This document shows positions 1 through 64,000 of a stretch of 64,000 nucleotides of DNA, in pieces (position 1 is the first letter of the stretch; each line of letters starts with the position of its first letter). Position numbers and translations under genes: made by a program. The stretch is taken from contig NZ_JHWJ01000007.1 of assembly GCF_000687555.1 (NCBI RefSeq), forward strand, positions 62,001-126,000, read 5' to 3'. The notes under the pieces were generated by a model. The model worked only from the letters and a program-made list of their open reading frames with translations, was not told the DNA's origin and did not search any database. Origin of the DNA: [Clostridium] aerotolerans DSM 5434. Lineage in GTDB: Bacteria; Bacillota; Clostridia; Lachnospirales; Lachnospiraceae.

Positions 1-280
1 AGACTGAATCCTGAATGACCTGCTTGAGTTCCAGAACAGTGGTGCCTGAAACCTCTTTCACAGACACACTGCCGGCTTCATCGCCTTGTCTTACCTTATT
101 GGCAATATAGCTTAACGCCACATCTTCCCGATAAGCAGCTTCCATTCTGTGATTGATATTCTCATACACTTTTCCGCCCATAAGAACCAGAAACAGGGCG
201 CTTAATACAAACACCAGAAACAGTATCAGAGTGAAAAGAGCGCCGGTCATCCGGCTTCTTTTATCCATGCTCCCGCTCAT
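1..280 (-). CDS. Pilin-like membrane-anchored protein, DUF4860-like (partial, C-terminus off window)
   Basis: The visible 93 residues start MSGSMDKRSR and continue with one hydrophobic helix (about residues 12-35, rich in L, F and V), then a polar region. This single N-terminal helix followed by a small soluble domain is the layout of pseudopilin-like minor components. Its ATG overlaps the TGA stop of the upstream gene in an ATGA junction, so the two are translationally coupled. Neighbours are another pilin-like protein and a GspF-type protein, which places it in a type II secretion / type IV pilus-like cluster. The DUF4860 label is from memory of family context, not a search. The reading frame runs off the left edge of the window. 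Confidence 0.6.
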   Translation of the reverse strand, partial: MSGSMDKRSRMTGALFTLILFLVFVLSALFLVLMGGKVYENINHRMEAAYREDVALSYIANKVRQGDEAGSVSVKEVSGTTVLELKQVIQDSV

Positions 281-615
281 TTGCCACCTCCCGGTGCTGA
301 TTCATGAAGATTGACGGTAATATCCGGCATGAAGTTTGAGGCAAAGCCACTGTAAAAAACATCATACCGTTCTCTGTCAATCTGTATTCCGTAATGTTCT
401 TCTAAATATTCCACACTAGGGGGATATCTTCCTTCTATGGCATAACATTGTACCGAGGCCCTACGAATCGCGTCCCGGAGAGTATCTGCTCCCTCTGCAT
501 CTGCCCGATTGGAGAAGAATAATATTCCTATTATGAAGGCCCCAATCATACAAGGGAATATTGCCAGGGTAAGAAGGCTGCCTGAGATTTCTTTCAGGGA
601 ATTTTTAAGCTTCAA
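277..615 (-). CDS. Pseudopilin-like membrane protein
   Basis: 112 residues. A short basic N-terminus is followed by a hydrophobic segment at about residues 13-35 and then a soluble domain containing CYAIEGRYPPSVEYLEEHYG, a motif I associate with small pilin-like proteins of clostridial secretion clusters. No classical prepilin peptidase site (G followed by F-T-L-x-E) is visible, so processing is uncertain. The start appears to be TTG, preceded by AGGAGG at good spacing. It sits 12 bases after the GspF-type gene and overlaps the next gene by four bases, so all three are probably one operon. Function in pilus or secretion assembly is inferred from context. Confidence 0.6.
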   Translation of the reverse strand: MKLKNSLKEISGSLLTLAIFPCMIGAFIIGILFFSNRADAEGADTLRDAIRRASVQCYAIEGRYPPSVEYLEEHYGIQIDRERYDVFYSGFASNFMPDITVNLHESAPGGGK

Positions 616-627
616 TAATCTCTCCTC

Positions 628-1680
628 CTAACCAATGGCAGATAATACACCCATAAGCGGCAGCATGACAGAAAGTAAAATGAGTCCCACGGATATGGCC
701 AGAACAGCCACCACCGTTGGTTCAAAACGGTTAATCATCTGCTCCATGGCAGTATCTGCTTCTTCCTCGTATTTGTCCGAAATCTCCGCCATCACACTGT
801 CAAGACGGCCGCTTTTCGTCCCTACTTTAATCATCTGAACATAAAATCCTGTGAACAGACCAGTATTTTTCATGGCTGTATAGTAAGTGGCCCCTGATTC
901 CAGTTCAAAGGAACACTGATTGATTTTCTCTTCCACAATCTTATGATCCACCAATTGGCCAGCCAGCTCCATACCTTTTTCCAGATCCAGACCGCTTTTT
1001 AAGGTAAGGGATAACACAGAGGTAAAACGGCGCTTTGCCGTAGACAGAGCAATTTTATTATTCTTCTTGATCCACCAAATGAACTTTTCTGCTGCAGGAA
1101 GCTTTTTCCCCTTTTTTCCAAGAAGCCATACGATGAAAACAGCTATACCAAGAACAGCACCTAATAAAAGAGCCGCTCCGCTGAAGATTCCACCAAGCCT
1201 GGCAGCAGCAAGAGAAGCCGGCGGCATCTCTGCCCCCAGCTGCCGGTATACGCCTTCAAATATAGGCATGACATTGGTAAATAAAACCAGCAATACAACA
1301 AGAAGCATGGTGATCATGATGATGGGATATGTAAGGGCATGTTTTATGTTCTTGTAGAGCACATCTTCTTTATCGTAATACTCTGCAAGGGATTCCATAA
1401 TCTTATCCAGATTACCGGTTTCTTCTCCGACTCTGACCATTCGGATTACATAAGGCGGATAGACTCCTGCCTGTTCCAGCACTTTTGAAAATGGAATGCC
1501 AAGCTCCGCTTCCTCTGCCATGGAAAGCAGGATCTTTCTCTCTTCTCCCCATACCGCATCCTCCGCCATAACAGACAATCCCTCGTCAAGAGGGATTGCA
1601 GCATGAAGAAGAAGGGATATTTGAAGGCAGAAAGCGGAAATTTCTCTGGAAGAATAAATGTTTCTCGCACTCTTTGCCAT
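628..1680 (-). CDS. Type II secretion / type IV pilus inner-membrane platform protein (GspF/PilC family)
   Basis: 350 residues, close to the usual size for the family (about 350-400). Two repeated GspF domains are visible: one from about residue 13 to 135, with the typical V-R-x-G-E-E-T-G-N-L motif, and one from about 215 to 335, with the matching K-V-G-T-K-S-G-R-L motif. Three hydrophobic stretches (about 115-140, 165-187, 320-345) are the membrane helices. Such proteins form the cytoplasmic-membrane platform on which pilins are assembled and which contacts the assembly ATPase. AAGGAG precedes the ATG. The ATPase and prepilin peptidase are not in the window. Confidence 0.88.
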   Translation of the reverse strand: MAKSARNIYSSREISAFCLQISLLLHAAIPLDEGLSVMAEDAVWGEERKILLSMAEEAELGIPFSKVLEQAGVYPPYVIRMVRVGEETGNLDKIMESLAEYYDKEDVLYKNIKHALTYPIIMITMLLVVLLVLFTNVMPIFEGVYRQLGAEMPPASLAAARLGGIFSGAALLLGAVLGIAVFIVWLLGKKGKKLPAAEKFIWWIKKNNKIALSTAKRRFTSVLSLTLKSGLDLEKGMELAGQLVDHKIVEEKINQCSFELESGATYYTAMKNTGLFTGFYVQMIKVGTKSGRLDSVMAEISDKYEEEADTAMEQMINRFEPTVVAVLAISVGLILLSVMLPLMGVLSAIG

Positions 1681-1711
1681 ATACCGTTTCTCCTTTTTCT
1701 ATATGGTTTCT

Positions 1712-2695
1712 TTAGTAAGTGTATTTTCCTTTATAATTGGAGCTATTGGTTATATATTGCTTGATTGCAGGATCGTTACCGCCAGAGGATGCAAAGGTAG
1801 GATCCATGAGCTTCCAGTCGTAGCCGTCAAAGTATATGACATTGTCCACCCAGCCCTGTCCCTCGATATAGACATTGACCCATGCATGGTAAAGACTTCC
1901 CGTATAGCCTACCACTAACTTGGTAGGAATGTTCTGTGATCGTAACATAGAAGTCATAACAGCCGCATAATCAAAACAGATTCCCTTTTTCTTAGCCAGA
2001 GCCTGGTCAACATCAGGAAGGTATCCGGTCTGAACGGAATTGGCCAGCGCAGTATCGTAGGTAAAGTTTTTCACCACGTAATTATAAACATTGGTCACAA
2101 CTCCAAGAGAATCCGGTGCTGACGCTGCAAGCTCCGCTCCTTTTGATACCACCGCACTTCCAGCTGTAAAATTTACATACTGGTTTGGGTATAGAAATGG
2201 TTCATACTCATTGGAAAGGCTGACCTGCAGCTGATTACTGTATTTAATGGCGTACTGAGTCCCCTGTACCTGCTCCAGAACCCGCAAAGTATAGGTTCCA
2301 TTTCCCTCTGTTAAAGGAAATACCTCATAGGCGGATCTTGCATTTAAGTCATAGGTATAAGTCTCTCCGCCGCTTTTAATGACCTGTACCTTTATCTTGG
2401 AAGCACTGCCCGTATACTGGACCATAACATAACCATGGCTTGTATTGGATGCATCAACCGTTACCGAATTGCCGCTAAATGTAACCGTTCCAGATGCCAC
2501 TGGCACTTTCATGTTGCCGACAGCAGGCTTGGAAGCCAAAGGAACTGCTTCATCCTTAATACTGACAACTGTTTTCCATTCAATGCTTTCCTTTGTATTT
2601 TCTGATGCAGAGATGGACCCTTCTGGTCCAAAGCCAGCAATGTAGACCATAAAGGCTGCAAATGCCGCTGCAAATACCGCACCACTTTTCTTCAT
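1712..2695 (-). CDS. Secreted transglutaminase-like domain protein
   Basis: An N-terminal signal peptide (MKKSGAVFAAAFAAF and on to about residue 30) precedes an all-beta region and a C-terminal transglutaminase-like domain. The papain-like triad is visible: Cys in KKKGICFDYAAVM, His in GSLYHAWVNVY and Asp in WKLMDPTF. Such domains act as peptidases or cross-linkers on the cell surface. I chose the second in-frame ATG because GGGGGAG lies nine bases before it, while it directly abuts the upstream ATG, which would make a poor start. It lies upstream of the pilus-like genes on the same strand with only 31 bases between, so it may be in their transcript. The substrate is unknown. Confidence 0.8.
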   Translation of the reverse strand: MKKSGAVFAAAFAAFMVYIAGFGPEGSISASENTKESIEWKTVVSIKDEAVPLASKPAVGNMKVPVASGTVTFSGNSVTVDASNTSHGYVMVQYTGSASKIKVQVIKSGGETYTYDLNARSAYEVFPLTEGNGTYTLRVLEQVQGTQYAIKYSNQLQVSLSNEYEPFLYPNQYVNFTAGSAVVSKGAELAASAPDSLGVVTNVYNYVVKNFTYDTALANSVQTGYLPDVDQALAKKKGICFDYAAVMTSMLRSQNIPTKLVVGYTGSLYHAWVNVYIEGQGWVDNVIYFDGYDWKLMDPTFASSGGNDPAIKQYITNSSNYKGKYTY

Positions 2696-2715
2696 CTTTA
2701 TCATCTCCCCCAGTG

Positions 2716-3453
2716 TTATCCCAGACGTTGTCTCACGATTTCATAGGCAAGGACCCCAGCCGCAACTGAGGCATTTAAAGAGTCAATATCCCCTTTCATG
2801 GGGATAGAAGCTACCATATCACAGTTCTCTTTTACCAGCCTGCTGACACCGCTTCCTTCACTTCCAATCACAAGTCCGATCGGACCCTTTAAGTTCATAC
2901 GGTACATGGTCTCTCCCTCCATATCGGCGCAGACAAACCATATGCCCTTTTCTTTTAATTCTTCCATGGTGGCTGTTAAGTTTGTAACCTTTGCCACTGG
3001 TGTATAGTTAAGTGCACCTGCTGAGGTCTTTGCAACGGTTGCTGTCAGACCTACCGCCCGTCGCTTTGGAATGATAACACCATGAGCTCCGGCTAAATTA
3101 GCGGTACGGATAATGGCACCCAGATTATGGGGATCTTCGATTCCGTCCAATAAGAATAAAAACGGAGGTTCTCCCTTTTCCTCTGCTGCCTTTAACATAT
3201 CTTCCACTTCTGCATATTCATAAGCCGCTGCATGAGCGATTACGCCCTGGTGATGTCCTTCTTCAGACATCTGGTCCAGCCGTTCTCTCTCTACGAAATT
3301 AATGATGGTATCTTTCTTTTTCGCTTCCCTGATAATGGACTGGATGGGGCCATCCTGAACTGCCTTTTGCACGTACAGCTTATCAATTGTCTTCCCGGAG
3401 CGAAACGCCTCCAATACTGCGTTTCTTCCCTCTATGGTAAATTCCTCTATCAT
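2716..3453 (-). CDS. rlmB: 23S rRNA (guanosine-2'-O)-methyltransferase RlmB, SpoU/TrmH family
   Basis: 245 residues, normal for RlmB. An N-terminal substrate-binding domain (IEGRNAVLEAFRSGKTIDKLYV) is followed by the SPOUT knot domain. SPOUT motifs are clear: NLGAIIRTANLAGAHGVI (motif 1), the GLVIGSEGSGVSRLV loop (motif 2) and SIPMKGDIDSLNASVAAGV (motif 3). These bind S-adenosylmethionine and the target ribose; RlmB modifies G2251 of 23S rRNA in E. coli. Its ATG overlaps the stop of mrnC (ATGA), matching the frequent clostridial order cysS-mrnC-rlmB. The SpoU family has several members with different rRNA targets, so the exact site is inferred from the length and gene order. Confidence 0.9.
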   Translation of the reverse strand: MIEEFTIEGRNAVLEAFRSGKTIDKLYVQKAVQDGPIQSIIREAKKKDTIINFVERERLDQMSEEGHHQGVIAHAAAYEYAEVEDMLKAAEEKGEPPFLFLLDGIEDPHNLGAIIRTANLAGAHGVIIPKRRAVGLTATVAKTSAGALNYTPVAKVTNLTATMEELKEKGIWFVCADMEGETMYRMNLKGPIGLVIGSEGSGVSRLVKENCDMVASIPMKGDIDSLNASVAAGVLAYEIVRQRLG

Positions 3454-3908
3454 TCCAGTTCTCCTATTCGTTCAAGTCCCTTGCCCACTACGGCAATGAG
3501 CCGTTCTAAATCTCCGTTTAAATACAGATAGCCGCATAACGCTTCAAATCCAGTAGCCGTCCGGTAATCTGCCATGGTGGCATGCTTGGCCGTTGTGACT
3601 GACTTGGCATTACGCCCTCTTTTATAAACAGCAATCTCTTCCGGTGTTAAATCTTCCGCCTCCATCAGACGCCTTATAATCTCTGCCTGGGTCCCGGCAT
3701 TGACCAGCTTGGCACTCTTTTTGTGCATATTGTTTACCTGTGTGCTTCCATGATTCATTACCTTTGTTCGGATCATGACCTCATAGACAGCGTCACCAAT
3801 ATATGCGAGAGCCAGAGGGGAATAGCTTTTGATATCTACTTTCTTTAAATGCAGTGATTCTTTAAAGAAATCAGAAAATCCGTTCAGGGTCATTATACTC
3901 TCTTCCAT
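3450..3908 (-). CDS. mrnC: Mini-ribonuclease III
   Basis: 152 residues made of a single RNase III catalytic domain without the double-stranded RNA binding domain, which is the definition of Mini-III. The signature SPLALAYIGDAVYEVMIR lies at about residues 30-47 and the second acidic helix at about 130-140. In Bacillus subtilis this enzyme matures the ends of 23S rRNA. The start used overlaps the end of cysS by 16 bases and has AAGGTG at good spacing; a second ATG five codons later would form a TAATG junction with the cysS stop and is also possible. It overlaps rlmB by four bases, so cysS, mrnC and rlmB are coupled. Confidence 0.9.
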   Translation of the reverse strand: MEESIMTLNGFSDFFKESLHLKKVDIKSYSPLALAYIGDAVYEVMIRTKVMNHGSTQVNNMHKKSAKLVNAGTQAEIIRRLMEAEDLTPEEIAVYKRGRNAKSVTTAKHATMADYRTATGFEALCGYLYLNGDLERLIAVVGKGLERIGELE

Positions 3909-5296
3909 TTTACACCTTCCCTGGTGTCCTCCAGAACGATACCCTGCTCCAGTAATTTTCCACGAATCTCATCTGCAAGAGCGAAATCCTTGTCTTTTCT
4001 TGCCTGCTGCCTTGCTTCTATCATGGCTTCGATTTCTTCGTCAAGAATCTCTTCCTTCTTCTCTGCAATAATGCCGAGAACACCGCACAGCTCATCAATG
4101 GTTTCCTTTAAGTAGGTCACATATTCTCTTGAGCTGTTTTCATCGGTGGTGGAATTGCTTAGTTTCACCAATTCGAAAATGGCTGAAATCGCATCTGCTG
4201 TGTTGAAATCATCATCCATGGCAGCTTCATATTTGGCAACCAGCTCTTCTACCGGCTTTTTCTCTTCTCCCTCGCGAAGGGAATCTGTCTTTATGACTGC
4301 TTCCAGATCCTTAAGCTTATCTACAGCTGTCAGAATACGGTCTAAACCGTTTTTGGAAGATTCCATTAAATCAGCGCTGAAATTAAGCGGACTTCTGTAA
4401 TGAGCACTGAGCATAAAGAAACGAAGTACCTGTAAATCATACTTTTCACCGATTTCTCTTACGGTAAAAAAGTTTCCAAGAGACTTTGACATCTTCTTGT
4501 TATCCACATTTAAAAAGGCATTGTGCATCCAGTATTTTGCAAATTCTTTTCCGTTGGCCGCTTCACTCTGGGCAATCTCGTTCTCATGATGAGGGAAAAT
4601 CAAATCTTCTCCGCCTGCATGGATATCAATCTGGTCTCCAAGGTACTTTTTAGACATCACAGAGCATTCAATATGCCAGCCAGGTCTTCCCTCGCTCCAG
4701 GGTGACTCCCAATAAGGCTCCCCTTCTTTTTTCGGTTTCCAGAGAACGAAGTCAGAGGATTCTTCTTTGCCATCTTCTCCGGTCACTTTTATTTCACGGA
4801 ATCCTGACTGTAGATCTTCCAGGTTCTTATGGGACAGCTTTCCGTACTCCTTAAAAGACTTGGTACGGAAATAAACGGTACCGTCTGCCGCCTCATATGC
4901 ATGGCCTTTATCAACCAGACCTTTTATCATATCAAGCATTCCACAGATTTCTTCTGTAGCCAGAGGATTTTTAGTCGCCGGCTTCACATTCAAAGCTTCC
5001 ATATCTTTTTTGCACTCTTCAATGTAGCGCTTGGATATGACATCTGAATCCACACCTTCCTCGATTGCCTTTTTGATGATCTTATCATCTACATCAGTAA
5101 AGTTGGATACATAATTAACCTCATAACCTTTATATTCAAAATATCTTCGTACGGTGTCAAAGACTATAATAGGTCTTGCGTTACCAATGTGTATAAAATT
5201 GTAAACGGTAGGACCGCATACATACATCTTGACCTTTAAGGGCTCCAATGGCACGAATTCTTCTTTTTGTCTGGATAATGTATTAAAAACCTTCAT
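3893..5296 (-). CDS. cysS: Cysteinyl-tRNA synthetase
   Basis: 467 residues, the usual length for a class Ia CysRS. The HIGH motif appears as FIHIGNARP (about residues 33-41) and the KMSKS loop as KKMSKSLGN (about 270). Zinc-binding residues are the early Cys in [11 protein letters not shown], Cys in HIECSVM and His in FPHHENE. The C-terminal helical anticodon-binding region ends the protein. The enzyme charges tRNA-Cys with cysteine in the cytoplasm. It lies 27 bases after ispF, an arrangement common in Firmicutes, and is followed by overlapping mrnC. Confidence 0.97.
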
Positions 5297-5323
5297 AAAT
5301 ATCTCCCTCCTGTTAATTGGTTT

Positions 5324-5869
5324 CTATCTTCCGCAGCAGCCTCCGGAACAGCCTCCGCAACCGGAACCCATGATTTTATCATCATAACAGTAATCTTCCA
5401 CAGAAGTAAGAAGGGTAATAGCCTGAGCTGAAATTCCCTCGCCGTTTCCGGTAAATCCAAGTCCTTCTTCCGTAGTGGCTTTTACATTCACCTTTCCTAC
5501 CGGCAGATTCAGCGCATCTGCAATGTTCTCCATCATCTGAGGGCGATAGGTAAGAAGCTTTGGTTTCTGTGCGATAATGGTGGCATCTATATTTTCAATA
5601 ATATAGCCCCCCTCTTCCAATAGCTTACCAGCCTGTTTTAAAAGCTCAATACTGGATACATCCTTATATGCCGGATCCTGATCCGGAAAATGTTCTCCGA
5701 TATCTCCCATGGCTGCCGCTCCAAAAAGAGCATCAATAACAGCATGAACCAGCACATCCGCGTCAGAATGACCTAAAAGTCCTTTCTCATATGGAATCGT
5801 TACACCTCCAATGATAAGATCTCTTCCTTCTACTAATTTATGAACATCATATCCCTGTCCAATTCTCAT
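5324..5869 (-). CDS. ispF: 2-C-methyl-D-erythritol 2,4-cyclodiphosphate synthase with a Cys-rich tail
   Basis: This enzyme of the non-mevalonate isoprenoid pathway makes MEcPP from CDP-ME 2-phosphate. Metal ligands are visible as Asp and His in GQGYDVHKL (residues 8 and 10) and His in [21 protein letters not shown]. The trimer-forming end [20 protein letters not shown] is intact. The protein is 181 residues, against about 155-160 for most IspF. The extra C-terminus ends [14 protein letters not shown], four cysteines in a glycine-rich tail, which is not part of the fold and could bind metal. It is preceded by the lipid kinase gene and followed closely by cysS. Confidence 0.95.
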
Positions 5870-5904
5870 AATATTTCCTTTCTTCTATATATATACATTC
5901 GCTG

Positions 5905-6831
5905 CTAAACAATCACCCGCAATTTTTTACTGATACACCGAATCTGCACATCCTTTTGACAAAAACAGCTTTCCCCATCGGTATGGACTGCCATCGGATG
6001 CTCCATGTGAATGGAGATTTCCTCACAAGTATAAAAACGGATCCCTGTATTTGGTATCTTTCTTCCTAATAAAGAACAGGCCAGTACAGGAATCAGCTTA
6101 CGCTTCTTTCTGTTATTCATAATACAGATCGTAAGCTTTCCATCTTCAAAACTTGCACCGGGTGCAAACTTGAATCCACCGCCCTCGTAAGGATGAATGT
6201 GGGCGGATATAAAATACACGTGATTAAATTCTACCTTTTGAACACCATTTATAAGAACATGACCCTTAGACGGCTTCGCCAGGGCAAGCTGCTTGATTCC
6301 GATTAATAGATAAGCCAGCCTTCCTATGTGAAGCTTGTGAAGCAGTCCCTTTGATTTTGAAAATAATATATTATGGCAAACAGCTGCATCCATACCGATT
6401 CCTGCACTTACAATGAATCGTCGGTGCGCCACTTCACCGTCCCCATACGTTATAACCCCATAATCCATTAATTTGTAATACTTTGGATGAAGAATCCTGT
6501 CAAGACATTTGACCGGGTTTCTGGGCAGTTTTAAACTCCTTGCCAGATCATTGCCCGATCCCGCAGGAATATACCCTAAGGTTATGGAACCACAAAAACA
6601 GAGTCCATCCAGAATCTCGTTCACTGTACCATCTCCGCCTACGGCAACAATTACATTGGATTCTTTACAGCCATTTGTCAGTTTACTGGCATAAATCCTC
6701 GCATCTCCCGGCTTTTCCGTAAAATAAACTTCATACTCCACACCGGAAGCTTCCAAAGCTCCCTCAAGCTTATTCCAGGTATTTTGTCCACGTCCGCAGC
6801 GTGAGTTAGGGTTTACAATAAAATAGTACAT
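5905..6831 (-). CDS. Diacylglycerol/lipid kinase family protein
   Basis: 308 residues with the DAGK catalytic domain at the N-terminus. The nucleotide-binding signature is VAVGGDGTVNEILDGL (about residues 62-77) followed by LGYIPAGSGNDLARSL, both diagnostic for the DgkB/YegS/BmrU superfamily. The C-terminal beta-rich half includes GMDAAVCHN and HTDGE. Such enzymes phosphorylate diacylglycerol or related lipids at the membrane; the precise substrate cannot be told from sequence. It is the first gene of the run leading to ispF, cysS, mrnC and rlmB and has its own extended -10 promoter just upstream. Confidence 0.87.
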   Translation of the reverse strand: MYYFIVNPNSRCGRGQNTWNKLEGALEASGVEYEVYFTEKPGDARIYASKLTNGCKESNVIVAVGGDGTVNEILDGLCFCGSITLGYIPAGSGNDLARSLKLPRNPVKCLDRILHPKYYKLMDYGVITYGDGEVAHRRFIVSAGIGMDAAVCHNILFSKSKGLLHKLHIGRLAYLLIGIKQLALAKPSKGHVLINGVQKVEFNHVYFISAHIHPYEGGGFKFAPGASFEDGKLTICIMNNRKKRKLIPVLACSLLGRKIPNTGIRFYTCEEISIHMEHPMAVHTDGESCFCQKDVQIRCISKKLRVIV

Positions 6832-6859
6832 GGGATCCCTCCACTTTTTGCTATTTGTT

Positions 6860-6868
6860 AGTATACCA
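6860..6868 (-). promoter_or_regulatory. Extended -10 sigma-A promoter for the lipid kinase-ispF-cysS run
   Basis: On the minus strand TGG-TATACT forms an extended -10 element about 30 bases before the lipid kinase ATG. No good -35 is seen at 17 bases (TATTCA), which fits an extended -10 promoter. Pattern reading only. Confidence 0.5.
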
Positions 6869-6947
6869 TAAAACAGGAGAATTGAATATAAAAAAAAGAA
6901 AAAGGTCAGCGAACCTTGTCAAAGAAAGGAGAAATGACTTTTTTCGT

Positions 6948-6996
6948 AAAATAAAAAACACATTGAACCCGACTTAACGTCAGACTTTCAATGTGT
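6948..6996 (-). terminator. Intrinsic terminator of the tRNA-Val/tRNA-Met transcript
   Basis: A perfect 10-bp stem (ACACATTGAA at 6958-6967 with TTCAATGTGT at 6987-6996) is followed on the minus strand by a T-rich run (TTTTTTATTTT), just after the 3' end of tRNA-Met. Confidence 0.85.
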
Positions 6997-7003
6997 CTGT
7001 TAA

Positions 7004-7077
7004 TAGCGGAAGGGAGATTCGAACTCTCGACACCACGGGTATGAACCGTGTGCTCTGGCCAACTGAGCTATTCCGCC
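7004..7077 (-). tRNA. tRNA-Met (CAT anticodon)
   Basis: A 74-base cloverleaf reads on the minus strand from GGCGGAA to TTCCGCT plus discriminator A. Acceptor pairs form with a G-T at the first position; the D arm is GCTC/GAGC, the anticodon stem CACGG/CCGTG encloses TTCATAC with anticodon CAT, and the T arm contains GTTCGAAT. The first pair is G1-U72 rather than the C1-A72 mismatch of initiator tRNA, and initiator-specific GGG/CCC anticodon pairs are absent, so it is an elongator or, less likely, a tRNA-Ile2 that would be modified to read AUA. CCA is not encoded. Confidence 0.93.
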
Positions 7078-7112
7078 ATATGAAATTGTTTGATAAACGC
7101 TTCGTTTATCAG

Positions 7113-7185
7113 TGGGACCTACAGGGCTCGAACCTGTGACCCTCTGCTTGTAAGGCAGATGCTCTCCCAGCTGAGCTAAGATCCC
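7113..7185 (-). tRNA. tRNA-Val (TAC anticodon)
   Basis: A 73-base cloverleaf on the minus strand runs GGGATCT to AGGTCCC plus discriminator A. The D arm is GCTC/GAGC, the anticodon stem CTGC/GCAG encloses CTTACAA with anticodon TAC, and the T loop is GTTCGAGC. CCA is not encoded. It lies 35 bases upstream of tRNA-Met and shares its promoter and terminator. Confidence 0.95.
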
Positions 7186-7233
7186 AGTGCTTGTCAGGAG
7201 CTTTGTTTTTCTCTCGTTCCCGACTGCTTCATT

Positions 7234-7262
7234 AGTATAATATGAATTGTATTAATTGTCAA
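7234..7262 (-). promoter_or_regulatory. Sigma-A promoter of the tRNA-Val/tRNA-Met operon
   Basis: On the minus strand TTGACA (7262-7257) and TATACT (7239-7234) are separated by exactly 17 bases, about 50 bases before tRNA-Val. A near-consensus promoter is expected for a tRNA operon. Confidence 0.85.
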
Positions 7263-7366
7263 CACTTTTTTGTCAATTATTTTCTTTTTTTTCCATTTCT
7301 CTTAAAACTCTGATTCCTGCGAGGTTTTCTGCCTTTTTTCTTCTCCTGAAACAGACAAAAAATCAC

Positions 7367-7402
7367 AAAAGCCGTCTTGGAGTGCTCCGTCAACGGCTTT
7401 TT
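7367..7402 (-). terminator. Intrinsic terminator after the NYN-LOTUS gene
   Basis: AAAAGCCGT and ACGGCTTTT at the two ends form a stem with T-rich flanks on both sides, so it could work in either direction. It begins about 10 bases after the stop codon of the NYN gene. Confidence 0.7.
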
Positions 7403-7411
7403 ATTATCCAA

Positions 7412-8332
7412 TTATTCTTTTTTCAAAAATACCGCTTTGCTGTTGTTTTTATTCTCCCGTACTTCCAACATGGAAACACTGTGGACGAATTTGGAAAATG
7501 TGGAATACCCGTAATCCTTTACCTTAAAGTCAGCAAACTTCCGGTGCATACCATTACCTAAAGCCGCAAGCTCCATTCCGTTTTTACCAGAGCCCTTTAC
7601 AAGCTTCACTGCAAATTCTTCCAGCTCCTGGCGTTTGGTACGGTTGTCCTTCATTCGGACCGTCACTACATTGTTTGATTTTCTAAGCTCAAAGCTGTCC
7701 ATCTCTTCCAAAAATTTAGACAGAGAGCTGTAGCCATAATTTCTCACGTCAAAATCGGAATACTTCTTTACCAAACGGTTCCCGATCTCTCCAAGTCCGG
7801 TCGCCTTATTCTTATCATCATTTTCCAAAATGATGGAGGTAATATCCTGCTCAATGACTTCCTTTCCAATGGCTCCGCCGCCGGTTCCCTCTTCATCCTG
7901 ATCCAGAAGAACTTCCAGATTGGTAAAAACTGTACAAGCCGCGCGGAAGGATTTGGGTGTCTTTTCTTCTCCCATACCAATGACTTCTTTTCCTGATTCC
8001 CGAAGCCTGCTTGCCAGGCGGGTGAAATCACTGTCACTGGAAACGATACAGAAGCCATCCACATTGTCCGTATAAAGTAAGTCCATGGCATCAATAATAA
8101 GTGCAGAGTCGGTGGCATTCTTTCCAACGGTATTGGAAAACTGCTGAATCGGGGTAATAGAATTTTCCAAAAGCTCCAGCTTCCACTTTCCCATCTGAGC
8201 GCTTGTCCAATCTCCATAAATTCGTTTGTAGGTAATGACCCCGTATCGTGTCATCTCATCCAGAATGCATGTAATGTACTTTGCTGAAATATTATCTGAA
8301 TCAATCAAAACTGCAAATTTTTTGTCACTCAA
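7412..8332 (-). CDS. NYN-domain putative RNase with two C-terminal OST-HTH/LOTUS domains
   Basis: 306 residues. The N-terminal NYN (PIN-like) domain spans about residues 5-145: FAVLIDSDNISAKY carries the first acidic pair (Asp11, Asp13), TDSALIIDAMDLLY the central acids, and FCIVSSDSDFTRLASRLRE the conserved SSDSDF motif. Two repeats follow, each with the LOTUS pattern G-L-G-x-I/M ... KYSDFDVRNYGYSSLSKFLE and KFADFKVKDYGYSTFSKFVH (about 165-215 and 236-300). NYN domains are metal-dependent RNases and LOTUS domains bind RNA, in animals within germ-granule proteins. The start appears to be TTG after GGGAG. The gene is monocistronic, with its own promoter and terminator. The RNA target is unknown. 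Confidence 0.88.
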   Translation of the reverse strand: MSDKKFAVLIDSDNISAKYITCILDEMTRYGVITYKRIYGDWTSAQMGKWKLELLENSITPIQQFSNTVGKNATDSALIIDAMDLLYTDNVDGFCIVSSDSDFTRLASRLRESGKEVIGMGEEKTPKSFRAACTVFTNLEVLLDQDEEGTGGGAIGKEVIEQDITSIILENDDKNKATGLGEIGNRLVKKYSDFDVRNYGYSSLSKFLEEMDSFELRKSNNVVTVRMKDNRTKRQELEEFAVKLVKGSGKNGMELAALGNGMHRKFADFKVKDYGYSTFSKFVHSVSMLEVRENKNNSKAVFLKKE

Positions 8333-8403
8333 AACCCTGTTCTCCCGTCTTAATTTGTTTTCCCATATCCTGTCTTTGCTGTCATTTTAATCTCGTCCTA
8401 TTA

Positions 8404-8432
8404 ATTATATTTCATTTTACCATTTATTACAA
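8404..8432 (-). promoter_or_regulatory. Sigma-A promoter of the NYN-LOTUS gene
   Basis: On the minus strand TTGTAA and TATAAT are 17 bases apart, with the -10 about 70 bases before the start codon. Confidence 0.65.
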
Positions 8433-8537
8433 TAACATGACAGTGGTTAAAATGGGAGAATTTTAGTCAAGTATTATCCTTTTATATGTTCATAATAAAA
8501 AAGAAGATATTAAGACAGCTATGAAAGGAGTGTTACT

Positions 8538-8735
8538 ATGAATACGATTTCTTCTAGTGGATATGACACATCAAAAAGACCCCCTGCAACACCATCGGAA
8601 TCAGTTCACCTTGCAATTGCCACAGTTCCCATGCAGTCTTGGGAACAGCCATATGACCCAGCAGCAGCTTTAAAACATGGAACAATTTTCCCCAGTCTTA
8701 ATCTTCCATTTTACGTTACGGGAGGTGATTTGTAA
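8538..8735 (+). CDS. cotJA: Spore coat protein CotJA
   Basis: 65 residues, typical for this small coat protein. The C-terminal part MQSWEQPYDPAAALKHGTIF with PSLNLPFYVTG is the family hallmark; the N-terminus is Pro/Ser rich. In Bacillus subtilis the cotJ operon is made in the mother cell under sigma-E and its products are assembled into the inner coat. AAAGGAG precedes the ATG. Its stop overlaps the cotJB start (TAATG). A sigma-E-like promoter (CATAATAA near 8490) is possible but I would not rely on it. Confidence 0.93.
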   Translation: MNTISSSGYDTSKRPPATPSESVHLAIATVPMQSWEQPYDPAAALKHGTIFPSLNLPFYVTGGDL

Positions 8736-9031
8736 TGGCAGACCGAAACAATCTTCTGCAGCAGATCAACGAAATCAGTTTTACGGTCAATGATTTAAAT
8801 TTATATCTGGACACTCATCCTTTGGATGAAAATGCGCTCGATGCTTTTAAAGAGGCCATGGAACAAAGAAAACAGCTTTTACAGACCTTTGCTGAAAACT
8901 TTGAACCTCTTACCATAAATTGCGTGTGCCCTGATACCAACAACAAAAGCCAGACAAAAACAAAATATCCGGATCAGAGACATTTCACCTGGTCGGATGG
9001 CCCGCTGCCGTGGGAAGGAGGAACGATATAA
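8735..9031 (+). CDS. cotJB: Spore coat protein CotJB
   Basis: 98 residues, the usual CotJB size. The N-terminal helix LLQQINEISFTVNDLNLYLDTHPLDENALDAF and the C-terminal tail W-x-D-x-P-L-P-W-E-G are characteristic. It is needed with CotJC for coat assembly in Bacillus. The gene lies between cotJA and cotJC with one-base overlaps at both junctions (TAATG), so the three are one translationally coupled operon. Confidence 0.93.
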   Translation: MADRNNLLQQINEISFTVNDLNLYLDTHPLDENALDAFKEAMEQRKQLLQTFAENFEPLTINCVCPDTNNKSQTKTKYPDQRHFTWSDGPLPWEGGTI

Positions 9032-9651
9032 TGTGGACCTATGAAAAAAGATTACAGTTTCCAGTAAACATCAAAAATACTTGCCCTAAAACAGCATCTC
9101 TTATCATCAGCCAGTTTGGCGGACCAGATGGAGAATTAGCTGCCTCTATGCGTTATCTTTCCCAAAGATATTCCATGCCATGCAAGGAAGTTGGCGGACT
9201 GCTCACCGATATCGGTACTGAGGAATTAGGGCATTTAGAAATTATCTGCTCTATCATTTATCAGCTTACAAAAAATCTATCCGTGGAACAGGCAAAGACA
9301 GCAGGCTTTGATGCCTACTATGTTGACCATACCACAGCTCTCTGGCCCACTGCCGCTGCCGGAGTGCCATTTAATGCATGTGAATTTCAGTCTAAGGGCG
9401 ATGCCATCACCGATTTGATTGAGGACCTGGCAGCCGAACAAAAAGCCAGAACCACTTATGATAACCTGATCCGTATCATCCCAGACCCTGATGTAAGAGA
9501 ACCGCTTAAATTTTTAAGGGCAAGGGAAGTCGTTCATTTCCAGAGATTTGGAGAAGCACTGGAAAATATCAAAGGAGATCTTGACCCTAAGAACTTCTAT
9601 TATTTTAACCCTGAATTTGATAAGCAGTTTGTAAAGAAACCAGTAGATTAA
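9031..9651 (+). CDS. cotJC: Spore coat protein CotJC, manganese catalase family
   Basis: 206 residues starting MWTYEKRLQFP, the standard CotJC N-terminus. The fold is that of manganese catalases: a four-helix bundle with metal-ligand candidates in EELGHLE (about 71-77), E of AAEQKARTTYD, and REVVHFQRFGEAL. In spores such proteins are coat components thought to have catalase activity. I chose ATG at 9031, which overlaps the cotJB stop by one base and has AAGGAGG eight bases upstream, over an in-frame start seven codons earlier within cotJB. Confidence 0.93.
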   Translation: MWTYEKRLQFPVNIKNTCPKTASLIISQFGGPDGELAASMRYLSQRYSMPCKEVGGLLTDIGTEELGHLEIICSIIYQLTKNLSVEQAKTAGFDAYYVDHTTALWPTAAAGVPFNACEFQSKGDAITDLIEDLAAEQKARTTYDNLIRIIPDPDVREPLKFLRAREVVHFQRFGEALENIKGDLDPKNFYYFNPEFDKQFVKKPVD

Positions 9652-9663
9652 TCATAAGAAAAA

Positions 9664-9697
9664 CCGGAAATGCAATGAATGCGCTTCCGGCTTTTCT
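9664..9697 (+). terminator. Terminator after cotJABC
   Basis: CCGGAA (9664-9669) and TTCCGG (9685-9690) form a six-pair stem followed by CTTTTCTT, 12 bases after the cotJC stop. The stem is short, so strength is uncertain; it may also serve the convergent small gene. Confidence 0.55.
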
Positions 9698-9715
9698 TCT
9701 ATATTAATGGTTTAT

Positions 9716-10024
9716 TTATTTTTGTTCCTCGTAGCTGTACTTTAACAGCTCATATATTTCATCGGTAACCGGATCATCTTTATAATATCCATCTAAAAGT
9801 GTTATGATCTTTTTCGCAAACTCCGACGGAACCGGAAGATCTTTTACCGCCTTATGAAAATCCTCTTTCATCTGACTTACCATCTCCCGCTTTTGTGGAA
9901 TCGCAAGACCAAATATCTTATAGAGCATTCCCATGGCCGCACAGGCCTCATTTGGTGAGGTCAATGGTGCATTTTCAAATCTGGTTTTAATTTCTACCGC
10001 CTGTTTGTTGATGTAAAATATCAT
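9716..10024 (-). CDS. Conserved-looking small hypothetical protein
   Basis: 102 residues, mostly helical, soluble and without a signal peptide or membrane segment. I do not recognise a domain. Recurrent features are an N-terminal strand MIFYINKQAVEIKT, a helix with NEACAAMGMLYKIF, a basic stretch and an acidic C-terminus. It begins 14 bases after the carB stop with the same orientation, so it is probably the last gene of the carAB transcript. A link to pyrimidine or arginine synthesis is only suggested by this position. Confidence 0.6.
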   Translation of the reverse strand: MIFYINKQAVEIKTRFENAPLTSPNEACAAMGMLYKIFGLAIPQKREMVSQMKEDFHKAVKDLPVPSEFAKKIITLLDGYYKDDPVTDEIYELLKYSYEEQK

Positions 10025-10038
10025 AAAATCACAATCCC

Positions 10039-13000
10039 TTATACATTTTTTACCTTTGCAATATCAATGAGTGTCAATTCTTTTGCCTTGTTTTCCATGC
10101 TGGTCACTAAGGCCTGTGCCGTATCCAATGAGGTCAGGACCGTAACGCCTGTTTCTATGGCATTTCTACGGATAATGAAGCCGTCCTTGCTTCTGTCAGC
10201 GCCCTGAGGCGGTGTATCGATAACAAGGTCAATTTCATGTCCCAGGATCAAATCCATGAGATTTGGAGATTCCTGTTCCAGCTTGCGGACCATAAGAGCT
10301 TTTACCCCATTGTCATTTAACACCTTAGCAGTGCCTGAGGTGGAGAATATCTTATAGCCCTGAGCCTGAAATCTTCTGGCGATCTCAACGACTTCCTCTT
10401 TGTCAGAATCTTTTACGGTAATGATCATATTCTTATGCTTTGGAAGCTTGATGCCTGCTCCTGCAAAGGCTTTGTATAATGCTTCGTTAAAGGTCTTTGC
10501 AATTCCAAGACATTCTCCTGTGGATTTCATCTCAGGTCCCAGGCTGATATCAGCGCCGCGGATTTTTTCAAAGGAGAATACCGGCATCTTTACTGCAATA
10601 TAATCTGCTTCCGGCTGGAGACCTGGCTCATAGCCAAGTTCTTTAATGGAATGTCCGCAGATAACCTGAGTTGCAAGGGGCACGATTGGAATTCCTGTTA
10701 CCTTACTGATGTACGGTACGGTACGGGAGGAACGTGGATTTACCTCGATGACGTAAACGTCGCTTCCGCAGACAATGAACTGAATGTTGATCATTCCTTT
10801 TACATGAAGGGCTCTTGAAAGCCTTCTGGTGTATTCCACCAGCTTCTCCTTCACCTCATGGTCAATGCTCTGGGCCGGATATACAGAGATACTGTCGCCG
10901 GAATGGACACCCGCACGCTCAATATGCTCCATGATTCCTGGAATCAGTATATCTTCCCCGTCGCAGACTGCATCTACTTCAATCTCTTTTCCCATGATAT
11001 ATTTATCTACCAGTATCGGGTGTTCCTGAGCGATCTGGTTGATGATTCCAATAAATTCGTCCACATCCTGGTCAGAGATGGCAATCTGCATTCCCTGGCC
11101 GCCTAATACATAGGAAGGTCTTACAAGGACCGGATAGCCCAGCTTGTTGGCTGCTTCTTTTGCTTCTTCCGCTGTAAATACGGTGTGTCCAGCTGGTCTT
11201 GGAATCTCACACTCTTCCAGTATCTTATCAAACAGCTCTCTGTCCTCTGCTGCATCCACATCTTCTGCTGCTGTTCCGAGAATGGGAACGCCCATCTTCA
11301 TAAGAGCTTCTGTCAGTTTGATGGCAGTCTGTCCGCCGAACTGTACCACTGCTCCATCAGGCTTTTCTACATCTACAATGCTTTCCACATCTTCGGGAGT
11401 CAGAGGCTCGAAGTAAAGCTTATCTGCAATGTCAAAGTCCGTACTTACGGTTTCCGGATTGTTGTTTACAATGATTGTCTCATATCCTTCTTTGCTGAAG
11501 CTCCAGGTGCTGTGTACGGAGCAGTAATCGAACTCAATTCCCTGACCGATACGAATTGGGCCGGAACCAAGGACAAGAACCTTTTTCCTTCCGGAAGTCT
11601 GAATGGCCTCATTCTCACTTCCGAAACAGGAGTAGTAATAAGGAGTCTCAGCCGCAAACTCAGCTGCACAGGTATCTACCATCTTAAAGGCTGCGGTAAT
11701 GCCGTTTTCTTTTCTTCTGTCATAAATTTCTTCAACAGAAACTCCTGTCAGTCTTGATATCACGGTATCCGGGAACTCCAGACGTTTTGCTTCCTTTAAC
11801 AGCTCTGTGGTAAGAGGGCCTTTTTTCAGAGCCTCTTCCATCTCTATAAGAATGGCAAGCTTATCAATGAACCAGACATCAATTTTTGTAATGTCATGTA
11901 TGCTCTCATAGGAGAAGCCTCTTCGCAGTGCTTCTGCAATGACCCAGATTCTTCTGTCATCTACAAGATGAAGGGTCTCTGTCAGTTCTTCATCCGTAAG
12001 GCCGGTAAAATCATAAGACATGAGACTGTCCACATGCTGCTCTAAGGAACGAATGGCCTTCATTAATCCGCCTTCGAAGTTGGTACAGATGCTCATTACC
12101 TCGCCGGTTGCCTTCATCTGAGTCCCCAAAGTTCTCTTTGCGCTTAAGAATTTATCAAAAGGAAGTCTTGGCATCTTAACAACGCAGTAGTCAAGCATAG
12201 GCTCAAAGCTTGCGTAGGTCTTTTTCGTTACTGCATTCTTGATCTCGTCCAGGGTATAGCCTAACGCGATCTTCGCTGCCACCTTTGCAATGGGGTATCC
12301 GGTTGCCTTGGAAGCAAGGGCAGAGGAACGGCTCACACGAGGATTTACCTCAATGACACAGTATTCAAAGCTGTCCGGGTGAAGGGCATACTGTACGTTA
12401 CAGCCGCCTGTAATTCCAAGCTCGCTGATGATCTTTAAGGCAGAAGTACGAAGCATCTGGTATTCCTTGTCTCCCAGGGTCTGGGAAGGAGCTACAACGA
12501 TGCTGTCGCCGGTATGAACGCCAACCGGATCAAGGTTTTCCATATTACATACGGTAATCACGTTTCCAGCGCCGTCACGCATTACTTCGTATTCTACTTC
12601 TTTCCAGCCAGAGATACAGCGTTCTACAAGAACCTGACCAACACGGCTGAGACGAAGTCCATTTTCTAAGATCTCACGGCACTGTGCCGGATTCTCGGCA
12701 ATACCGCCACCAGAACCGCCCAGGGTGTAGGCAGGTCTTAGTACGATGGGATATCCGATCTCTTTGGCAATTCTTAAACCGTCTTCTACGTTCTCTACGA
12801 TATCAGAAGGTGCTACCGGTTCCCCGATCTTCTCCATGGTCTCTTTAAACATCTCACGGTCTTCTGCCTTCTTAATGGTAAGGGCAGTGGTTCCAATCAG
12901 ACGAACGTTATGCTTTTTTAAAAATCCGCTGTCTTCTAACTCCATAGCCAGGTTTAGACCAGCTTGTCCGCCAAGGGTCGGCAAAACGCTGTCAGGCTGT

Positions 13001-13242
13001 TCCTTTAAAATAAGCTGTTCCACCACTTCTACCGTAAGGGGTTCAATGTATACCTTGTCTGCAATGTCTTTATCCGTCATGATGGTTGCAGGGTTTGAGT
13101 TTAATAAGACTACTTCTACCCCTTCTTCTCTTAAGGAACGGCAGGCCTGTGTACCTGCATAATCAAATTCTGCCGCCTGACCGATGATGATCGGACCGGA
13201 TCCGAGAACGAGTACTTTTTTAATATCCTGAATCTTCGGCAT
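10039..13242 (-). CDS. carB: Carbamoyl-phosphate synthase large subunit
   Basis: 1067 residues, full length. Two homologous ATP-grasp halves are visible: the first from [21 protein letters not shown] through [14 protein letters not shown], the second from about residue 555 with [20 protein letters not shown] and [14 protein letters not shown]. The C-terminal MGS-like allosteric domain (from about 935, [16 protein letters not shown]) ends the protein. It makes carbamoyl phosphate from bicarbonate, ATP and ammonia passed from CarA, feeding pyrimidine and arginine synthesis. It follows carA with a two-base gap. Confidence 0.98.
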
Positions 13243-13244
13243 TA

Positions 13245-14321
13245 TTATCTCTCCTCCATCATATTTAAGAACCGGTCAAATAAGTAGCTGGAATCCTGAG
13301 GTCCAGGACAGGCTTCCGGGTGGTACTGAACTGTGAATATGTTTTTATTGGTGTATTTCAGTCCTTCATTGGTTCCGTCATTGACATTGACAAAGGCAGG
13401 AACTGCTACCGATGGATCCATGGTATCCACATCTACCACATAGCCGTGGTTCTGGGAAGAAATATATACACGTCCTGTTTCCAGATCCTTGACCGGGTGG
13501 TTTCCGCCTCTGTGTCCGTACTTTAATTTATGTGTGTCCGCTCCGGTTGCAAGAGCCATAAGCTGATGTCCCAGACAGATGGCAAAAATCGGAACATTGG
13601 AATCATAAAGCTTTTTGATCTCAGCAATAATTTCCGTACACTCTTTTGGATCGCCAGGGCCGTTAGAAAGCATGATTCCGTCCGGGTTTGCGGCAAGTAT
13701 CTCTTCTGCCTTTGTAAGGGCAGGGTATACGGTTACTTCGCAGCCTCTCTCATGCAGAGAGTGTGCGATGTTCTTTTTGGCGCCAAGATCTAACAGTGCT
13801 ACTTTCTTTCCGTTTCCGGAAAGTACAAAGGTTTCCTTACAGGTAGAGGCTTTTACGACTCCGGTAACCTCATAATTTTTCATACGCGAAATGACGTCAT
13901 CGAGATCAAAACCTTCATTGGTTGTGATCATGCCGTTCATCGTACCTTTTTCTCTTAAGATTTTTGTTAGGGCTCTCGTATCGATACCACTGATACCTGG
14001 AATGTCGTTTTCTTTTAAGAAATGCTGAATGGTATCCTCGCTTCTAAAGTTGCTGGGGATTCTAGATAATTCTCTGACAATGTAGCCATCCGGCCACGGT
14101 TTTAATGATTCCATATCTTCCTGACAAATGCCGTAATTACCAATTAACGGATAAGTCATCACAACCGCTTGCCCCGCATAGGAAGGGTCGGTGAGGACTT
14201 CCAAATAACCTGTCATGGAAGTATTAAATACAATTTCGCTAATAATTTCCCGTGTTGAACCAATGCTCGTCCCTGTAAATACAGTACCGTCTTCCAGTAT
14301 TAAAAAAGCTTTCATACGCAA
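13245..14321 (-). CDS. carA: Carbamoyl-phosphate synthase small subunit (glutaminase)
   Basis: 358 residues, full length. The N-terminal CPSase small-chain domain ([43 protein letters not shown]) precedes a class I glutamine amidotransferase domain. The nucleophile Cys is in [13 protein letters not shown] and the catalytic His in [12 protein letters not shown]. It releases ammonia from glutamine for CarB. The start is probably TTG with AAAGGA eight bases before it; an ATG two codons later is the alternative. A near-consensus promoter lies about 60-90 bases upstream. I saw no PyrR-type attenuator in the short leader. Confidence 0.97.
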
Positions 14322-14382
14322 AGTCCCAATCCTTTCTTAATGGTATGTTTTGAGCTTTCTGATATCAGCCCAAATTGAATAG

Positions 14383-14411
14383 ATTATACATTATCTCGTG
14401 ACATTTTTCAA
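14383..14411 (-). promoter_or_regulatory. Sigma-A promoter of carAB
   Basis: On the minus strand TTGAAA (14411-14406) and TATAAT (14388-14383) are 17 bases apart. The leader to the carA start would be about 55 bases, too short for a full anti-anti/anti/terminator set. Confidence 0.8.
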
Positions 14412-14573
14412 CTGTTTTTTTCGTATTTCTTTTATTAAATTTTATTCATATTTTTTGAATATTCAGTGTTTTACCATGTAACTAATGTATAATTATGCAC
14501 TTATAGAGATGGAATATTATTCAAAAGTATACTTTAGGGTCTATTCGGGGAAAATAGTAATGAGGTGATAAAT

Positions 14574-14771
14574 ATGATAGATAACAGCGATCTGCCCATT
14601 GGTTTTACCATGGAATTGGCTCAGCACTCCGATATTTTAAACCGTTTTGCAGGACTTCCTGAATCTCAGAGGAACTCCATTATCGACGGTGCAAGAAACG
14701 TTGACAGCCGGGATGAAATGCGCAATTATGTGGAATCTATTTTTAAAGAGCCTAAAAATTCATTTTTCTAA
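14574..14771 (+). CDS. Small hypothetical protein
   Basis: 65 residues from ATG at 14574, preceded by TGAGGTG at seven bases; the in-frame GTG nine bases earlier lies inside that ribosome binding site and is not used. The sequence is soluble and helical (GFTMELAQHSDILNRFAGLP, then ESQRNSIIDGARNVDSRDEM), ending in a helix YVESIFKEPKN. I do not recognise a named family, but it resembles short proteins I associate with clostridial genomes and has clear gene signals: a strong ribosome binding site and an intrinsic terminator directly after the stop. Confidence 0.72.
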   Translation: MIDNSDLPIGFTMELAQHSDILNRFAGLPESQRNSIIDGARNVDSRDEMRNYVESIFKEPKNSFF

Positions 14772-14778
14772 AAAGCCA

Positions 14779-14815
14779 CCCGCAGAATGGATTTTCCCCA
14801 ATCTGCGGGGGACTT
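14779..14815 (+). terminator. Intrinsic terminator after the 65-residue gene
   Basis: CCCGCAGA (14779-14786) pairs perfectly with TCTGCGGG (14802-14809), followed by GGACTTTTG. It starts eight bases after the stop codon. Confidence 0.75.
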
Positions 14816-14847
14816 TTGTAATGATTCCATTTCTACTGTAATATATT

Positions 14848-14866
14848 TATAACAATTATTGTTATA
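14848..14866 (+). promoter_or_regulatory. Perfect 19-bp dyad before the SpoIID-like gene
   Basis: TATAACAAT and ATTGTTATA flank a single central T, forming a perfect inverted repeat that ends at the AAGGGG ribosome binding site of the next gene. It may be a repressor operator or an mRNA hairpin next to the start. No regulator can be assigned. Confidence 0.5.
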
Positions 14867-14877
14867 AGGGGCATTCT

Positions 14878-16143
14878 ATGAATCCATATACGATTTACAG
14901 AGCGCAGGAAAACAATTCAATCGGTTCCCTTCAGGTTAATGTTGTCTCTGCAGAAAATAACTTTCCCATTCCAGATGCAGAAATTACCATTTCTTATACA
15001 GGAGACCCCACTAGTACTCTGGAGCAGGTAGTTACGGATGCTTCCGGTCAGACTGAACTCGTAAGTCTTGCTGCACCTCCTGTGGACTTAAGCCTTTCAC
15101 CAGGCCTTGAACAGCCTTACTCCGAATACACGCTGATGATCCGTGCCCAAGGCTTTGAGCCGGTAGCCATCTCAGGCACCCAGATTCTTGCAGATACCAT
15201 TGCTTTGCAGCCTGCCCGAATGACTCCCATTCAAGATCAAGTATCTCCCGATGTTCCCATCGTTATCCCGGACCATACCTTATACGGCGAATATCCTCCA
15301 AAGATTGCGGAATCAGAAGTGAAAACGGTAGCGGAAACCGGTGAAATCGTTCTTAGCAGAGTGGTGGTTCCCCAGACAATTATTGTACATGACGGTGTTC
15401 CCACAGACCCCACCGCTCCTAATTATTACGTGCCTTACGGCGATTACATTAAGAACGTGGCATCCAGCGAGATCTATGCAACATGGCCCAGGGAAACCAT
15501 TATAGCCAATGTTCTGGCAATTATGAGTTTTACCCTAAACCGTGTGTATACCGAATGGTACCGGAACCAGGGATATGATTTTACCATAACCTCTTCCACT
15601 GCCTTTGATCATAAATGGATCCATGAGCGGAACATATATGAAAGTATCTCTCAGGTCGTTGACGAAATTTTTAACAGCTATCTGTCACGTCCTGGAATCA
15701 GGCAGCCCATACTTACGCAGTACTGCGACGGACAGCGCGTACGGTGTCCGAACTGGATGTCACAATGGGGGAGCTGCGCCCTTGGGGAACAGGGCTACAC
15801 AGCGATTCAGATCCTTCGTAATTATTATGGAAGCGATATGTACATCAACACGGCAGAGCAGGTTTCCGGTGTTCCCTCCTCCTTCCCTGGCTATAACTTA
15901 ACCATAGGTGCCACCGGCGATAAGGTTCAGCAGGTTCAGGATCAGCTTGCTGTCATAGCAGGTGTTTATACAGCAATTCCAAGAATTACGGCTGACGGCG
16001 TTTTTGGTGAACAGACTGCTGAGGCAGTTCGCCAGTTCCAGAGAATTTTCAATCTTCCTGTAACCGGAATCATAGATTTTGCCACCTGGTACCGGATTTC
16101 TCATATCTATGTAGGCATTACCAGGATTGCGGAATATTCTTAA
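14878..16143 (+). CDS. SpoIID/LytB-like protein with C-terminal peptidoglycan-binding domain
   Basis: 421 residues without a clear signal peptide. About residues 15-110 form a carboxypeptidase-regulatory-like beta sandwich (GSLQVNVVSAENNFPIPDAE). The middle (about 185-320) has NVLAIMSFTLNRVYTEWYRN, a match in style to the SpoIID catalytic core (A/N-x-x-A-x-x-x-x-A-x-N-R), and YCDGQRVRCPNWMSQWGSCALG, resembling the region that in SpoIID ends in SQWGAxGMA. The end (about 335-405) is a PG_binding_1 domain: VQQVQDQLAVI, DGVFGEQTAEAVRQFQ. Such a protein would act on peptidoglycan, probably in sporulation or germination. The assignment is by motif reading. A long hairpin follows the stop. Confidence 0.72.
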   Translation: MNPYTIYRAQENNSIGSLQVNVVSAENNFPIPDAEITISYTGDPTSTLEQVVTDASGQTELVSLAAPPVDLSLSPGLEQPYSEYTLMIRAQGFEPVAISGTQILADTIALQPARMTPIQDQVSPDVPIVIPDHTLYGEYPPKIAESEVKTVAETGEIVLSRVVVPQTIIVHDGVPTDPTAPNYYVPYGDYIKNVASSEIYATWPRETIIANVLAIMSFTLNRVYTEWYRNQGYDFTITSSTAFDHKWIHERNIYESISQVVDEIFNSYLSRPGIRQPILTQYCDGQRVRCPNWMSQWGSCALGEQGYTAIQILRNYYGSDMYINTAEQVSGVPSSFPGYNLTIGATGDKVQQVQDQLAVIAGVYTAIPRITADGVFGEQTAEAVRQFQRIFNLPVTGIIDFATWYRISHIYVGITRIAEYS

Positions 16144-16162
16144 ATTTTTGAGGGCTTCACCA

Positions 16163-16224
16163 AAAGGGAAGGCATTTGAAATGCATTTGATTTATAATCA
16201 ATGCATTTCAGACGCCTTCCCTTT
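16163..16224 (+). terminator. Long bidirectional hairpin terminator
   Basis: A 62-base hairpin pairs AAAGGGAAGGC with GCCTTCCCTTT at its base and TGAAATGCATT with AATGCATTTCA above, with a small internal mismatch. It sits between the convergent SpoIID-like and DUF368 genes and has A/T-rich flanks on both sides. Confidence 0.8.
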
Positions 16225-16245
16225 CTATGCTGTAAAGCCATAAAA

Positions 16246-17148
16246 TCAGCCTTCTCCTCCTAAAAGGTCTGCCGCTACATATCCAAGAAGTGCCAGGGAT
16301 ATTCCACCCATTAATTCATAGAGTTTTATGCCCTGCCATGGGATATTCCATAAAATCACAAATGGGGATGAAAACACAAGTCCGATGATAACCCGGTACA
16401 TCTGGCATTCATGACTTCTTAAGAGGCCCTCCACGATTTTGGCAAAGAAAAATACCCCTAAAGCCATACCGGTGAAATAAGGCAGTAATACCAGGATATA
16501 ATAGAACAATCCATGAAAGTCCATGACAGACAAAGCTCTGATACAGGCATTGTTCGTCTGTAAAATGGGTTCATAAAATCCCAGCATCATCATAATCATA
16601 GAACCACTGACACCTGGAACAATCATGGTGCCTGCCGCCAGAAGCCCCACAAGAAACAAGGTCACCACCCAGTATTTACCGGAAGTCAGGTAATAAGCCC
16701 CTGAAAGTGTGTTCATTCCTCCGCCGTTTCTTCCGGATGCGATTATCGTCTCTGCAATAACGGTAATTAATATGACCACTCCGCAGGTTACTGCCGCAGT
16801 CAAAATTCCTTTTTTCCTGTCCTTATGTTCCCTGGAAAAGGACTTTCGAAACAAGGTTGGAAGCCCACCTCCTATGAGCCCTAAAAATGCCAGCTTAGTC
16901 TGAAGGGGATATGTATGAAAAAGATATTCAAAAGCCAGAGAAAGAAACACAATTCCCGCCACTGCCCCGATGCCGTATGGAAGCAACGTCCGTATACTCT
17001 TTACGGGCTCCTTAAACAGCTGGGTAACCGCATGGAGAATCGTGTCGTATACTCCCATGGTTATGGCAAGCATTCCGCCGCTGATTCCCGGAAGTATGTT
17101 GGCCACACCTATGATAACGCCTTTTAACAGCTCGCTGATATATTTCAA
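16246..17148 (-). CDS. DUF368 membrane protein, probable undecaprenyl-phosphate transporter (PopT family)
   Basis: 300 residues with about eight or nine hydrophobic segments. The N-terminal GVIIGVANILPGISGGMLAITMGVYD and the internal repeat AAGTMIVPGVSGSMIMMMLGFYEPIL are the paired P-G-x-S-G-x re-entrant motifs diagnostic of DUF368. Members of this family were shown in other bacteria to flip undecaprenyl phosphate back across the membrane for envelope polymer synthesis. The family call is strong; the carrier-lipid role is transferred knowledge. It lies 34 bases downstream of a HAD phosphatase on the same strand. Confidence 0.87.
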   Translation of the reverse strand: MKYISELLKGVIIGVANILPGISGGMLAITMGVYDTILHAVTQLFKEPVKSIRTLLPYGIGAVAGIVFLSLAFEYLFHTYPLQTKLAFLGLIGGGLPTLFRKSFSREHKDRKKGILTAAVTCGVVILITVIAETIIASGRNGGGMNTLSGAYYLTSGKYWVVTLFLVGLLAAGTMIVPGVSGSMIMMMLGFYEPILQTNNACIRALSVMDFHGLFYYILVLLPYFTGMALGVFFFAKIVEGLLRSHECQMYRVIIGLVFSSPFVILWNIPWQGIKLYELMGGISLALLGYVAADLLGGEG

Positions 17149-17182
17149 GCAATTCCTCCTGAAATTCTGTCGTTATCATATC

Positions 17183-17827
17183 CTATGCCTGTTTCACCAC
17201 TTCTAATACATCTTTTACCCTGGGTAACCTGTAATCTGCCAGACTCTGGTCAAAGCCATATCTCTCATCAATCACAGCAGCAATCTTCATTCCCGCTCTG
17301 TGAGCTGCTGTAATTCCAATGGTGGAGTCCTCTACGGCCAGGCACTCTTCTGGCTTTACACCGAGACAGCTTGCCGTATGGAGATAGATTTCCGGGTCAG
17401 GCTTACTTTTTTTAAACTGATTGCCGCTGACCACAGTTTCAAATAGGTCACGTATCCCATTTTCAACAAGAACCCGTTCCACCAGCTCTAAGTGGGTAGA
17501 GGATGCAAGAGCAAGCTTGTATCCCTCACTTTTTAGTGTGTTCAGGACCTCTGTGGCTTCCTTACGGTAGAGCTTTCTGTAATCGATTTCCTCATAAATG
17601 TCCTTTTTTCGAAACTCACTTCGAAGCTCCTCCCAGGTTTGTCCATTGTTCACCGCCCGTTCCACCACTTCCCAGGAGTCCTTTTTTGTGGCACCCACCA
17701 TGGGGTAAAGCTGCTCCATTGTTACAGCAGGATTCTTTGTCCTTGCGAATGCAAGCTGATAGTTTAAATACACGCCTTCGCTGTCAATCAAAACCCCATC
17801 CATATCAAATATAACTGCCTGAATCAT
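17183..17827 (-). CDS. HAD-family hydrolase, beta-phosphoglucomutase-like
   Basis: 214 residues, the typical size of subfamily IA HAD phosphatases. Motif I is VIFDMDGVLIDSEG (nucleophile Asp and acid/base Asp), motif II is LALASSTH, and motif III/IV runs from K in KKSKPDPEIY to LAVEDSTIGITAAHRAGM. The cap domain (about 15-80) is helical. These enzymes remove phosphate from sugar phosphates or nucleotides or interconvert hexose phosphates; the substrate is not predictable here. ATG is preceded by AGGAG. Confidence 0.88.
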   Translation of the reverse strand: MIQAVIFDMDGVLIDSEGVYLNYQLAFARTKNPAVTMEQLYPMVGATKKDSWEVVERAVNNGQTWEELRSEFRKKDIYEEIDYRKLYRKEATEVLNTLKSEGYKLALASSTHLELVERVLVENGIRDLFETVVSGNQFKKSKPDPEIYLHTASCLGVKPEECLAVEDSTIGITAAHRAGMKIAAVIDERYGFDQSLADYRLPRVKDVLEVVKQA

Positions 17828-17898
17828 GTTGTCTCTCCTTGTCTATCTTTCTGATTCAGACAATAAGGGAACCAGGAGGGTTTGTCAAGCTGAAATAC

Positions 17899-17950
17899 AA
17901 AAAAAGCCGCAGGGGCGGGGCCTTTCTTATAAAGCCTTCGTCCCGGCGAC
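17899..17950 (-). terminator. Intrinsic terminator after the amidase gene
   Basis: On the minus strand a GC-rich imperfect hairpin (GCCGGGACG... paired with ...CGCCCCTGCGGC) is followed by TTTTTTTG. It begins just after the amidase stop. Confidence 0.75.
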
Positions 17951-17956
17951 CCATTT

Positions 17957-18739
17957 TCATAATACAGCCGGCCTTTTGACCATAAATGTATTGTACCCGT
18001 ACCGTCTTAAGGCCTGCTCCATTTGTACCGCGTTGTCAACATTATGGAATGCTCCCACCCGAACCTTATATAGTCCGTCTTCTAAAACGATGAAAGCCGG
18101 AAATCCCTGGGCTTTTAAATCATTCATTTGCGTTTCCGCAAGTGAACGCACCCGGTACGCTCCAGTCTGAATCTGGTAATATTCTGTTTGGGATTCTGTC
18201 TGCTCCTGAATGGTCGCTACGATGCTGTTCCCAATGGACTGTGCGATCTCAGTAAAGTTCTGGTCAAACAGATGATTATCTTCCTCATTGTCTATAAATC
18301 CAGCCTCTATCAGAACCGCCGGAATATTTGTCCTTCTAAGAACAACCAATCCCGGGCGTTCAATGACTCCTAAATCACTAAATCCGGTCTTACTTAAGGC
18401 TTCCATGATGTTGCTTGCCAGCATAGCCTGAGGGCCTTTATTTTCAAATAAAAGGACTTCAGCCCCGGAACCAGAACCAGGAACAGGCATTGCATTTCGG
18501 TGTAAGGAAACAAAAAAGTTTGCTTCTGCATCGTTTCCCATCATGGTTTTCTCAAGAGGTGTATTGTAGGTATCGTCAATTCTTGTATATCTGACATCAA
18601 GTCCGCTGTCTGCAAGAACTTTACCTACTGCCAGCGCAAGCTTTAAGTTATCATCCTTTTCCTGCCGTCCGTTATAGGTTGCACCAGGATCTGCACCGCC
18701 GTGGCCGGCATCTATCACTACGATCTGTCTCTCAGCCAA
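17957..18739 (-). CDS. N-acetylmuramoyl-L-alanine amidase (Amidase_3) with SPOR domain
   Basis: 260 residues. The zinc amidase domain spans about 1-175: IVVIDAGHGGADPGATYNGRQEKDDN supplies the first His and Glu, FFVSLHRNA the second His, and VLIEAGFIDNEED the catalytic Glu. A C-terminal SPOR domain (about 185-260, YQIQTGAYRVRSLAETQMNDL) binds denuded glycan. It cleaves the lactyl-peptide bond in peptidoglycan, like CwlD or CwlC in spores and mother cells. I chose TTG at 18739, which has AAGGAG eight bases upstream; the GTG six codons earlier overlaps this ribosome binding site. No signal peptide is seen from this start. Confidence 0.88.
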   Translation of the reverse strand: MAERQIVVIDAGHGGADPGATYNGRQEKDDNLKLALAVGKVLADSGLDVRYTRIDDTYNTPLEKTMMGNDAEANFFVSLHRNAMPVPGSGSGAEVLLFENKGPQAMLASNIMEALSKTGFSDLGVIERPGLVVLRRTNIPAVLIEAGFIDNEEDNHLFDQNFTEIAQSIGNSIVATIQEQTESQTEYYQIQTGAYRVRSLAETQMNDLKAQGFPAFIVLEDGLYKVRVGAFHNVDNAVQMEQALRRYGYNTFMVKRPAVL

Positions 18740-18818
18740 AAGAAAAACTCCTTTCACATACCTCTATTCTATAACGTATGTGAGAGAAGCTTCTCAAGTA
18801 CCACATTTTTTATAAATT

Positions 18819-19274
18819 TTATTCTTTTTCTGCTAATTCCGCCATCACATCCACGCCTCTTGGTCCTACCGGAGTGGAAAATACGATCTGAGTGTTGGTT
18901 TTTCCGTATTTTTGAAGCTGGCCGATGAAAACATCCAGTTCCATGGTACTTTGAAATGCCACCTTTATCAGCATGGAATAATCTCCTGTCACGCAATTGC
19001 ATTCAAGCACATTTGGTATGGATTCCATATAGGAATAAAACTGAAGCTTGTCAATTGGTGATACATCCAGGTTTACGAATGCTGTGATGTGATAACCAAG
19101 CTTCATCGGATCTACGGAAGCATGGTACCCTGTAATGATTTTTTCCCGCTCCAGCTTCTCGATTCTGGAGGAAACTGCAGGTGAGGATAAAAAAGTATTT
19201 TCTGCTATGTTCTTTAAGGATGCCCGAGCATTCTTCTGCAGGGTCTGCACTATTTTCTTATCGATATCGTCCAT
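18819..19274 (-). CDS. Lrp/AsnC-family transcriptional regulator
   Basis: 151 residues, standard length. The N-terminal helix-turn-helix reads MDDIDKKIVQTLQKNARASLKNIAENTFLSSPAVSSRIEKLE, and the C-terminal RAM (ligand-binding) domain contains ITAFVNLDV and ECNCVTGDYSMLIKV. Lrp proteins sense amino acids and form octamers. It follows dapL on the same strand but has its own promoter in the 134-base gap, with a terminator-like hairpin in its leader. An amino acid ligand is likely but cannot be named; proximity to glnA and dapL is suggestive only. AAGGAGG precedes the ATG. Confidence 0.92.
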   Translation of the reverse strand: MDDIDKKIVQTLQKNARASLKNIAENTFLSSPAVSSRIEKLEREKIITGYHASVDPMKLGYHITAFVNLDVSPIDKLQFYSYMESIPNVLECNCVTGDYSMLIKVAFQSTMELDVFIGQLQKYGKTNTQIVFSTPVGPRGVDVMAELAEKE

Positions 19275-19291
19275 ATCTTCCTCCTTGAAAT

Positions 19292-19328
19292 AAAAAAAGC
19301 GCCAGTACTTCCTAAGTACTGAACGCTT
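19292..19328 (-). terminator. Intrinsic terminator/attenuator between dapL and lrp
   Basis: On the minus strand AAGCG and AGTACTT pair with AAGTACT and CGCTT around a three-base loop, followed by TTTTTTT. It would end transcripts from dapL, but it also lies downstream of the lrp promoter and only 18 bases before the lrp start, so lrp mRNA must read through it. Confidence 0.8.
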
Positions 19329-19376
19329 TTGTTCTTATAAATTAAGCCGTTATCTTATAAATCTTTCATACACTTA

Positions 19377-19405
19377 ATAATATCTAATTATCAAATACTT
19401 GTCAA
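19377..19405 (-). promoter_or_regulatory. Sigma-A promoter of lrp
   Basis: On the minus strand TTGACA (19405-19400) and TATTAT (19382-19377) are 17 bases apart, right after the dapL stop. The predicted leader is about 95 bases and contains the hairpin at 19292-19328. Confidence 0.75.
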
Positions 19406-19408
19406 CAT

Positions 19409-20638
19409 TTATTTTCTTAAGGAAGGCATTTTTTTAAGCCGTTCCATGGCTTCTACTGTATTTTCATAAGTACCGAATGCAGTGAGACGGAAATATCCTT
19501 CACCACTTGGTCCAAACCCGCTTCCAGGAGTTCCCACCACACTGGCTTCTTCTAAAAGCAGATCAAAAAACTCCCAGGAGGTCATTCCTTCCGGCACTCT
19601 CAGCCAGATGTAAGGAGCATTGACTCCGCCGTAGACTTCACAGCCGGCTTCCTTTAACCCATCATAGATGACTCTGGCATTTCTCATGTAGTATGCCACC
19701 TGTTCCTTTAGCTGTGCCTTTCCTGCTTCGGAATACACGGCTTCACCAGCCTTCTGGATGATGTAAGGGGCTCCGTTAAATTTAGTTCCATGACGTCTTG
19801 CCCAAAGAGCGTGAAGAGCCACTCCGCCACGGGTCAATTCCTTTGGAATTACGGTAAATCCAAGACGTACTCCGGTAAATCCGGCGTTCTTAGAAAAAGA
19901 ACGGAATTCAATGGCACAAGTCTTCGCGCCCTCAATCTCATAAATGGAGTGAGGAACGTTGTCCTCTGCAATGTACGCTTCATAAGCAGCGTCATAAAGA
20001 ATCACTGCACCTGTTTTATTGGCATAATCCACCCATGCCTTTAACTGGTCTCTGGTTAAGGTGGTTCCTGTTGGATTGTTTGGAACGCATAAGTATATAA
20101 GGTCTGCCGCCTCTTTTGGAAGCTCAGGAACGAAACCGTTTTCTGCTGTGCAAGGCATATAGACCACCTTGCTCCATTTTCCGGTTACCTCATCATAGGT
20201 TCCGGTTCTTCCTGCCATGACATTGGAGTCTACGTATACAGGATACACAGGATCACAGACTGCAATGATACTGCTCTCATCAAAGATTTCCTGAATGTTG
20301 CCGCAGTCACTTTTGGCACCGTCAGAAACAAAAATCTCGTCTGCCTCGATCTGACAGCCTCTTTTAATATAATCTTCTTTTGCAATGATTTCTCTTAAAA
20401 AGCTATACCCAAGATCCGGTGCATAGCCGTGAAATGTCTCTGCATTTCCCATCTCCTCTACCGCCCCGTGAAGAGCGTCAACAATAGATGGAGCCAGAGG
20501 CATGGTAACATCGCCGATTCCAAGACGGATTACTTTTTTATCAGGATTTGCTTCGATGTAAGCTTTCACTTTTTTTGCAATTGTGGAAAACAGATAGCTT
20601 CCCGGAAACTTTAAATAATTTTCATTTACCTTAACCAT
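19409..20638 (-). CDS. dapL: LL-diaminopimelate aminotransferase
   Basis: 409 residues from the ATG at 20638, the canonical [17 protein letters not shown] start, with AGGAGG five bases upstream; an in-frame start 17 codons earlier is not supported. Class I/II PLP-dependent fold: [16 protein letters not shown] at the N-terminus, NNPTGTTL, and the PLP lysine in [18 protein letters not shown]. The enzyme converts tetrahydrodipicolinate directly to LL-DAP, bypassing the succinylase or acetylase routes, a pathway found in clostridia, plants and Chlamydia. It lies 19 bases after dapF, which takes the next step to meso-DAP. Confidence 0.95.
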
Positions 20639-20657
20639 AGGTTCCTCCTGCTTTATC

Positions 20658-21470
20658 TTATAGATTGTTAATGTCAAATTCTCCCTCAAACACTTCCACC
20701 GCAGGCCCTGTCATAAACACATGACCACTGCCCTCTCTGTCCCAGTGAATGGTCAGATTGCCGCCCTTTAATTCTACCTCTACCGTGTTTAAGGTCCGTC
20801 CGCTCAGTGCTGAGGCTACTGCACTGGCAGTAGCGCCAGTTCCGCAGGCCCAGGTCTCACCGCTGCCTCTTTCCCATACCCTCATACGAATATAGTCCTT
20901 TTTTATTACCTCAATGTACTCAGAATTGGTCCGCTCCGGGAAACGCTCATGGGTTTCAAAGGAGGGACCTATGGATTCAAGGTCCAGATCATCGATGCCT
21001 TCCATATAATAGATTGCATGGGGATTTCCCACGGAAATACCGATAAATTCATACTCCTTACCGTCAATTACAATGGGCTCCGGCACTGTACTGGTCAGCT
21101 CCGGAATTCCCATATCAACAGTAATCTTAACTGCCTTACCATTTTCTTCGGTGATCTTTAAATGCTTGATCCCTGCCTTTGTCTCTACATCAAATTCTGT
21201 TTTATCCACCAGCTTGTGATCAAAAACATACTTACCCACACAGCGGATTCCATTTCCGCACATTTCGCTTTCTGATCCATCTGCATTGAACATCTGCATC
21301 CGGCAGTCTGCTGTCTTAGAGGGGCAGATAAGTATCAGTCCATCGGAACCGATTCCAAAATGGCGGTCGCTCACCTTTTTAGAAAGCTCTGCCGGATTTT
21401 GAACCGTTTCCTCAAAACAATTGATGTATACGTAATCATTACCAATTCCCTGCATTTTTGTAAATTTCAT
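20658..21470 (-). CDS. dapF: Diaminopimelate epimerase (canonical copy)
   Basis: 270 residues, full length. Both catalytic cysteines are present: Cys71 in [12 protein letters not shown] and Cys209 in [12 protein letters not shown]. Other family marks are [10 protein letters not shown] at the N-terminus, FGIGSDGLI and VGNPHA. It interconverts LL- and meso-DAP for lysine and peptidoglycan. It starts 17 bases after the ANTAR regulator gene and precedes dapL, so it appears to be in a glnA-ANTAR-dapF-dapL transcript. A divergent paralogue lacking both cysteines lies at 38673-39533. Confidence 0.96.
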
Positions 21471-21487
21471 AACTGTTTCCTCAACTT

Positions 21488-22036
21488 CTATTGATTAATC
21501 AAACTCACGATCATCTGAGCCGTTTCAACCATATTGGTTCCGCTGTCCATACTGCACTTTTGAATGTAACGGTGGGCTTCTGATTCAGACATGTGGTTTC
21601 GCTCCATTAAAAGCTCCTTTGCCTGCTGAATCGTCTCGATCTCTTCTCTGCTTCGTTCCTTTGGCTGGCTCTTTAACTTCTTCCGCTTTCTTGCAATGGT
21701 CTCCAACATCATACCAAGAGTGCTCACAAGATCCTGAACCTTTAAAGGCAGACCAAGGCAGACCATATCATCCGGCGCCCTTCCGGTCCACTGGCTTGGA
21801 GATGCCACCAAAAGCATCTCCACTCCCGGAGGCAGGCATTCGTAAACCTCCTGATATACCATATCTGCAAATCTGCTGCCGCATACCACCACTCCGCTTC
21901 CAAGTTCATCTGCACTGTTGACTGCCTGTGCACCAGAGGTGCAGACCGCGGAGACGAAAAAGCCGTTTTTCATTAGTATATTCTTTATATTTTTCGCATC
22001 CTCCGCCTTGGAAAATGCCACAATCACATTGGTCAA
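21488..22036 (-). CDS. ANTAR-domain RNA-binding regulator with receiver-like N-terminus
   Basis: 182 residues. The C-terminal ANTAR domain (about 120-180) reads AKELLMERNHMSESEAHRYI followed by QKCSMDSGTNMVETAQMIV, the three-helix antiterminator fold of AmiR and NasR/NasT. The N-terminal 115 residues resemble a response-regulator receiver (VIVAFSKAEDAKNIKNIL) but a clear phosphorylatable Asp pocket is not evident, so it may be a pseudo-receiver. ANTAR proteins bind paired RNA hairpins and prevent termination. The start is TTG with GGAGGTG at seven bases. It follows glnA by 40 bases, and the glnA leader contains a terminator. Confidence 0.88.
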   Translation of the reverse strand: MTNVIVAFSKAEDAKNIKNILMKNGFFVSAVCTSGAQAVNSADELGSGVVVCGSRFADMVYQEVYECLPPGVEMLLVASPSQWTGRAPDDMVCLGLPLKVQDLVSTLGMMLETIARKRKKLKSQPKERSREEIETIQQAKELLMERNHMSESEAHRYIQKCSMDSGTNMVETAQMIVSLINQ

Positions 22037-22076
22037 GCACTCTCACCTCCAGATAACCGTATCAGGGATACAATAG

Positions 22077-23414
22077 TTAATACTTATACAGGTATTCTTC
22101 TACTTCCCAGTCAGTTACCTGGGCACGGAACATGTGCCACTCAGCTTCCTTTGCTTCCAGATATTTGGTGAAAATATGCTCACCTAACACTTTTTTCATA
22201 AATTCATCTTTCCGGAACGCTTCAATGGCTTCTCCCAGAGTTTCCGGAAGCTGTTCAATTCCTCTGCTTAAAATCTCTTCCTCGGGCATGGCAAATACAT
22301 TGCTGTCCACGCTCTCCGGCGGTGTCATTCCATTTTCAATGCCATCAAGTCCGGCCGCCAGGCAGGCTGCCAGTGCCAGATAAGGATTGACTGCAGAATC
22401 CGGGCAGCGAAGCTCAATTCTCGTGCTGGAACCTCTGGAGGAAGGTATGCGGATCAATGGGCTTCTGTTTGCCTTTGCGGACCATGCAATGTAAACCGGT
22501 GCATCATAGCCCGGAACAAGGCGTTTATAGGAATTGACTAAAGGATTGGTCAAAATGGTCATTCCCTTCATATGGTGGAGAATGCCTGCGATAAAGGAAT
22601 ACGCTGTTTTACTTAATCCCTGCTCATCTTCATTGTCCTTAAACATGTTGTTGCCGTTTAAATCGGAAAGTGACATATTAATATGCATTCCGGAACCATT
22701 GACTCCTGCCTTTGGCTTTGGCATAAACGTAGCATGAAGACCATGACGCTTCGCAATGGACTTAACAGCCAGTCTGAAGGTCATAATGTTATCAGCTGTA
22801 ACAATGCCTTCTGCATATTGAAAATCAATCTCATGCTGACCCGGTGAGATTTCATGATGAGAAGCTTCAATCATAAAGCCCATCTCTTCCAGTGAAATCA
22901 CCATATCACGGCGAACATTTTCCGCCTGGTCAATGGGTGCTACATCAAAATAACTGGCGGTCTCGTGAGTATGGGTCGTCGGACGCCCCTCTTCATCGGT
23001 ATGGAAAAGAAAGAATTCACACTCCGGGCCGGCCTGAAATACAAATCCCATATCATGTGCTTTCTTAAGCACCTTTTTTAACACGAATCTGGGATCGCCT
23101 TCAAATGGGGCCTGATCCGGGTTGTATACATCACAAATCAGCCTCGCTACCTTGCCCTGCTGCGGCCGCCATGGGAATATCTCAAAGGTATCCAGATCCG
23201 GATAGAGATACATATCAGACTCTTCGCTTCGGATAAAGCCCTCAATAGAAGAACCATCAAACATACAGCGGTTGTCTAAGGCTTTTGGAAGCATGTTCTT
23301 TGTAATTGCCACATTCTTCATCATACCGAAAATATCCGTAAACTGAAGGCGGATAAACTCCACATCCTCTTCTTCCACAATACGGAATATATCTTCCTTG
23401 CTATATTTGCTCAT
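22077..23414 (-). CDS. glnA: Glutamine synthetase, type I
   Basis: 445 residues from ATG at 23414, matching the short GSI-alpha class of Firmicutes (about 444); the adenylylation loop of GSI-beta is absent. Landmarks are [11 protein letters not shown] written here as [11 protein letters not shown], the ATP-binding [17 protein letters not shown], and the metal and glutamate site in NRSPLIRIP. It makes glutamine from glutamate, ammonia and ATP. Two adjacent ATG codons are possible; the second has GGGAG at seven bases. An in-frame start 24 codons upstream lies in the leader. The 180-base leader carries a terminator-like structure. Confidence 0.96.
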
Positions 23415-23538
23415 CATACATCTCCCTTTCTTAATCCTTGAATAGAGAGTCCTAAAGAGGGACTCTCTGTCACAGTGCGCTTCCATACCTGCATAATTGC
23501 CTTATGGGAAACGAAATATCCTAATAGGAAGTATCTCC

Positions 23539-23589
23539 AAAAAAAGGGTGGGCAAACACAGCCTTTTCATGGACCGTCTTCGCACCACC
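23539..23589 (-). terminator. Leader terminator (attenuator candidate) upstream of glnA
   Basis: On the minus strand GGTGGTGC pairs with GCCCACC (one bulged T), and inside it ACGGTCC pairs with GGCTGT (one bulged T) around ATGAAAA. TTTTTTT follows after one C. The structure starts about seven bases after the predicted transcription start and about 125 bases before the glnA start, so full-length glnA mRNA must read through it. Confidence 0.75.
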
Positions 23590-23601
23590 TCATATGTGTA
23601 A

Positions 23602-23630
23602 AATATAACAGCTGTCAAAAAATTTGTCAA
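23602..23630 (-). promoter_or_regulatory. Sigma-A promoter of glnA
   Basis: On the minus strand TTGACA (23630-23625) and TATATT (23607-23602) are 17 bases apart. A second TTGACA overlaps the spacer. Confidence 0.8.
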
Positions 23631-23637
23631 CGTGTTT

Positions 23638-25506
23638 TTAATCTTTGATTTTATACTTTAAGGCACGGACTGCATTTAAAATAGCCAGTACAGAAACACC
23701 TACATCACCAAATACAGCCGCCCACATGGTAGCAATTCCCATGGCCGACAGAATAAGAATTACAACCTTCACACCAATGGCAAAGGCAATGTTCTGCTTC
23801 ACGATTTTCATGGTTTTTCTTGCAATCAGTATGATGTCTGTAAGCTTTGACGGCTCATCGGTCATGATGACAATATCAGCTGCTTCCACCGCAGCATCAG
23901 ATCCGATTCCGCCCATGGCGATACCAACGTCAGCTCTTGCAAGAACAGGAGCATCGTTGATTCCATCCCCCACAAATGCCAGCATAGTTCCTTCCGGCTG
24001 ATTCTTAAGGAGTTCTTCTACCTTATGAACTTTATCCCCTGGAAGCAACCCTCCATGAACCTCGTCAAGACCCAGAGCTTTTCCAACTGCCTGACCAACC
24101 TCTGGTTTGTCACCAGTCAGCATGACCAGCTTTTTCACACCTGCCCTTTTCAGTCCCTTTAAGGCTATGGGCACGTCCTCCCGGACGGTATCAGATATGG
24201 TGATGGAACCTAAGTATGTGGTTCCTTCAGAAACGTATAGAGTGGTTCCTATGACTGATTGATTTTCAGGAACGGAAATAGAAAGCTGTTCCATAAGCCT
24301 CATATTACCAACGGAAATTTCCCTTGTTTCCCCGTCTAAAAACAGTTCAGACCGAATGCCAAAGCCTGCCGTCTCTTCTACATGTCCAATCATGGTCTTG
24401 TCAAGTGGCTCTCCATATGCTTCTTTTACAGAAAGGGCAATCGGGTGATTGGAATGATATTCTCCGTAAGCCGCCAGCTTTAAAAGCTCCTCTTTAGAAC
24501 CCGTTACTGCTTCTATGTCGGTGACCTTGAATTTTCCAGTGGTAAGGGTACCTGTTTTGTCAAAGACTACGGTACCTAAGGAAGCCATGGACTCCAGATA
24601 ATTGCTTCCCTTTAATAGAATTCCATGACTGGAAGCCGCTCCCAAGCCTCCAAAGAAGCTTAAGGGAACTGAGATTACAAGAGCACAGGGACAGGAAACA
24701 ACGAGAAAGCTTAAGGCACGGTAAATCCAGGTATTCCAGTTTCCGCCAAACAACAACGGAGGAATTACGGCAAGGAGAAGGGCAAGAACCACGACCGCAG
24801 GTGTATAGACTCTTGCAAACCGGGTGATAAATGTCTCTGCCTTTGCCTTTCTGGAGCTGGCATTCTCCACTAATTCCAAAATCTTCGCTACTGTGGAATC
24901 ATCAAAGAGCTTTGTGACCTGAATCTCCAAAACACCGTTTAAGTTAATGGAACCGCTGATAATATCATTACCCTCTTTGACTTCAGCAGGCATGGATTCT
25001 CCCGTAAGGGCTTTGGTATCAAGCTCGCTGGCTCCTTTTATCACCACTCCATCAAGAGGTACTTTTTCTCCAGGCTTTACAACAATGGTATCCCCAACTT
25101 CCACTTCATAAGGATCTACCTTTTCTTCCTTCCCGTCTCTTAAAAGGTTGGCATATTCCGGGTTGATATCCATCAGTTCTGTAATGGATTTTCTCGATTT
25201 ATTGACTGCATAGTCATTGAAAAGCTCCCCGATCTGATAAAACAGCATGACTCCTACGGCTTCTTCCATGGCGCCGATTGCTATGGCTCCAAAGGTAGCT
25301 ATGGTCATAAGGAAATTCTCATCAAAAACCTGGCCGTTCTTCATACTGCGGACGGCTCTCAAAGGCACATCATAGCCTGCTGCAAGATAGGAAATTATAA
25401 ATGGAACCAGATACCAGGATGTCCTACCTTCAAAAAGCATCCCGATCGCAAAGAACAGGGCGCTTATGAGAAGCCTGATTATCATCTTTTTTTGTTTTTT
25501 AGTCAT
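23638..25506 (-). CDS. Heavy-metal P1B-type ATPase (Zn/Cd/Pb class)
   Basis: 622 residues. P-type landmarks: TGES actuator motif in ALTGESMPAEV, the CPx transport site in VVSCPCALVISVP, the phosphorylation site VFDKTGTLTTGKF, the P1B His-Pro in YHSNHPIAL and the hinge FVGDGINDAPVLARADVGIAMG. Eight membrane segments fit the family. The CPC site followed later by K and D in the last helices fits CadA/ZntA exporters of zinc, cadmium and lead. Unlike many relatives it has no fused N-terminal metal-binding domain; a separate 74-residue HMA protein is encoded 16 bases upstream. Control is presumably by the ArsR gene that starts the operon. Confidence 0.93.
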   Translation of the reverse strand: MTKKQKKMIIRLLISALFFAIGMLFEGRTSWYLVPFIISYLAAGYDVPLRAVRSMKNGQVFDENFLMTIATFGAIAIGAMEEAVGVMLFYQIGELFNDYAVNKSRKSITELMDINPEYANLLRDGKEEKVDPYEVEVGDTIVVKPGEKVPLDGVVIKGASELDTKALTGESMPAEVKEGNDIISGSINLNGVLEIQVTKLFDDSTVAKILELVENASSRKAKAETFITRFARVYTPAVVVLALLLAVIPPLLFGGNWNTWIYRALSFLVVSCPCALVISVPLSFFGGLGAASSHGILLKGSNYLESMASLGTVVFDKTGTLTTGKFKVTDIEAVTGSKEELLKLAAYGEYHSNHPIALSVKEAYGEPLDKTMIGHVEETAGFGIRSELFLDGETREISVGNMRLMEQLSISVPENQSVIGTTLYVSEGTTYLGSITISDTVREDVPIALKGLKRAGVKKLVMLTGDKPEVGQAVGKALGLDEVHGGLLPGDKVHKVEELLKNQPEGTMLAFVGDGINDAPVLARADVGIAMGGIGSDAAVEAADIVIMTDEPSKLTDIILIARKTMKIVKQNIAFAIGVKVVILILSAMGIATMWAAVFGDVGVSVLAILNAVRALKYKIKD

Positions 25507-25522
25507 AAAAGCTCCTTTAGTC

Positions 25523-25747
25523 TTACCGTACTACCTTAAATTCTGCTTCTGGCTCAATCTTGTTTGCAAGTTTTCTGGCAGCTTCCAAAATCTCATCAGT
25601 CTTATCTTCCTGAACTTCCATGGTCAGTCTCTGTGTCATAAAGCTTAAAGAAGCACTTTCCACGCCGGATAATTTCTTAACCCCTTCTTCAATCTTAGCT
25701 GCACAGTTGGCACAGCATAACCCTTCTAATTTAACGATCTTTTTCAT
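25523..25747 (-). CDS. Heavy-metal-associated (HMA) domain protein
   Basis: 74 residues forming one ferredoxin-like HMA domain. The metal site is GLCCANCAAKIEEGV (C-x-x-C plus one extra Cys directly before), and the remainder VESASLSFMTQRLTMEV has the usual beta-alpha-beta pattern. Such proteins carry a metal ion to the partner ATPase or correspond to its detached N-terminal domain. It lies between the ArsR repressor and the ATPase on the same strand with short gaps, so the three form one operon. Confidence 0.9.
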   Translation of the reverse strand: MKKIVKLEGLCCANCAAKIEEGVKKLSGVESASLSFMTQRLTMEVQEDKTDEILEAARKLANKIEPEAEFKVVR

Positions 25748-25785
25748 ATTATCACTCTCTCCTTGTTTTTTATTCTTTTTATTCC

Positions 25786-26169
25786 CTACTCGCTGATATG
25801 CTCCATTCCCTGAGCCAGAATGGTCTCGATATGACCGTCTGCCAGAGAATAAAAAACAGTCTTACCTTCTCTGCGAAACTTCACCAGACGCATCTGCTTT
25901 AATACTCTTAACTGATGGGAAATAGCTGACTGTCCCATCTGCAATAGATTTGCCAGGTCGCATACGCACATCTCCGATTGGCTGAGTACATATAGAATCT
26001 TAATTCGTGTGGCATCACCAAATACTTTATAGAATTCAGCCAGATCAAGAAGCTCCTGTTCTTTCGGCATAACATTTAATACCTGGCTCACTACACTCTC
26101 ATGGACACAGATAAAATCACACTGATCGAAGTCAGTTTCTGCTCTGCTCTTTTTAAGATCCAGCTCCAT
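25786..26169 (-). CDS. ArsR/SmtB-family metal-sensing repressor
   Basis: 127 residues. The winged helix-turn-helix reads DLAEFYKVFGDATRIKILYVL then DLANLLQMGQSAISHQLRVLKQMRLVKFRREGKTVFYSL. Metal-site candidates are the alpha-3 Cys pair in EMCVCDL with N-terminal Cys residues (QCDFICVHE), and the alpha-5 set D, H, H, E in DGHIETILAQGMEHISE. Having both kinds is as in CadC. It should repress the operon until zinc, cadmium or lead binds. AAGGAGG precedes the ATG. A matching SmtB-type operator lies 29 bases upstream. Confidence 0.93.
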   Translation of the reverse strand: MELDLKKSRAETDFDQCDFICVHESVVSQVLNVMPKEQELLDLAEFYKVFGDATRIKILYVLSQSEMCVCDLANLLQMGQSAISHQLRVLKQMRLVKFRREGKTVFYSLADGHIETILAQGMEHISE

Positions 26170-26194
26170 AACATACCTCCTTGTAGTTAATATT

Positions 26195-26217
26195 ATTATA
26201 TGAATAACTGTTCATAT
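26195..26217 (-). promoter_or_regulatory. SmtB/CzrA-type operator overlapping a -10 element
   Basis: The imperfect dyad TATGAACAGTTATTCATA (within 26198-26217) has the same TGAACA-n2-TATTCA core as known SmtB/ZiaR/CzrA operators. TATAAT at 26200-26195 on the minus strand partly overlaps it, so repressor binding would block the promoter of the ArsR-HMA-ATPase operon. Another TTGACA with TATAAA at a long 19-base spacing lies just upstream. Confidence 0.82.
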
Positions 26218-26267
26218 GTTTATACTATCACATCTCATCTATTTGTCAAGACATTACACTCACTGAC

Positions 26268-26296
26268 TTGACACTGGTTTTTAAGGGTGGTACACT
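26268..26296 (+). promoter_or_regulatory. Sigma-A promoter of the ABC-2 exporter operon
   Basis: TTGACA (26268-26273) and TACACT (26291-26296) are 17 bases apart, pointing away from the metal-resistance operon. Predicted start near 26303. Confidence 0.75.
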
Positions 26297-26302
26297 AAAG
26301 TT

Positions 26303-26516
26303 CCTTTTCCATTCTATGATCACATCTGATTTTCAGGAAAAGAGAATATTTATACCACGGTAGGGTCCCCGGAAATTTATAATTTCCGGAGAGAGGCGCT
26401 ATGGTCTATGGACCGGCTGTGCTCACCGCTTGGCAAGATATTAGAACGCTCCCACCAGTTATGACAGATTTTCACTGTCCGCTGCCGGAAGGATCACGTT
26501 CCAAAATATTACTACC
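26303..26516 (+). ncRNA. Long, hairpin-rich 5' leader of the ABC-2 exporter (cis-regulatory RNA candidate)
   Basis: About 214 noncoding bases lie between the promoter and the AGGAGG site. Visible stems: a perfect 9-bp hairpin CCGGAAATT/AATTTCCGG with a three-base loop (26369-26389), GGTC/GACC (26403-26414), GACAG/CTGTC (about 26463-26479) and GGAA/TTCC (near 26487). GGTAG at 26359-26363 can pair with CTACC at 26512-26516, immediately before the ribosome binding site, which would close a multi-stem domain. I could not match it to any riboswitch class from memory and see no T-run terminator. Function is inferred only. Confidence 0.45.
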
Positions 26517-26529
26517 AGGAGGAATTAAC

Positions 26530-27330
26530 ATGATTCAAGTGGAACACATGAACAAGACTTTTAAAGTCGCAAAAAGAAGCGCCGGCTTTTCCCAGGCCAT
26601 TAAGGCACTTTTTCAAAGAGAGACGGAAACCATCCGCGCTCTTTCTGACATCTCCTTTTCCATTGGAGACGGAGAAATGGTAGGCTATATCGGACCGAAC
26701 GGAGCCGGAAAAAGCTCTACCATCAAAATCTTAAGCGGAATCCTCACCCCGGATGACGGTACCTGTATCATAAACGGCCGCATTCCCTGGAAGGAACGAA
26801 AAGAGCATGTAAAGGACATTGGCGTGGTGTTTGGCCAGCGGACCCAGCTATGGTGGGACGTCCCAATCATTGACTCTTACGAGCTTCTGCGAGACATCTA
26901 CGAAATCCCAACACAAACCTATGAAGAAAATTTAGAAGAACTGACGGAGCTTCTATCTCTTAAGGAGCTATTAAAAACTCCTGCCAGACAGCTATCCCTG
27001 GGCCAAAGAATGCGCTGTGAGATTGCCGCATCTCTGTTACATAGTCCAAAGACCTTGTTCCTGGATGAGCCTACCATCGGCCTTGATGCTGTTTCCAAGC
27101 TGGCGGTACGGGATTTTATCCGAAAGCAGAACAAAAAGCATAACACCACTGTCCTTATTACCACCCATGATATGCAGGACATTGAAGCCCTGGCGGACCG
27201 GGTCTTATTAATTGGAAAAGGTACGCTTCTTTTTGATGGGTCCCTTCCAGATTTAATGACTCACCAGCCAAGAGAAAATGCAACCCTGGACGAAATCATC
27301 GCTGCCCTTTACCGGGACTACGATATTTAG
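26530..27330 (+). CDS. ABC-2 type transporter ATP-binding protein
   Basis: 266 residues from ATG at 26530, which has AGGAGG seven bases upstream; an in-frame ATG 43 codons earlier falls in the structured leader and is rejected. Walker A is GYIGPNGAGKSSTIKIL, the Q-loop is in VFGQRTQLWWDVP, the signature is LSLGQRMRCEIA, Walker B is TLFLDEPTIGLD and the switch His is in LITTHDMQDIEAL. The GQRTQLWWDVP wording is typical of the COG4586 group that pairs with two PF06182 permeases, as here. The substrate is unknown; members export varied compounds. Confidence 0.92.
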   Translation: MIQVEHMNKTFKVAKRSAGFSQAIKALFQRETETIRALSDISFSIGDGEMVGYIGPNGAGKSSTIKILSGILTPDDGTCIINGRIPWKERKEHVKDIGVVFGQRTQLWWDVPIIDSYELLRDIYEIPTQTYEENLEELTELLSLKELLKTPARQLSLGQRMRCEIAASLLHSPKTLFLDEPTIGLDAVSKLAVRDFIRKQNKKHNTTVLITTHDMQDIEALADRVLLIGKGTLLFDGSLPDLMTHQPRENATLDEIIAALYRDYDI

Positions 27331-27340
27331 GAGGCGGAAC

Positions 27341-28144
27341 ATGAAAAAATACGCTTCATTTTTCCGTATTCGGTTCATCCATGGTCTTCAATACCGGACT
27401 GCGGCTGTTTCCGGCATGATCACTCAGTTTATCTGGGGCATCATGGAGATTTTATTATTCCGCGCCTTCTACCAGGCATCTCCGGAAAGCTTCCCCATGA
27501 CCTTTCAGGCACTTTCCAATTATGTGTGGCTCCAGCAGGCGTTTCTGGCTCTCTATTTGATTTGGTTCTGGGAATCTCAGCTGTTTGATTCTATTACAAA
27601 CGGGGATGTGGCTTATGAGCTCTGCCGGCCGGTACGTCTCTATAATATGTGGTTTGTCCGGGGCATGGCTGTCCGTCTATCCAAGGCAGTGCTTCGATGT
27701 ATCCCAGTCTTATTATTTGCCTGGCTTCTCCCAGCTCCCTATGGACTTACATTACCGGCGGACTTTAGAACATGGTTTTTTACCCTGCTCTCCATGACAC
27801 TTGCATTTCTCCTTGTGATCGCCTTTGGAATGATCGTTTATATGTCCGTTTTTTATACCATCTCTTCCCAGGGTATTAAGCTCCTGGCCTCTTCCGTCTC
27901 TGAATTTTTAGGAGGAGCGGTGATTCCTTTGCCCTTTTTGCCAGATGGTATCCGGGAAATCGTAAATGTCCTTCCCTTTGCTTCTGCACAAAATGTTCCT
28001 TTCCGTATCTTCGGGGGAGATCTGACTGGCAGGGAGATGTATATCAGCCTTCTTTTACAGTGTTTCTGGTTTATCACCTTTTTACTCATCGGACGAGCCA
28101 TGGAGCAAAGGGCTTTGAAACGTGTTGTAATTCAGGGCGGCTGA
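27341..28144 (+). CDS. ABC-2 transporter permease (PF06182-like), first subunit
   Basis: 267 residues from ATG at 27341 with AGGAGG upstream, 10 bases after the ATPase stop; a longer in-frame start overlapping the ATPase gene is not supported. Six hydrophobic segments are visible (about 20-45, 60-80, 110-130, 145-175, 185-210, 230-250). RIRFIHGLQYRTAAVSGMITQFIWG at the N-terminus resembles the COG4587 group. It should form a heterodimeric channel with the next gene product. Confidence 0.87.
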   Translation: MKKYASFFRIRFIHGLQYRTAAVSGMITQFIWGIMEILLFRAFYQASPESFPMTFQALSNYVWLQQAFLALYLIWFWESQLFDSITNGDVAYELCRPVRLYNMWFVRGMAVRLSKAVLRCIPVLLFAWLLPAPYGLTLPADFRTWFFTLLSMTLAFLLVIAFGMIVYMSVFYTISSQGIKLLASSVSEFLGGAVIPLPFLPDGIREIVNVLPFASAQNVPFRIFGGDLTGREMYISLLLQCFWFITFLLIGRAMEQRALKRVVIQGG

Positions 28145-28157
28145 AAGGAGGGATTAT

Positions 28158-28943
28158 ATGAAATCATTATATTTGTACAAAAAATATTGTATCATTCACT
28201 TAAAATGTATCATGCAGCATAAGGTCTCTTTTCTTTTAAATACCATTGGAATTTTCCTGATGTCCTTTAATCTGTTTTTAGGAGTCTACTTCATGATGGA
28301 CCGTTTTCAACAGGTAAAAGGCTTCTCTTATGAGGAAGTGCTGCTCTGCTTTTCCATCACGCTTATGGCCTTTACCATTGCAGAGCTTTTCTTTCGGAGT
28401 CTGGATACCTTTGATTCCATCATAAGAAATGGCGAATTTGACCGGATTCTTCTTCGTCCGAGAAACAGCCTCTTCACTGTATTATGCAGCAAAATAGAAT
28501 TTACCCGTATTGGACGGCTTTTACAGACCCTTCTTATGTTCGCATATGGAATTTTATACAGCACCATAGACTGGACTCCTTTCCGCATCATCGTCATAGC
28601 GCTTATGGTTCTGGGAGGAGTTGTGGTATTTGCTTCTATTTACCTTATATTTGCTTCCATCTGCTTTTTTACTCTGGAGGGACTGGAATTTATGAATGTA
28701 TTTACAGACGGTGCCAGGGAGTACGGAAAATATCCCATTGGAGTCTATGGAAAGACTGTTGTTACGATCTGTACTTACATCGTGCCCTTTTCCTTATTTC
28801 AGTACTATCCGTTTCTTTATTTAACAGGTAAAGCAGAGCATGCATGGTATGGGCTGCTGCCCATTGCCGGGTGTCTCTTTCTGATTCCTGCCATACTGCT
28901 TTGGAAATTTGGAGTATCCAGATATCAATCCTCCGGTTCTTGA
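28158..28943 (+). CDS. ABC-2 transporter permease (PF06182-like), second subunit
   Basis: 261 residues with six hydrophobic segments. The N-terminus YKKYCIIHLKCIMQHKVSFLLN and the internal FDRILLRPRNSLFTVL are typical of the COG3694 group that pairs with the preceding permease. GGAGG precedes the ATG by seven bases. The gene ends where a promoter for the next gene begins, so the exporter operon probably has three genes. Confidence 0.87.
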   Translation: MKSLYLYKKYCIIHLKCIMQHKVSFLLNTIGIFLMSFNLFLGVYFMMDRFQQVKGFSYEEVLLCFSITLMAFTIAELFFRSLDTFDSIIRNGEFDRILLRPRNSLFTVLCSKIEFTRIGRLLQTLLMFAYGILYSTIDWTPFRIIVIALMVLGGVVVFASIYLIFASICFFTLEGLEFMNVFTDGAREYGKYPIGVYGKTVVTICTYIVPFSLFQYYPFLYLTGKAEHAWYGLLPIAGCLFLIPAILLWKFGVSRYQSSGS

Positions 28944-28969
28944 CAAGGAAATAACAAAAGGGTTATAAT
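28940..28969 (+). promoter_or_regulatory. Sigma-A promoter of the methyltransferase gene
   Basis: TTGACA (28940-28945) and TATAAT (28964-28969) are 18 bases apart; the -35 overlaps the stop codon of the exporter permease. Confidence 0.78.
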
Positions 28970-28982
28970 GGGTGAAATATAG

Positions 28983-28996
28983 TTAGTCTAAACTAA
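28983..28996 (+). promoter_or_regulatory. Short dyad downstream of the -10, possible operator
   Basis: TTAGT and ACTAA flank CTAA about 14 bases after the -10, at or just after the expected transcription start. A dyad there often marks a repressor site, but it is short and no regulator is assigned. Confidence 0.35.
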
Positions 28997-29028
28997 TCGT
29001 CTTGTTCACTCAAATAAGGAGGAGCATT

Positions 29029-29829
29029 ATGTCTACAGAGCTTGGCGGAGTTATGGAAACACTTTTTATTACTCTTTTCGTTAGGGCAAAGGATGCCACC
29101 AGCAATAATCCCGTACTCAATGATAGGAAGGCAGTAGAAATCGTAAAGAAAATTGACTACGATTTCAAGAAATTCGAACACGGCACCATGTCCTATTATG
29201 GTGTTCTGGCACGGGCAAAGATCATGGATGATAGGGCAAAGGCATTTATTAAAAAATATCCTGACTGCGTGGTAGTCTCCGTGGGCTGCGGCCTGGACAC
29301 CAGATTTTCACGTGTGGATAACGGAAAAATTCAGTGGTATAATCTGGACTTTCCAGAGGTCATTGCCAAACGGGAGCAATACATTGCACGAAACCAACGA
29401 GAGACAAACATATCTAAATCGGCTTTGGATCCCACCTGGCCAGAGGATGTTAAAACGGATGGAAAAAAGCTTTTAATTCTTTCCGAAGGCATGATGATGT
29501 ATCTCAAGGAAGAGGAAGTTAAAAAGTTTCTGCATATCCTTACCAATGGATTTGATCAGTTTGAAGCCCAATTTGATCTGCTATATAAAGGTATGGTCAA
29601 CAAAGGCAAAATGCATGACACTGTAAAAAAGACAAAGGCGGAGTTTAATTGGGGCGTTAAGGATGGCAGCGAAGTAGTGAAACTCTGTCCAACTCTAAAG
29701 CAGACCGGACTTATTAATTTTACCGATGAGCTAAAGTACCTCATCCCAGGCTTTAAAAAGATTTTTACTCCCATTCTATACATAACAAATGACAGACTTG
29801 GAATTTATCAATATAAAAAGGCACAGTAA
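29029..29829 (+). CDS. LCM-family class I SAM-dependent methyltransferase
   Basis: 266 residues from ATG at 29029, preceded by AAGGAGGAG. The family signature is visible: RAKIMDDRAKAFIKKYPDC with VVVSVGCGLDTRFSRVDNG (SAM-binding motif I), WYNLDFPEVI (motif II) and LILSEGMMMYLKEEEV (motif IV/post region). This is the leucine carboxyl methyltransferase / PpmA-Tcm group, whose bacterial members O-methylate small acids, polyketides or unknown substrates. The gene is monocistronic with its own promoter and terminator, so context does not give the substrate. Confidence 0.87.
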   Translation: MSTELGGVMETLFITLFVRAKDATSNNPVLNDRKAVEIVKKIDYDFKKFEHGTMSYYGVLARAKIMDDRAKAFIKKYPDCVVVSVGCGLDTRFSRVDNGKIQWYNLDFPEVIAKREQYIARNQRETNISKSALDPTWPEDVKTDGKKLLILSEGMMMYLKEEEVKKFLHILTNGFDQFEAQFDLLYKGMVNKGKMHDTVKKTKAEFNWGVKDGSEVVKLCPTLKQTGLINFTDELKYLIPGFKKIFTPILYITNDRLGIYQYKKAQ

Positions 29830-29910
29830 CTAAATATGGAAGGCCAGATGTAAGGAATCATAAATAAAACGAATGTTTTATGTCAGATGGCTGAAAAAAG
29901 TAGATAACAG

Positions 29911-29963
29911 AAAAACGTCTTGATCGGGAATTTCATTGAAATTTCCATTCAAGACGTTTTTTT
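29911..29963 (+). terminator. Bidirectional intrinsic terminator
   Basis: AAAACGTCTTGA pairs with TCAAGACGTTTT across an inner GGAATTTC/GAAATTTCC stem, with a T-run on the plus strand and an A-run at the other end. It sits between the convergent methyltransferase and lysozyme genes and can serve both. Confidence 0.88.
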
Positions 29964-29987
29964 ATCGTTGTATTCAAAAGCTTAATA

Positions 29988-30938
29988 TTACGACTTTCCT
30001 TTTGTGGTTCCATCAGACTCAAAGTGATAGGAGGTTCCATCAATCACCATATCCGTATCGTGAACCATAACACCATTCTGGTCTAAGTAATACCACGCTC
30101 CGTCCAGAGAAAGCCAGCCAGTCTGCTTATTGAAATTCTTCATGTAATACCGGTTTCCGTCTATGGTCTTCCAGCCGTCCGCCGGAATGAGGCCATTATA
30201 GTCCTTAAATGAAAACTCAATGGTCACATCTCCATCAATTCCAGCCACTCTTCCCTGGTCGGTACACTGCCATATAGTGCGGTTCGTGCAGTCATTGACA
30301 GTGCCATACCTTGCGTACCAGACATCGTACGGAATCCTGCTCATATCAATGTGGTAATTAAGCCACTTATTATTGGCATAAACAATGGGACGATACCCTG
30401 CATCCGCTATGATTTTACAGAAGGCAGTGATGTTATCTGTAATCTGCTGTCTGGTCATATGGTTGTCTAAAAGATACTGAGATTCCACGTCATAGGCCAC
30501 CGGATAGGAAATGGGATAATCCTTGATCTCACGTAGCACATATCTTGCTTCTTCCTCAGCGGTGGCAACATCAAGAGCCTGTGTATAAAAGAAGATGCCT
30601 GTCTTGATTCCGCTTTTTGCTGCATTTGTCATATTAACGGAATAGTAAGGGTCTTTATCATTTAAATAACCAAGACGGATCATGGCAAAAGAAACACCGG
30701 ACTCCTTCACCTTATCCCAGTCGATTCCACCGCCTTCTTCATTCTGGCGGTTCTGATATTTAGAGACCGTGATTCCTTTTTCCAATGCCCCGGCAATTGG
30801 CTTTCCCGATGCATCTACATATTGACCATTTTCCCGGCTCCAGGCTTCCCCGGAAAAACCATTCATTGGCGTTGCTATTATCATAGAGGTAACTAAACCT
30901 GCAATAATGCCTGCAGTGACCCTCATTCTTATGTTCAT
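29988..30938 (-). CDS. Secreted GH25 lysozyme with C-terminal wall-binding repeats
   Basis: 316 residues. A signal peptide covers about 1-30 (MRVTAGIIAGLVTSMIIATP). The GH25 muramidase domain (about 55-245) begins GITVSKYQ and has the catalytic acid pair in YPVAYDVESQY, plus FAMIRLGY and PIVYANNKW. The C-terminus has choline-binding-like repeats: ADGWKTIDGNRYYMKNFNKQ, TGWLSLDGAWYYLDQNGVM and a third degenerate copy. It should cleave the NAM-NAG bond in the wall for turnover or remodelling. It shares a terminator with the convergent methyltransferase gene. Confidence 0.92.
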   Translation of the reverse strand: MNIRMRVTAGIIAGLVTSMIIATPMNGFSGEAWSRENGQYVDASGKPIAGALEKGITVSKYQNRQNEEGGGIDWDKVKESGVSFAMIRLGYLNDKDPYYSVNMTNAAKSGIKTGIFFYTQALDVATAEEEARYVLREIKDYPISYPVAYDVESQYLLDNHMTRQQITDNITAFCKIIADAGYRPIVYANNKWLNYHIDMSRIPYDVWYARYGTVNDCTNRTIWQCTDQGRVAGIDGDVTIEFSFKDYNGLIPADGWKTIDGNRYYMKNFNKQTGWLSLDGAWYYLDQNGVMVHDTDMVIDGTSYHFESDGTTKGKS

Positions 30939-30971
30939 GTTATCATTTCCCCCAAATATAACTTATTAATT

Positions 30972-32102
30972 CTATTGATCGGGCTCTTTCCGAAACACAT
31001 TGATATCATGAATCAATGTTCTCACACTGTAAAAGAACAGATCAAAAGCCCCAAATTCATATAAGCTTAAAAACAGCATTCCAATGGGCACTGCTAAAAT
31101 CATTCCTGCAATTCCGCTTATTTTAAATCCCAAATATAAAAACAACAGCGTCATGAGAGGGTCAAGTCCCATCGTATCTCCCACGATCTTTGGCTGTATG
31201 ATCTGCCTTAATACAAGAGTCAGTACATATATGGCAACAAGGCCAAGTCCAAAGGCATAATCACCGGATACGATCCGCACCAGAGCCCATGGGATTAATA
31301 TAGTACCCGTCCCCAGAATTGGCAGAAAATCAAGAAATGCAATCAGCACTGCCAGCAAAAGCGCATAGTCTACACCCAGTACCAGAAATCCCACGGCCAG
31401 TACTGCGCCGATGATAAACATAATCTTAAACTGGGCGAGAAAATAACCGCTTACCAGATGCTTCACATCCTTTTTAAAATAGCTGTAATATCTGGTTCCT
31501 CCTCTTGGAATATACCGATGGATAATATCCATAATTTTATCCCTGTCTACAATGAAGAGATAGGAAGAAAAAATGGTCACCACAGTATAAACAAGAGCTG
31601 CCGGTATGCTTTTTACCACGCTGCCGGCTACCATGACCGTAGGTGAAGCTATCTTTTGAACCGCAACATTCATATATTGTTCGATATGAGCAATAAACTG
31701 ATTCACGGAATCCTGCATTCCCTGAGGCAGGAACTTTAAAATTCCCTGTACGTTAATAAGAATCTTCTGAATCTCCACCCACGCCGCCTCGTAATACTGA
31801 GGAATGTGCTCCACAAAACCTATGGTCTCATAAATAAGCTTGGAAATCAGGAAATAAAGGGCCACAATTATGAGAGTAAGCACACCTACCACAATTAATA
31901 CGGAACTGTGCTTTCGAACGATCTTTAAACGCTTTTCCAAAAAGCGCACCAAAGGATTGGCTATCACAGCAATGACCCAGCCAATCACAAAAGGCAGAAA
32001 AAATTTCATCACCCTTGGTCCCCATACGCAGACCAGGTACAGGAACAGAATGGGGATGACAATATTAAGTATCAATTTCAAATATTTCTTCACAGAATCC
32101 AT
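30972..32102 (-). CDS. AI-2E family transporter (PerM-like membrane protein)
   Basis: 376 residues with about eight hydrophobic segments. Typical family features are the N-terminal pair of helices (FLPFVIGWVIAVIANPLVRFLEKR), the long extracytoplasmic amphipathic region (about 90-175) and the conserved LGVDYALLLAVLIAFLDFLPILGTGTILIPW. Members carry out efflux of small molecules or ions; few have known substrates. I chose ATG at 32102: AGGTG lies six bases before it, and the promoter at 32120-32148 would leave the GTG at 32111 almost leaderless. Confidence 0.87.
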   Translation of the reverse strand: MDSVKKYLKLILNIVIPILFLYLVCVWGPRVMKFFLPFVIGWVIAVIANPLVRFLEKRLKIVRKHSSVLIVVGVLTLIIVALYFLISKLIYETIGFVEHIPQYYEAAWVEIQKILINVQGILKFLPQGMQDSVNQFIAHIEQYMNVAVQKIASPTVMVAGSVVKSIPAALVYTVVTIFSSYLFIVDRDKIMDIIHRYIPRGGTRYYSYFKKDVKHLVSGYFLAQFKIMFIIGAVLAVGFLVLGVDYALLLAVLIAFLDFLPILGTGTILIPWALVRIVSGDYAFGLGLVAIYVLTLVLRQIIQPKIVGDTMGLDPLMTLLFLYLGFKISGIAGMILAVPIGMLFLSLYEFGAFDLFFYSVRTLIHDINVFRKEPDQ

Positions 32103-32119
32103 TTCCATCACCTGTTTCT

Positions 32120-32148
32120 ATTATACTATCCCAGGGAACTTCTGGCAA
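32120..32148 (-). promoter_or_regulatory. Sigma-A promoter of the AI-2E transporter gene
   Basis: On the minus strand TTGCCA (32148-32143) and TATAAT (32125-32120) are 17 bases apart, just after hisC. The resulting leader is very short (about 11 bases). Confidence 0.65.
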
Positions 32149-32153
32149 ATAAA

Positions 32154-33212
32154 TTAATTCGAAAGAAAAACCTCTAAAAAATCAAATAATTGGTTCATCT
32201 CCTCTTCTGTGCCAATGGTAATACGCAGATAATTGTCAAGTCTTGGCAGATTAAAATAACGAACAAAGATATGATTTTCACGAAGAGCCTTATAGATCTC
32301 TTCCGCCTTTTTCTCCTTGTGAGCCGCAAAAATAAAATTCGCTTTGGAATCCGGGAAGGAAAATCCAAGGTCTTTTAATCGTTTCTTAGCCTCTTCTCTC
32401 GTTTTTATGATTTTATCAAGGCATTCTTTAAAATAACGGTCATCCTTTACTGCCTCTCTTCCAAGGATCAGGGAAGGCATGTTCATGGTATAGGAATTAT
32501 AGGAATACTTCACATCATGGATCGAACGGATTAAGTCCGGGTGCCCTATGGCATATCCGATTCTCATACCTGCTAAGGAGCGGGATTTGCTGAAGGTCTG
32601 TACCACCAGAAGATTTTCATACTTCCTGGTGAGCTTCACTGCGCTCTCACCACCAAAATCAATGTATGCTTCATCGATAATTACCACAGAATTCTGGTTA
32701 TGTGCAATGATTGCCTCTACTTCATCAAGGGGCAGCAAAACACCGGTGGGCGCATTGGGGTTCGGAAATATTATGCCTCCATTTGCTTTATAATAATCTT
32801 CTTTTCTTATAGTAAAATCCTCTTGAAGCGCCGGGGTCTCATAAGGAATTTGAAAGAGCTCCGCCCAAACCTTGTAAAAGGAGTAGCTTACATCAGGAAA
32901 AAGGATGGGAAGTTCTGAATTAAAAAACGTCATAAATACCATGGCAATGACATCATCAGATCCTACGCCGACAAAAACTTCCTCCGGACTCACCTCATAA
33001 TATTCTGAAAGCGCATGGACAAGGTCCGAAGCTTTTGGATCTGGATATTTCCGAAACTGGTCATAGTCCAGCTCTTTTAATGCCTTCTCTACAGAGGGCG
33101 ACGGAGGATAAGGATTTTCATTGGTATTTAACTTGATTAAATCCCCTCCCTTTGGCTGCTCTCCCGGCACGTAAGGTTCCACATTTCTTATATTTGATTC
33201 CCAGGGTCTCAT
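32154..33212 (-). CDS. hisC: Histidinol-phosphate aminotransferase
   Basis: 352 residues, normal HisC length. PLP fold type I landmarks: LNTNENPYPPSPSV at the N-terminus, VGVGSDDVI, FPNPNAPTGVLLP, VVIIDEAYIDFGG and the PLP lysine in VQTFSKSRSLAGMRIGYAIG. The C-terminus ends YLRITIGTEEEMNQL. It transfers an amino group to imidazole acetol phosphate in histidine synthesis; related enzymes accept aromatic amino acids. The rest of the his operon is not here. Its start overlaps the stop of the preceding aminotransferase (ATGA), so the two are coupled. Confidence 0.9.
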   Translation of the reverse strand: MRPWESNIRNVEPYVPGEQPKGGDLIKLNTNENPYPPSPSVEKALKELDYDQFRKYPDPKASDLVHALSEYYEVSPEEVFVGVGSDDVIAMVFMTFFNSELPILFPDVSYSFYKVWAELFQIPYETPALQEDFTIRKEDYYKANGGIIFPNPNAPTGVLLPLDEVEAIIAHNQNSVVIIDEAYIDFGGESAVKLTRKYENLLVVQTFSKSRSLAGMRIGYAIGHPDLIRSIHDVKYSYNSYTMNMPSLILGREAVKDDRYFKECLDKIIKTREEAKKRLKDLGFSFPDSKANFIFAAHKEKKAEEIYKALRENHIFVRYFNLPRLDNYLRITIGTEEEMNQLFDFLEVFLSN

Positions 33213-34417
33213 GCATCTCCCTCCTTATTATCCAAAAGTCCATAGGCCTTTGCAATGGCTTCAAACGCCGGCAGGGAACGAAGAATCTGGTCATAAGAGA
33301 CACAGTATGCGATGCGGACGTATCCAGGACAGGCAAAGGAGCTTCCTGGAACGAGAAGCACTCTATGCTCTTTGCAGAACTGACAGAATTCCTTATCATC
33401 CACAGGCGCTTTCACAAATAAATAAAAGGCTCCCTGGGGTTTGATACAGGTAAATCCATATTCCTTCAAACGGCCGTAAAGGAGTTCCCGGTTTTGATTA
33501 TATGCATCTACATTGACCTGTTCATCCACACAGCGCATAATGACCCTCTGCATCAGCGAAGGAGCATTGACACAGCCAAGCACCCGGTTTGCTATGGCCG
33601 CTGCCGCTGCCACAGCCTGAAAGTCATCGACTTCATCCGGAATGACCAGATAGCCGATTCTCTCTCCCGGAAGAGACAGGGATTTACTGTAGGAATAGCA
33701 GACCATTGTGTTATGGTAAAATGGAGTCACATACGGAACCTCTGCCCCATCATAAGCCAGTTCTCTGTAAGGCTCATCGGAAATAAGAACGATGGAATTA
33801 CCGTATTCCTTTTCCTTCTCCTTCATAATCTCTGAAATCTTTTCTAACGTTTCAGAGGAATAAATCACACCCGTAGGATTATTGGGGGTATTGATAATGA
33901 CTGCCTTTGTTTTCTCCGTGATCCGCCGTTTAAATTCGGTTAAATCCGGCTGAAAGGTCTCTGTATCAGGAGGCACCACAGTCAGTACCCCGTCATAATT
34001 TCTTACATAAGAACCATATTCCATGAAATAAGGGGCAAAAACAACCACCTCATCTCCCGGATCCAGTATGGTCTTTAATATAACGTTCATGCCGCTGGCT
34101 GCGCCAACGGTCATCAATATATTTTCCAATCGAAAATGAGTCCCGAACCGTCTGTTTAAAGACTGGGCAATGGCATCCCGCACATCCTCGTATCCCGCAT
34201 TGCTCATATAACCATGGACCATAGTCGTCTCTTCCTCTGTGACGATGTCAAGAATGGCTTTATTGACCGCCGAAGGTGCCGGTACATTGGGATTTCCCAG
34301 ACTAAAATCATATACGTTCTCCCGTCCGTATAAAGCTGCCAGTTTCTTTCCTTCCTCAAACATGGCACGGATTGCGGAATTGTTTTCTACAAGAGGTCTC
34401 ATTTTCTCTGATATCAT
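33209..34417 (-). CDS. Class I/II pyridoxal-phosphate aminotransferase (aspartate-type)
   Basis: 402 residues. Motifs: VYDFSLGNPNVPAP, TVGAASGMNVILKTILDPGDEVVVFAPYF, VIINTPNNPTGVIY, VLISDEPYREL and the PLP lysine in VCYSYSKSLSLPGERIGYL. The C-terminal FVRIAYCV, written here as YVRIAYCVS, carries the substrate-carboxylate Arg. Length and motifs fit aspartate or aromatic aminotransferases; substrate is uncertain. AAGGAAGG precedes the ATG. It is translationally coupled to hisC. Confidence 0.88.
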   Translation of the reverse strand: MISEKMRPLVENNSAIRAMFEEGKKLAALYGRENVYDFSLGNPNVPAPSAVNKAILDIVTEEETTMVHGYMSNAGYEDVRDAIAQSLNRRFGTHFRLENILMTVGAASGMNVILKTILDPGDEVVVFAPYFMEYGSYVRNYDGVLTVVPPDTETFQPDLTEFKRRITEKTKAVIINTPNNPTGVIYSSETLEKISEIMKEKEKEYGNSIVLISDEPYRELAYDGAEVPYVTPFYHNTMVCYSYSKSLSLPGERIGYLVIPDEVDDFQAVAAAAAIANRVLGCVNAPSLMQRVIMRCVDEQVNVDAYNQNRELLYGRLKEYGFTCIKPQGAFYLFVKAPVDDKEFCQFCKEHRVLLVPGSSFACPGYVRIAYCVSYDQILRSLPAFEAIAKAYGLLDNKEGDA

Positions 34418-34455
34418 AATCGTTACCTTCCTTTATCCTGAAATGGTTATATGGA

Positions 34456-34464
34456 ATTATATCA
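34456..34464 (-). promoter_or_regulatory. Extended -10 promoter of the aminotransferase-hisC operon
   Basis: On the minus strand TGA-TATAAT forms an extended -10 element about 40 bases before the aminotransferase ATG; no good -35 is visible. Confidence 0.55.
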
Positions 34465-34506
34465 CAAGTCCTTAAAACGGTCTATGTATTTTAATGCTTT
34501 AATTCG

Positions 34507-37500
34507 CTAAATTATATAGTCTTCCAGGGCGTTCCTTGCCTGCTTGAAACTATTGGCAAACTCTTTTTCCCTTATTCCGATCATAGCGAAGGTTCCCCTT
34601 ACCGGCAGAAAGTTCCGTCTCTCGTCTCCTGACATCTCATGATTTAAGTTCTTAATGATTCCGCTCAGCTTCGCCTCCATATCACTTTCCCGAATATTTT
34701 TACACAGCACGACCACCTCATATCCACCATTTAAGCAAAGAAGATCTTCCTGACGGAAATAGCCTTTCAAACGGCTGACCTGTTTTAAAAACAAGGTTTT
34801 TCCATCTTTTCCTGCCTGTCCGTTTATGACCTTTGGACGGCTCATTTCAAAGACGGCCAGAGAGGAGGTCTGAAATCTGTCACGTTCCAGATATATCTTA
34901 AGACTTTCCTGAAATCTCCTGCGGTCTAAAAATCCTCTTACTTCCGATGGCAGCCAGATTTCCTGAGAATTCAGCTTAAGAACATTTTCTTTGCTTTCGT
35001 TCCAGTTTTGAGGGTACTCCATCATTTCTTCTAAGTTCACCATGACGCCGTATAACGTGCTATTATCCCTGGCAGAGATTCTGAAATTGGATAGAGCCGT
35101 CATATAACCCGTCTTTATTTTGATCCGGTATTTAAAATCCCATAAGGTTTTTCCCGGACTTAATTCCTCTGACATCTTAAGGAGCATTTCCCTGTCATCC
35201 GGATGAATCATCTCAAGTAAGCTTCCCTTAAAGCAGGATGCCAGTTCTTCTCTTTCAAAGCCGGTCAATTCATGAAAACGGGAGCTTGTGTATTGGAACG
35301 TCATATCATTGTTTTTGATGCATCTGAAGTATCCGCCTGGTATTCCAGAGCTTAAGAAATCAAGCTCGTCCTCCTTCTTTTCCAGAACCTCAACCGTATG
35401 CTTGAGCTGCTGCTCTGCAAGCACTGTATTTGTTATATCCATACAAGCGCTTACCACCGCCAGACGTCCATCCTCTGCCTGAACCGTACGTCCCTTTGTC
35501 ATGATCCACAGATAACTTCCGTCCTGTTTTCTGATCCTGTGCCGGAGATTGTACTCCATGCCCGGGGTATCGCAGCAAAGAATCACTTCCCGAATGAGAA
35601 TCCTGTCATCCGGGTGAATGATATCCACCATCATTCCGCCAATATCCCTTGTAAAGCGTTCATAGGAATCGTAACCCAGCATACTTAGCATCTCGTTATT
35701 GGCAAAATAAAGAGGCAGTTCCTTTTCGCAATAGATTCCAACCAGACCTCCCGGAGCCGCCTGAGCGAAGATAACGCTTGCCGCCCATTGATTTTCCTGG
35801 GCCATGTTATCAAAGGAGAGATTACGTCCGGCGAGCTTCATTACTTCACTGAGCATCTTCTGAGAATCCTCAAGCTTTTTTCTCTGCTCCATCTGCTCGG
35901 TGGCATCCTGAACGGTTCCATAATAAAGTCTTCGGTCATCCTGCTCTCTTAAGAAGAATACTCTAAGATGCACCCACATAAGCTCTCCGCTTAACCGGTA
36001 ACGCCTGAAAATCCCTTCTGCTCCGTGTACCGGATTCTTATACGCATTCTCAAAGATTCTAAGGACCCAGTCAATGTCATCCTTATAAACCTTGTGAAGC
36101 ATAAATCTTCTTCGTTCTCCCGCATCCACGGGATTATCTCCGGTAATGCGGTAATACTCTTCATTTACCCTTAAAACCTCACAGCGGTCCTCATAAACCT
36201 CATATAGGGCAATGGCTCCCAGCATATTGTTTAACATGGCCTCACTGGTAATATCTTCGTTAAACAGATCCTCCAGCTTAAACTCCTTCATCTGCCGGGC
36301 CTGAATGCCTCTGTAATCCAGATTATTGTCATTTCTTAAAAGCGCCTCCACCTCTGTCACGGTCATGGGCTTGTAATAGTAATATCCTTGTCCGTAAATG
36401 CAGCCAATGTTAATGAGGAAATCAGCCTGTTCCTTCTCCTCTATCCCTTCTGCAATCACCTTAAACTGCATGACCCTTGCCATCCTTACAATGGTCTCAA
36501 GAATGCCCATTCCACGCTTAATACTGCTTTCGTTCATATCCAGGAACTTGGTATCGATCTTGATTACGTCCACGTTCACATCTTTCAGCATGTTAAGGGA
36601 GGAATAACCGCTGCCAAAGTCATCCATGAAAACAGGAAATCCTGCCCGCCTTAAATCTTCAACTACCTGTCGGATCAAATCATAATCCTCGGCGTAGGCG
36701 CTTTCCGTTATCTCAATTTCAAGGTATTTGGGATCAATCTCATATTCTTCTATCAGCCCTTTAAAAGTCTCAACCACGTTAATGCCGTAAAGATCCATAC
36801 GGGACATGTTAACGGAAATAGGAATGGGTTTGATTCCTGCCTTTATCCACTTGCTAAGCTGTTTGCAGACCATCTCCCAGATATAGACATCAAGATGGGT
36901 GATAAAGCCATTCTGCTCCAGAAGTGGAATGAATTCTCCCGGAGATATCATTCCACGGGTAGGATGCTCCCACCGTACCAGAGATTCCATGCCGATGATT
37001 TTTCCGGTCAGCATATTACACTGAGGCTGTGCATAAAAAATAAACTCTTTATTCTCCAGGGCCCTTTGTATCTCTGACAGCAGGACCTGATCATTTTCCA
37101 TCTTGCGTTTCATTCCCGGATCATACCAGCCCACCCGTTTTGCATAATTGCCCTTTACGGAATTCAGAGCGATAATTGCCCGGTCGTACATGGTGCTTAC
37201 TGTTAAATGACGATCCTCGATGCAGTATATTCCAAAAGCCGGCAGAAAACCGGCATTTCCGCCGAATTGTCTGGCATAGCCGTTAATCTCCTGTTCCAGC
37301 TGATGCAAAAGCTCTGAATCCTGAGGCTGGATAATGACGAAATCATCGCCTCCCATATAGCCTGCAATGGTATCCCGGGTGGCCTCCATCATCCTTAAAT
37401 ACTCGCTGATCTTAATTAAGAATCGGTCACCCTCATCTTCCCCATACCATTCATTATAGAGCTTGAAATGCTCAATATCGATGGCAACCATGAAAAAGGG

Positions 37501-38325
37501 TTCCTGGGGCCGCTGCTCCAAAAATAGTCTGGCTTTTTCAAAGAATGGACCATATCTTAAAAGTCCTGTGAGAGAATCTGTTTCATCTCTTCTCTCCTGC
37601 TGCTGTTTCTGCTCCTCTTCCTTCTTCTTTAAGCTGTCTATGTCCTTCACATAACACATGACCAGAGATTCGTCCCTAAGTTCGTCAAGAAATAATACAA
37701 CGGTCAGGCTGACCCAGTGGTAGCTCCCATCCAAAAGCTGCCTGCGAAACTCTGCTTTTATAATTCTTTCACTTTCATTCAGACGATCCAGTAAGGTGGG
37801 ACGATCCCAGAATTTCAAAAACTCTTCCCTGTCACTGGGGTGAATCATGGTTCTTAGCACCTCTGTATACATAGGTACCAGCTCCCCCTCTTCGGCAGGG
37901 AGCTTAAATTTATTTTTCTCACAGAAGATGATCTTATATGAATTTGAATTCAAATTCAGTTCAAATAATTCTTCATATGCTGTGTTATTCGTAAGACTAT
38001 AAAACAGATTTTTATTCTGTTCCCCAACGGGGCGGAACATAACTAATCTGCTTCCCTCATATCCCGGCCAGTCAATCAGGCCAGAGGATAGACTCAGCCA
38101 CAGCTTGGAGGCAGCATCATAAAATATCACTTGTCCGGAATCATTTAAAGCTCCCGGACAGACCTTACAGGGAACAGAATTCTTTCCCAATTCTTCATAA
38201 CAGTACATTCCTGCTTTCAGATCGGGATAATACGATTTTGCCATATCATTCATGTAAATAATCCTGTATTCCTGGTCAATGATGTAGATACCGGCCTCTC
38301 CATTATCAGCCGACATTTGATTCAT
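34507..38325 (-). CDS. Multi-PAS GGDEF/EAL protein with a degenerate second GGDEF-like domain
   Basis: 1272 residues without membrane segments. Rough order: PAS (1-100), PAS (115-245), GGDEF (255-410), EAL (425-675), PAS (700-830), PAS (860-985), PAS (1000-1110), GGDEF-like remnant (1135-1272). The first cyclase has GYMGGDDFVI, a near-consensus site. The EAL domain has ESLVRW, SVNMSR, IEITES, DDFGSGYSSL, VIKIDTKF, AEGIEE and GQGYYY, so phosphodiesterase residues look intact. The last domain has LNGGYEVVVL where GGDEF should be. It should turn over cyclic di-GMP in response to cytoplasmic signals. I chose ATG at 38325, which has AGGAGAGG upstream. Confidence 0.88.
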   Translation of the reverse strand: MNQMSADNGEAGIYIIDQEYRIIYMNDMAKSYYPDLKAGMYCYEELGKNSVPCKVCPGALNDSGQVIFYDAASKLWLSLSSGLIDWPGYEGSRLVMFRPVGEQNKNLFYSLTNNTAYEELFELNLNSNSYKIIFCEKNKFKLPAEEGELVPMYTEVLRTMIHPSDREEFLKFWDRPTLLDRLNESERIIKAEFRRQLLDGSYHWVSLTVVLFLDELRDESLVMCYVKDIDSLKKKEEEQKQQQERRDETDSLTGLLRYGPFFEKARLFLEQRPQEPFFMVAIDIEHFKLYNEWYGEDEGDRFLIKISEYLRMMEATRDTIAGYMGGDDFVIIQPQDSELLHQLEQEINGYARQFGGNAGFLPAFGIYCIEDRHLTVSTMYDRAIIALNSVKGNYAKRVGWYDPGMKRKMENDQVLLSEIQRALENKEFIFYAQPQCNMLTGKIIGMESLVRWEHPTRGMISPGEFIPLLEQNGFITHLDVYIWEMVCKQLSKWIKAGIKPIPISVNMSRMDLYGINVVETFKGLIEEYEIDPKYLEIEITESAYAEDYDLIRQVVEDLRRAGFPVFMDDFGSGYSSLNMLKDVNVDVIKIDTKFLDMNESSIKRGMGILETIVRMARVMQFKVIAEGIEEKEQADFLINIGCIYGQGYYYYKPMTVTEVEALLRNDNNLDYRGIQARQMKEFKLEDLFNEDITSEAMLNNMLGAIALYEVYEDRCEVLRVNEEYYRITGDNPVDAGERRRFMLHKVYKDDIDWVLRIFENAYKNPVHGAEGIFRRYRLSGELMWVHLRVFFLREQDDRRLYYGTVQDATEQMEQRKKLEDSQKMLSEVMKLAGRNLSFDNMAQENQWAASVIFAQAAPGGLVGIYCEKELPLYFANNEMLSMLGYDSYERFTRDIGGMMVDIIHPDDRILIREVILCCDTPGMEYNLRHRIRKQDGSYLWIMTKGRTVQAEDGRLAVVSACMDITNTVLAEQQLKHTVEVLEKKEDELDFLSSGIPGGYFRCIKNNDMTFQYTSSRFHELTGFEREELASCFKGSLLEMIHPDDREMLLKMSEELSPGKTLWDFKYRIKIKTGYMTALSNFRISARDNSTLYGVMVNLEEMMEYPQNWNESKENVLKLNSQEIWLPSEVRGFLDRRRFQESLKIYLERDRFQTSSLAVFEMSRPKVINGQAGKDGKTLFLKQVSRLKGYFRQEDLLCLNGGYEVVVLCKNIRESDMEAKLSGIIKNLNHEMSGDERRNFLPVRGTFAMIGIREKEFANSFKQARNALEDYII

Positions 38326-38379
38326 ACATTCCCGCCTCTCCTGCATCTCATTAACTACGCACCTACTAAATTATTGTAT

Positions 38380-38409
38380 ATTATAGTATGAAAATGATGG
38401 TTACGTCAA
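38380..38409 (-). promoter_or_regulatory. Sigma-A promoter of the PAS/GGDEF/EAL gene
   Basis: On the minus strand TTGACG (38409-38404) and TATAAT (38385-38380) are 18 bases apart, about 55 bases before the chosen start. Confidence 0.75.
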
Positions 38410-38587
38410 CAGAATCCACAATGGATCGACCAGTATTTTTATGCACTATTTTCGTGTTTTATACAACTTTATACACACTTATAAGAAAAATACAAATAAA
38501 ACTATACGAAAATCTAATAAAGTATCCAGCAGATAATGTATATCATGCGAAGGAAAATAAAAAGATTTTTTCTAATCGGGAGCACAC
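38410..38587 (+). other. AT-rich intergenic spacer, nothing recognised
   Basis: Between the GGDEF/EAL promoter and the terminator of the DapF-like gene the sequence is AT-rich with short open frames on both strands that lack ribosome binding sites and family features. I see no gene or structured RNA. Confidence 0.5.
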
Positions 38588-38641
38588 AAAAACCAGCCAT
38601 GAGTTCTGATGGAGTTTTCTCCGCTTTTCCTCATGGCTGGT
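38588..38641 (-). terminator. Intrinsic terminator after the ligase/DapF-like operon
   Basis: ACCAGCCATGAG pairs perfectly with CTCATGGCTGGT (12 bp), followed on the minus strand by TTTTTGTG. It lies about 30 bases after the DapF-like stop. Confidence 0.88.
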
Positions 38642-38672
38642 CTGTTTTACTTATTCTACTAAATATGCTTCT

Positions 38673-39533
38673 TTACTGGAGTGACTTAAGCTGCTCTGCC
38701 ATCTCATGGGAAAGTGTAAATCTGCCCACATATCCCACTTCACCGGTCATTAATACATTTTCATCTTCCTCGATTTCCACTTCAAGAACACCACCTGGCA
38801 TATGAACATACATCTTCCGTTCCGTAAGTCCCATGCGGTACGCTGCTCCGGCGGCTGCACAGCCACTGGTTCCGGAAGCAAGGGTATATCCTGCCCCGCG
38901 CTCATAGATCTCAATTTCTATATTGGTACGGTCTAAGACCTTTAACAGCTGAGTATTGATCTTTTCCGGGAAACACTCGGCGGATTCGGAATGCTTTCCG
39001 ATCCGGCATACCAGTTCCTTGGAAATATCATTTAACCAGATCACACAATGTGGGTTTCCTATGTTAACACAAGTGACCCGGTAAGGAATGCTGCCAAACA
39101 TCATGGTCTCATTCAGAACTTCTCTTCTCGGTCCTGTAACAGGAATTTCATCGCTGTAAAAGCTTAATTTCCCCATGGATACCTTTATCTTGGTTCCTTC
39201 TTCATTTAAGTACTGTATGGTCTGCTGTCCGCTTAATGTATTGATCGTAAAACGATTTTTTTGTACGTATCCAGCGTCTTTTAAGTATTTACCAAAAATT
39301 CTGACTCCGTTTCCACTGATTTCTGCTTCGCTTCCATCGGGATTTAAAATCTTTACCTCCAGCTTGTCATTGCCAAGGATAGGACCCACCAAAAGGCCGT
39401 CTGATCCAACTCCAAAATTTCGGTTGCAGATCAAGCGGATATTTTCCTCTGTCAACTCCAGCTCGTTTTTATTAGGATCAAAAATCAGGTAATCATTTCC
39501 CAGTCCGTGGTATTTTTCTAACGTTATATTCAT
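38673..39533 (-). CDS. DapF-fold paralogue lacking both catalytic cysteines
   Basis: 286 residues from ATG at 39533 (AAAGGAG seven bases upstream). It aligns with DapF along its length: HGLGNDYLIFD, FGVGSDGLLV, NPDGSEAEISGNGVRIFGK, NIGNPHCVIW and YERGAGYTLASGTSGCAAAGA. The two positions that are Cys in DapF are Ser73 (EISGNG for EMCGNG) and Ser220 (LASGTS for WACGTG). Glycine/asparagine loops that hold the substrate carboxylates are kept. Epimerisation by the usual two-thiol mechanism seems impossible, so it may bind, isomerise by other residues, or regulate. Its start overlaps the ligase stop (ATGA). A normal dapF exists at 20658-21470. Confidence 0.85.
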   Translation of the reverse strand: MNITLEKYHGLGNDYLIFDPNKNELELTEENIRLICNRNFGVGSDGLLVGPILGNDKLEVKILNPDGSEAEISGNGVRIFGKYLKDAGYVQKNRFTINTLSGQQTIQYLNEEGTKIKVSMGKLSFYSDEIPVTGPRREVLNETMMFGSIPYRVTCVNIGNPHCVIWLNDISKELVCRIGKHSESAECFPEKINTQLLKVLDRTNIEIEIYERGAGYTLASGTSGCAAAGAAYRMGLTERKMYVHMPGGVLEVEIEEDENVLMTGEVGYVGRFTLSHEMAEQLKSLQ

Positions 39534-40552
39534 GATAAAACTCCTTTCCCGTGTTTCGCGATCTCGTTGCATAAATCAGCATATGTGATTCCGGCTGCCA
39601 AAGCTTCCTGAGGGAGAAGACTAAATGGCGTCATGCCAGGCAGAGTATTTGCTTCCAGACAATATAGACTTCCATCCTCTTTCATTAAAAAATCAACTCT
39701 GGAATAATAGCCAAGTGAAAGAGTCTCATGAACCAAAAGCGCAAGCTGCTTCATCTCTTCTGCCTTTTCCTCGATTAACTGGGCCGGACAGATCTCTTCT
39801 GTCTTACCAGGCTGATATTTATTTTCATAATCATAAAACCCTTCGTTTGGAATGATCTCTATGACAGGCAATGCCTCTTTGCCCATAATTCCTACTGAAA
39901 ATTCTCTTCCTGTTATCTTAGCTTCTGCCATGATCCGCTCCTCATACTGAAAAGCAACATGGAGCGCGTCTTCCCACTGGCTTAAATTTTCTACCATGAC
40001 AACGCCCACACTGGATCCACAGCCACAAGGCTTTACCACACAGGGAAGTGTATAGGGCTCAATTCTTTTTCCTTTTGTATACACCTTCCAATCCGGAGTA
40101 AGTATCCCAGCTTCCCGCATCATCAGCTTTGCTATATGCTTATCCATGGCCTTTATAGACCCTTCATAGCCGGTACCTGTATATGAAATTCCATAGGCAT
40201 CAAAAACTGCCTGTATCTGACCGTTCTCTCCTGCTCCTCCATGAAGTGCCAGAAAAACAATATCTGCAAGACTGCAGGCTTCTATCACCCGGTTTCCTAT
40301 AAAGCCTCGTCTATGAAAAGCACCAGTTAATTGTTCCAGATCAGGGGCATCCTTCCCAATCTCATAATAATGGTTCCCGCCATCGTTTAGGCTTTGAAAC
40401 CGTATCTCTTCTCCATTGGCAATTCCTAAGTAAGAATCTATGAGACAAACATCATGGCCTTTCTCCATCAGGGCATTGGTTATCATGGCACCTGAAGATA
40501 ATGATACGTCCCGTTCCGGGCTGTAACCACCTGCCAGCACTACGATTTTCAA
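39530..40552 (-). CDS. D-alanine-D-alanine ligase family protein
   Basis: 340 residues. The N-terminal domain starts VVLAGGYSPERDVSLSSGAMI, followed by LALHGGAGENGQIQAVFDAYG and YTGTGYEGS. The ATP-grasp part has LPCVVKPCGCGSSVGVVMV, the omega-loop region with KYQPGKTEEICPAQ and YCLEANTLPGMTPFSLLPQEA. It should join D-Ala to D-Ala or another D-amino or hydroxy acid. The start is TTG with AAGGT upstream. Whether this is the housekeeping Ddl or a special ligase is unclear; its coupling to a DapF paralogue and its placement away from murF are unusual for ddl. A divergent AraC gene lies 145 bases away. Confidence 0.85.
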   Translation of the reverse strand: MKIVVLAGGYSPERDVSLSSGAMITNALMEKGHDVCLIDSYLGIANGEEIRFQSLNDGGNHYYEIGKDAPDLEQLTGAFHRRGFIGNRVIEACSLADIVFLALHGGAGENGQIQAVFDAYGISYTGTGYEGSIKAMDKHIAKLMMREAGILTPDWKVYTKGKRIEPYTLPCVVKPCGCGSSVGVVMVENLSQWEDALHVAFQYEERIMAEAKITGREFSVGIMGKEALPVIEIIPNEGFYDYENKYQPGKTEEICPAQLIEEKAEEMKQLALLVHETLSLGYYSRVDFLMKEDGSLYCLEANTLPGMTPFSLLPQEALAAGITYADLCNEIAKHGKGVLS

Positions 40553-40697
40553 TATAATCTACCTTCTTCTCGTTGTGATCATCGGTTCTATATTCTAATT
40601 ATATACAGCACTATTCATCATTTCTACTAAAATAATGCTTTTTATATTGCAGATTGTGTTGTAAAATAAAAGGAACGAAGGGAGGAGGTTTTTATCC

Positions 40698-41549
40698 ATG
40701 GACAATTACGAAAAACGGGGATATTTAAACAGTGACTTTAAGCTGTTCCATCTCCTCGATACGAAGAAACAGGACTTTGAATACCACTACCATGATTTTG
40801 ACAAAATCATTATCTTCATACAGGGAAATGTGACCTATCGGATTGAAGCATGCACCTATAAGCTGGAACCTTACGACGTTTTGCTGGTAAGCCATAACGA
40901 CATCCACAAACCGGATATTGACCCCACGGTTCCATACGAAAGAATTATCGTATACTTATCTCCCGGCTTTTTACAGGCTTATCAATCAGAAAGCTATGAT
41001 CTAAGTGCCTGCTTTCAGAAATCCAAAGAACTTCATTCCCATGTTTTAAGGCTTCATTCCATGGAAAAAAGCAGTTTATATCGTTCCGTGACAGAATTAG
41101 AGTACGCTTGTACCCATGATGGCTATGCCAGAGACTTATATTGTCAGGTGGTCTTCCTGGAGTTTATGATCCAGCTTAACAGAGCCTCTTTAACCAACCT
41201 GGTAAAGTACCTCCCGCCCGCCACGGCAGATAAGAGAATCTTAACCATAATGGATTACATTAACAGCCACTTAATAGATGATATGACCGTAGATTCCATT
41301 GCAGAATCCTGTTTTATCAGCCGATATCATTTGATGCACTTATTTAAGGATGAGACGGGGTACACTCTGTTTGATTATATTACGGAAAAGCGGCTTTTAC
41401 TGTCCAGAGATCTACTAAAAACCGGAATTTCTGTGACAGAGGCCTGTTTTAACAGCGGCTTTAAGAATTACTCCACCTTTTCCAGAGCCTATAAAAAACA
41501 TTTTCACGCCTCACCCTCTGATACTATAAAGGAACAGTCTTTTTTTTAG
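40698..41549 (+). CDS. AraC-family regulator with N-terminal cupin domain
   Basis: 283 residues. The N-terminal cupin-like sensing domain (about 1-130) contains FEYHYHDFDKIIIFIQGNVTYRIE and YDVLLVSHNDIHKP. The C-terminal double helix-turn-helix (about 180-283) reads MDYINSHLIDDMTVDSIAESCFISRYHLMHLFKDETGYT and ends FKNYSTFSRAYKKHFHASPSD. GGGAGGAGG precedes the ATG. It is transcribed divergently from the ligase/DapF-like pair, so it may control that operon in response to a small ligand. The ligand is unknown. Confidence 0.9.
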   Translation: MDNYEKRGYLNSDFKLFHLLDTKKQDFEYHYHDFDKIIIFIQGNVTYRIEACTYKLEPYDVLLVSHNDIHKPDIDPTVPYERIIVYLSPGFLQAYQSESYDLSACFQKSKELHSHVLRLHSMEKSSLYRSVTELEYACTHDGYARDLYCQVVFLEFMIQLNRASLTNLVKYLPPATADKRILTIMDYINSHLIDDMTVDSIAESCFISRYHLMHLFKDETGYTLFDYITEKRLLLSRDLLKTGISVTEACFNSGFKNYSTFSRAYKKHFHASPSDTIKEQSFF

Positions 41550-41571
41550 AGGAATCCTTACAGATAGAAAC

Positions 41572-41606
41572 AGCCCCGAATGGCTTGACCACTCGAGGCT
41601 ATTTTT
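41572..41606 (+). terminator. Bidirectional terminator between araC-type gene and polymerase gene
   Basis: AGCCCCGA and TCGAGGCT form an eight-position stem with one mismatch, followed by ATTTTTATATTTTT. It can end both convergent genes. Confidence 0.65.
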
Positions 41607-41625
41607 ATATTTTTATATATTCTGC

Positions 41626-42918
41626 TTACCCATGTCTTCCATCGTTTCTCCACGAACAAAACACATACAATACGCCAGTAAATCCAAAGTAAAACCAGGT
41701 TGCCGGATTGCTGAACCAGGTAGTAAAAAAGGACAGTATCATATACATGGCAAACTGGGCATAAAACAGATAACCAATGGGGTTGCGCACTCTTTTCGCC
41801 ATACGCATAAGGAAAAATGCGGCGATTCCAAGAATACAGCCAAGGAGCAGAACTCCAAAGATTCCAAAATCATAAAAGGAATCGTAAAAAAGTGTCACGG
41901 TCGTCAATTCTTCCTTGGTCACATAGATGGGGAAATCCACAAGTGCGGGGACAAGGAACTTAAGTCCGGTGAGCGCCCATAAAGGAAACAGCATGCGAAG
42001 GCCAAAGGTGTGAGAAGGCAGCCATTCCACCATGCAGTTAAAGTTATCATAATTGTTTGCAATGTACATATAAGGCTGGGTAATGAAAATAGGCATACCA
42101 CTGTTCTTCATCTGGAATATCCCATTTAAATAAGATACATCATGCCCTCTTGCAATGGTCAGTACCACATAAATAGGAATCATTCCAAGCATCAGTCCAG
42201 CCGCATAAGCGATTTTAAGTCTGTGCTCCATAGCAATGTAGGTAAGGACCGCCAGGCCCACTGCCAGGATCAGCTGAAACCGGGATACGCATAAAACCGG
42301 AATTGCACAGGCAATGATATCCATAATGATTGCGATCACAAGCCGGATTCCATTTCTCCCCTGTTCAATACAGAAATAAAGCACGGACAAGGCCGGGGTG
42401 AGAACACACAGGACGGTAAAATAATGAATGCCCGTGATATGAAACGTGGAGTACGCATGAGGCACTCCCTTTACAAAGAACGGGATAAATCCCAGCAATA
42501 CTGCCTCTGCAATGAATGCAAAAAGGGATAACACAGTGACCAGTACCATGGAATAAAATAATGGCTTTTCATAGCCTTTAAAGCTGAACCAGCTGGGGCG
42601 GTGGCCGCCTGATACGCCCTGCATTCGTGCAAAAAATTCAAAGGACACCCAGAAGCCCAGAAATGCTACAAAAAAGCAAAGCCAGGTAATAATACTCCAG
42701 TCGCTGGAAAGCTCAGAAAGCTTCAAACAAGCAATGCCCTGACCGCCGACCCAGAACAGGGAAAACAGTCCTCTCAGATGAACAATATTCTCGGTTCTCC
42801 GATAATCATACCAATACAGAAAAAGAGCAGTCAGTACTAAAACCAGGCCTGACAACCAATAAAATCCTGCCCTTGCAAACAAATAAGACGCTGCATAACC
42901 GATTAGATATACACTCAT
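41626..42918 (-). CDS. Wzy-like oligosaccharide repeat-unit polymerase family membrane protein
   Basis: 430 residues from ATG at 42918 (AGGGGA upstream), with about 11-12 hydrophobic segments. The long loop near residues 270-320 (RGHDVSYLNGIFQMKNSGMP) and the final FTTWFSNPATWFYFGFTGVLY resemble O-antigen polymerase / oligosaccharide repeat-unit polymerase proteins. Such proteins join undecaprenyl-linked repeats outside the membrane. No glycosyltransferase genes are nearby, which weakens the functional call. It follows ptsI on the same strand, with a probable terminator between. Confidence 0.65.
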   Translation of the reverse strand: MSVYLIGYAASYLFARAGFYWLSGLVLVLTALFLYWYDYRRTENIVHLRGLFSLFWVGGQGIACLKLSELSSDWSIITWLCFFVAFLGFWVSFEFFARMQGVSGGHRPSWFSFKGYEKPLFYSMVLVTVLSLFAFIAEAVLLGFIPFFVKGVPHAYSTFHITGIHYFTVLCVLTPALSVLYFCIEQGRNGIRLVIAIIMDIIACAIPVLCVSRFQLILAVGLAVLTYIAMEHRLKIAYAAGLMLGMIPIYVVLTIARGHDVSYLNGIFQMKNSGMPIFITQPYMYIANNYDNFNCMVEWLPSHTFGLRMLFPLWALTGLKFLVPALVDFPIYVTKEELTTVTLFYDSFYDFGIFGVLLLGCILGIAAFFLMRMAKRVRNPIGYLFYAQFAMYMILSFFTTWFSNPATWFYFGFTGVLYVFCSWRNDGRHG

Positions 42919-42963
42919 TACGTAATCCCCTTTGGTAAAAAATAACAAAGCTTTCTTTCTATA

Positions 42964-42997
42964 GAAAGGGCAGCCAACGCCCTGGCGACAGCTGCCC
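42964..42997 (-). terminator. Hairpin after ptsI, probable terminator
   Basis: GGGCAGC and GCTGCCC form the base of a hairpin with an inner CGCC/GGCG stem, followed on the minus strand by TTTCTAT. The T-run is weak, so partial readthrough into the polymerase gene is possible. Confidence 0.5.
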
Positions 42998-43014
42998 ATC
43001 CATTTATAAATCTA

Positions 43015-44730
43015 TTAAGAACGGCTGATAAATTCTTTCATAAAATCTTCTACTTCCTTTGCAGTCGCAAAGGACATCGCCTGATTAGCCACTTCCTGTA
43101 ATTCCTCTGTACTGTAACCTGTAATCAGCTTTCTCGCATTTAAAATAGCAGAAGCACTCATACTGAATTCATTTAAACCAAAGGCAAGAAGCAGAGGAAT
43201 CATAGTGGGATCACTGGCTGCTTCTCCGCACATTCCTACCATGATGCCTTCTTTCCGGCCGCACTCAATGACATGGCGAATGCTTCTTAAAACTGCCGGA
43301 TTTAACGGAGAGTAGAGATAGGATACCTTATCATTGCCACGGTCTACGGACATGGTATACTGAGTAAGGTCATTGGTTCCTATGCTGAAGAAATCAACCT
43401 CTTTTGCAAATACATCTGCCATGAGAGAGGCTGCTGCTGTTTCCACCATGATACCGATCTCAATATCTTTCTTGTAAGCAATCCCCTTCTCATCCAGTTC
43501 CTTTTTCATCTCTTCTACAAGTGCCTTTGCTTCCCGGATTTCTTCCAGACAGGTAACCATCGGTACCATGATGCGGATATTTCCGAATGCGCTGGCTCTT
43601 AAGAGGGCGCGAAGCTGAGGCTTATAAACATCTTCCTTCCGGTCCAGACAGAAACGAATGGCACGGTAGCCTAAAAATGGATTTTCATCCTTACTAAGGC
43701 CCATGTACGGAATCTCTTTGTCTCCACCGATATCCAGAGTACGAATAATGACCGGCTTACCGTTTAAAGCAGATGCAACTCTCTTATATGCCTCAAACTG
43801 TTCATCCTCTGTTGGCATGGCAGTACGGTCCATGAATAAGAATTCGGTACGGAAAAGGCCCACGCCCTCTCCATCATACTGAATCACTTTTTCCACATCT
43901 TCCGGTTTTCCAATATTGGCGACTAACTCTACGGTCACGCCGTCCTTCGTGATGGTAGGCTTTCCGATGTACTGCTCCAGCTCTTTCTTCTCTTTTAAGA
44001 AAGCTTCTCTTTTAGCAGCATATTCTGCCTTAACGGATTCATCCGGATTTATGAATACGGTTCCATCGGAACCATCTAATACCAGATCTGCGCCCTCAGT
44101 CACTTTCCCCAAAAAGCCTTCCAATGCCACAACAGCAGGAATCTCCAAAGCTCTTGCTAAAATGGCGCTGTGAGAAGTCTTACCTCCAAGCTCTGTTACA
44201 ATACCAGTAACATTGGCCGGATTGATTCCAGCCGTCATAGAAGGTGTTAAATCCTTTGCAACAATAACACTTCCCATAGGAAGTGCAGCGATATCTACAG
44301 AGCTGACACCCAGAAGAATCTTCTGAATGCGTGTCTTAATGTCACGCATATCCGTTGCTCTCTGCTGCATAAGCTCGTCTCCCATAGATGCAAACATATC
44401 TGCATATGTGTTGCATACAGCCTCCACCGCATATTCACTTACAACATTCTCCCCAGATATTGTACTTTCAATCTCTCCTACCAGCATCGGATCGGAAAGG
44501 AGCAGAATATGTCCATTTAAAATTTCAGCTTCCTTTTCCCCTACTCTTGTTGCCAGATCCTTTGCCAAAGCTTCTGTCTGTTCCATAGCCAGCTTGACCG
44601 CTGACTGAAAACGGCTTTTTTCTGCTTCTGCATCCTCTACTGGAGTTTTACTAATAATAAGTTCTGTTTCTTCTACGATAACGGCTTTCCCAATGCCGAT
44701 TCCCGCAGATGCGCTTGTTCCTTTCAACAT
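43015..44730 (-). CDS. ptsI: Phosphoenolpyruvate-protein phosphotransferase (PTS enzyme I)
   Basis: 571 residues, standard. The phosphorylated His lies in TELGGKTSHSAILARALEIPAVV (about 180-205). The PEP-binding barrel shows GVGLFRTEFLFMDR, RTLDIGGDKEIPY, FLGYRAIRFCL and the C-terminal GMCGEAASDP. It transfers phosphate from PEP to HPr in the cytoplasm and so feeds all PTS sugar permeases. It lies 34 bases after the HPr gene, forming ptsHI. Confidence 0.97.
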   Translation of the reverse strand: MLKGTSASAGIGIGKAVIVEETELIISKTPVEDAEAEKSRFQSAVKLAMEQTEALAKDLATRVGEKEAEILNGHILLLSDPMLVGEIESTISGENVVSEYAVEAVCNTYADMFASMGDELMQQRATDMRDIKTRIQKILLGVSSVDIAALPMGSVIVAKDLTPSMTAGINPANVTGIVTELGGKTSHSAILARALEIPAVVALEGFLGKVTEGADLVLDGSDGTVFINPDESVKAEYAAKREAFLKEKKELEQYIGKPTITKDGVTVELVANIGKPEDVEKVIQYDGEGVGLFRTEFLFMDRTAMPTEDEQFEAYKRVASALNGKPVIIRTLDIGGDKEIPYMGLSKDENPFLGYRAIRFCLDRKEDVYKPQLRALLRASAFGNIRIMVPMVTCLEEIREAKALVEEMKKELDEKGIAYKKDIEIGIMVETAAASLMADVFAKEVDFFSIGTNDLTQYTMSVDRGNDKVSYLYSPLNPAVLRSIRHVIECGRKEGIMVGMCGEAASDPTMIPLLLAFGLNEFSMSASAILNARKLITGYSTEELQEVANQAMSFATAKEVEDFMKEFISRS

Positions 44731-44764
44731 TACACTTCCTCCTTATTAATTAATGTAGCTTGAT

Positions 44765-45028
44765 CTATTCGCCAAGGCCCTCTAAAACGGCCTTGACCAT
44801 GGCAGCCAGAGCTTCCTCTTCGTCTTCCCCCTCGCAGACAAAGGTTATCTCATCCCCGCTTTTTACACAGGCGCCCAACACACTAAGCACGCTTTTTGCA
44901 TTGGCAGTCGTATTCTTAAAACGAAAACTGACTGTTGAGTTAAAGTTCATGGCTTCCCTACAAAGAATTCCTGCCGGCCTCAAGTGCAGACCAGTAGGAT
45001 TCTTAATAGCAACTTTAGCACTGACCAT
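44765..45028 (-). CDS. ptsH: Phosphocarrier protein HPr
   Basis: 87 residues, the normal HPr size. The active His15 is in NPTGLHLRPAG and the regulatory Ser46 in ANAKSVLSVLG, so both PTS transfer and HPr-kinase control are possible. The C-terminal helix ends MVKAVLEGLGE. It hands phosphate from enzyme I to sugar-specific EIIA proteins, and in Firmicutes Ser-phosphorylated HPr serves in carbon catabolite repression. It lies between cdaR and ptsI on the same strand. Confidence 0.96.
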   Translation of the reverse strand: MVSAKVAIKNPTGLHLRPAGILCREAMNFNSTVSFRFKNTTANAKSVLSVLGACVKSGDEITFVCEGEDEEEALAAMVKAVLEGLGE

Positions 45029-45083
45029 ACTGAATTCCTCCCTTTAATTATCACACTGCTCCCTGGAAAGAGGAACAGCCTAT

Positions 45084-46433
45084 CTATTGCGGCCCGGCCG
45101 CTTCTGTCGTTGCTGCTGTGGTAGTGGTAGTGGTAGTGGTCGTTGTCGTAGGCGTTGTGGCTGCTGTGGTACTTTCAACAGTACTATTTGCCGGCTCCTT
45201 ATGAGTAAGCACTACAACAAACGGTGTATAACCAACCATCTCAAATCCACCTGGAATCTGGAATTTTAAAACTCCCTGATTCTGCCCAGAGTGGAAATTC
45301 GTCACATCAAGAATGGCATTAAGCTTCTTGATATCAAGAGAATCCAAATCCTCCTTAAGGCCTCTTAGAGTTACATCAGAGGTTTCCTTATCAAAGGTAT
45401 AATTATAATCTGCATCCATTCCCTTTTTATCCAGTGTATCCAGATCCAGGCTGAATGCCCTGGTGATGAGCGGCTCCACTTTTAATTTCACTGTGACGTT
45501 CTTATATGCATTTCCAACCACAGAAGTATTGGGTGGAAGATATTGGCTTAAATCAAGTTCAATGACTTTATCCCCTGTAGCACCGTCAACATTCAGCTTA
45601 TCTGAGGTGATAGACAGTGTGCTTAAGGAGGCAAGCACTGATTTTGTTCCTACGACCGGTACGCTCTTTATACTGCTCTCCACACCGGTATATCGGTATC
45701 CATTGGCTACATTTCCAGATACCTCAAAATTCAAGGCAATGTTCTTGGCCTTGAGCACAGAAATATGACATTCAATCTCGTGAGGACTGACGGTAACTTT
45801 ATTTCCCAAATCCAGTATGTTGCCGTTGGCATCATAAAAAACAGGAGCTGCTGTTACATTTATATCTGCATTGGCATTCTCCACATTCACTTCCACTCCC
45901 ATTCGGCTGATCTGCCCAATCAAGGATTCTGGCCCCTCTACCGTCACAAAGCTGGGAGTCGGATTGCTGATTCCAAGGGCGTAGCCCTCTTCCGGAGTTC
46001 CCTTTGTATTGACCTGAAGATCAAACTGCTTGCGCTGCAGGGCTTCTGTTTTAATCCGGATTACCATGGGCTTTGCAGTGATTGCATCACTCTTTACCAG
46101 GTTTTCCTTATCTTTATTGATTTCTACCGTAATAGGAACCGCACCGGTAACATTGTAATCATTTAAATCCACATAAGCGTGAAAGTCTGACGCTTTCACA
46201 AGAGACCGATCCCTTGTTCTTACCTGATAGCTGACGGTTACTACGTCCTTACCAAGAATCTCATAGGTCAAGTCTCTGGATGCCAGAGTTTCAGCATTAC
46301 GGACCTCAACGGTAACAAGCTGGGAATCGTCGATAATGGGATTTGAGATGTTGACGATCGCCATCCATACGGCAAAAGCAAGTACCAGGGATGCGACCTT
46401 CAGTCCAAGATTATTTAGTAGCTTTTCCTTCAT
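45084..46433 (-). CDS. cdaR: CdaR (YbbR-domain) regulator of diadenylate cyclase, with poly-Thr C-terminus
   Basis: 449 residues. One N-terminal membrane helix (LKVASLVLAFAVWMAIVNIS) is followed by about four YbbR repeats outside the membrane, with recurring P-x-x-V-x-V-x-G patterns such as TPSFVTVEGPESLIGQI. CdaR binds and modulates CdaA. The protein ends in a low-complexity tail of about 30 residues made almost only of Thr and Ala, encoded by an ACN repeat; this is absent from the family core. Its start lies within the end of cdaA (23-base overlap), so translation is coupled. Confidence 0.9.
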   Translation of the reverse strand: MKEKLLNNLGLKVASLVLAFAVWMAIVNISNPIIDDSQLVTVEVRNAETLASRDLTYEILGKDVVTVSYQVRTRDRSLVKASDFHAYVDLNDYNVTGAVPITVEINKDKENLVKSDAITAKPMVIRIKTEALQRKQFDLQVNTKGTPEEGYALGISNPTPSFVTVEGPESLIGQISRMGVEVNVENANADINVTAAPVFYDANGNILDLGNKVTVSPHEIECHISVLKAKNIALNFEVSGNVANGYRYTGVESSIKSVPVVGTKSVLASLSTLSITSDKLNVDGATGDKVIELDLSQYLPPNTSVVGNAYKNVTVKLKVEPLITRAFSLDLDTLDKKGMDADYNYTFDKETSDVTLRGLKEDLDSLDIKKLNAILDVTNFHSGQNQGVLKFQIPGGFEMVGYTPFVVVLTHKEPANSTVESTTAATTPTTTTTTTTTTTAATTEAAGPQ

Positions 46434-47292
46434 TCTTCCGCCTTCCCTTCAATAATCTGAATCTGCTTCCTTCCTCCTCTGACTGCTTTACACCTGCTAA
46501 TACGGTACGCAGTCCGTCTGCGTCAAGAATCCGCTTTAAGCCGCCCTCTAGGGCCACTGTTACACGCCCGGTCTCCTCAGAAACTACGATGGTAACGCTG
46601 TCACTGACTTCACTGACGCCAAGGGCTGCCCTGTGTCTTGTTCCCAGGTCCTTACTTATGGTCATGTTGTCAGATAAGGGAAGGTAACAGGTGGCAGCCG
46701 CTACCCGGTTGCCCCGGATTACCACCGCTCCATCGTGAAGGGGTGTATTATGCTCAAAGATATTAATGAGAAGCTGGCTGCTGACGATAGCGCCCACTTC
46801 AATTCCTGTCCGTTCGATCTCCTTTAAGGAATCCCCACGTTCAATGACCATAAGAGCACCTGTCTTAACCTTAGCCATCTCAAAGGTAGCCTTCACTACC
46901 TCATTGATAGTCTTTTCGGTAAATGCAGAATTGTCTCTTCCGTCATCAAAAGTCAGGATACCTGTAAATGGATTCTTGCTGCCTAACTGCTCCAGAGCCT
47001 TACGAAGCTCGGGCTGAAAGATAACAATTGCCATCGTAACGGCAGGAGTTGCTATTTTATTTAAAATCCAAAAAATATTATCCAATCGGAATACATAAGC
47101 AAAGACATAGAAAAGAAGAATTACTACAATTCCCTTAAGCAGTGTCCACGCTCTCGTATTCATGATCCAGGTCAAGACTTCATAAAGCAGCACAGCTATA
47201 ATCACAATCTCAACCAGGTTTGTCTTTGAAATTCTGGGAATAAATGATACCCAGGAATACATCCCTTCTAGAAAATTTGCCATCCAAACCAC
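46411..47292 (-). CDS. cdaA: Diadenylate cyclase CdaA (DisA_N domain)
   Basis: 293 residues. Three N-terminal membrane helices (about 20-90) precede the cyclase domain (about 100-265). The catalytic DGA motif is in NTPLHDGAVVIRGNRV and the RHR motif in LGTRHRAALGVSEVSDS. It condenses two ATP to cyclic di-AMP, a messenger for potassium, turgor and wall homeostasis. The C-terminal tail after about 265 is basic. It is followed by overlapping cdaR; the usual third partner glmM is not in the window, and instead HPr and enzyme I follow. Confidence 0.96.
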   Translation of the reverse strand: MVWMANFLEGMYSWVSFIPRISKTNLVEIVIIAVLLYEVLTWIMNTRAWTLLKGIVVILLFYVFAYVFRLDNIFWILNKIATPAVTMAIVIFQPELRKALEQLGSKNPFTGILTFDDGRDNSAFTEKTINEVVKATFEMAKVKTGALMVIERGDSLKEIERTGIEVGAIVSSQLLINIFEHNTPLHDGAVVIRGNRVAAATCYLPLSDNMTISKDLGTRHRAALGVSEVSDSVTIVVSEETGRVTVALEGGLKRILDADGLRTVLAGVKQSEEEGSRFRLLKGRRKNEGKATK

Positions 47293-47310
47293 CTCCCTCT
47301 TATTCCTTCA

Positions 47311-48258
47311 CTACCTTTGCGGTCTTTGGAGTTTTGTGGCGTTTATTTTCTGAACTTTTACATCCGGCGTGCTGACAGTCAGCTTGGGAACCGCCTTGAC
47401 GTAATAATAATAATCATCATCTTCAAATTGTACGTATTCTGTGCGGGAATAATCCACCGCAAAGACAAAAAATGTATAAATAACTGAAATTAATATGGAG
47501 GCAAGCATTCCAAGCAGCAGACTGATCACAGAAACTGATACATCAAGTGCAATATCTCCGATAAATATAACACCAAGCTGTGTAATGGTTCCGGCGATGA
47601 TCGCTATCATCCAAGAATAATCCACGGAAAGGTTCTTTACAATCACTACGACTACCAAAGCAAGGGCAAAGGCCCCTACCATGAGAAGCATCTGTTTATT
47701 CGCCAGCAGACTGTTCATGATCTGCATAAACTTCTGAACCTCATCCACTGACATATCATTGGTCAAAACACCTGCATTCTGCTTGACATATAAAAGTGTA
47801 TAGTAGATAAATACACCACAGCTCACGGGAATGACCGATATCGCACTTCCGGAAAGTCCTACAATCAAGGGAATGGCATATGGAATCTTAAGCAGGAAAA
47901 AAATCGGCGTTAAGACAAGAAGATAGCTGTCTCCCGGCTGAAATCCATAATAAAGAAGTCCCACTACGACTATGAAAATAGCCATTACCAAAGTAATTTC
48001 AATGGATATTCCCGACAGATGAATGAGCATAAAGCCAGATGCCAGAAATGAAATCGCTCCATAAGGCAAAAAAGAGCATAACAAAGCCAGAACCAGTGGT
48101 ACAAAAGGCTCTGTAAGCTTTGATGAAAAACCGATATTACCGTTCATCAGAAAAAATGCCATGCAGCTGAAAATAAATTTGATCAAAGGATTTACATAGA
48201 TATCAAATCTGGCATAAAATCCTTTCAGCCGCTCTTTCAACACAAGAAGGCCCATCAT
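47311..48258 (-). CDS. Multi-spanning membrane protein of unknown function upstream of cdaA
   Basis: 315 residues with about eight hydrophobic segments between residues 25 and 270 and a basic, soluble C-terminus containing QFEDDDYYYYVKAVPKLTV. I do not recognise a named family. It overlaps the preceding small membrane-protein gene by four bases and ends 18 bases before cdaA, so it is very likely co-transcribed with cdaA. Position suggests a role in envelope or osmotic homeostasis, but this is only inference. Confidence 0.7.
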   Translation of the reverse strand: MMGLLVLKERLKGFYARFDIYVNPLIKFIFSCMAFFLMNGNIGFSSKLTEPFVPLVLALLCSFLPYGAISFLASGFMLIHLSGISIEITLVMAIFIVVVGLLYYGFQPGDSYLLVLTPIFFLLKIPYAIPLIVGLSGSAISVIPVSCGVFIYYTLLYVKQNAGVLTNDMSVDEVQKFMQIMNSLLANKQMLLMVGAFALALVVVVIVKNLSVDYSWMIAIIAGTITQLGVIFIGDIALDVSVSVISLLLGMLASILISVIYTFFVFAVDYSRTEYVQFEDDDYYYYVKAVPKLTVSTPDVKVQKINATKLQRPQR

Positions 48259-48683
48259 GATGTCCGCCCTCCTTTAGTTCTTTTTAAAGGTCTGGTATTT
48301 CCTTCATATCGCTTGTCCAGCCGCTTTAACTTAGACAGATACACCTTTCCTCCCCGGACGGCGTATTCATACCGTTTCCTGTAAATAAGAAAGCTGATTC
48401 CCAAGTAAACGGCCAGGCCTATGCCATAAATAATACCAATCCTTATGCCGGCGCCGGTAAGCCTAGTCACATCCATGGTGCTGAGCCATCGTTCCATATA
48501 ATACAGTCCCCATAAAAAAAGGCATAAAACAAAGCTCAGAGTGTAGTTAAAAAAGGACTGAAACAGCCTGCTTCCGATGTAGTCACCTTTAAAATACCGG
48601 TTCACAGGAAATATCCTCTTAGCTTCATGCTTTTCAAACATGGCAAGACTTGTCATTATTTTTATTTTCTCTTCACTAAGCAT
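48255..48683 (-). CDS. Small membrane protein, first gene of the cdaA operon
   Basis: 142 residues with two hydrophobic segments (about 45-63 and 80-100) and a strongly basic C-terminus (KLKRLDKRYEGNTRPLKRTK). No family recognised. The start codon follows an extended -10 promoter by about 35 bases. Its stop overlaps the next gene (ATGA), coupling it to the 315-residue membrane protein and so to cdaA. Confidence 0.65.
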   Translation of the reverse strand: MLSEEKIKIMTSLAMFEKHEAKRIFPVNRYFKGDYIGSRLFQSFFNYTLSFVLCLFLWGLYYMERWLSTMDVTRLTGAGIRIGIIYGIGLAVYLGISFLIYRKRYEYAVRGGKVYLSKLKRLDKRYEGNTRPLKRTKGGRTS

Positions 48684-48717
48684 ATGGTTTCCTCACTATA
48701 CCATAAGATATCAACTT

Positions 48718-48726
48718 ATTATAGCA
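48718..48726 (-). promoter_or_regulatory. Extended -10 promoter of the cdaA operon
   Basis: On the minus strand TGC-TATAAT forms an extended -10 element about 35 bases before the first start codon; the -35 region is poor. Confidence 0.6.
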
Positions 48727-48825
48727 TAGAACTTTTGACATTGCGAGCCAAATAAGGAATTTTTATTTATTTTGTAATGAATCGGATATTTCCATACACA
48801 GTTAAAATCATTTGGGTAAAAGGAA

Positions 48826-48845
48826 GCGCAGCGAATCCGCTGCGC
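48826..48845 (-). terminator. Terminator of the efflux operon
   Basis: A perfect 8-bp GC-rich hairpin (GCGCAGCG/CGCTGCGC, four-base loop) is followed on the minus strand by TTCCTTTT, directly after the last permease stop. Confidence 0.75.
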
Positions 48846-48849
48846 CCTT

Positions 48850-50061
48850 TTATTCATATCTTAATGCGTCGATTGGATCTGCATTTGCCGCTTTGGAAGC
48901 CGGGTAAATTCCAAAAAACACTCCAACCAGTGCGGAGAAGCTTACCGCGATTAATATGACGGCAGGCTTAACAACAACGTGCATACCAAGAAGAGCTCCT
49001 CCTAAATATACCAGTCCTGCACCTACTGCGATTCCAAGAATTCCTCCAAATGCGGAAAGAATGGCTGACTCCGTTAAAAACTGAATCATGACGTCCAGTG
49101 TCTTTGCCCCCAGAGCTTTCCGAATGCCGATTTCTCTCGTTCTCTCTGTCACTGATACCAGCATGATGTTCATGATACCGATACCGCCAACTAACAGAGA
49201 GATGGCCGCAATGCCGCCTACCGCAGCAGATAATCCTCCCATGATCGTATCCACGCTCTTCATCTCACTGGCGATGGAATTAAAATATATGTCCTCTTTG
49301 TCCCGGTTTTTCGTCCTTGCCAGATAGGAGGTGATTTTATCAGAAAGGGCATCCATATCCACGCCTTCTTTTGCATACAGGCGAAGGGAAAATAAATTAT
49401 CATTGGGCCAGACAATTAGTGAGTACGGAAGATACCCTTCTTTTGTAGTACTGGCTCCCTTCAGCATTTTCTCTATAGTAGTTAAATCAAGCCGATAAAC
49501 TCCAACCACATTATAATAGCTGGTCTCACCGTTTATGGTAGTCCTGAAGGTCTTTCCCACTGCATTCTCAGTTCCAAATAAATCCTTAGCCCCGCTTGCC
49601 TCTAAAACAACATTGTTCTTTCTGGCCTTAATATCACTTTCGTTGATATTGCGTCCATAGATCATATTGATTTTCTTTACCGTGGAATAACTGTCTTTTA
49701 TTCCTTCAAAATTATACTTGATTTTATTACGTCCATGGACAGCTTCACCAGAAACAGTTGGTTCACTATCCAAATATATGATGTCGTCCTTAAAAGCCTC
49801 TTCGATTCGATCCAATTCATCCAGCTTAAAGTAATCCCCATCTCTCATATCGTCCCCATCCTTTGGCCATACATATATATAAGCCATGTTGGTTCCTACA
49901 TTCTTATAGAGATCAGATACCATATAGCGCATGGTATCTCCGATGGAGACAATGGCAATGACTGCGCCGATACCAATAATGATTCCAAGCATTGTCAGTA
50001 AGGAACGCATCTTGTTGGCCTTGATTGCATGAACGGCCATTGACATATTTTCAAACAACAT
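48850..50061 (-). CDS. MacB-like FtsX permease, second copy
   Basis: 403 residues with the MacB layout: one N-terminal helix ([22 protein letters not shown]), a large periplasmic-type domain (about 45-250), then three helices in the FtsX domain ([37 protein letters not shown] and on). It is clearly paralogous to the next gene upstream, with near-identical N-terminal and FtsX segments but a divergent extracellular domain. Together with the ATPase and adaptor it should export a peptide, drug or envelope component. Substrate unknown. Confidence 0.9.
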   Translation of the reverse strand: MLFENMSMAVHAIKANKMRSLLTMLGIIIGIGAVIAIVSIGDTMRYMVSDLYKNVGTNMAYIYVWPKDGDDMRDGDYFKLDELDRIEEAFKDDIIYLDSEPTVSGEAVHGRNKIKYNFEGIKDSYSTVKKINMIYGRNINESDIKARKNNVVLEASGAKDLFGTENAVGKTFRTTINGETSYYNVVGVYRLDLTTIEKMLKGASTTKEGYLPYSLIVWPNDNLFSLRLYAKEGVDMDALSDKITSYLARTKNRDKEDIYFNSIASEMKSVDTIMGGLSAAVGGIAAISLLVGGIGIMNIMLVSVTERTREIGIRKALGAKTLDVMIQFLTESAILSAFGGILGIAVGAGLVYLGGALLGMHVVVKPAVILIAVSFSALVGVFFGIYPASKAANADPIDALRYE

Positions 50062-50075
50062 GATGCTTCCTCCTT

Positions 50076-51284
50076 CTATTCAAATCGCAGTGCTTCAATG
50101 GGATCAGCTTTGGCTGCTTTGGATGCCGGATAAAGTCCAAAGAAAATACCCACCAGAGCGGAAAAACCTACAGCAAGAATTACAACACCAGGATTCACCA
50201 CGACTGTCATTTGCAGCAGGACTCCTCCCACTTTTACCAGGGATAAGCCGAGAATGACTCCAATGATACCTCCGCAGGCAGACATGAGGGCTGATTCCGT
50301 TAAAAACTGGATCATAATATCCTTTGTTCTTGCTCCAAGAGCCTTTCGTATTCCAATCTCTCTGGTACGCTCTGTTACCGATACCATCATAATATTCATG
50401 ATACCTATACCGCCTACCAGCAGGGAAATGGCTGCAATTCCTCCAACCGCTGCTGACATGGCACCCAGCTGAGCATCCATGGCTCCCATCTGCTCCACCG
50501 CGGACTGAGCCATAATTTCAGATTCCGGACGGCCTTTCAGCTTAGCTACGTACTGTTTCATCTCAATCATAAGCTGTCTCATGTTAGTGCCGGGACGGGA
50601 ATAGAGATTGATGGCCTGAAAGGTATCGCTGGATTTTGTCAGAACGGTATCCGGAATAAAACCGGACTGATTCTGCCCTGCTCCAAGCATCATAGCCACC
50701 ATAGGAGACAGATCCTTGTGATAGACTCCAACCACTTTATATTCCTGTGTATTCTTTTTTATGGTCATGCGAAAGGTTCTGCCAACACAATCTGCAGTGC
50801 CAAATAGTTTAATGGCTCCTTTGTCTTCCAGCACCACGTGATTGGCAGCCCCTTTTACATCCGCTTCATTTAGAAATCTGCCATAAATAATATTCGTAGG
50901 CTGCACATCGGTGTAATTGTAATCCACTCCCTGAAACTCGTAAGAAACTTTTCTGCGGCCATTGATTGCCTCGGTCCTCTCAGTCGCATTGGAATCAATA
51001 TACTCAATCCGGTCACTGTAAATATCCTTGATCCGGTCCATCTCAGTTCTTGTAAACTGATCCGACATACGGAAAGTATCTACCTGCCAGGAAACCATGA
51101 CAACAGCCCGGTTAAGGCCTACATCTTTATAAGCATCAGTAAACATATTTCTCATGCTGTCACCAACGGCTGCAATGGCAATGACTGCTCCAATTCCAAT
51201 GATGATACCAAGCATGGTAAGAAAGGATCTCATCTTATTGGCCCGTATGGCGTGGAATGCCATACTCATATTTTCAATCAGCAT
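50076..51284 (-). CDS. MacB-like FtsX permease, first copy
   Basis: 402 residues with the same plan as its downstream paralogue: [24 protein letters not shown], an extracytoplasmic domain (about 45-250) and the FtsX helices with [22 protein letters not shown]. It overlaps the ATPase gene by 11 bases. Two permease genes in tandem suggest a heterodimer instead of the homodimer of E. coli MacB, or two alternative transporters sharing one ATPase. Confidence 0.9.
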
Positions 51285-52068
51285 GGCGCCCCTCTTTCTG
51301 CATTCTAACAGCTTCTTCCACGGTCAGGTTCTGAGGTTCATTTCGCGTATCGCTGACCATTTCCCCATCCCTGAATCGTATGACCCGCTCTGTAAATGCC
51401 GCAATATCCTCTTCATGAGTTACAACAACCACTGTTGCTCCTTCTTTGTGGAGCTGGGAAAACAGCTCCATGATTTCTACGGAAGAAGCCGTATCTAAGT
51501 TTCCCGTCGGCTCATCAGCAAGGATTAAGGGAGGCTCATTGGCAAGTGCTCTTGCAATTGCTACCCTCTGCCTCTGTCCGCCAGAAAGCTCATTAGGCAT
51601 GTGCTCATGCCGGCTTCCAAGTCCTACCCTGTCTAAAAGCTCCATAGCTCTTTTTTCCCTCACCTTTTGAGAAACATGGGCATAGGTCATGGGAAGCTCC
51701 ACATTCTTTAAAGATGAGGTACGGGATATTAAGTTAAACGACTGGAACACGAATCCAATCTTACGGTTTCGAACGGCTGATAGCTCATCGGGGGAAAGAT
51801 TGGCTGTATCAATGCCATCCAGATAGTAATGGCCCATGGTAGGACGGTCGAGACAGCCTAATACATTCATCAGCGTAGATTTTCCAGATCCGGACTGTCC
51901 CATGATAGCCACGAACTCTCCCCGCTTAATCGTTAAATTTACCCTTTTTAATCCTAATACTTTAATGGTTCCGGTATCATATACCTTTACCATATCCACT
52001 AGCTTTATTAAGTCCTCTCCCATGTACTCTGTTCCATGGGGAGGATTGTTCTTTTTCCATTTCCACAT
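51274..52068 (-). CDS. MacB/LolD-type ABC transporter ATP-binding protein
   Basis: 264 residues. Walker A is [18 protein letters not shown]-loop in [10 protein letters not shown], signature [16 protein letters not shown], Walker [13 protein letters not shown] and switch [10 protein letters not shown]. The signature and spacing fit the LolD/MacB/FtsE group. GGGGGAGG precedes the ATG. It lies between the adaptor and the two FtsX permeases in one operon. Confidence 0.93.
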
Positions 52069-52081
52069 GCTGCCTCCCCCT

Positions 52082-53473
52082 TTACTGACCGGACGGAGCC
52101 ACTACCACCGTCGTACCATCCTCTAAGAGTTCGGTTGGAGCATCAATTACCTGCATCCCTTCCTTAAGGGCACCTTCTTCTTCCGGAATGATCTCAGTCT
52201 GGATATCACTTTCCACTCCGTTCTTAACAGGTATCATCTTTACAACATTATTCTCTACGGTTGCAATTGCCATGGTTCCGTCCGGCTTCTGAATCACAGA
52301 AGCAAATGGAACAGTCCATACATTTTCCGCTTTATTCAGTTCTATCTTTGCCTTAGCGGTGATTCCGGCGATCAGGCGGCTGTTCTGGTCGATGATTCGG
52401 ATTGTGGTAGGAATCACTCGTTCTGTGGAACCATTTCCTTTTTCTTCTCCGGTTGGGGAGATAGAGCTTACTTCCCCTTTTACTGATTCAGTGCCTAAGA
52501 TATCAGCGGTGATTTCTACCGGCTGTCCTATGGACACCTTACCAATGGAATACTCGCTGACATTGATCTTCATCTCCAGAACATCCAGATTGTTGATGAT
52601 AAACATTGGTTTATCGTCGTCTGTTTTATCCGCGAACCGGCCTACCTTACAATTGACACGGACCACGGTTCCTGCAATGGGACTGGTGACCTTTGTATTG
52701 TTTAAGGCTTCCTTTTTCTGCTCCACCTCAAAGGCTGCTTTTTCTATTTGAAGTGTGTAAGATTCGTTGGCTATGGGCTTGCCGTTTTTTAAGGTGAATG
52801 TACTTAGCTGGCGTTTGGCGTCATTCATGGTATTAGAGGCTGTTTCCATCTCTACCTGGGACGCGCTTCCTGCCTGATACAGAGTCAGAGTTCTGTCATA
52901 ATTGAGTTTAGCGGTATCATAATCCTGCTTTGCCTTCGCATAGCCATTTTCCGCCTCTGTCTGCTGATCCTGATATGTACTGACAGCCAGATCATACGCA
53001 TTCTGCGCGATATCCATCTCTTTTTTGGCATCCTTATCATCGAGAACCGCCAGTACCTGGCCTTTCTCAACCTTTTCCCCTTCCTTTACCGGAAGCTCCA
53101 GAATCTCAGCATGAAGATTAGACACAACTTCTACGCTGTCTGTTCCCTGAACAGGACCACTAATGGATAATTCCTCTACTACTTCCCCTTTTTCCAGGGG
53201 AAACGTGTGAACGATCGTTGCCTGCTTTTTTCCGCCAAAGATAGAAAACAGGAGGAACAGACCCAAAAATGCACCTGCTCCGATGGTGATGATTTTTCGT
53301 TTCTTACTCCATTTTTTTCTTACCTTTTTCTTTTTGTGGTTTCCCTCGCTGTCTTCCTTCAACAGGTTCTCCAGCTCATTTTCAAATACTTCATCTGGCA
53401 TTGGCTCCTTTAAGGATTCCATTTCCAGAGTATCGTCTTTATTTTCTTTGCCTTTTCGCTTAAAAACGTTCAT
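52082..53473 (-). CDS. HlyD/MacA-like efflux adaptor (periplasmic adaptor family)
   Basis: 463 residues. An acidic, charged cytoplasmic N-terminus (about 1-50) leads to one membrane helix (IITIGAGAFLGLFLLFSIFGG). Outside the membrane it has the split lipoyl domain (VVSNLHAEILELPVKEGEKVEKGQVLAVLD and its return half near TVVRVNCKVGRFADK), a coiled-coil hairpin (about 150-260) and beta-barrel domains. It should link the MacB-like permeases to the outside; in Gram-positive bacteria it works without an outer-membrane channel. It is the first gene of the operon. Confidence 0.9.
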   Translation of the reverse strand: MNVFKRKGKENKDDTLEMESLKEPMPDEVFENELENLLKEDSEGNHKKKKVRKKWSKKRKIITIGAGAFLGLFLLFSIFGGKKQATIVHTFPLEKGEVVEELSISGPVQGTDSVEVVSNLHAEILELPVKEGEKVEKGQVLAVLDDKDAKKEMDIAQNAYDLAVSTYQDQQTEAENGYAKAKQDYDTAKLNYDRTLTLYQAGSASQVEMETASNTMNDAKRQLSTFTLKNGKPIANESYTLQIEKAAFEVEQKKEALNNTKVTSPIAGTVVRVNCKVGRFADKTDDDKPMFIINNLDVLEMKINVSEYSIGKVSIGQPVEITADILGTESVKGEVSSISPTGEEKGNGSTERVIPTTIRIIDQNSRLIAGITAKAKIELNKAENVWTVPFASVIQKPDGTMAIATVENNVVKMIPVKNGVESDIQTEIIPEEEGALKEGMQVIDAPTELLEDGTTVVVAPSGQ

Positions 53474-53512
53474 TCTTTCTTCCCTCCTGCTTTATTCCAT
53501 TTCCTTTGTTTC

Positions 53513-53541
53513 ATTATAGCGGTTTAAGAGAGGTTTTTTAA
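53513..53541 (-). promoter_or_regulatory. Sigma-A promoter of the efflux operon
   Basis: On the minus strand TTAAAA (53541-53536) and TATAAT (53518-53513) are 17 bases apart, about 45 bases before the adaptor start. Confidence 0.6.
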
Positions 53542-53578
53542 GTATAAATTTCTTATAATTTTCTAAATTTTTATACTT
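53540..53578 (-). promoter_or_regulatory. Dyad just upstream of the efflux promoter
   Basis: AAGTATAAA (53540-53548) and TTTATACTT (53570-53578) are perfect inverted repeats separated by 21 bases, ending at the -35 element. The spacing fits binding of an activator or a response regulator as two half-sites, but no regulator gene is adjacent. Confidence 0.45.
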
Positions 53579-53591
53579 TTCATGGATTAAC

Positions 53592-53637
53592 AAAAAAAAC
53601 CGCTTTGATTCCCTGGTTTATGGGACATCAAAACAGT
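53592..53637 (-). terminator. Intrinsic terminator of the chemoreceptor gene
   Basis: On the minus strand ACTGTTTTGATGTCCC pairs imperfectly with GGGAATCAAAGCGGT around an eight-base loop, followed by a run of eight T. Confidence 0.82.
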
Positions 53638-53646
53638 CTTTTTTTC

Positions 53647-55653
53647 TTATATTTTAAATTTGTTTGCAAGTTCCTTCAAAAGTCCTGCCTGAGCAGAAAG
53701 CTCTTCACTGGCTGCTGAACTTTCCTGGGCTGTGGCAGAATTTGACTGAACCACTGAATTTACCTGCTCTAATCCCATAAGGGCCTGGCTTAAGGACTCC
53801 GCTTGTTCCGAGGAAGCCTGGGATACCTCCTTAATTCTGTCTACGGTATCGCTGACTCCCAGAAGCACTTCTCCCAGAATACGGCTTGTCTCTTCGGCTA
53901 TTTTTGTGCCATGATCCACAGATAGTATGGAGCTGTCAATTAATTGTGCCGTATTTTTAGCTGCCTGGGCTGATTTATTTGCCAGATTCCGCACTTCATC
54001 TGCAACCACTGCAAAGCCTTTTCCTGCCTCTCCTGCCCTCGCTGCCTCTACCGCAGCATTCAGAGCAAGAATGTTCGTCTGAAAAGCAATGTCCTCAATA
54101 GTCTTTATAATTTTACTAATTTCAGACGACTTTTCATTGATATCTTCAATGGCAGTCAGAAGCATATTCATATGTACGCTGCTTTCATCTGCGGCTTCCC
54201 CTGCTGCAATGGCCCTCGCCTCTGCCTGAGTAGAATTTTCAGCCGTCTTTGTAATATTTATAGAAATCTTTTCCATGGTCACGGACAATTCATCCATAAC
54301 ACCTGCCTGCTCCATGGTCCCCTGAGCCAGGGCCTGGGAGCCGTTTGCCACCTCACCGGAGCCACTGGATACCTGCTGGGATACTAAAGCAATCTCTCCA
54401 ATGGTGGATCTTAGTACATCTGAGGTTCTCATAAGAGAATCCTTTACCGCTGAAAATTCTCCCTCATAGCTATGAGCCAGATTTAATGTAAAATTTCCTC
54501 TGCCAAATTCATCAAGGGTATGGGATATCTCGTCAATGTATGCGATGTACGTTACCAGGCGTTTTGTCAGATTCTTTAACGACTCTGCAAGCTGCCCCAC
54601 CTCGTCTTTGCTGCTTACGGATATTTCCACGGAAAGATTGCCCGCTGCAAGCTGGTCCGTAACTTTAGTCAGATTCTTTAAAGGCCTGGCTACGCTTCTT
54701 GCCACAATATACATGGTAACTATCAGAACGATACCAATAAGAAGAAAGAGGACTGCCATGCTTACGCCTGCCGCGGAAGCAACCCGGGTAAAATCAGCCT
54801 GGTCCACAGTTATGATCGCTTTCCAGTCCGCACTGTCGATCATTCGTGTAATGCCACAGGCCACGTTCCCCTTATTATGATATGTAATGACACGCTTTCC
54901 CGGATTTTCATAGTCTGCCATCATTTCCGCAGGGAGTCCTATTTCTTTGATATTTTTTAAGACCTCATTCTCATCAGGGCTTACCAGTATGATTCCAGAC
55001 GTACTGATGAGGCGTACTTCGCCGCTTTCATGGGAAAGCTTATAGCTTTGTATCTGCTTGGTTAAGTTTGTAAGCTTTACGTCAAGAGCTGCAACTCCTA
55101 AAATTTTATTTCCAGAAGCATCATAAACAGGTGCGGAAAAGGTGATTACCTGTTCTCCGGTATCCAGATCCACATATGGCTCCGTAATTATGTATCCTTT
55201 TTTCAGCTGGTCATCTGTTTTAAATACATAATCCCTATCATCTAAACGGAAGTCCGGATCTGCTACCCAGTCTCCTCCGTCAAAGGCGATATTGGTATCT
55301 GCATCTGCATAATATGCGGATAAGATCTCATCGTCTGACTCCATCGTCTTCTTCAGCATGCCATAGGTGGACGGCCAGTACTGAGAGCTTTTTAAATCTT
55401 CTCTGGAACTGGTGGTCATAAGAAGATTCATACCGCTGTAATCTTTTGCCATCTGCTGGGCTACGGAAATATACCTTTTAAAATAGCTGTCTGCCTCTAC
55501 CGTCATCTTGTCTGCTGAAAGCGCTGCTATGCTGCTTTCCGACGAAATGACTGTCTTTCTGGTAAAGGATATCATTAAAATACCCGTACATATCATGAAG
55601 AAGATAACAACCCCTCCAATGATGAAAAGGATTCTTGTTTCAATTTTTTTCAT
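53647..55653 (-). CDS. Methyl-accepting chemotaxis protein with dCache-type sensor domain
   Basis: 668 residues from ATG at 55653. Membrane helix 1 (about 7-30), an extracellular double-Cache-like domain (about 35-285, with [16 protein letters not shown] and [20 protein letters not shown]), helix 2 (about 290-315), HAMP ([21 protein letters not shown]), then the signalling coiled coil with the conserved tip [20 protein letters not shown]. The dCache domain commonly binds amino acids or other small metabolites. A start 29 codons upstream is rejected because a promoter lies inside that stretch and a GAGGAAAG site precedes the chosen ATG. Confidence 0.93.
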
Positions 55654-55696
55654 ACGACTTTCCTCTCTGCGTTCATGGCCTAAATCAATGTCTAGT

Positions 55697-55725
55697 ATTA
55701 TGTCATCTAAAAAAGGAAAAGTCAA
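55697..55725 (-). promoter_or_regulatory. Sigma-A promoter of the chemoreceptor gene
   Basis: On the minus strand TTGACT (55725-55720) and CATAAT (55702-55697) are 17 bases apart. Confidence 0.55.
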
Positions 55726-55832
55726 CTTGGTTATAGACAATTTTTTCCATTAAGATACAATTTATGACAATTCGTTGGACTTGTCCTAATTTTCTTAAAA
55801 GTTTGATTTATTTTCAAAAGTTCTTACCGGGG

Positions 55833-56366
55833 TCAAAGGTGAAAAATAGAGATGATATCCTGATTTAATTTTTTTGATTTGATTTGTATGAGAAATTCCT
55901 CTACAGCAGAAATGGTTGCTGCCACGCAAAGAAAGACCGCTGCCCTTTCCACTCCCAGGAACATAAATAACAGAGGGAAGCAAAATAGCAGAAATCCTGT
56001 CGCCTTATTTCCATAGGTGTGAAGAAACACAAAGGTCCTGTATTTAAGAAAAGAAACAATACCAGAGGCAAACCGGATTCCTCCGATTGCTCCTATCCAC
56101 AGCATAACGGTTAAAGTTAGATCAAGGTACGGAAACAGCATATAAAGTACGATAAGGATCATGATAAAATCACCCAGGCTGTCAAGGGCAGCGCCAAACC
56201 TACTGGCAGCCCCAAATCTTCTGGCAAAATATCCGTCAAGCATATCACTCAGTCCGCACATAAGATAAATCGCAAAAAACCCGGATGAGAGAGGCCGGGT
56301 CAAAAGAAGGAGGAGGGATAACAGGATTCTCATTGCAGATAAGATATTCGGAATATATTTCATCAT
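55833..56366 (-). CDS. CDP-alcohol phosphatidyltransferase family protein
   Basis: 177 residues with five or six hydrophobic segments, the size of PgsA-type enzymes. The family motif DG-x2-AR-x8-G-x3-D-x3-D is intact: SDMLDGYFARRFGAASRFGAALDSLGDF. These enzymes join CDP-diacylglycerol to an alcohol such as glycerol phosphate in membrane phospholipid synthesis. The exact acceptor is not predictable. The C-terminus (QIKSKKLNQDIISIFHL) is basic. It stands alone between the chemoreceptor and the sulfate genes. Confidence 0.88.
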   Translation of the reverse strand: MMKYIPNILSAMRILLSLLLLLTRPLSSGFFAIYLMCGLSDMLDGYFARRFGAASRFGAALDSLGDFIMILIVLYMLFPYLDLTLTVMLWIGAIGGIRFASGIVSFLKYRTFVFLHTYGNKATGFLLFCFPLLFMFLGVERAAVFLCVAATISAVEEFLIQIKSKKLNQDIISIFHL

Positions 56367-56469
56367 TGTCTCCTCTTTGCCTCCTGCTGTCAGGAGGAAT
56401 CTATACTTCCCTTTCTATTATACATTCAGATAATAGAAATAGGAAGTAAAGTTTCTCTCTGACTGGCAC

Positions 56470-58161
56470 TTAAATCATCCAGTAATTATCGTTACATACC
56501 ACACTTCTATAGGTCTCAAATCTGGACCATCTGTTTACAAATGCTACTTTGTTATCCTTTTCCAGTAATTTGTACTCCTTAAAGAAACGGTCCACATCTT
56601 TTTCTGAAGTCACTAAAAGGGCAAAACCTCTTTCATCCAGTACAGGAAGGCCGGAGTATTCATATTCCGTCAGGCTTATGATGTCCTTTATGAAAGCACC
56701 GCGGATGAGAATTGCTGCCGACCGCTCAACATCAATAATATCAAAGTACTCCGGATAGTGAAAGCTGTCACCCTTTATTGGCACGGCATCCCCCACATGA
56801 TAGGTCGTATCGGCGGAATTAGGCTTAGAAAGGAATGCATGCTCCAGATTAAAGTAAAATTCTTCAAATATATAGCCCTCTGCCCAGATAGAATCCTTTT
56901 CAAAATATGGTTTTTTCCTTTGGCCTTCCACATGCTCAACCACTCCGCAGGCAGATGTCATGTGGCTTAAACGGTCAATGAGAATCAGCTCACCAAGAGT
57001 CTTATGGTTCTTAAATAAATCTGCCACGATATTCTCAGAACATTCGATTTCACAAAACAGGATTTCATTTTTTACTCCCCGGTCCGTTTTTATATGTTCA
57101 CCGGTGTTGACATCAACCTTATATTCAATTTTTTTAATGATGGCAGGAAGCCGCTTCGTTCCCAGCTTAATGAGATAATTCTTGGCTGCACTTAAAGGCT
57201 CATCATCCATCCAAAGCAGGGAAGCCTTTATATTCTTTCCAATGGGAAGGGACTCATTGTCCGTAAGAACGCAGCCTCTGCTCACATCCACCTCCCGGTC
57301 CAGCTGAATGGTAACCGCCTGCCCGTAAGATGCCTCCGATACCTCTTTATCTCCAACTAAAATCCGCTCCACTCTGGCACTTTCGCTGCCAGGCAGTGAG
57401 TAAAGCTTTTGACCGGTTTTTACCTTTCCCGACTCGATCTGTCCCTGAAATCCTCTGAATTCATGGTTGGGGCGGCATACTCTTTGCACCGGCAGATAGA
57501 AATCATCAAGATTTTCGCTCTCAGTAATATCCACGGTTTCTAAATGCTCCATCAGCGTCTCATCCTGATACCAGTCCATACGGTCTGATCTTTTTGTTAC
57601 ATTATCCCCTTCCGTTGCACTGACAGGTATGATCTTGATGTTTTTCAGGGATAGTTCCTCTGAAAGAGTAAGAATTTCCTTCTTTATCTCGTTGAATCTC
57701 TCTTCCTTGTAATCAGCTAAATCCATCTTATTGACCGCAAAGACAAAATGGTGAATTCCCATCAAGGCGCAAATCCGTGAATGGCGCCTCGTCTGTACCA
57801 GGACGCCTTGTTTGGCATCCACTAAAATCACTGCCAGATTGGCAAAGGAAGCTCCTACCGCCATATTTCTTGTATACTCCTCATGGCCTGGGGTATCGGC
57901 AACGATAAAGCTCCTGCGCTCCGTCGTAAAGTAACGGTAAGCCACATCAATGGTAATTCCCTGTTCCCTTTCAGCCATAAGGCCATCTAATAAGAGGGAA
58001 TAATCGATTTCTCCGCCTCTGGAACCAACCTTACTGTCAAGAAGCAGTGCCTTTTCCTGGTCTGCATAAAGCAGCTTGGAATCATATAAAATATGCCCGA
58101 TCAGTGTTGATTTCCCATCATCTACACTGCCGCATGTAATAAATTTAAGCAATCCACTCAT
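56470..58161 (-). CDS. cysN: Sulfate adenylyltransferase GTPase subunit CysN
   Basis: 563 residues. GTPase motifs: G1 CGSVDDGKSTLIGHIL, G3 VADTPGHEEYTRNM, G4 AVNKMDLADY. The rest matches the EF-Tu-like beta-barrel part of CysN, followed by an extra C-terminal region of about 140 residues (from about 420). That extra region lacks a Walker A loop of the GxxGxGKS type, so it is not an intact CysC APS kinase. With CysD it makes adenylyl sulfate from sulfate and ATP. The ATG is directly next to the cysD stop. Confidence 0.93.
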   Translation of the reverse strand: MSGLLKFITCGSVDDGKSTLIGHILYDSKLLYADQEKALLLDSKVGSRGGEIDYSLLLDGLMAEREQGITIDVAYRYFTTERRSFIVADTPGHEEYTRNMAVGASFANLAVILVDAKQGVLVQTRRHSRICALMGIHHFVFAVNKMDLADYKEERFNEIKKEILTLSEELSLKNIKIIPVSATEGDNVTKRSDRMDWYQDETLMEHLETVDITESENLDDFYLPVQRVCRPNHEFRGFQGQIESGKVKTGQKLYSLPGSESARVERILVGDKEVSEASYGQAVTIQLDREVDVSRGCVLTDNESLPIGKNIKASLLWMDDEPLSAAKNYLIKLGTKRLPAIIKKIEYKVDVNTGEHIKTDRGVKNEILFCEIECSENIVADLFKNHKTLGELILIDRLSHMTSACGVVEHVEGQRKKPYFEKDSIWAEGYIFEEFYFNLEHAFLSKPNSADTTYHVGDAVPIKGDSFHYPEYFDIIDVERSAAILIRGAFIKDIISLTEYEYSGLPVLDERGFALLVTSEKDVDRFFKEYKLLEKDNKVAFVNRWSRFETYRSVVCNDNYWMI

Positions 58162-59064
58162 TTAGAAATACCCTTCTCTCTTCCTTTTTTCCATACTCGC
58201 CCCGCCACCGTCTTTGTCGATGACACGGCTGGTTCTTTCTGATTCCACGGAGCTTAATGTCTCTTCTATGATTTCATCTAAGGTAGAGGCTTGAGACAAG
58301 ACGCCACCGGATAGGGGATAACAGCCCAGTGTCCGGAAACGGACCGGCTTTAACTGAGGAATCTCCCCCGGCTCTAACCGCATACGGTCATCATCCACCA
58401 TGATAAGGTTTCCATCCCGTTCCACCACAGGCCTCTCAGCGGCAAAATAAAGGGGAACGATTGGAATCTCTTCCTGTTTTATGTACTGCCAGATGTCCGT
58501 TTCCGTCCAGTTGGATATAGGGAATACCCGAATGCTCTCTCCCTTGTTTATTTCCGTATTATAGAGCTTCCACATCTCCGGCCTTTGATTTTTAGGGTCC
58601 CAGGCGTGAGAGGCATTCCGAAAGGAGAAGATTCTCTCTTTGGCACGGCTTTTTTCCTCATCCCGTCTTCCGCCTCCAAAGGCGGCAGTGAATCCATATT
58701 TATTTAACGCCTGTTTAAGAGCCTGAGTTTTCATAATATCCGTATAGGAGGAACCATGATCAAAGGGATTGATGCCATTATTTACCCCCTCCTCGTTGAT
58801 GTATTCAAGCATTTCAATTCCAAGCTCTTTGGCTGTCTTATCCCTGAATTCTATCATTTCCTTAAACTTCCAGGTGGTATTTACATGCAGAAAGGGAAAG
58901 GGGGGCTTTTCGGGATAAAATGCTTTCATGGCAAGCCGAAGCATGACCGAGCTGTCCTTACCTATGGAATAAAGCATAACCGGCTTCTCACATTCTGCCG
59001 CAACCTCCCTGATGATATAGATGGCCTCTGCTTCCAGCTCATCCAGATGTGATAATCTGCTCAT
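58162..59064 (-). CDS. cysD: Sulfate adenylyltransferase subunit CysD
   Basis: 300 residues from ATG at 59064. The PP-loop ATP pyrophosphatase motif is [22 protein letters not shown], followed by [43 protein letters not shown] and [15 protein letters not shown], all standard CysD. I preferred the second ATG because AGGAG lies eight bases before it and only two before the first. It sits 11 bases after aprB. No cysC or cysH follows, consistent with APS being used by AprAB. Confidence 0.95.
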
Positions 59065-59075
59065 TTTCATCTCTC

Positions 59076-59387
59076 CTAATATTTATTTGAATCCTTGCTG
59101 TTTACTTGGATTTCAGTTATAGTTCCGTCCTTTTTCCTGATGATCCAGTGAAGGATATCTCCCTCTATGGATACATTCATGGTGCTTCCGTTTCCTCCGA
59201 TATCTGCTCCCAGATAAAAATCAATGGCTGAAAACCTGCATTCCTTTACACAGGAGACACAGCCCCAGCAATCTTTGGGGTATCTCATATGAGCCTTGTG
59301 ATCTTTTTCAACAATCAGGCTTCCAGGGCAGACATCAATGCATTTCATACAGCCCACGCATTTGTCTTGATCAATCCTTATGCTCAT
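59076..59387 (-). CDS. aprB: Adenylylsulfate reductase beta subunit (AprB-like ferredoxin)
   Basis: 103 residues. Two 4Fe-4S binding motifs are present: [13 protein letters not shown] and [13 protein letters not shown]. Dissimilatory AprB proteins are about 150 residues, so this is a short version lacking much of the C-terminal tail that wraps AprA in sulfate reducers. It passes electrons to the FAD of AprA. Its start overlaps the end of aprA by 17 bases, and cysD follows closely, placing it in the sulfate-activation operon. Confidence 0.9.
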
Positions 59388-61056
59388 ACTCAGCCTCCTT
59401 TACAATATCTCTGTAAATCATCTGTAGATTTCCTTCTGTCAGTCTGGAGTTAACATACTTTTCATAAGCTTTGTCTGTTTCCATATGATCCAGATTTTCA
59501 TTAAAGGAATGCCATCTCGTTTCTTTTCTGTGAAGCAGATGGGCAATGACCGACTTGCAGACAATGAGACGTTCTCTTAATTCATAAATCTCCATCAGCT
59601 CCCGCATGTCGCAGGCGGTTAAATCCTCCCAAAGTCCTAATATCTGATTGATTTTTTCCTCTGCAAGGCTTAAGTTTGATTCATTGAACTGGTAATAGGT
59701 GGAAATGCCTCCTGCATACTCATCCATTGCCTTTTGCATGGCTTCCTCCAGCTCCTGAACGGTAAATAATCCAGGCTTATCTTTAAGCTTCCCTTCATAT
59801 TCTTCTATCTTAGAAGCAGCAAAGGCCAAATCCCCGGACAATTCTTTTTCCTCTTGTATCTTTTCAATGATATCAAGAGCTGCAATCTCACCTTCTGCAA
59901 GAGCCCCGGTCACATATTTTTGAGGACAGCCACCGGAAACGTCTCCGGCTGCATAGAGGCCCCTGATTGTTGTCTCCCGCTTTGTATTCACCCAGTAGCC
60001 GCTGGCTGTATGGCCTCCCACGATATAAGGCTCTGTTCCTGAAATCTCTACATCCTGTTCGCTGGGATTTTTGCCGCTCTCCAGCCACTTTAAGGTCTGA
60101 CTGGGCGCCATATTAAGGTACGCCTTTAACAGCTCCTCGTCCTTATCGGTATCCATTCCGCTGGTCTTAAGATAGCAGGGACCTCTGCCCTCTAAATTCT
60201 CCCTGATGGTACCGTATACCCGTTCGCTTGTGGTGATTCCATACTTAGCCTCATAAACTTCCCCGGAGGAATTGATCTGCCTTGCACCAGCCCCCTGGGC
60301 AATGGTCCCTGTAGGCGCTATGGTGTCCTTACACCGTAAGGCAATAAAGCGCATCTCAAAGGAAGTCATCTCTGCCCCGGATAAAATTCCCATGGCGTAT
60401 CCCGCTCCTGTATTAAAGGGGGGATACCACATTTTGTGGCGGGAGAATCCAGGGTTATTGGGCCGGTAGAGACCAGCAGCCCCTCCCGTTGCCATTAATA
60501 CCTTACGGGCGCGGATTTCATAAACAGTTTCATCAAGGATATGAAAGCCAATTGCTCCCTTTACTTCATTCTCTTCCACAATTAGGTCTGTCACATTGAC
60601 CCGGTTCAGCACGGTGACATTGGAAGCTTCCTTAACCGCCTTTGCCAGAAGAGGCTTAAAATTCTCTCCGTTGATTTTAATATTCCGGTTACCTCTTGCC
60701 GCATAATTGCCTTCTTCATCCTTTAAGATGACAAGACCAAGCTCTTCCATGGCAGCTGTCACGGAATTGAAGCGCTCTGCCGCAGTCAGAAGCAAATCCT
60801 TTCGTACAATGCCCTTGGCATCCTCTGTGGCATAATTTACGTAATCCTCCGGTGTTCTGCCCTTTACAATATAGGCATTGATGGCATTGACCCCTGCCGC
60901 AAGACACCCGCTTCGTTTTATATTTGCCTTTTCCGCAATGACTACGGAAAGGTTTGAATGTTGACTGATTGTAACTGCCCCATAGCACCCGGCAGTTCCT
61001 CCGCCTATAATTAATACATCCGTATGAATCACTTTATGGTCCAGCTTCTTACTCAT
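59371..61056 (-). CDS. aprA: Adenylylsulfate reductase alpha subunit (AprA-like flavoprotein)
   Basis: 561 residues from ATG at 61056 (GGGAG upstream; an ATG four codons earlier is possible). The FAD-binding GxGxxG motif is DVLIIGGGTAGCYGAVTI, with the fumarate-reductase-type LMATGGAAGLYRPN and GLYAAGDVSGGCPQKYVTGALAEGEIAA near the cap. The C-terminal helical domain follows. The enzyme reduces APS to sulfite and AMP with AprB. It is shorter than dissimilatory AprA (about 650), which fits an assimilatory role beside cysDN and sulfate permease genes. Confidence 0.9.
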   Translation of the reverse strand: MSKKLDHKVIHTDVLIIGGGTAGCYGAVTISQHSNLSVVIAEKANIKRSGCLAAGVNAINAYIVKGRTPEDYVNYATEDAKGIVRKDLLLTAAERFNSVTAAMEELGLVILKDEEGNYAARGNRNIKINGENFKPLLAKAVKEASNVTVLNRVNVTDLIVEENEVKGAIGFHILDETVYEIRARKVLMATGGAAGLYRPNNPGFSRHKMWYPPFNTGAGYAMGILSGAEMTSFEMRFIALRCKDTIAPTGTIAQGAGARQINSSGEVYEAKYGITTSERVYGTIRENLEGRGPCYLKTSGMDTDKDEELLKAYLNMAPSQTLKWLESGKNPSEQDVEISGTEPYIVGGHTASGYWVNTKRETTIRGLYAAGDVSGGCPQKYVTGALAEGEIAALDIIEKIQEEKELSGDLAFAASKIEEYEGKLKDKPGLFTVQELEEAMQKAMDEYAGGISTYYQFNESNLSLAEEKINQILGLWEDLTACDMRELMEIYELRERLIVCKSVIAHLLHRKETRWHSFNENLDHMETDKAYEKYVNSRLTEGNLQMIYRDIVKEAEYEHKD

Positions 61057-61086
61057 GTTATCTCCCATCTTTACCTGATCGGGAAC

Positions 61087-62151
61087 TTAAAAGGTGACCA
61101 TTTCCTTTCCGATCAGTTCTTTATTTTCCAGTAAATAAGACTTTTCATCGTCATAGGCATACATTCGGTATACGATGACGTGCATCCGCTCTCCAATGGT
61201 TACAGGTCTTCGTTCCAGGGAACGATGAGTGGTCAGCAAAATATCCCCCACTCTCAGCTTGACCTCAAGGCAATTTCCCCGAAAGGAAATATCTTCAATA
61301 GTCCCTTCCTCTGAATGATTGATGATATCCTTAAATTTCGTGTTGTCACTTTTAAAGCTCTCTACAAATTCAGGCCTGATGATCGCCCCTTTATAACTTC
61401 CCTTTTCAAAGCCCTTCAGCTGATGATACCCATCTATTTTAGAGGATTCACCGATAAATTCCGCCACAAATGGAGTTTCAGGATTTTTATATATATCAAG
61501 GGGAGAACCTGACTGTTCAATCCGGCCTTTGTTGGTGATGATGATTTCATCCGCCGCCTCGACTGCCTCATCCTGATCATGGGTAACAAAGATACTGGTG
61601 ATGCCCACTTTATGTATCATGTCTCGAAGCCAGATTCTAAGCTCTCCTCTGATTTTGGCATCGATGGCTGCAAATGGCTCATCAAGGAGAAGAAGGCTGG
61701 GGTTTGGTGCAAGGGCTCTTGCGAAAGCCACACGCTGTCTCTGGCCTCCTGAAAGCTGATTGGGATATCTTTTTTCCAGTCCCTGAAGCCCCGTAAGCTC
61801 CATAAGCTCTGAAATTCGTTCCTTTATTTCTTTCTTTGGCAGCTTTTTAATCTCCAGGCCAAAAGCCAGATTTTCATAAACCGTCATATAGCGGAATAAG
61901 GCATAGTTCTGAAAAACAAAGCCGATTCCTCTCTCCGCCGGAGAAATGTCATTGACTCTTCTCCCATCAATGATGATATCTCCGGAATCAGGGGTCTCCA
62001 GTCCTGCGATCATGCGCAGTATGGTGGTCTTTCCGCTTCCGCTCGGCCCTAAAAGTGCAGCCAGCCTTCCCTTTTGAATCCCGATGTTAATATCCTCAGA
62101 TGCCTTGTAGCTTCCATAGGTTTTATGTATATGTTTCAGTTCAACGTACAT
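61087..62151 (-). CDS. cysA: Sulfate/thiosulfate ABC transporter ATP-binding protein CysA
   Basis: 354 residues from ATG at 62151, with GGAGG upstream; the TTG eight codons earlier overlaps the cysW end and is not needed. Walker A is LLGPSGSGKTTILRMIAG, signature [16 protein letters not shown], Walker B LLLLDEPFAAID, switch IFVTHDQDEAVE. The C-terminal TOBE-like domain (about 240-354) fits CysA. It energises sulfate import with CysT and CysW. Confidence 0.95.
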   Translation of the reverse strand: MYVELKHIHKTYGSYKASEDINIGIQKGRLAALLGPSGSGKTTILRMIAGLETPDSGDIIIDGRRVNDISPAERGIGFVFQNYALFRYMTVYENLAFGLEIKKLPKKEIKERISELMELTGLQGLEKRYPNQLSGGQRQRVAFARALAPNPSLLLLDEPFAAIDAKIRGELRIWLRDMIHKVGITSIFVTHDQDEAVEAADEIIITNKGRIEQSGSPLDIYKNPETPFVAEFIGESSKIDGYHQLKGFEKGSYKGAIIRPEFVESFKSDNTKFKDIINHSEEGTIEDISFRGNCLEVKLRVGDILLTTHRSLERRPVTIGERMHVIVYRMYAYDDEKSYLLENKELIGKEMVTF

Positions 62152-62171
62152 CTCTTCCTCCCTTCCTGTTC

Positions 62172-63029
62172 TCAAACACTTTTTTCCTTTTTCCCTGACT
62201 GATATTCCAAAATGTTTCTCACTGCGATTACAGTTATCGCCATGATAACAAGCAGGGAAGAAACTGCAAACGCCGCCGTAATGGAATCACTGGAACCAGA
62301 CAGGTATAAAGCATCTATTTCAAGAGGCAGGGTAAAGGTCTTTCCTCTTGCCTTTGAAAGAGCATTGACCGCACCAAACTCTCCAAGTGCTCTAGCTGTA
62401 CATAAAATCACGCCATAGACCAAAGCCCATTTAATATGGGGAAATGTGATCTTTCGGAAGATATAAAAACCGCTGGCTCCCATAAGGGCGGCCGCTTCCT
62501 CCTCATCCGTTCCCTGTGCATGAAGGACTGGTATGATTTCTCTGGATACAAAGGGGAAGGTAACAAATATGGTGGCAAGAATGACTCCCGGCAGAGCAAA
62601 GACGATCTTGATATCCGTCCCCAGCCATTGGTTCAGCTGTGTGATAGGGGAATTGGCCCATCCAAGACGACCGAAGGTCATTAAGAACGCCAGACCTGCG
62701 ATTACAGGAGAAATGGAGAACGGGATATCAATGAGAGCCGCCAGTATCTGCTTTCCTTTAAAGGAAAATTTAGTGATCACCCAGGCGGCTCCTATGCCAA
62801 AGAAGGTATTCACCGTAACGGCAATCACGGCTGCCAAAAGAGTGACTTTAAGAGCCGATCTGGTGAACTCTGCCTGCAAGGAACGTACATAGAACGGAAT
62901 CCCAAGACTGAAAGAATTGACAATAACAGAAACTAAGGGCAATACCAGCATAACTGCCATAAAAAGAACACTGATTCCAATCAAAAGCCATTTGACCCCC
63001 TGACTCTCTCTTCTCTTATCCTTTTTCAT
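62172..63029 (-). CDS. cysW: Sulfate ABC transporter permease CysW
   Basis: 285 residues with six membrane helices. The N-terminal helix, FYVRSLQAEFTRSALKVTLLAAV, and the EAA-type loop EEEAAALMGASGFYIFRKITFPHIKWAL are typical of CysW. The end RGKTFTLPLEIDALYLSG and GSSDSITAAFAVSSLLVI also fits. It pairs with CysT in the membrane. It starts 10 bases after cysT and its stop falls in the cysA ribosome binding region. Confidence 0.94.
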   Translation of the reverse strand: MKKDKRRESQGVKWLLIGISVLFMAVMLVLPLVSVIVNSFSLGIPFYVRSLQAEFTRSALKVTLLAAVIAVTVNTFFGIGAAWVITKFSFKGKQILAALIDIPFSISPVIAGLAFLMTFGRLGWANSPITQLNQWLGTDIKIVFALPGVILATIFVTFPFVSREIIPVLHAQGTDEEEAAALMGASGFYIFRKITFPHIKWALVYGVILCTARALGEFGAVNALSKARGKTFTLPLEIDALYLSGSSDSITAAFAVSSLLVIMAITVIAVRNILEYQSGKKEKSV

Positions 63030-63039
63030 TCTATACCTC

Positions 63040-63882
63040 CTAAATGAAATTCGTACGCCTTGACTGGCAAATCTGAATCATATTGATGACAAGCAAAATG
63101 AGGAAGGAAATAATAAGCATAATCAGCGCAATTGCAGTGGCACCCGCATAGTCCACATAATTAAGCTTCTGCATAATTACATATGAAATCACCTGGGTCT
63201 TTTCTCTGGCGCTGTTTCCAGAGATATAAATAACGCTTCCATACTCTCCCATACCTCTTGCAAATGCCAGGCCAAAACCGGTCCAAAGCGCAGGACGAAG
63301 TTCCGGCAATATTACCTTTAGAAACGTTTTTACCTTTCCCGCTCCCAGTATGTAAGCCGCTTCCTCATATTGAGGATCCAGCTTTTCAAGCACCGGCTGA
63401 ATGGCACGGACGACAAAAGGCAGGCCAATAAATACAAGGGCAATCAAAAGTCCAGCCTTTGTATAGGAAATCTTGAATCCCAGCTGGGCAAGGGGCTTTC
63501 CAAGGATTCCTGTATCCGAGTACAGCTTGGAAAGGGTAATGCCTGCCACTGCAGTTGGAAGGGCAAAGGGCAATTCGATAAGACCATCCATGATTCGCTT
63601 CCCTGGAAAGTCATACCTTACCAGAACCCAGGCCAGGATGACTCCAAAAAAGCAATTCACTACTGCAGCAACAAAGGAACAAAGGATACTTGTTTGAAAT
63701 GAATTTATTACATTTTCTTTGGTGATCAACGTTATAAATTCATGAGGGGTAAGCTTTAAGGAAAAGACCATCACCGATAAAAGGGGCAATAATATAAGGA
63801 AAGAAAGCATGAACAGCGTAATCCCCATGGTCAGACCAAATCCGGGGATCACCCGGTCTTTCTTTATGTACTTTTTCACCAT
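63040..63882 (-). CDS. cysT: Sulfate ABC transporter permease CysT
   Basis: 280 residues with six membrane helices. PGFGLTMGITLFMLSFLILLPLLS is the first, and the EAA loop reads QYEEAAYILGAGKVKTFLKVILPELRPAL, followed by GFGLAFARGMGEYGSVIYISGN, a CysT hallmark. It forms the sulfate channel with CysW. AGGAG precedes the ATG. It lies 21 bases after the substrate-binding protein gene. Confidence 0.94.
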   Translation of the reverse strand: MVKKYIKKDRVIPGFGLTMGITLFMLSFLILLPLLSVMVFSLKLTPHEFITLITKENVINSFQTSILCSFVAAVVNCFFGVILAWVLVRYDFPGKRIMDGLIELPFALPTAVAGITLSKLYSDTGILGKPLAQLGFKISYTKAGLLIALVFIGLPFVVRAIQPVLEKLDPQYEEAAYILGAGKVKTFLKVILPELRPALWTGFGLAFARGMGEYGSVIYISGNSAREKTQVISYVIMQKLNYVDYAGATAIALIMLIISFLILLVINMIQICQSRRTNFI

Positions 63883-63903
63883 ATTAAACTCCTGTCAGAA
63901 TTT

Positions 63904-64000
63904 CTAATTTTCATAGATTTCATCGAAAATACCGCCATCAGCAAAAAATTTCTCATATGCCGCATCCCAGCCTCCAAAATCATCAATGGTACATAGTTTC
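63904..64000 (-). CDS. sbp: Sulfate-binding protein, C-terminal end (partial)
   Basis: The last 31 residues before a TAG stop are visible, including DDFGGWDAAYEKFFADGGIF and ending DEIYEN. This matches the conserved end of Sbp/CysP-type periplasmic sulfate-binding proteins (FGGWxxAxxxHFxDGGxFDxIY). The rest lies beyond the right edge. As the first gene before cysTWA it would deliver sulfate to the permease. Confidence 0.87.
   Translation of the reverse strand, partial: KLCTIDDFGGWDAAYEKFFADGGIFDEIYEN

Follow-up and report, generated by a model that had tools for sequence, protein, structure and literature searches.

We propose, with a probability of roughly 0.55, that the gene at 38673-39533 of the window (the whole stretch of 64,000 nucleotides that was analysed) encodes a distinct type of diaminopimelate (DAP) epimerase, with serine at both of the positions that hold the catalytic cysteines of DapF. 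The features that bear on this proposal are given below, with the strand in brackets.

38673..39533 (-), dapF-like gene of the Ser/Ser type, 286 aa, internal ATG start at 39533
38673-39572 (-), longer ORF of the dapF-like gene, from an upstream ATG start
39530..40552 (-), D-alanine-D-alanine-type ligase gene, TTG start (TIGR01205 270.4 bits, cut-off 245.65)
39530..39533 (-), overlap ATGA of the ligase stop and the dapF-like start
40553..40697, divergent intergenic region of 145 bases, from gene coordinates; presumed promoter region
40698..41549 (+), divergent cupin-AraC family regulator, from a domain scan; pairing conserved
20658..21470 (-), canonical dapF with Cys71 and Cys209, comparison gene outside the module
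19409-20689, ORF adjoining the canonical dapF, dapL-like by eye
39315..39317 (-), codon 73, AGT (Ser), first catalytic Cys position
38874..38876 (-), codon 220, TCC (Ser), second catalytic Cys position
39318..39320 (-), codon 72 (Ile) of the dapF-like gene; Lys in the compared loci of genomes with a sole DapF
38886..38888 (-), codon 216 (Tyr), hallmark of the Ser/Ser type

The first-pass annotation of this DNA had described a DapF-like protein with Ser73 and Ser220, an overlap of its gene with a ligase gene by ATGA, a divergent AraC regulator, and a normal dapF with Cys71 and Cys209 in the same genome. All of this was borne out, the serines when numbered from the ATG at 39533, the cysteines by sequence, and the gene arrangement by coordinates. 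The overlap is made up of the dapF-like start codon (ATG, 39533-39531) and the ligase stop codon (TGA, 39532-39530), and the internal ATG, which is preceded by AAAGGAG, a good ribosome-binding site for the dapF-like gene, is, judging from the sequence, likely to be the true start. The genome, whose nearest named relatives among the matches listed in a protein search are Lacrimispora, holds two DapF-family proteins and three strong Ddl matches, the module ligase included. Directly downstream of the dapF-like gene (34507-38346, -) lies the gene for a 1279-aa protein with PAS, GGDEF, EAL and further PAS domains, and its gene cluster also follows the dapF-like gene at several related loci.

General-base cysteines are the subject of a paper by Koo et al. 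from 2000. DapF is a textbook cofactor-free enzyme in which a cysteine thiolate takes a proton of pKa ∼29, and its two cysteines are treated as key residues (PMC12039745, PMC8225329; sources with PMC numbers are cited, here and below, from excerpts of their text). The window protein reaches 231.5 bits against the DapF model TIGR00652 (cut-off 114.65), has Ser73 and Ser220 in place of the two catalytic cysteines, and at the PROSITE signature of DapF, N-x-[DN]-[GS]-[SENGFT]-x(4)-C-[GI]-N-[GA]-x-R (PMC8225329), reads N64-P-D-G-S-E-A-E-I-S-G-N-G-V-R, the sole misfit being the Cys position. Its predicted structure has the DapF fold, with Ser73 placed just before a model helix at 74-86 and Ser220 just before one at 221-233, and in the structure-comparison list DapF comes ahead of the hydroxyproline, PhzF and CntK families. 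All eight substrate-contact residues that are essential in C. glutamicum DapF (PMC5296763) are present, as assigned by motif and spacing, and this conservation of DAP-contact residues argues against a substrate other than DAP. Sequence, fold and substrate pocket make the protein a DapF homologue, and it departs from DapF at the cysteine pair and the PROSITE signature.

Conservation and reach of the Ser/Ser type

Serine occupies both positions at all 25 genus loci that were scored, the window's own included (L011-L035), so we rejected a strain-specific mutation or sequencing error. Among the best 120 of 7998 database proteins scored, 111 have Ser at position 73, 9 have Gly and none has Cys, and all 120 have Ser at position 220. 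Over the genus the median dN/dS of the dapF-like gene is 0.025 (246 pairs), an approximate value since 79 of 325 pairs were dropped for a dS too small or undefined and the rest lie near dS saturation; neutral decay is rejected by this value. The corresponding median for the ligase gene, approximate for the same reasons, is 0.108 (208 pairs, with 45 of 253 dropped), and the DapF-like protein is thus more tightly constrained than its ligase neighbour, which evolves ∼4 times faster. The earlier suggestion that the substitution was selected and not decayed holds up, and neither of the observations that would speak against it, cysteine at position 73 or 220 in the best 120 relatives or a pattern of decay, was found.

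Ser73 is not absolutely conserved. Five of the nine Gly73 proteins among the best 120 (P0095, P0102, P0104, P0106, P0109, P0110, P0112, P0114, P0119) have Ser at position 72 instead, and glycine is also carried at loci L126, L127, L131-L133, L136 and L066. Gly73 would remove one of the two acid/base groups; the 15 Gly73 proteins keep all eight DAP-contact residues, and Ser220 as well.

Relatives were collected by two profile searches, one of species genomes, from which the best 80 matches at 79 loci were taken, and one of 392 genomes from the order. Ser/Ser loci carry the labels Planctomycetota, Verrucomicrobiota, cyanobacteria (Paraprochloron, Nostoc), Spirochaetota, Thermodesulfobacteriota, Actinomycetota, Chloroflexota, Bacteroidota and Halanaerobiales, many of them being metagenome bins with possibly wrong phylum labels; named strains with the pair belong to Nostoc, Micromonospora, Actinokineospora and Anaeromicropila. 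When a Phycisphaerales member was used as query in a protein search, Ser73 and Ser220 were present in 120 of 120 of the matches listed. The Nostoc protein matched 117 plasmid records, all at less than 60% identity; of the 30 listed, one from Streptomyces was examined and is Ser/Ser.

On the Streptomyces plasmid (NZ_CP108679.1, locus L178, 8270-14392) the Ser/Ser DapF relative lies beside an annotated 2OG-Fe dioxygenase, with an aminotransferase and an ornithine-cyclodeaminase-family gene also near, and in Micromonospora sp. ATCC 39149 (locus L092, 7572-10042) it adjoins an aminotransferase-like gene, and further neighbours look oxygenase-like and NRPS-like by eye. The biosynthetic-cluster-like setting of these two loci hints at an epimerase that is pathway-specific and acts on an unusual amino acid. 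At four Planctomycete loci (L072, L073, L074, L075) a protein that by eye resembles a PhzF-family isomerase is encoded near the Ser/Ser dapF; the PhzF family is another member of the DapF fold.

A maximum-likelihood tree was built from 78 rows after the eight signature columns had been removed. In this tree, a 100/99 branch separates all Cys/Cys rows from all Ser/Ser and Gly/Ser rows, the Cys side also holding two one-Cys rows and the Ser side two odd rows. Ser/Ser proteins from several phyla fall together on one side of this split, even without the signature columns, and for the main group a set of unrelated cysteine losses is therefore rejected. The window protein is grouped with rows from Lachnospiraceae and other Clostridia (100/98, starred); the nearest neighbour of this group is a Halanaerobiales protein (97/86, starred), with Planctomycetota next at an unstarred fork (94/66). 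Across the tree, position 73 switches between Ser and Gly at least three times. Mixed catalytic pairs also occur naturally, as Cys73/Ser220 (L114, L037), Ser73/Cys220 (L040) and Cys73/Asn220 (L144); the Ser side of the tree includes L114, the Cys side L040 and L144.

Most Ser/Ser members outside Lachnospiraceae share a block of residues, K72-S73, I79, Y216, S220 and S222-S223. Lys72 is present at the 19 loci of genomes with a sole DapF and in the 120 Planctomycete-query proteins compared, and Tyr216 is a hallmark of the Ser/Ser type, position 216 being Glu, Ile, Pro or Ala in most of 28 Cys/Cys proteins. The Lachnospiraceae copies have mostly Leu (56%) or Ile (22%) at position 72, with Lys in 10% of 175 rows, and mostly Thr222 in place of Ser222. 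There are exceptions elsewhere, since Thr222 is found at L140, from a genome (G040) with no further DapF, and the Streptomyces plasmid protein has Met72 and no Tyr216. The eight DAP-contact residues are kept across the Ser/Ser proteins.

Genomes with the Ser/Ser protein as sole DapF

From meso-DAP both lysine and the cell wall are built. LysA decarboxylates meso-DAP, and without DAP dehydrogenase the known routes yield LL-DAP, so that a genome with LysA and no DAP dehydrogenase requires an epimerase. We searched 38 genomes, corresponding to 38 of the 79 loci from the best 80 matches, for DapF, DAP dehydrogenase, LysA and DapL; the remaining loci were 19 of the Ser type (12 Lacrimispora-like or Hungatella, L041-L052, and L056, L058, L060, L063, L065, L082 and L091) and 22 of the Cys type. 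The Ser/Ser protein was the only DapF-family protein found in 19 of the 38 genomes. Among these 19, LysA was above cut-off in 15, DapL in 12 and both in 10, and DAP dehydrogenase was above cut-off in none, some short matches lying below it. Eight further genomes, picked for a single copy, were all confirmed to have the Ser/Ser protein as sole DapF; LysA was above cut-off in three of them and DAP dehydrogenase in none. In total, 18 of 27 sole-DapF genomes have LysA, no DAP dehydrogenase above cut-off and no other DapF homologue, and the proportion of 27 in 46 is not a frequency, since 8 of the 46 genomes were preselected. LysA above cut-off is absent from the other nine, several of which are draft bins and two of which, from the window's order, have LysA-like matches of 267 and 271 bits (cut-off 297.9). 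Two sole-DapF genomes are one-record chromosomes, CP073341.1 (Paraprochloron, recorded as a complete genome) and CP070782.1 (Phycisphaerales, from a metagenome bin), for which a missing contig is a poor explanation.

Because it is the sole DapF in genomes whose LysA needs meso-DAP, the Ser/Ser protein is likely, on this genomic evidence, to be a working epimerase there. The idea that epimerase chemistry had been lost in favour of a sensor or partner role becomes less likely for the subfamily, since no DapF-family protein besides this one was found in the 27 genomes. The main loophole is that an enzyme of the DapF2 type could cover the meso-DAP step in these genomes.

Replacement and gene order are in part in agreement with an epimerase role. 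In G435 and 60 relatives (61 genomes), a Ser-type match was found in 14, one of them partial, with a second match at 33-39% identity in 4 of the 14; 41 genomes had only other matches and 6 had none, residues having been scored individually at 13 Ser-type and 17 other loci. The Ser/Ser gene directly follows an LL-DAP aminotransferase gene at L078 (666 bits, cut-off 585), lies between partial lysA and dapL reading frames at L076, in a genome with further DapF proteins, and is found together with alanine racemase and lysA at L089. At most other non-Lachnospiraceae loci whose neighbours were inspected, no lysine gene was recognised by eye.

If the proposed reading is correct, two serine hydroxyls would carry out the proton transfer done by two cysteine thiols in known DapF, and the protein would make meso-DAP in the sole-DapF genomes. 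In PddB, single Cys-to-Ser mutants have <0.1% of activity left, a similarly faint residual activity is cited for M. tuberculosis DapF (both PMC8225329), and the activity of HisR Cys-to-Ser mutants is greatly reduced (PMC11602996). Since such mutants are nearly inactive, a natural Ser/Ser enzyme should need help: the helix N-termini may activate its hydroxyls, together with residues of the block, for which Lys72 and Tyr216 are candidates.

The second copy in Lachnospiraceae

A second DapF-family protein is present in all 25 genus genomes, the Cys pair having been read in the window genome alone, and in nine genomes of the Lachnospiraceae group (G422-G430, with one half-match fewer in G429). An AraC neighbour accompanies the dapF-like gene at 24 of 25 genus loci, the exception lying close to the end of a contig. 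It is also present at 25 of the 36 remaining loci of the Lachnospiraceae group, and at none of 28 loci outside the group. At five Enterocloster-like loci (L054, L055, L057, L058, L060) a second DapF-family gene lies three genes after the Ser/Ser gene, an aminotransferase-cluster gene being next in four of the five, and at four loci a gene that by eye is glutamine synthetase-like lies between the two DapF genes.

The ligase pairing stressed in the first-pass annotation is conserved in the genus, with an adjacent ligase gene at 22 of 25 loci, and is not a defining partnership, as it occurs at 1 of 36 other Lachnospiraceae-group loci and at none of 28 outside the group; the link is confined to the genus and Hungatella hathewayi. 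The module ligase is above the curated cut-off of NF002378 (298.2, cut-off 243) as well as that of TIGR01205. Nine expected catalytic residues, assigned as in E. coli DdlB and including the Tyr of the KY motif, are present in 35 of 35 rows compared, a count that includes the window ligase and repeated genomes. A Van-type resistance ligase was rejected, the Van models in the 25 families listed (of 37) scoring far below cut-off (NF000207, 168.4 against 520; NF000206, 150.3 against 550).

A plausible history is that Lachnospiraceae acquired or retained an older Ser/Ser DapF as a second copy, that this was then placed beside the AraC regulator, and that Ddl joined it only in the window's genus and Hungatella hathewayi. 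More tentatively, the copy in Lacrimispora and its kin may be AraC-controlled and co-translated with a spare Ddl, so that one signal would yield two wall-precursor enzymes together; our best guess is that the ligase and dapF-like genes form an inducible pair of spare wall-precursor enzymes. Epimerase activity is less certain for the window copy than for the subfamily, given the normal Cys/Cys dapF in its genome, Ile72 and its Gly73 relatives. With Lys72 lost here and Ser73 replaced by Gly in some relatives, the reaction of this copy may be slower or narrowed.

Competing readings and known epimerases

One alternative concerns the Lachnospiraceae copies, which might be specialised paralogues that do not interconvert LL- and meso-DAP and act on another amino acid, or perform a one-base elimination or proton exchange, the Ser/Ser ancestor elsewhere being still a DAP epimerase. 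The second DapF-family protein in all 25 genus genomes and in G422-G430, the frequent loss of Lys72 and replacement of Ser222 by Thr222, the repeated interchange of Ser73 and Gly73, and the AraC pairing, which suggests a conditional role, all favour it. We nevertheless hold this possibility to be doubtful, since not even the 15 Gly73 proteins have lost any of the eight DAP-contact residues, and a dN/dS of 0.025 indicates very strong constraint on a pocket that still looks fitted to DAP. It is unlikely, in our estimate, that the DapF-like protein and Ddl form one unit, as a complex or a two-step pathway, for a dipeptide with an unusual D-amino acid, an idea that is compatible with the preferred one. 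The ATGA overlap, the adjacency at 22 of 25 genus loci and the intact catalytic residues of the ligase fit such a unit, and one DapF relative whose structure has been solved, O-ureidoserine racemase, shares its pathway with an ATP-grasp ligase, but no ligase is adjacent at 3 of 25 genus, 35 of 36 other Lachnospiraceae-group and 28 of 28 other loci, and the two genes differ about fourfold in rate, the ligase being the faster (median dN/dS 0.108 against 0.025).

We consider it similarly improbable that the Ser/Ser protein is a dead DAP-binding sensor or enzyme partner, with meso-DAP made in the sole-DapF genomes by another enzyme such as the PLP-dependent DapF2. The near inactivity of Cys-to-Ser mutants of known enzymes (PMC8225329), the proposal of DapF2, mostly in staphylococci (PMC9026213), and the AraC and ligase neighbours in the window would accord with a dead binder. 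However, the Ser type stands in for the Cys type among the relatives of G435, the gene has dapL or lysA next to it at three loci from other groups, and the residues around both active-site positions have changed in a coordinated way rather than been lost. To return to the reading of a DAP epimerase with two catalytic serines, we give an even chance to its broadest form, in which a new class of cofactor-free epimerase, working with two serine hydroxyls and Lys72/Tyr216 helpers, would have replaced classical DapF in planctomycetes, verrucomicrobia, a cyanobacterium and others, and would have been rebuilt in gut Lachnospiraceae as an AraC-switched spare wall-precursor enzyme.

If whole genomes do depend on a natural Ser/Ser form, base activation could be tested directly with natural variants and not with dead mutants, and thiol-directed DapF inhibitors would have natural blind spots. 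Close relatives of the window protein are named diaminopimelate epimerase in databases, and since the window protein itself passes the TIGR00652 cut-off, this annotation would hide two enzyme types under one name. In the titles and abstract openings of the open-access papers listed by our literature searches, we found no description of a natural DapF with Ser at both positions.

Known DapF (TIGR00652; H. influenzae, E. coli, C. glutamicum, Anabaena) has a Cys pair, in contrast to Ser73/Ser220 here, and the Ser/Ser type differs further from it in Lys72, Ile79, Tyr216 and Ser222-Ser223, in most members outside Lachnospiraceae, and in lying on the other side of the 100/99 branch. The proline/hydroxyproline racemase-epimerase-dehydratase superfamily shares ∼10-15% identity with the window protein in structural alignment. 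PddB (2,4-diaminobutyrate racemase), HisR and CntK (histidine racemases) and DcsC (O-ureidoserine racemase) are pathway-specific relatives with a DapF-like fold. PddB is encoded beside its own synthetase gene (PMC8225329), and PddB and HisR, unlike the Ser/Ser type, use a Cys pair (PMC8225329, PMC11602996). The bifunctional DapF of Chlamydia trachomatis is likewise Cys-type and not Ser-type (PMC5885031). The proposal made here resembles that of DapF2, also put forward as a DapF replacement, for the same step and by the same kind of genomic argument (PMC9026213), but DapF2 is alanine-racemase-like and PLP-dependent, whereas the Ser/Ser type is truly homologous to DapF and, on that ground, would be cofactor-free.
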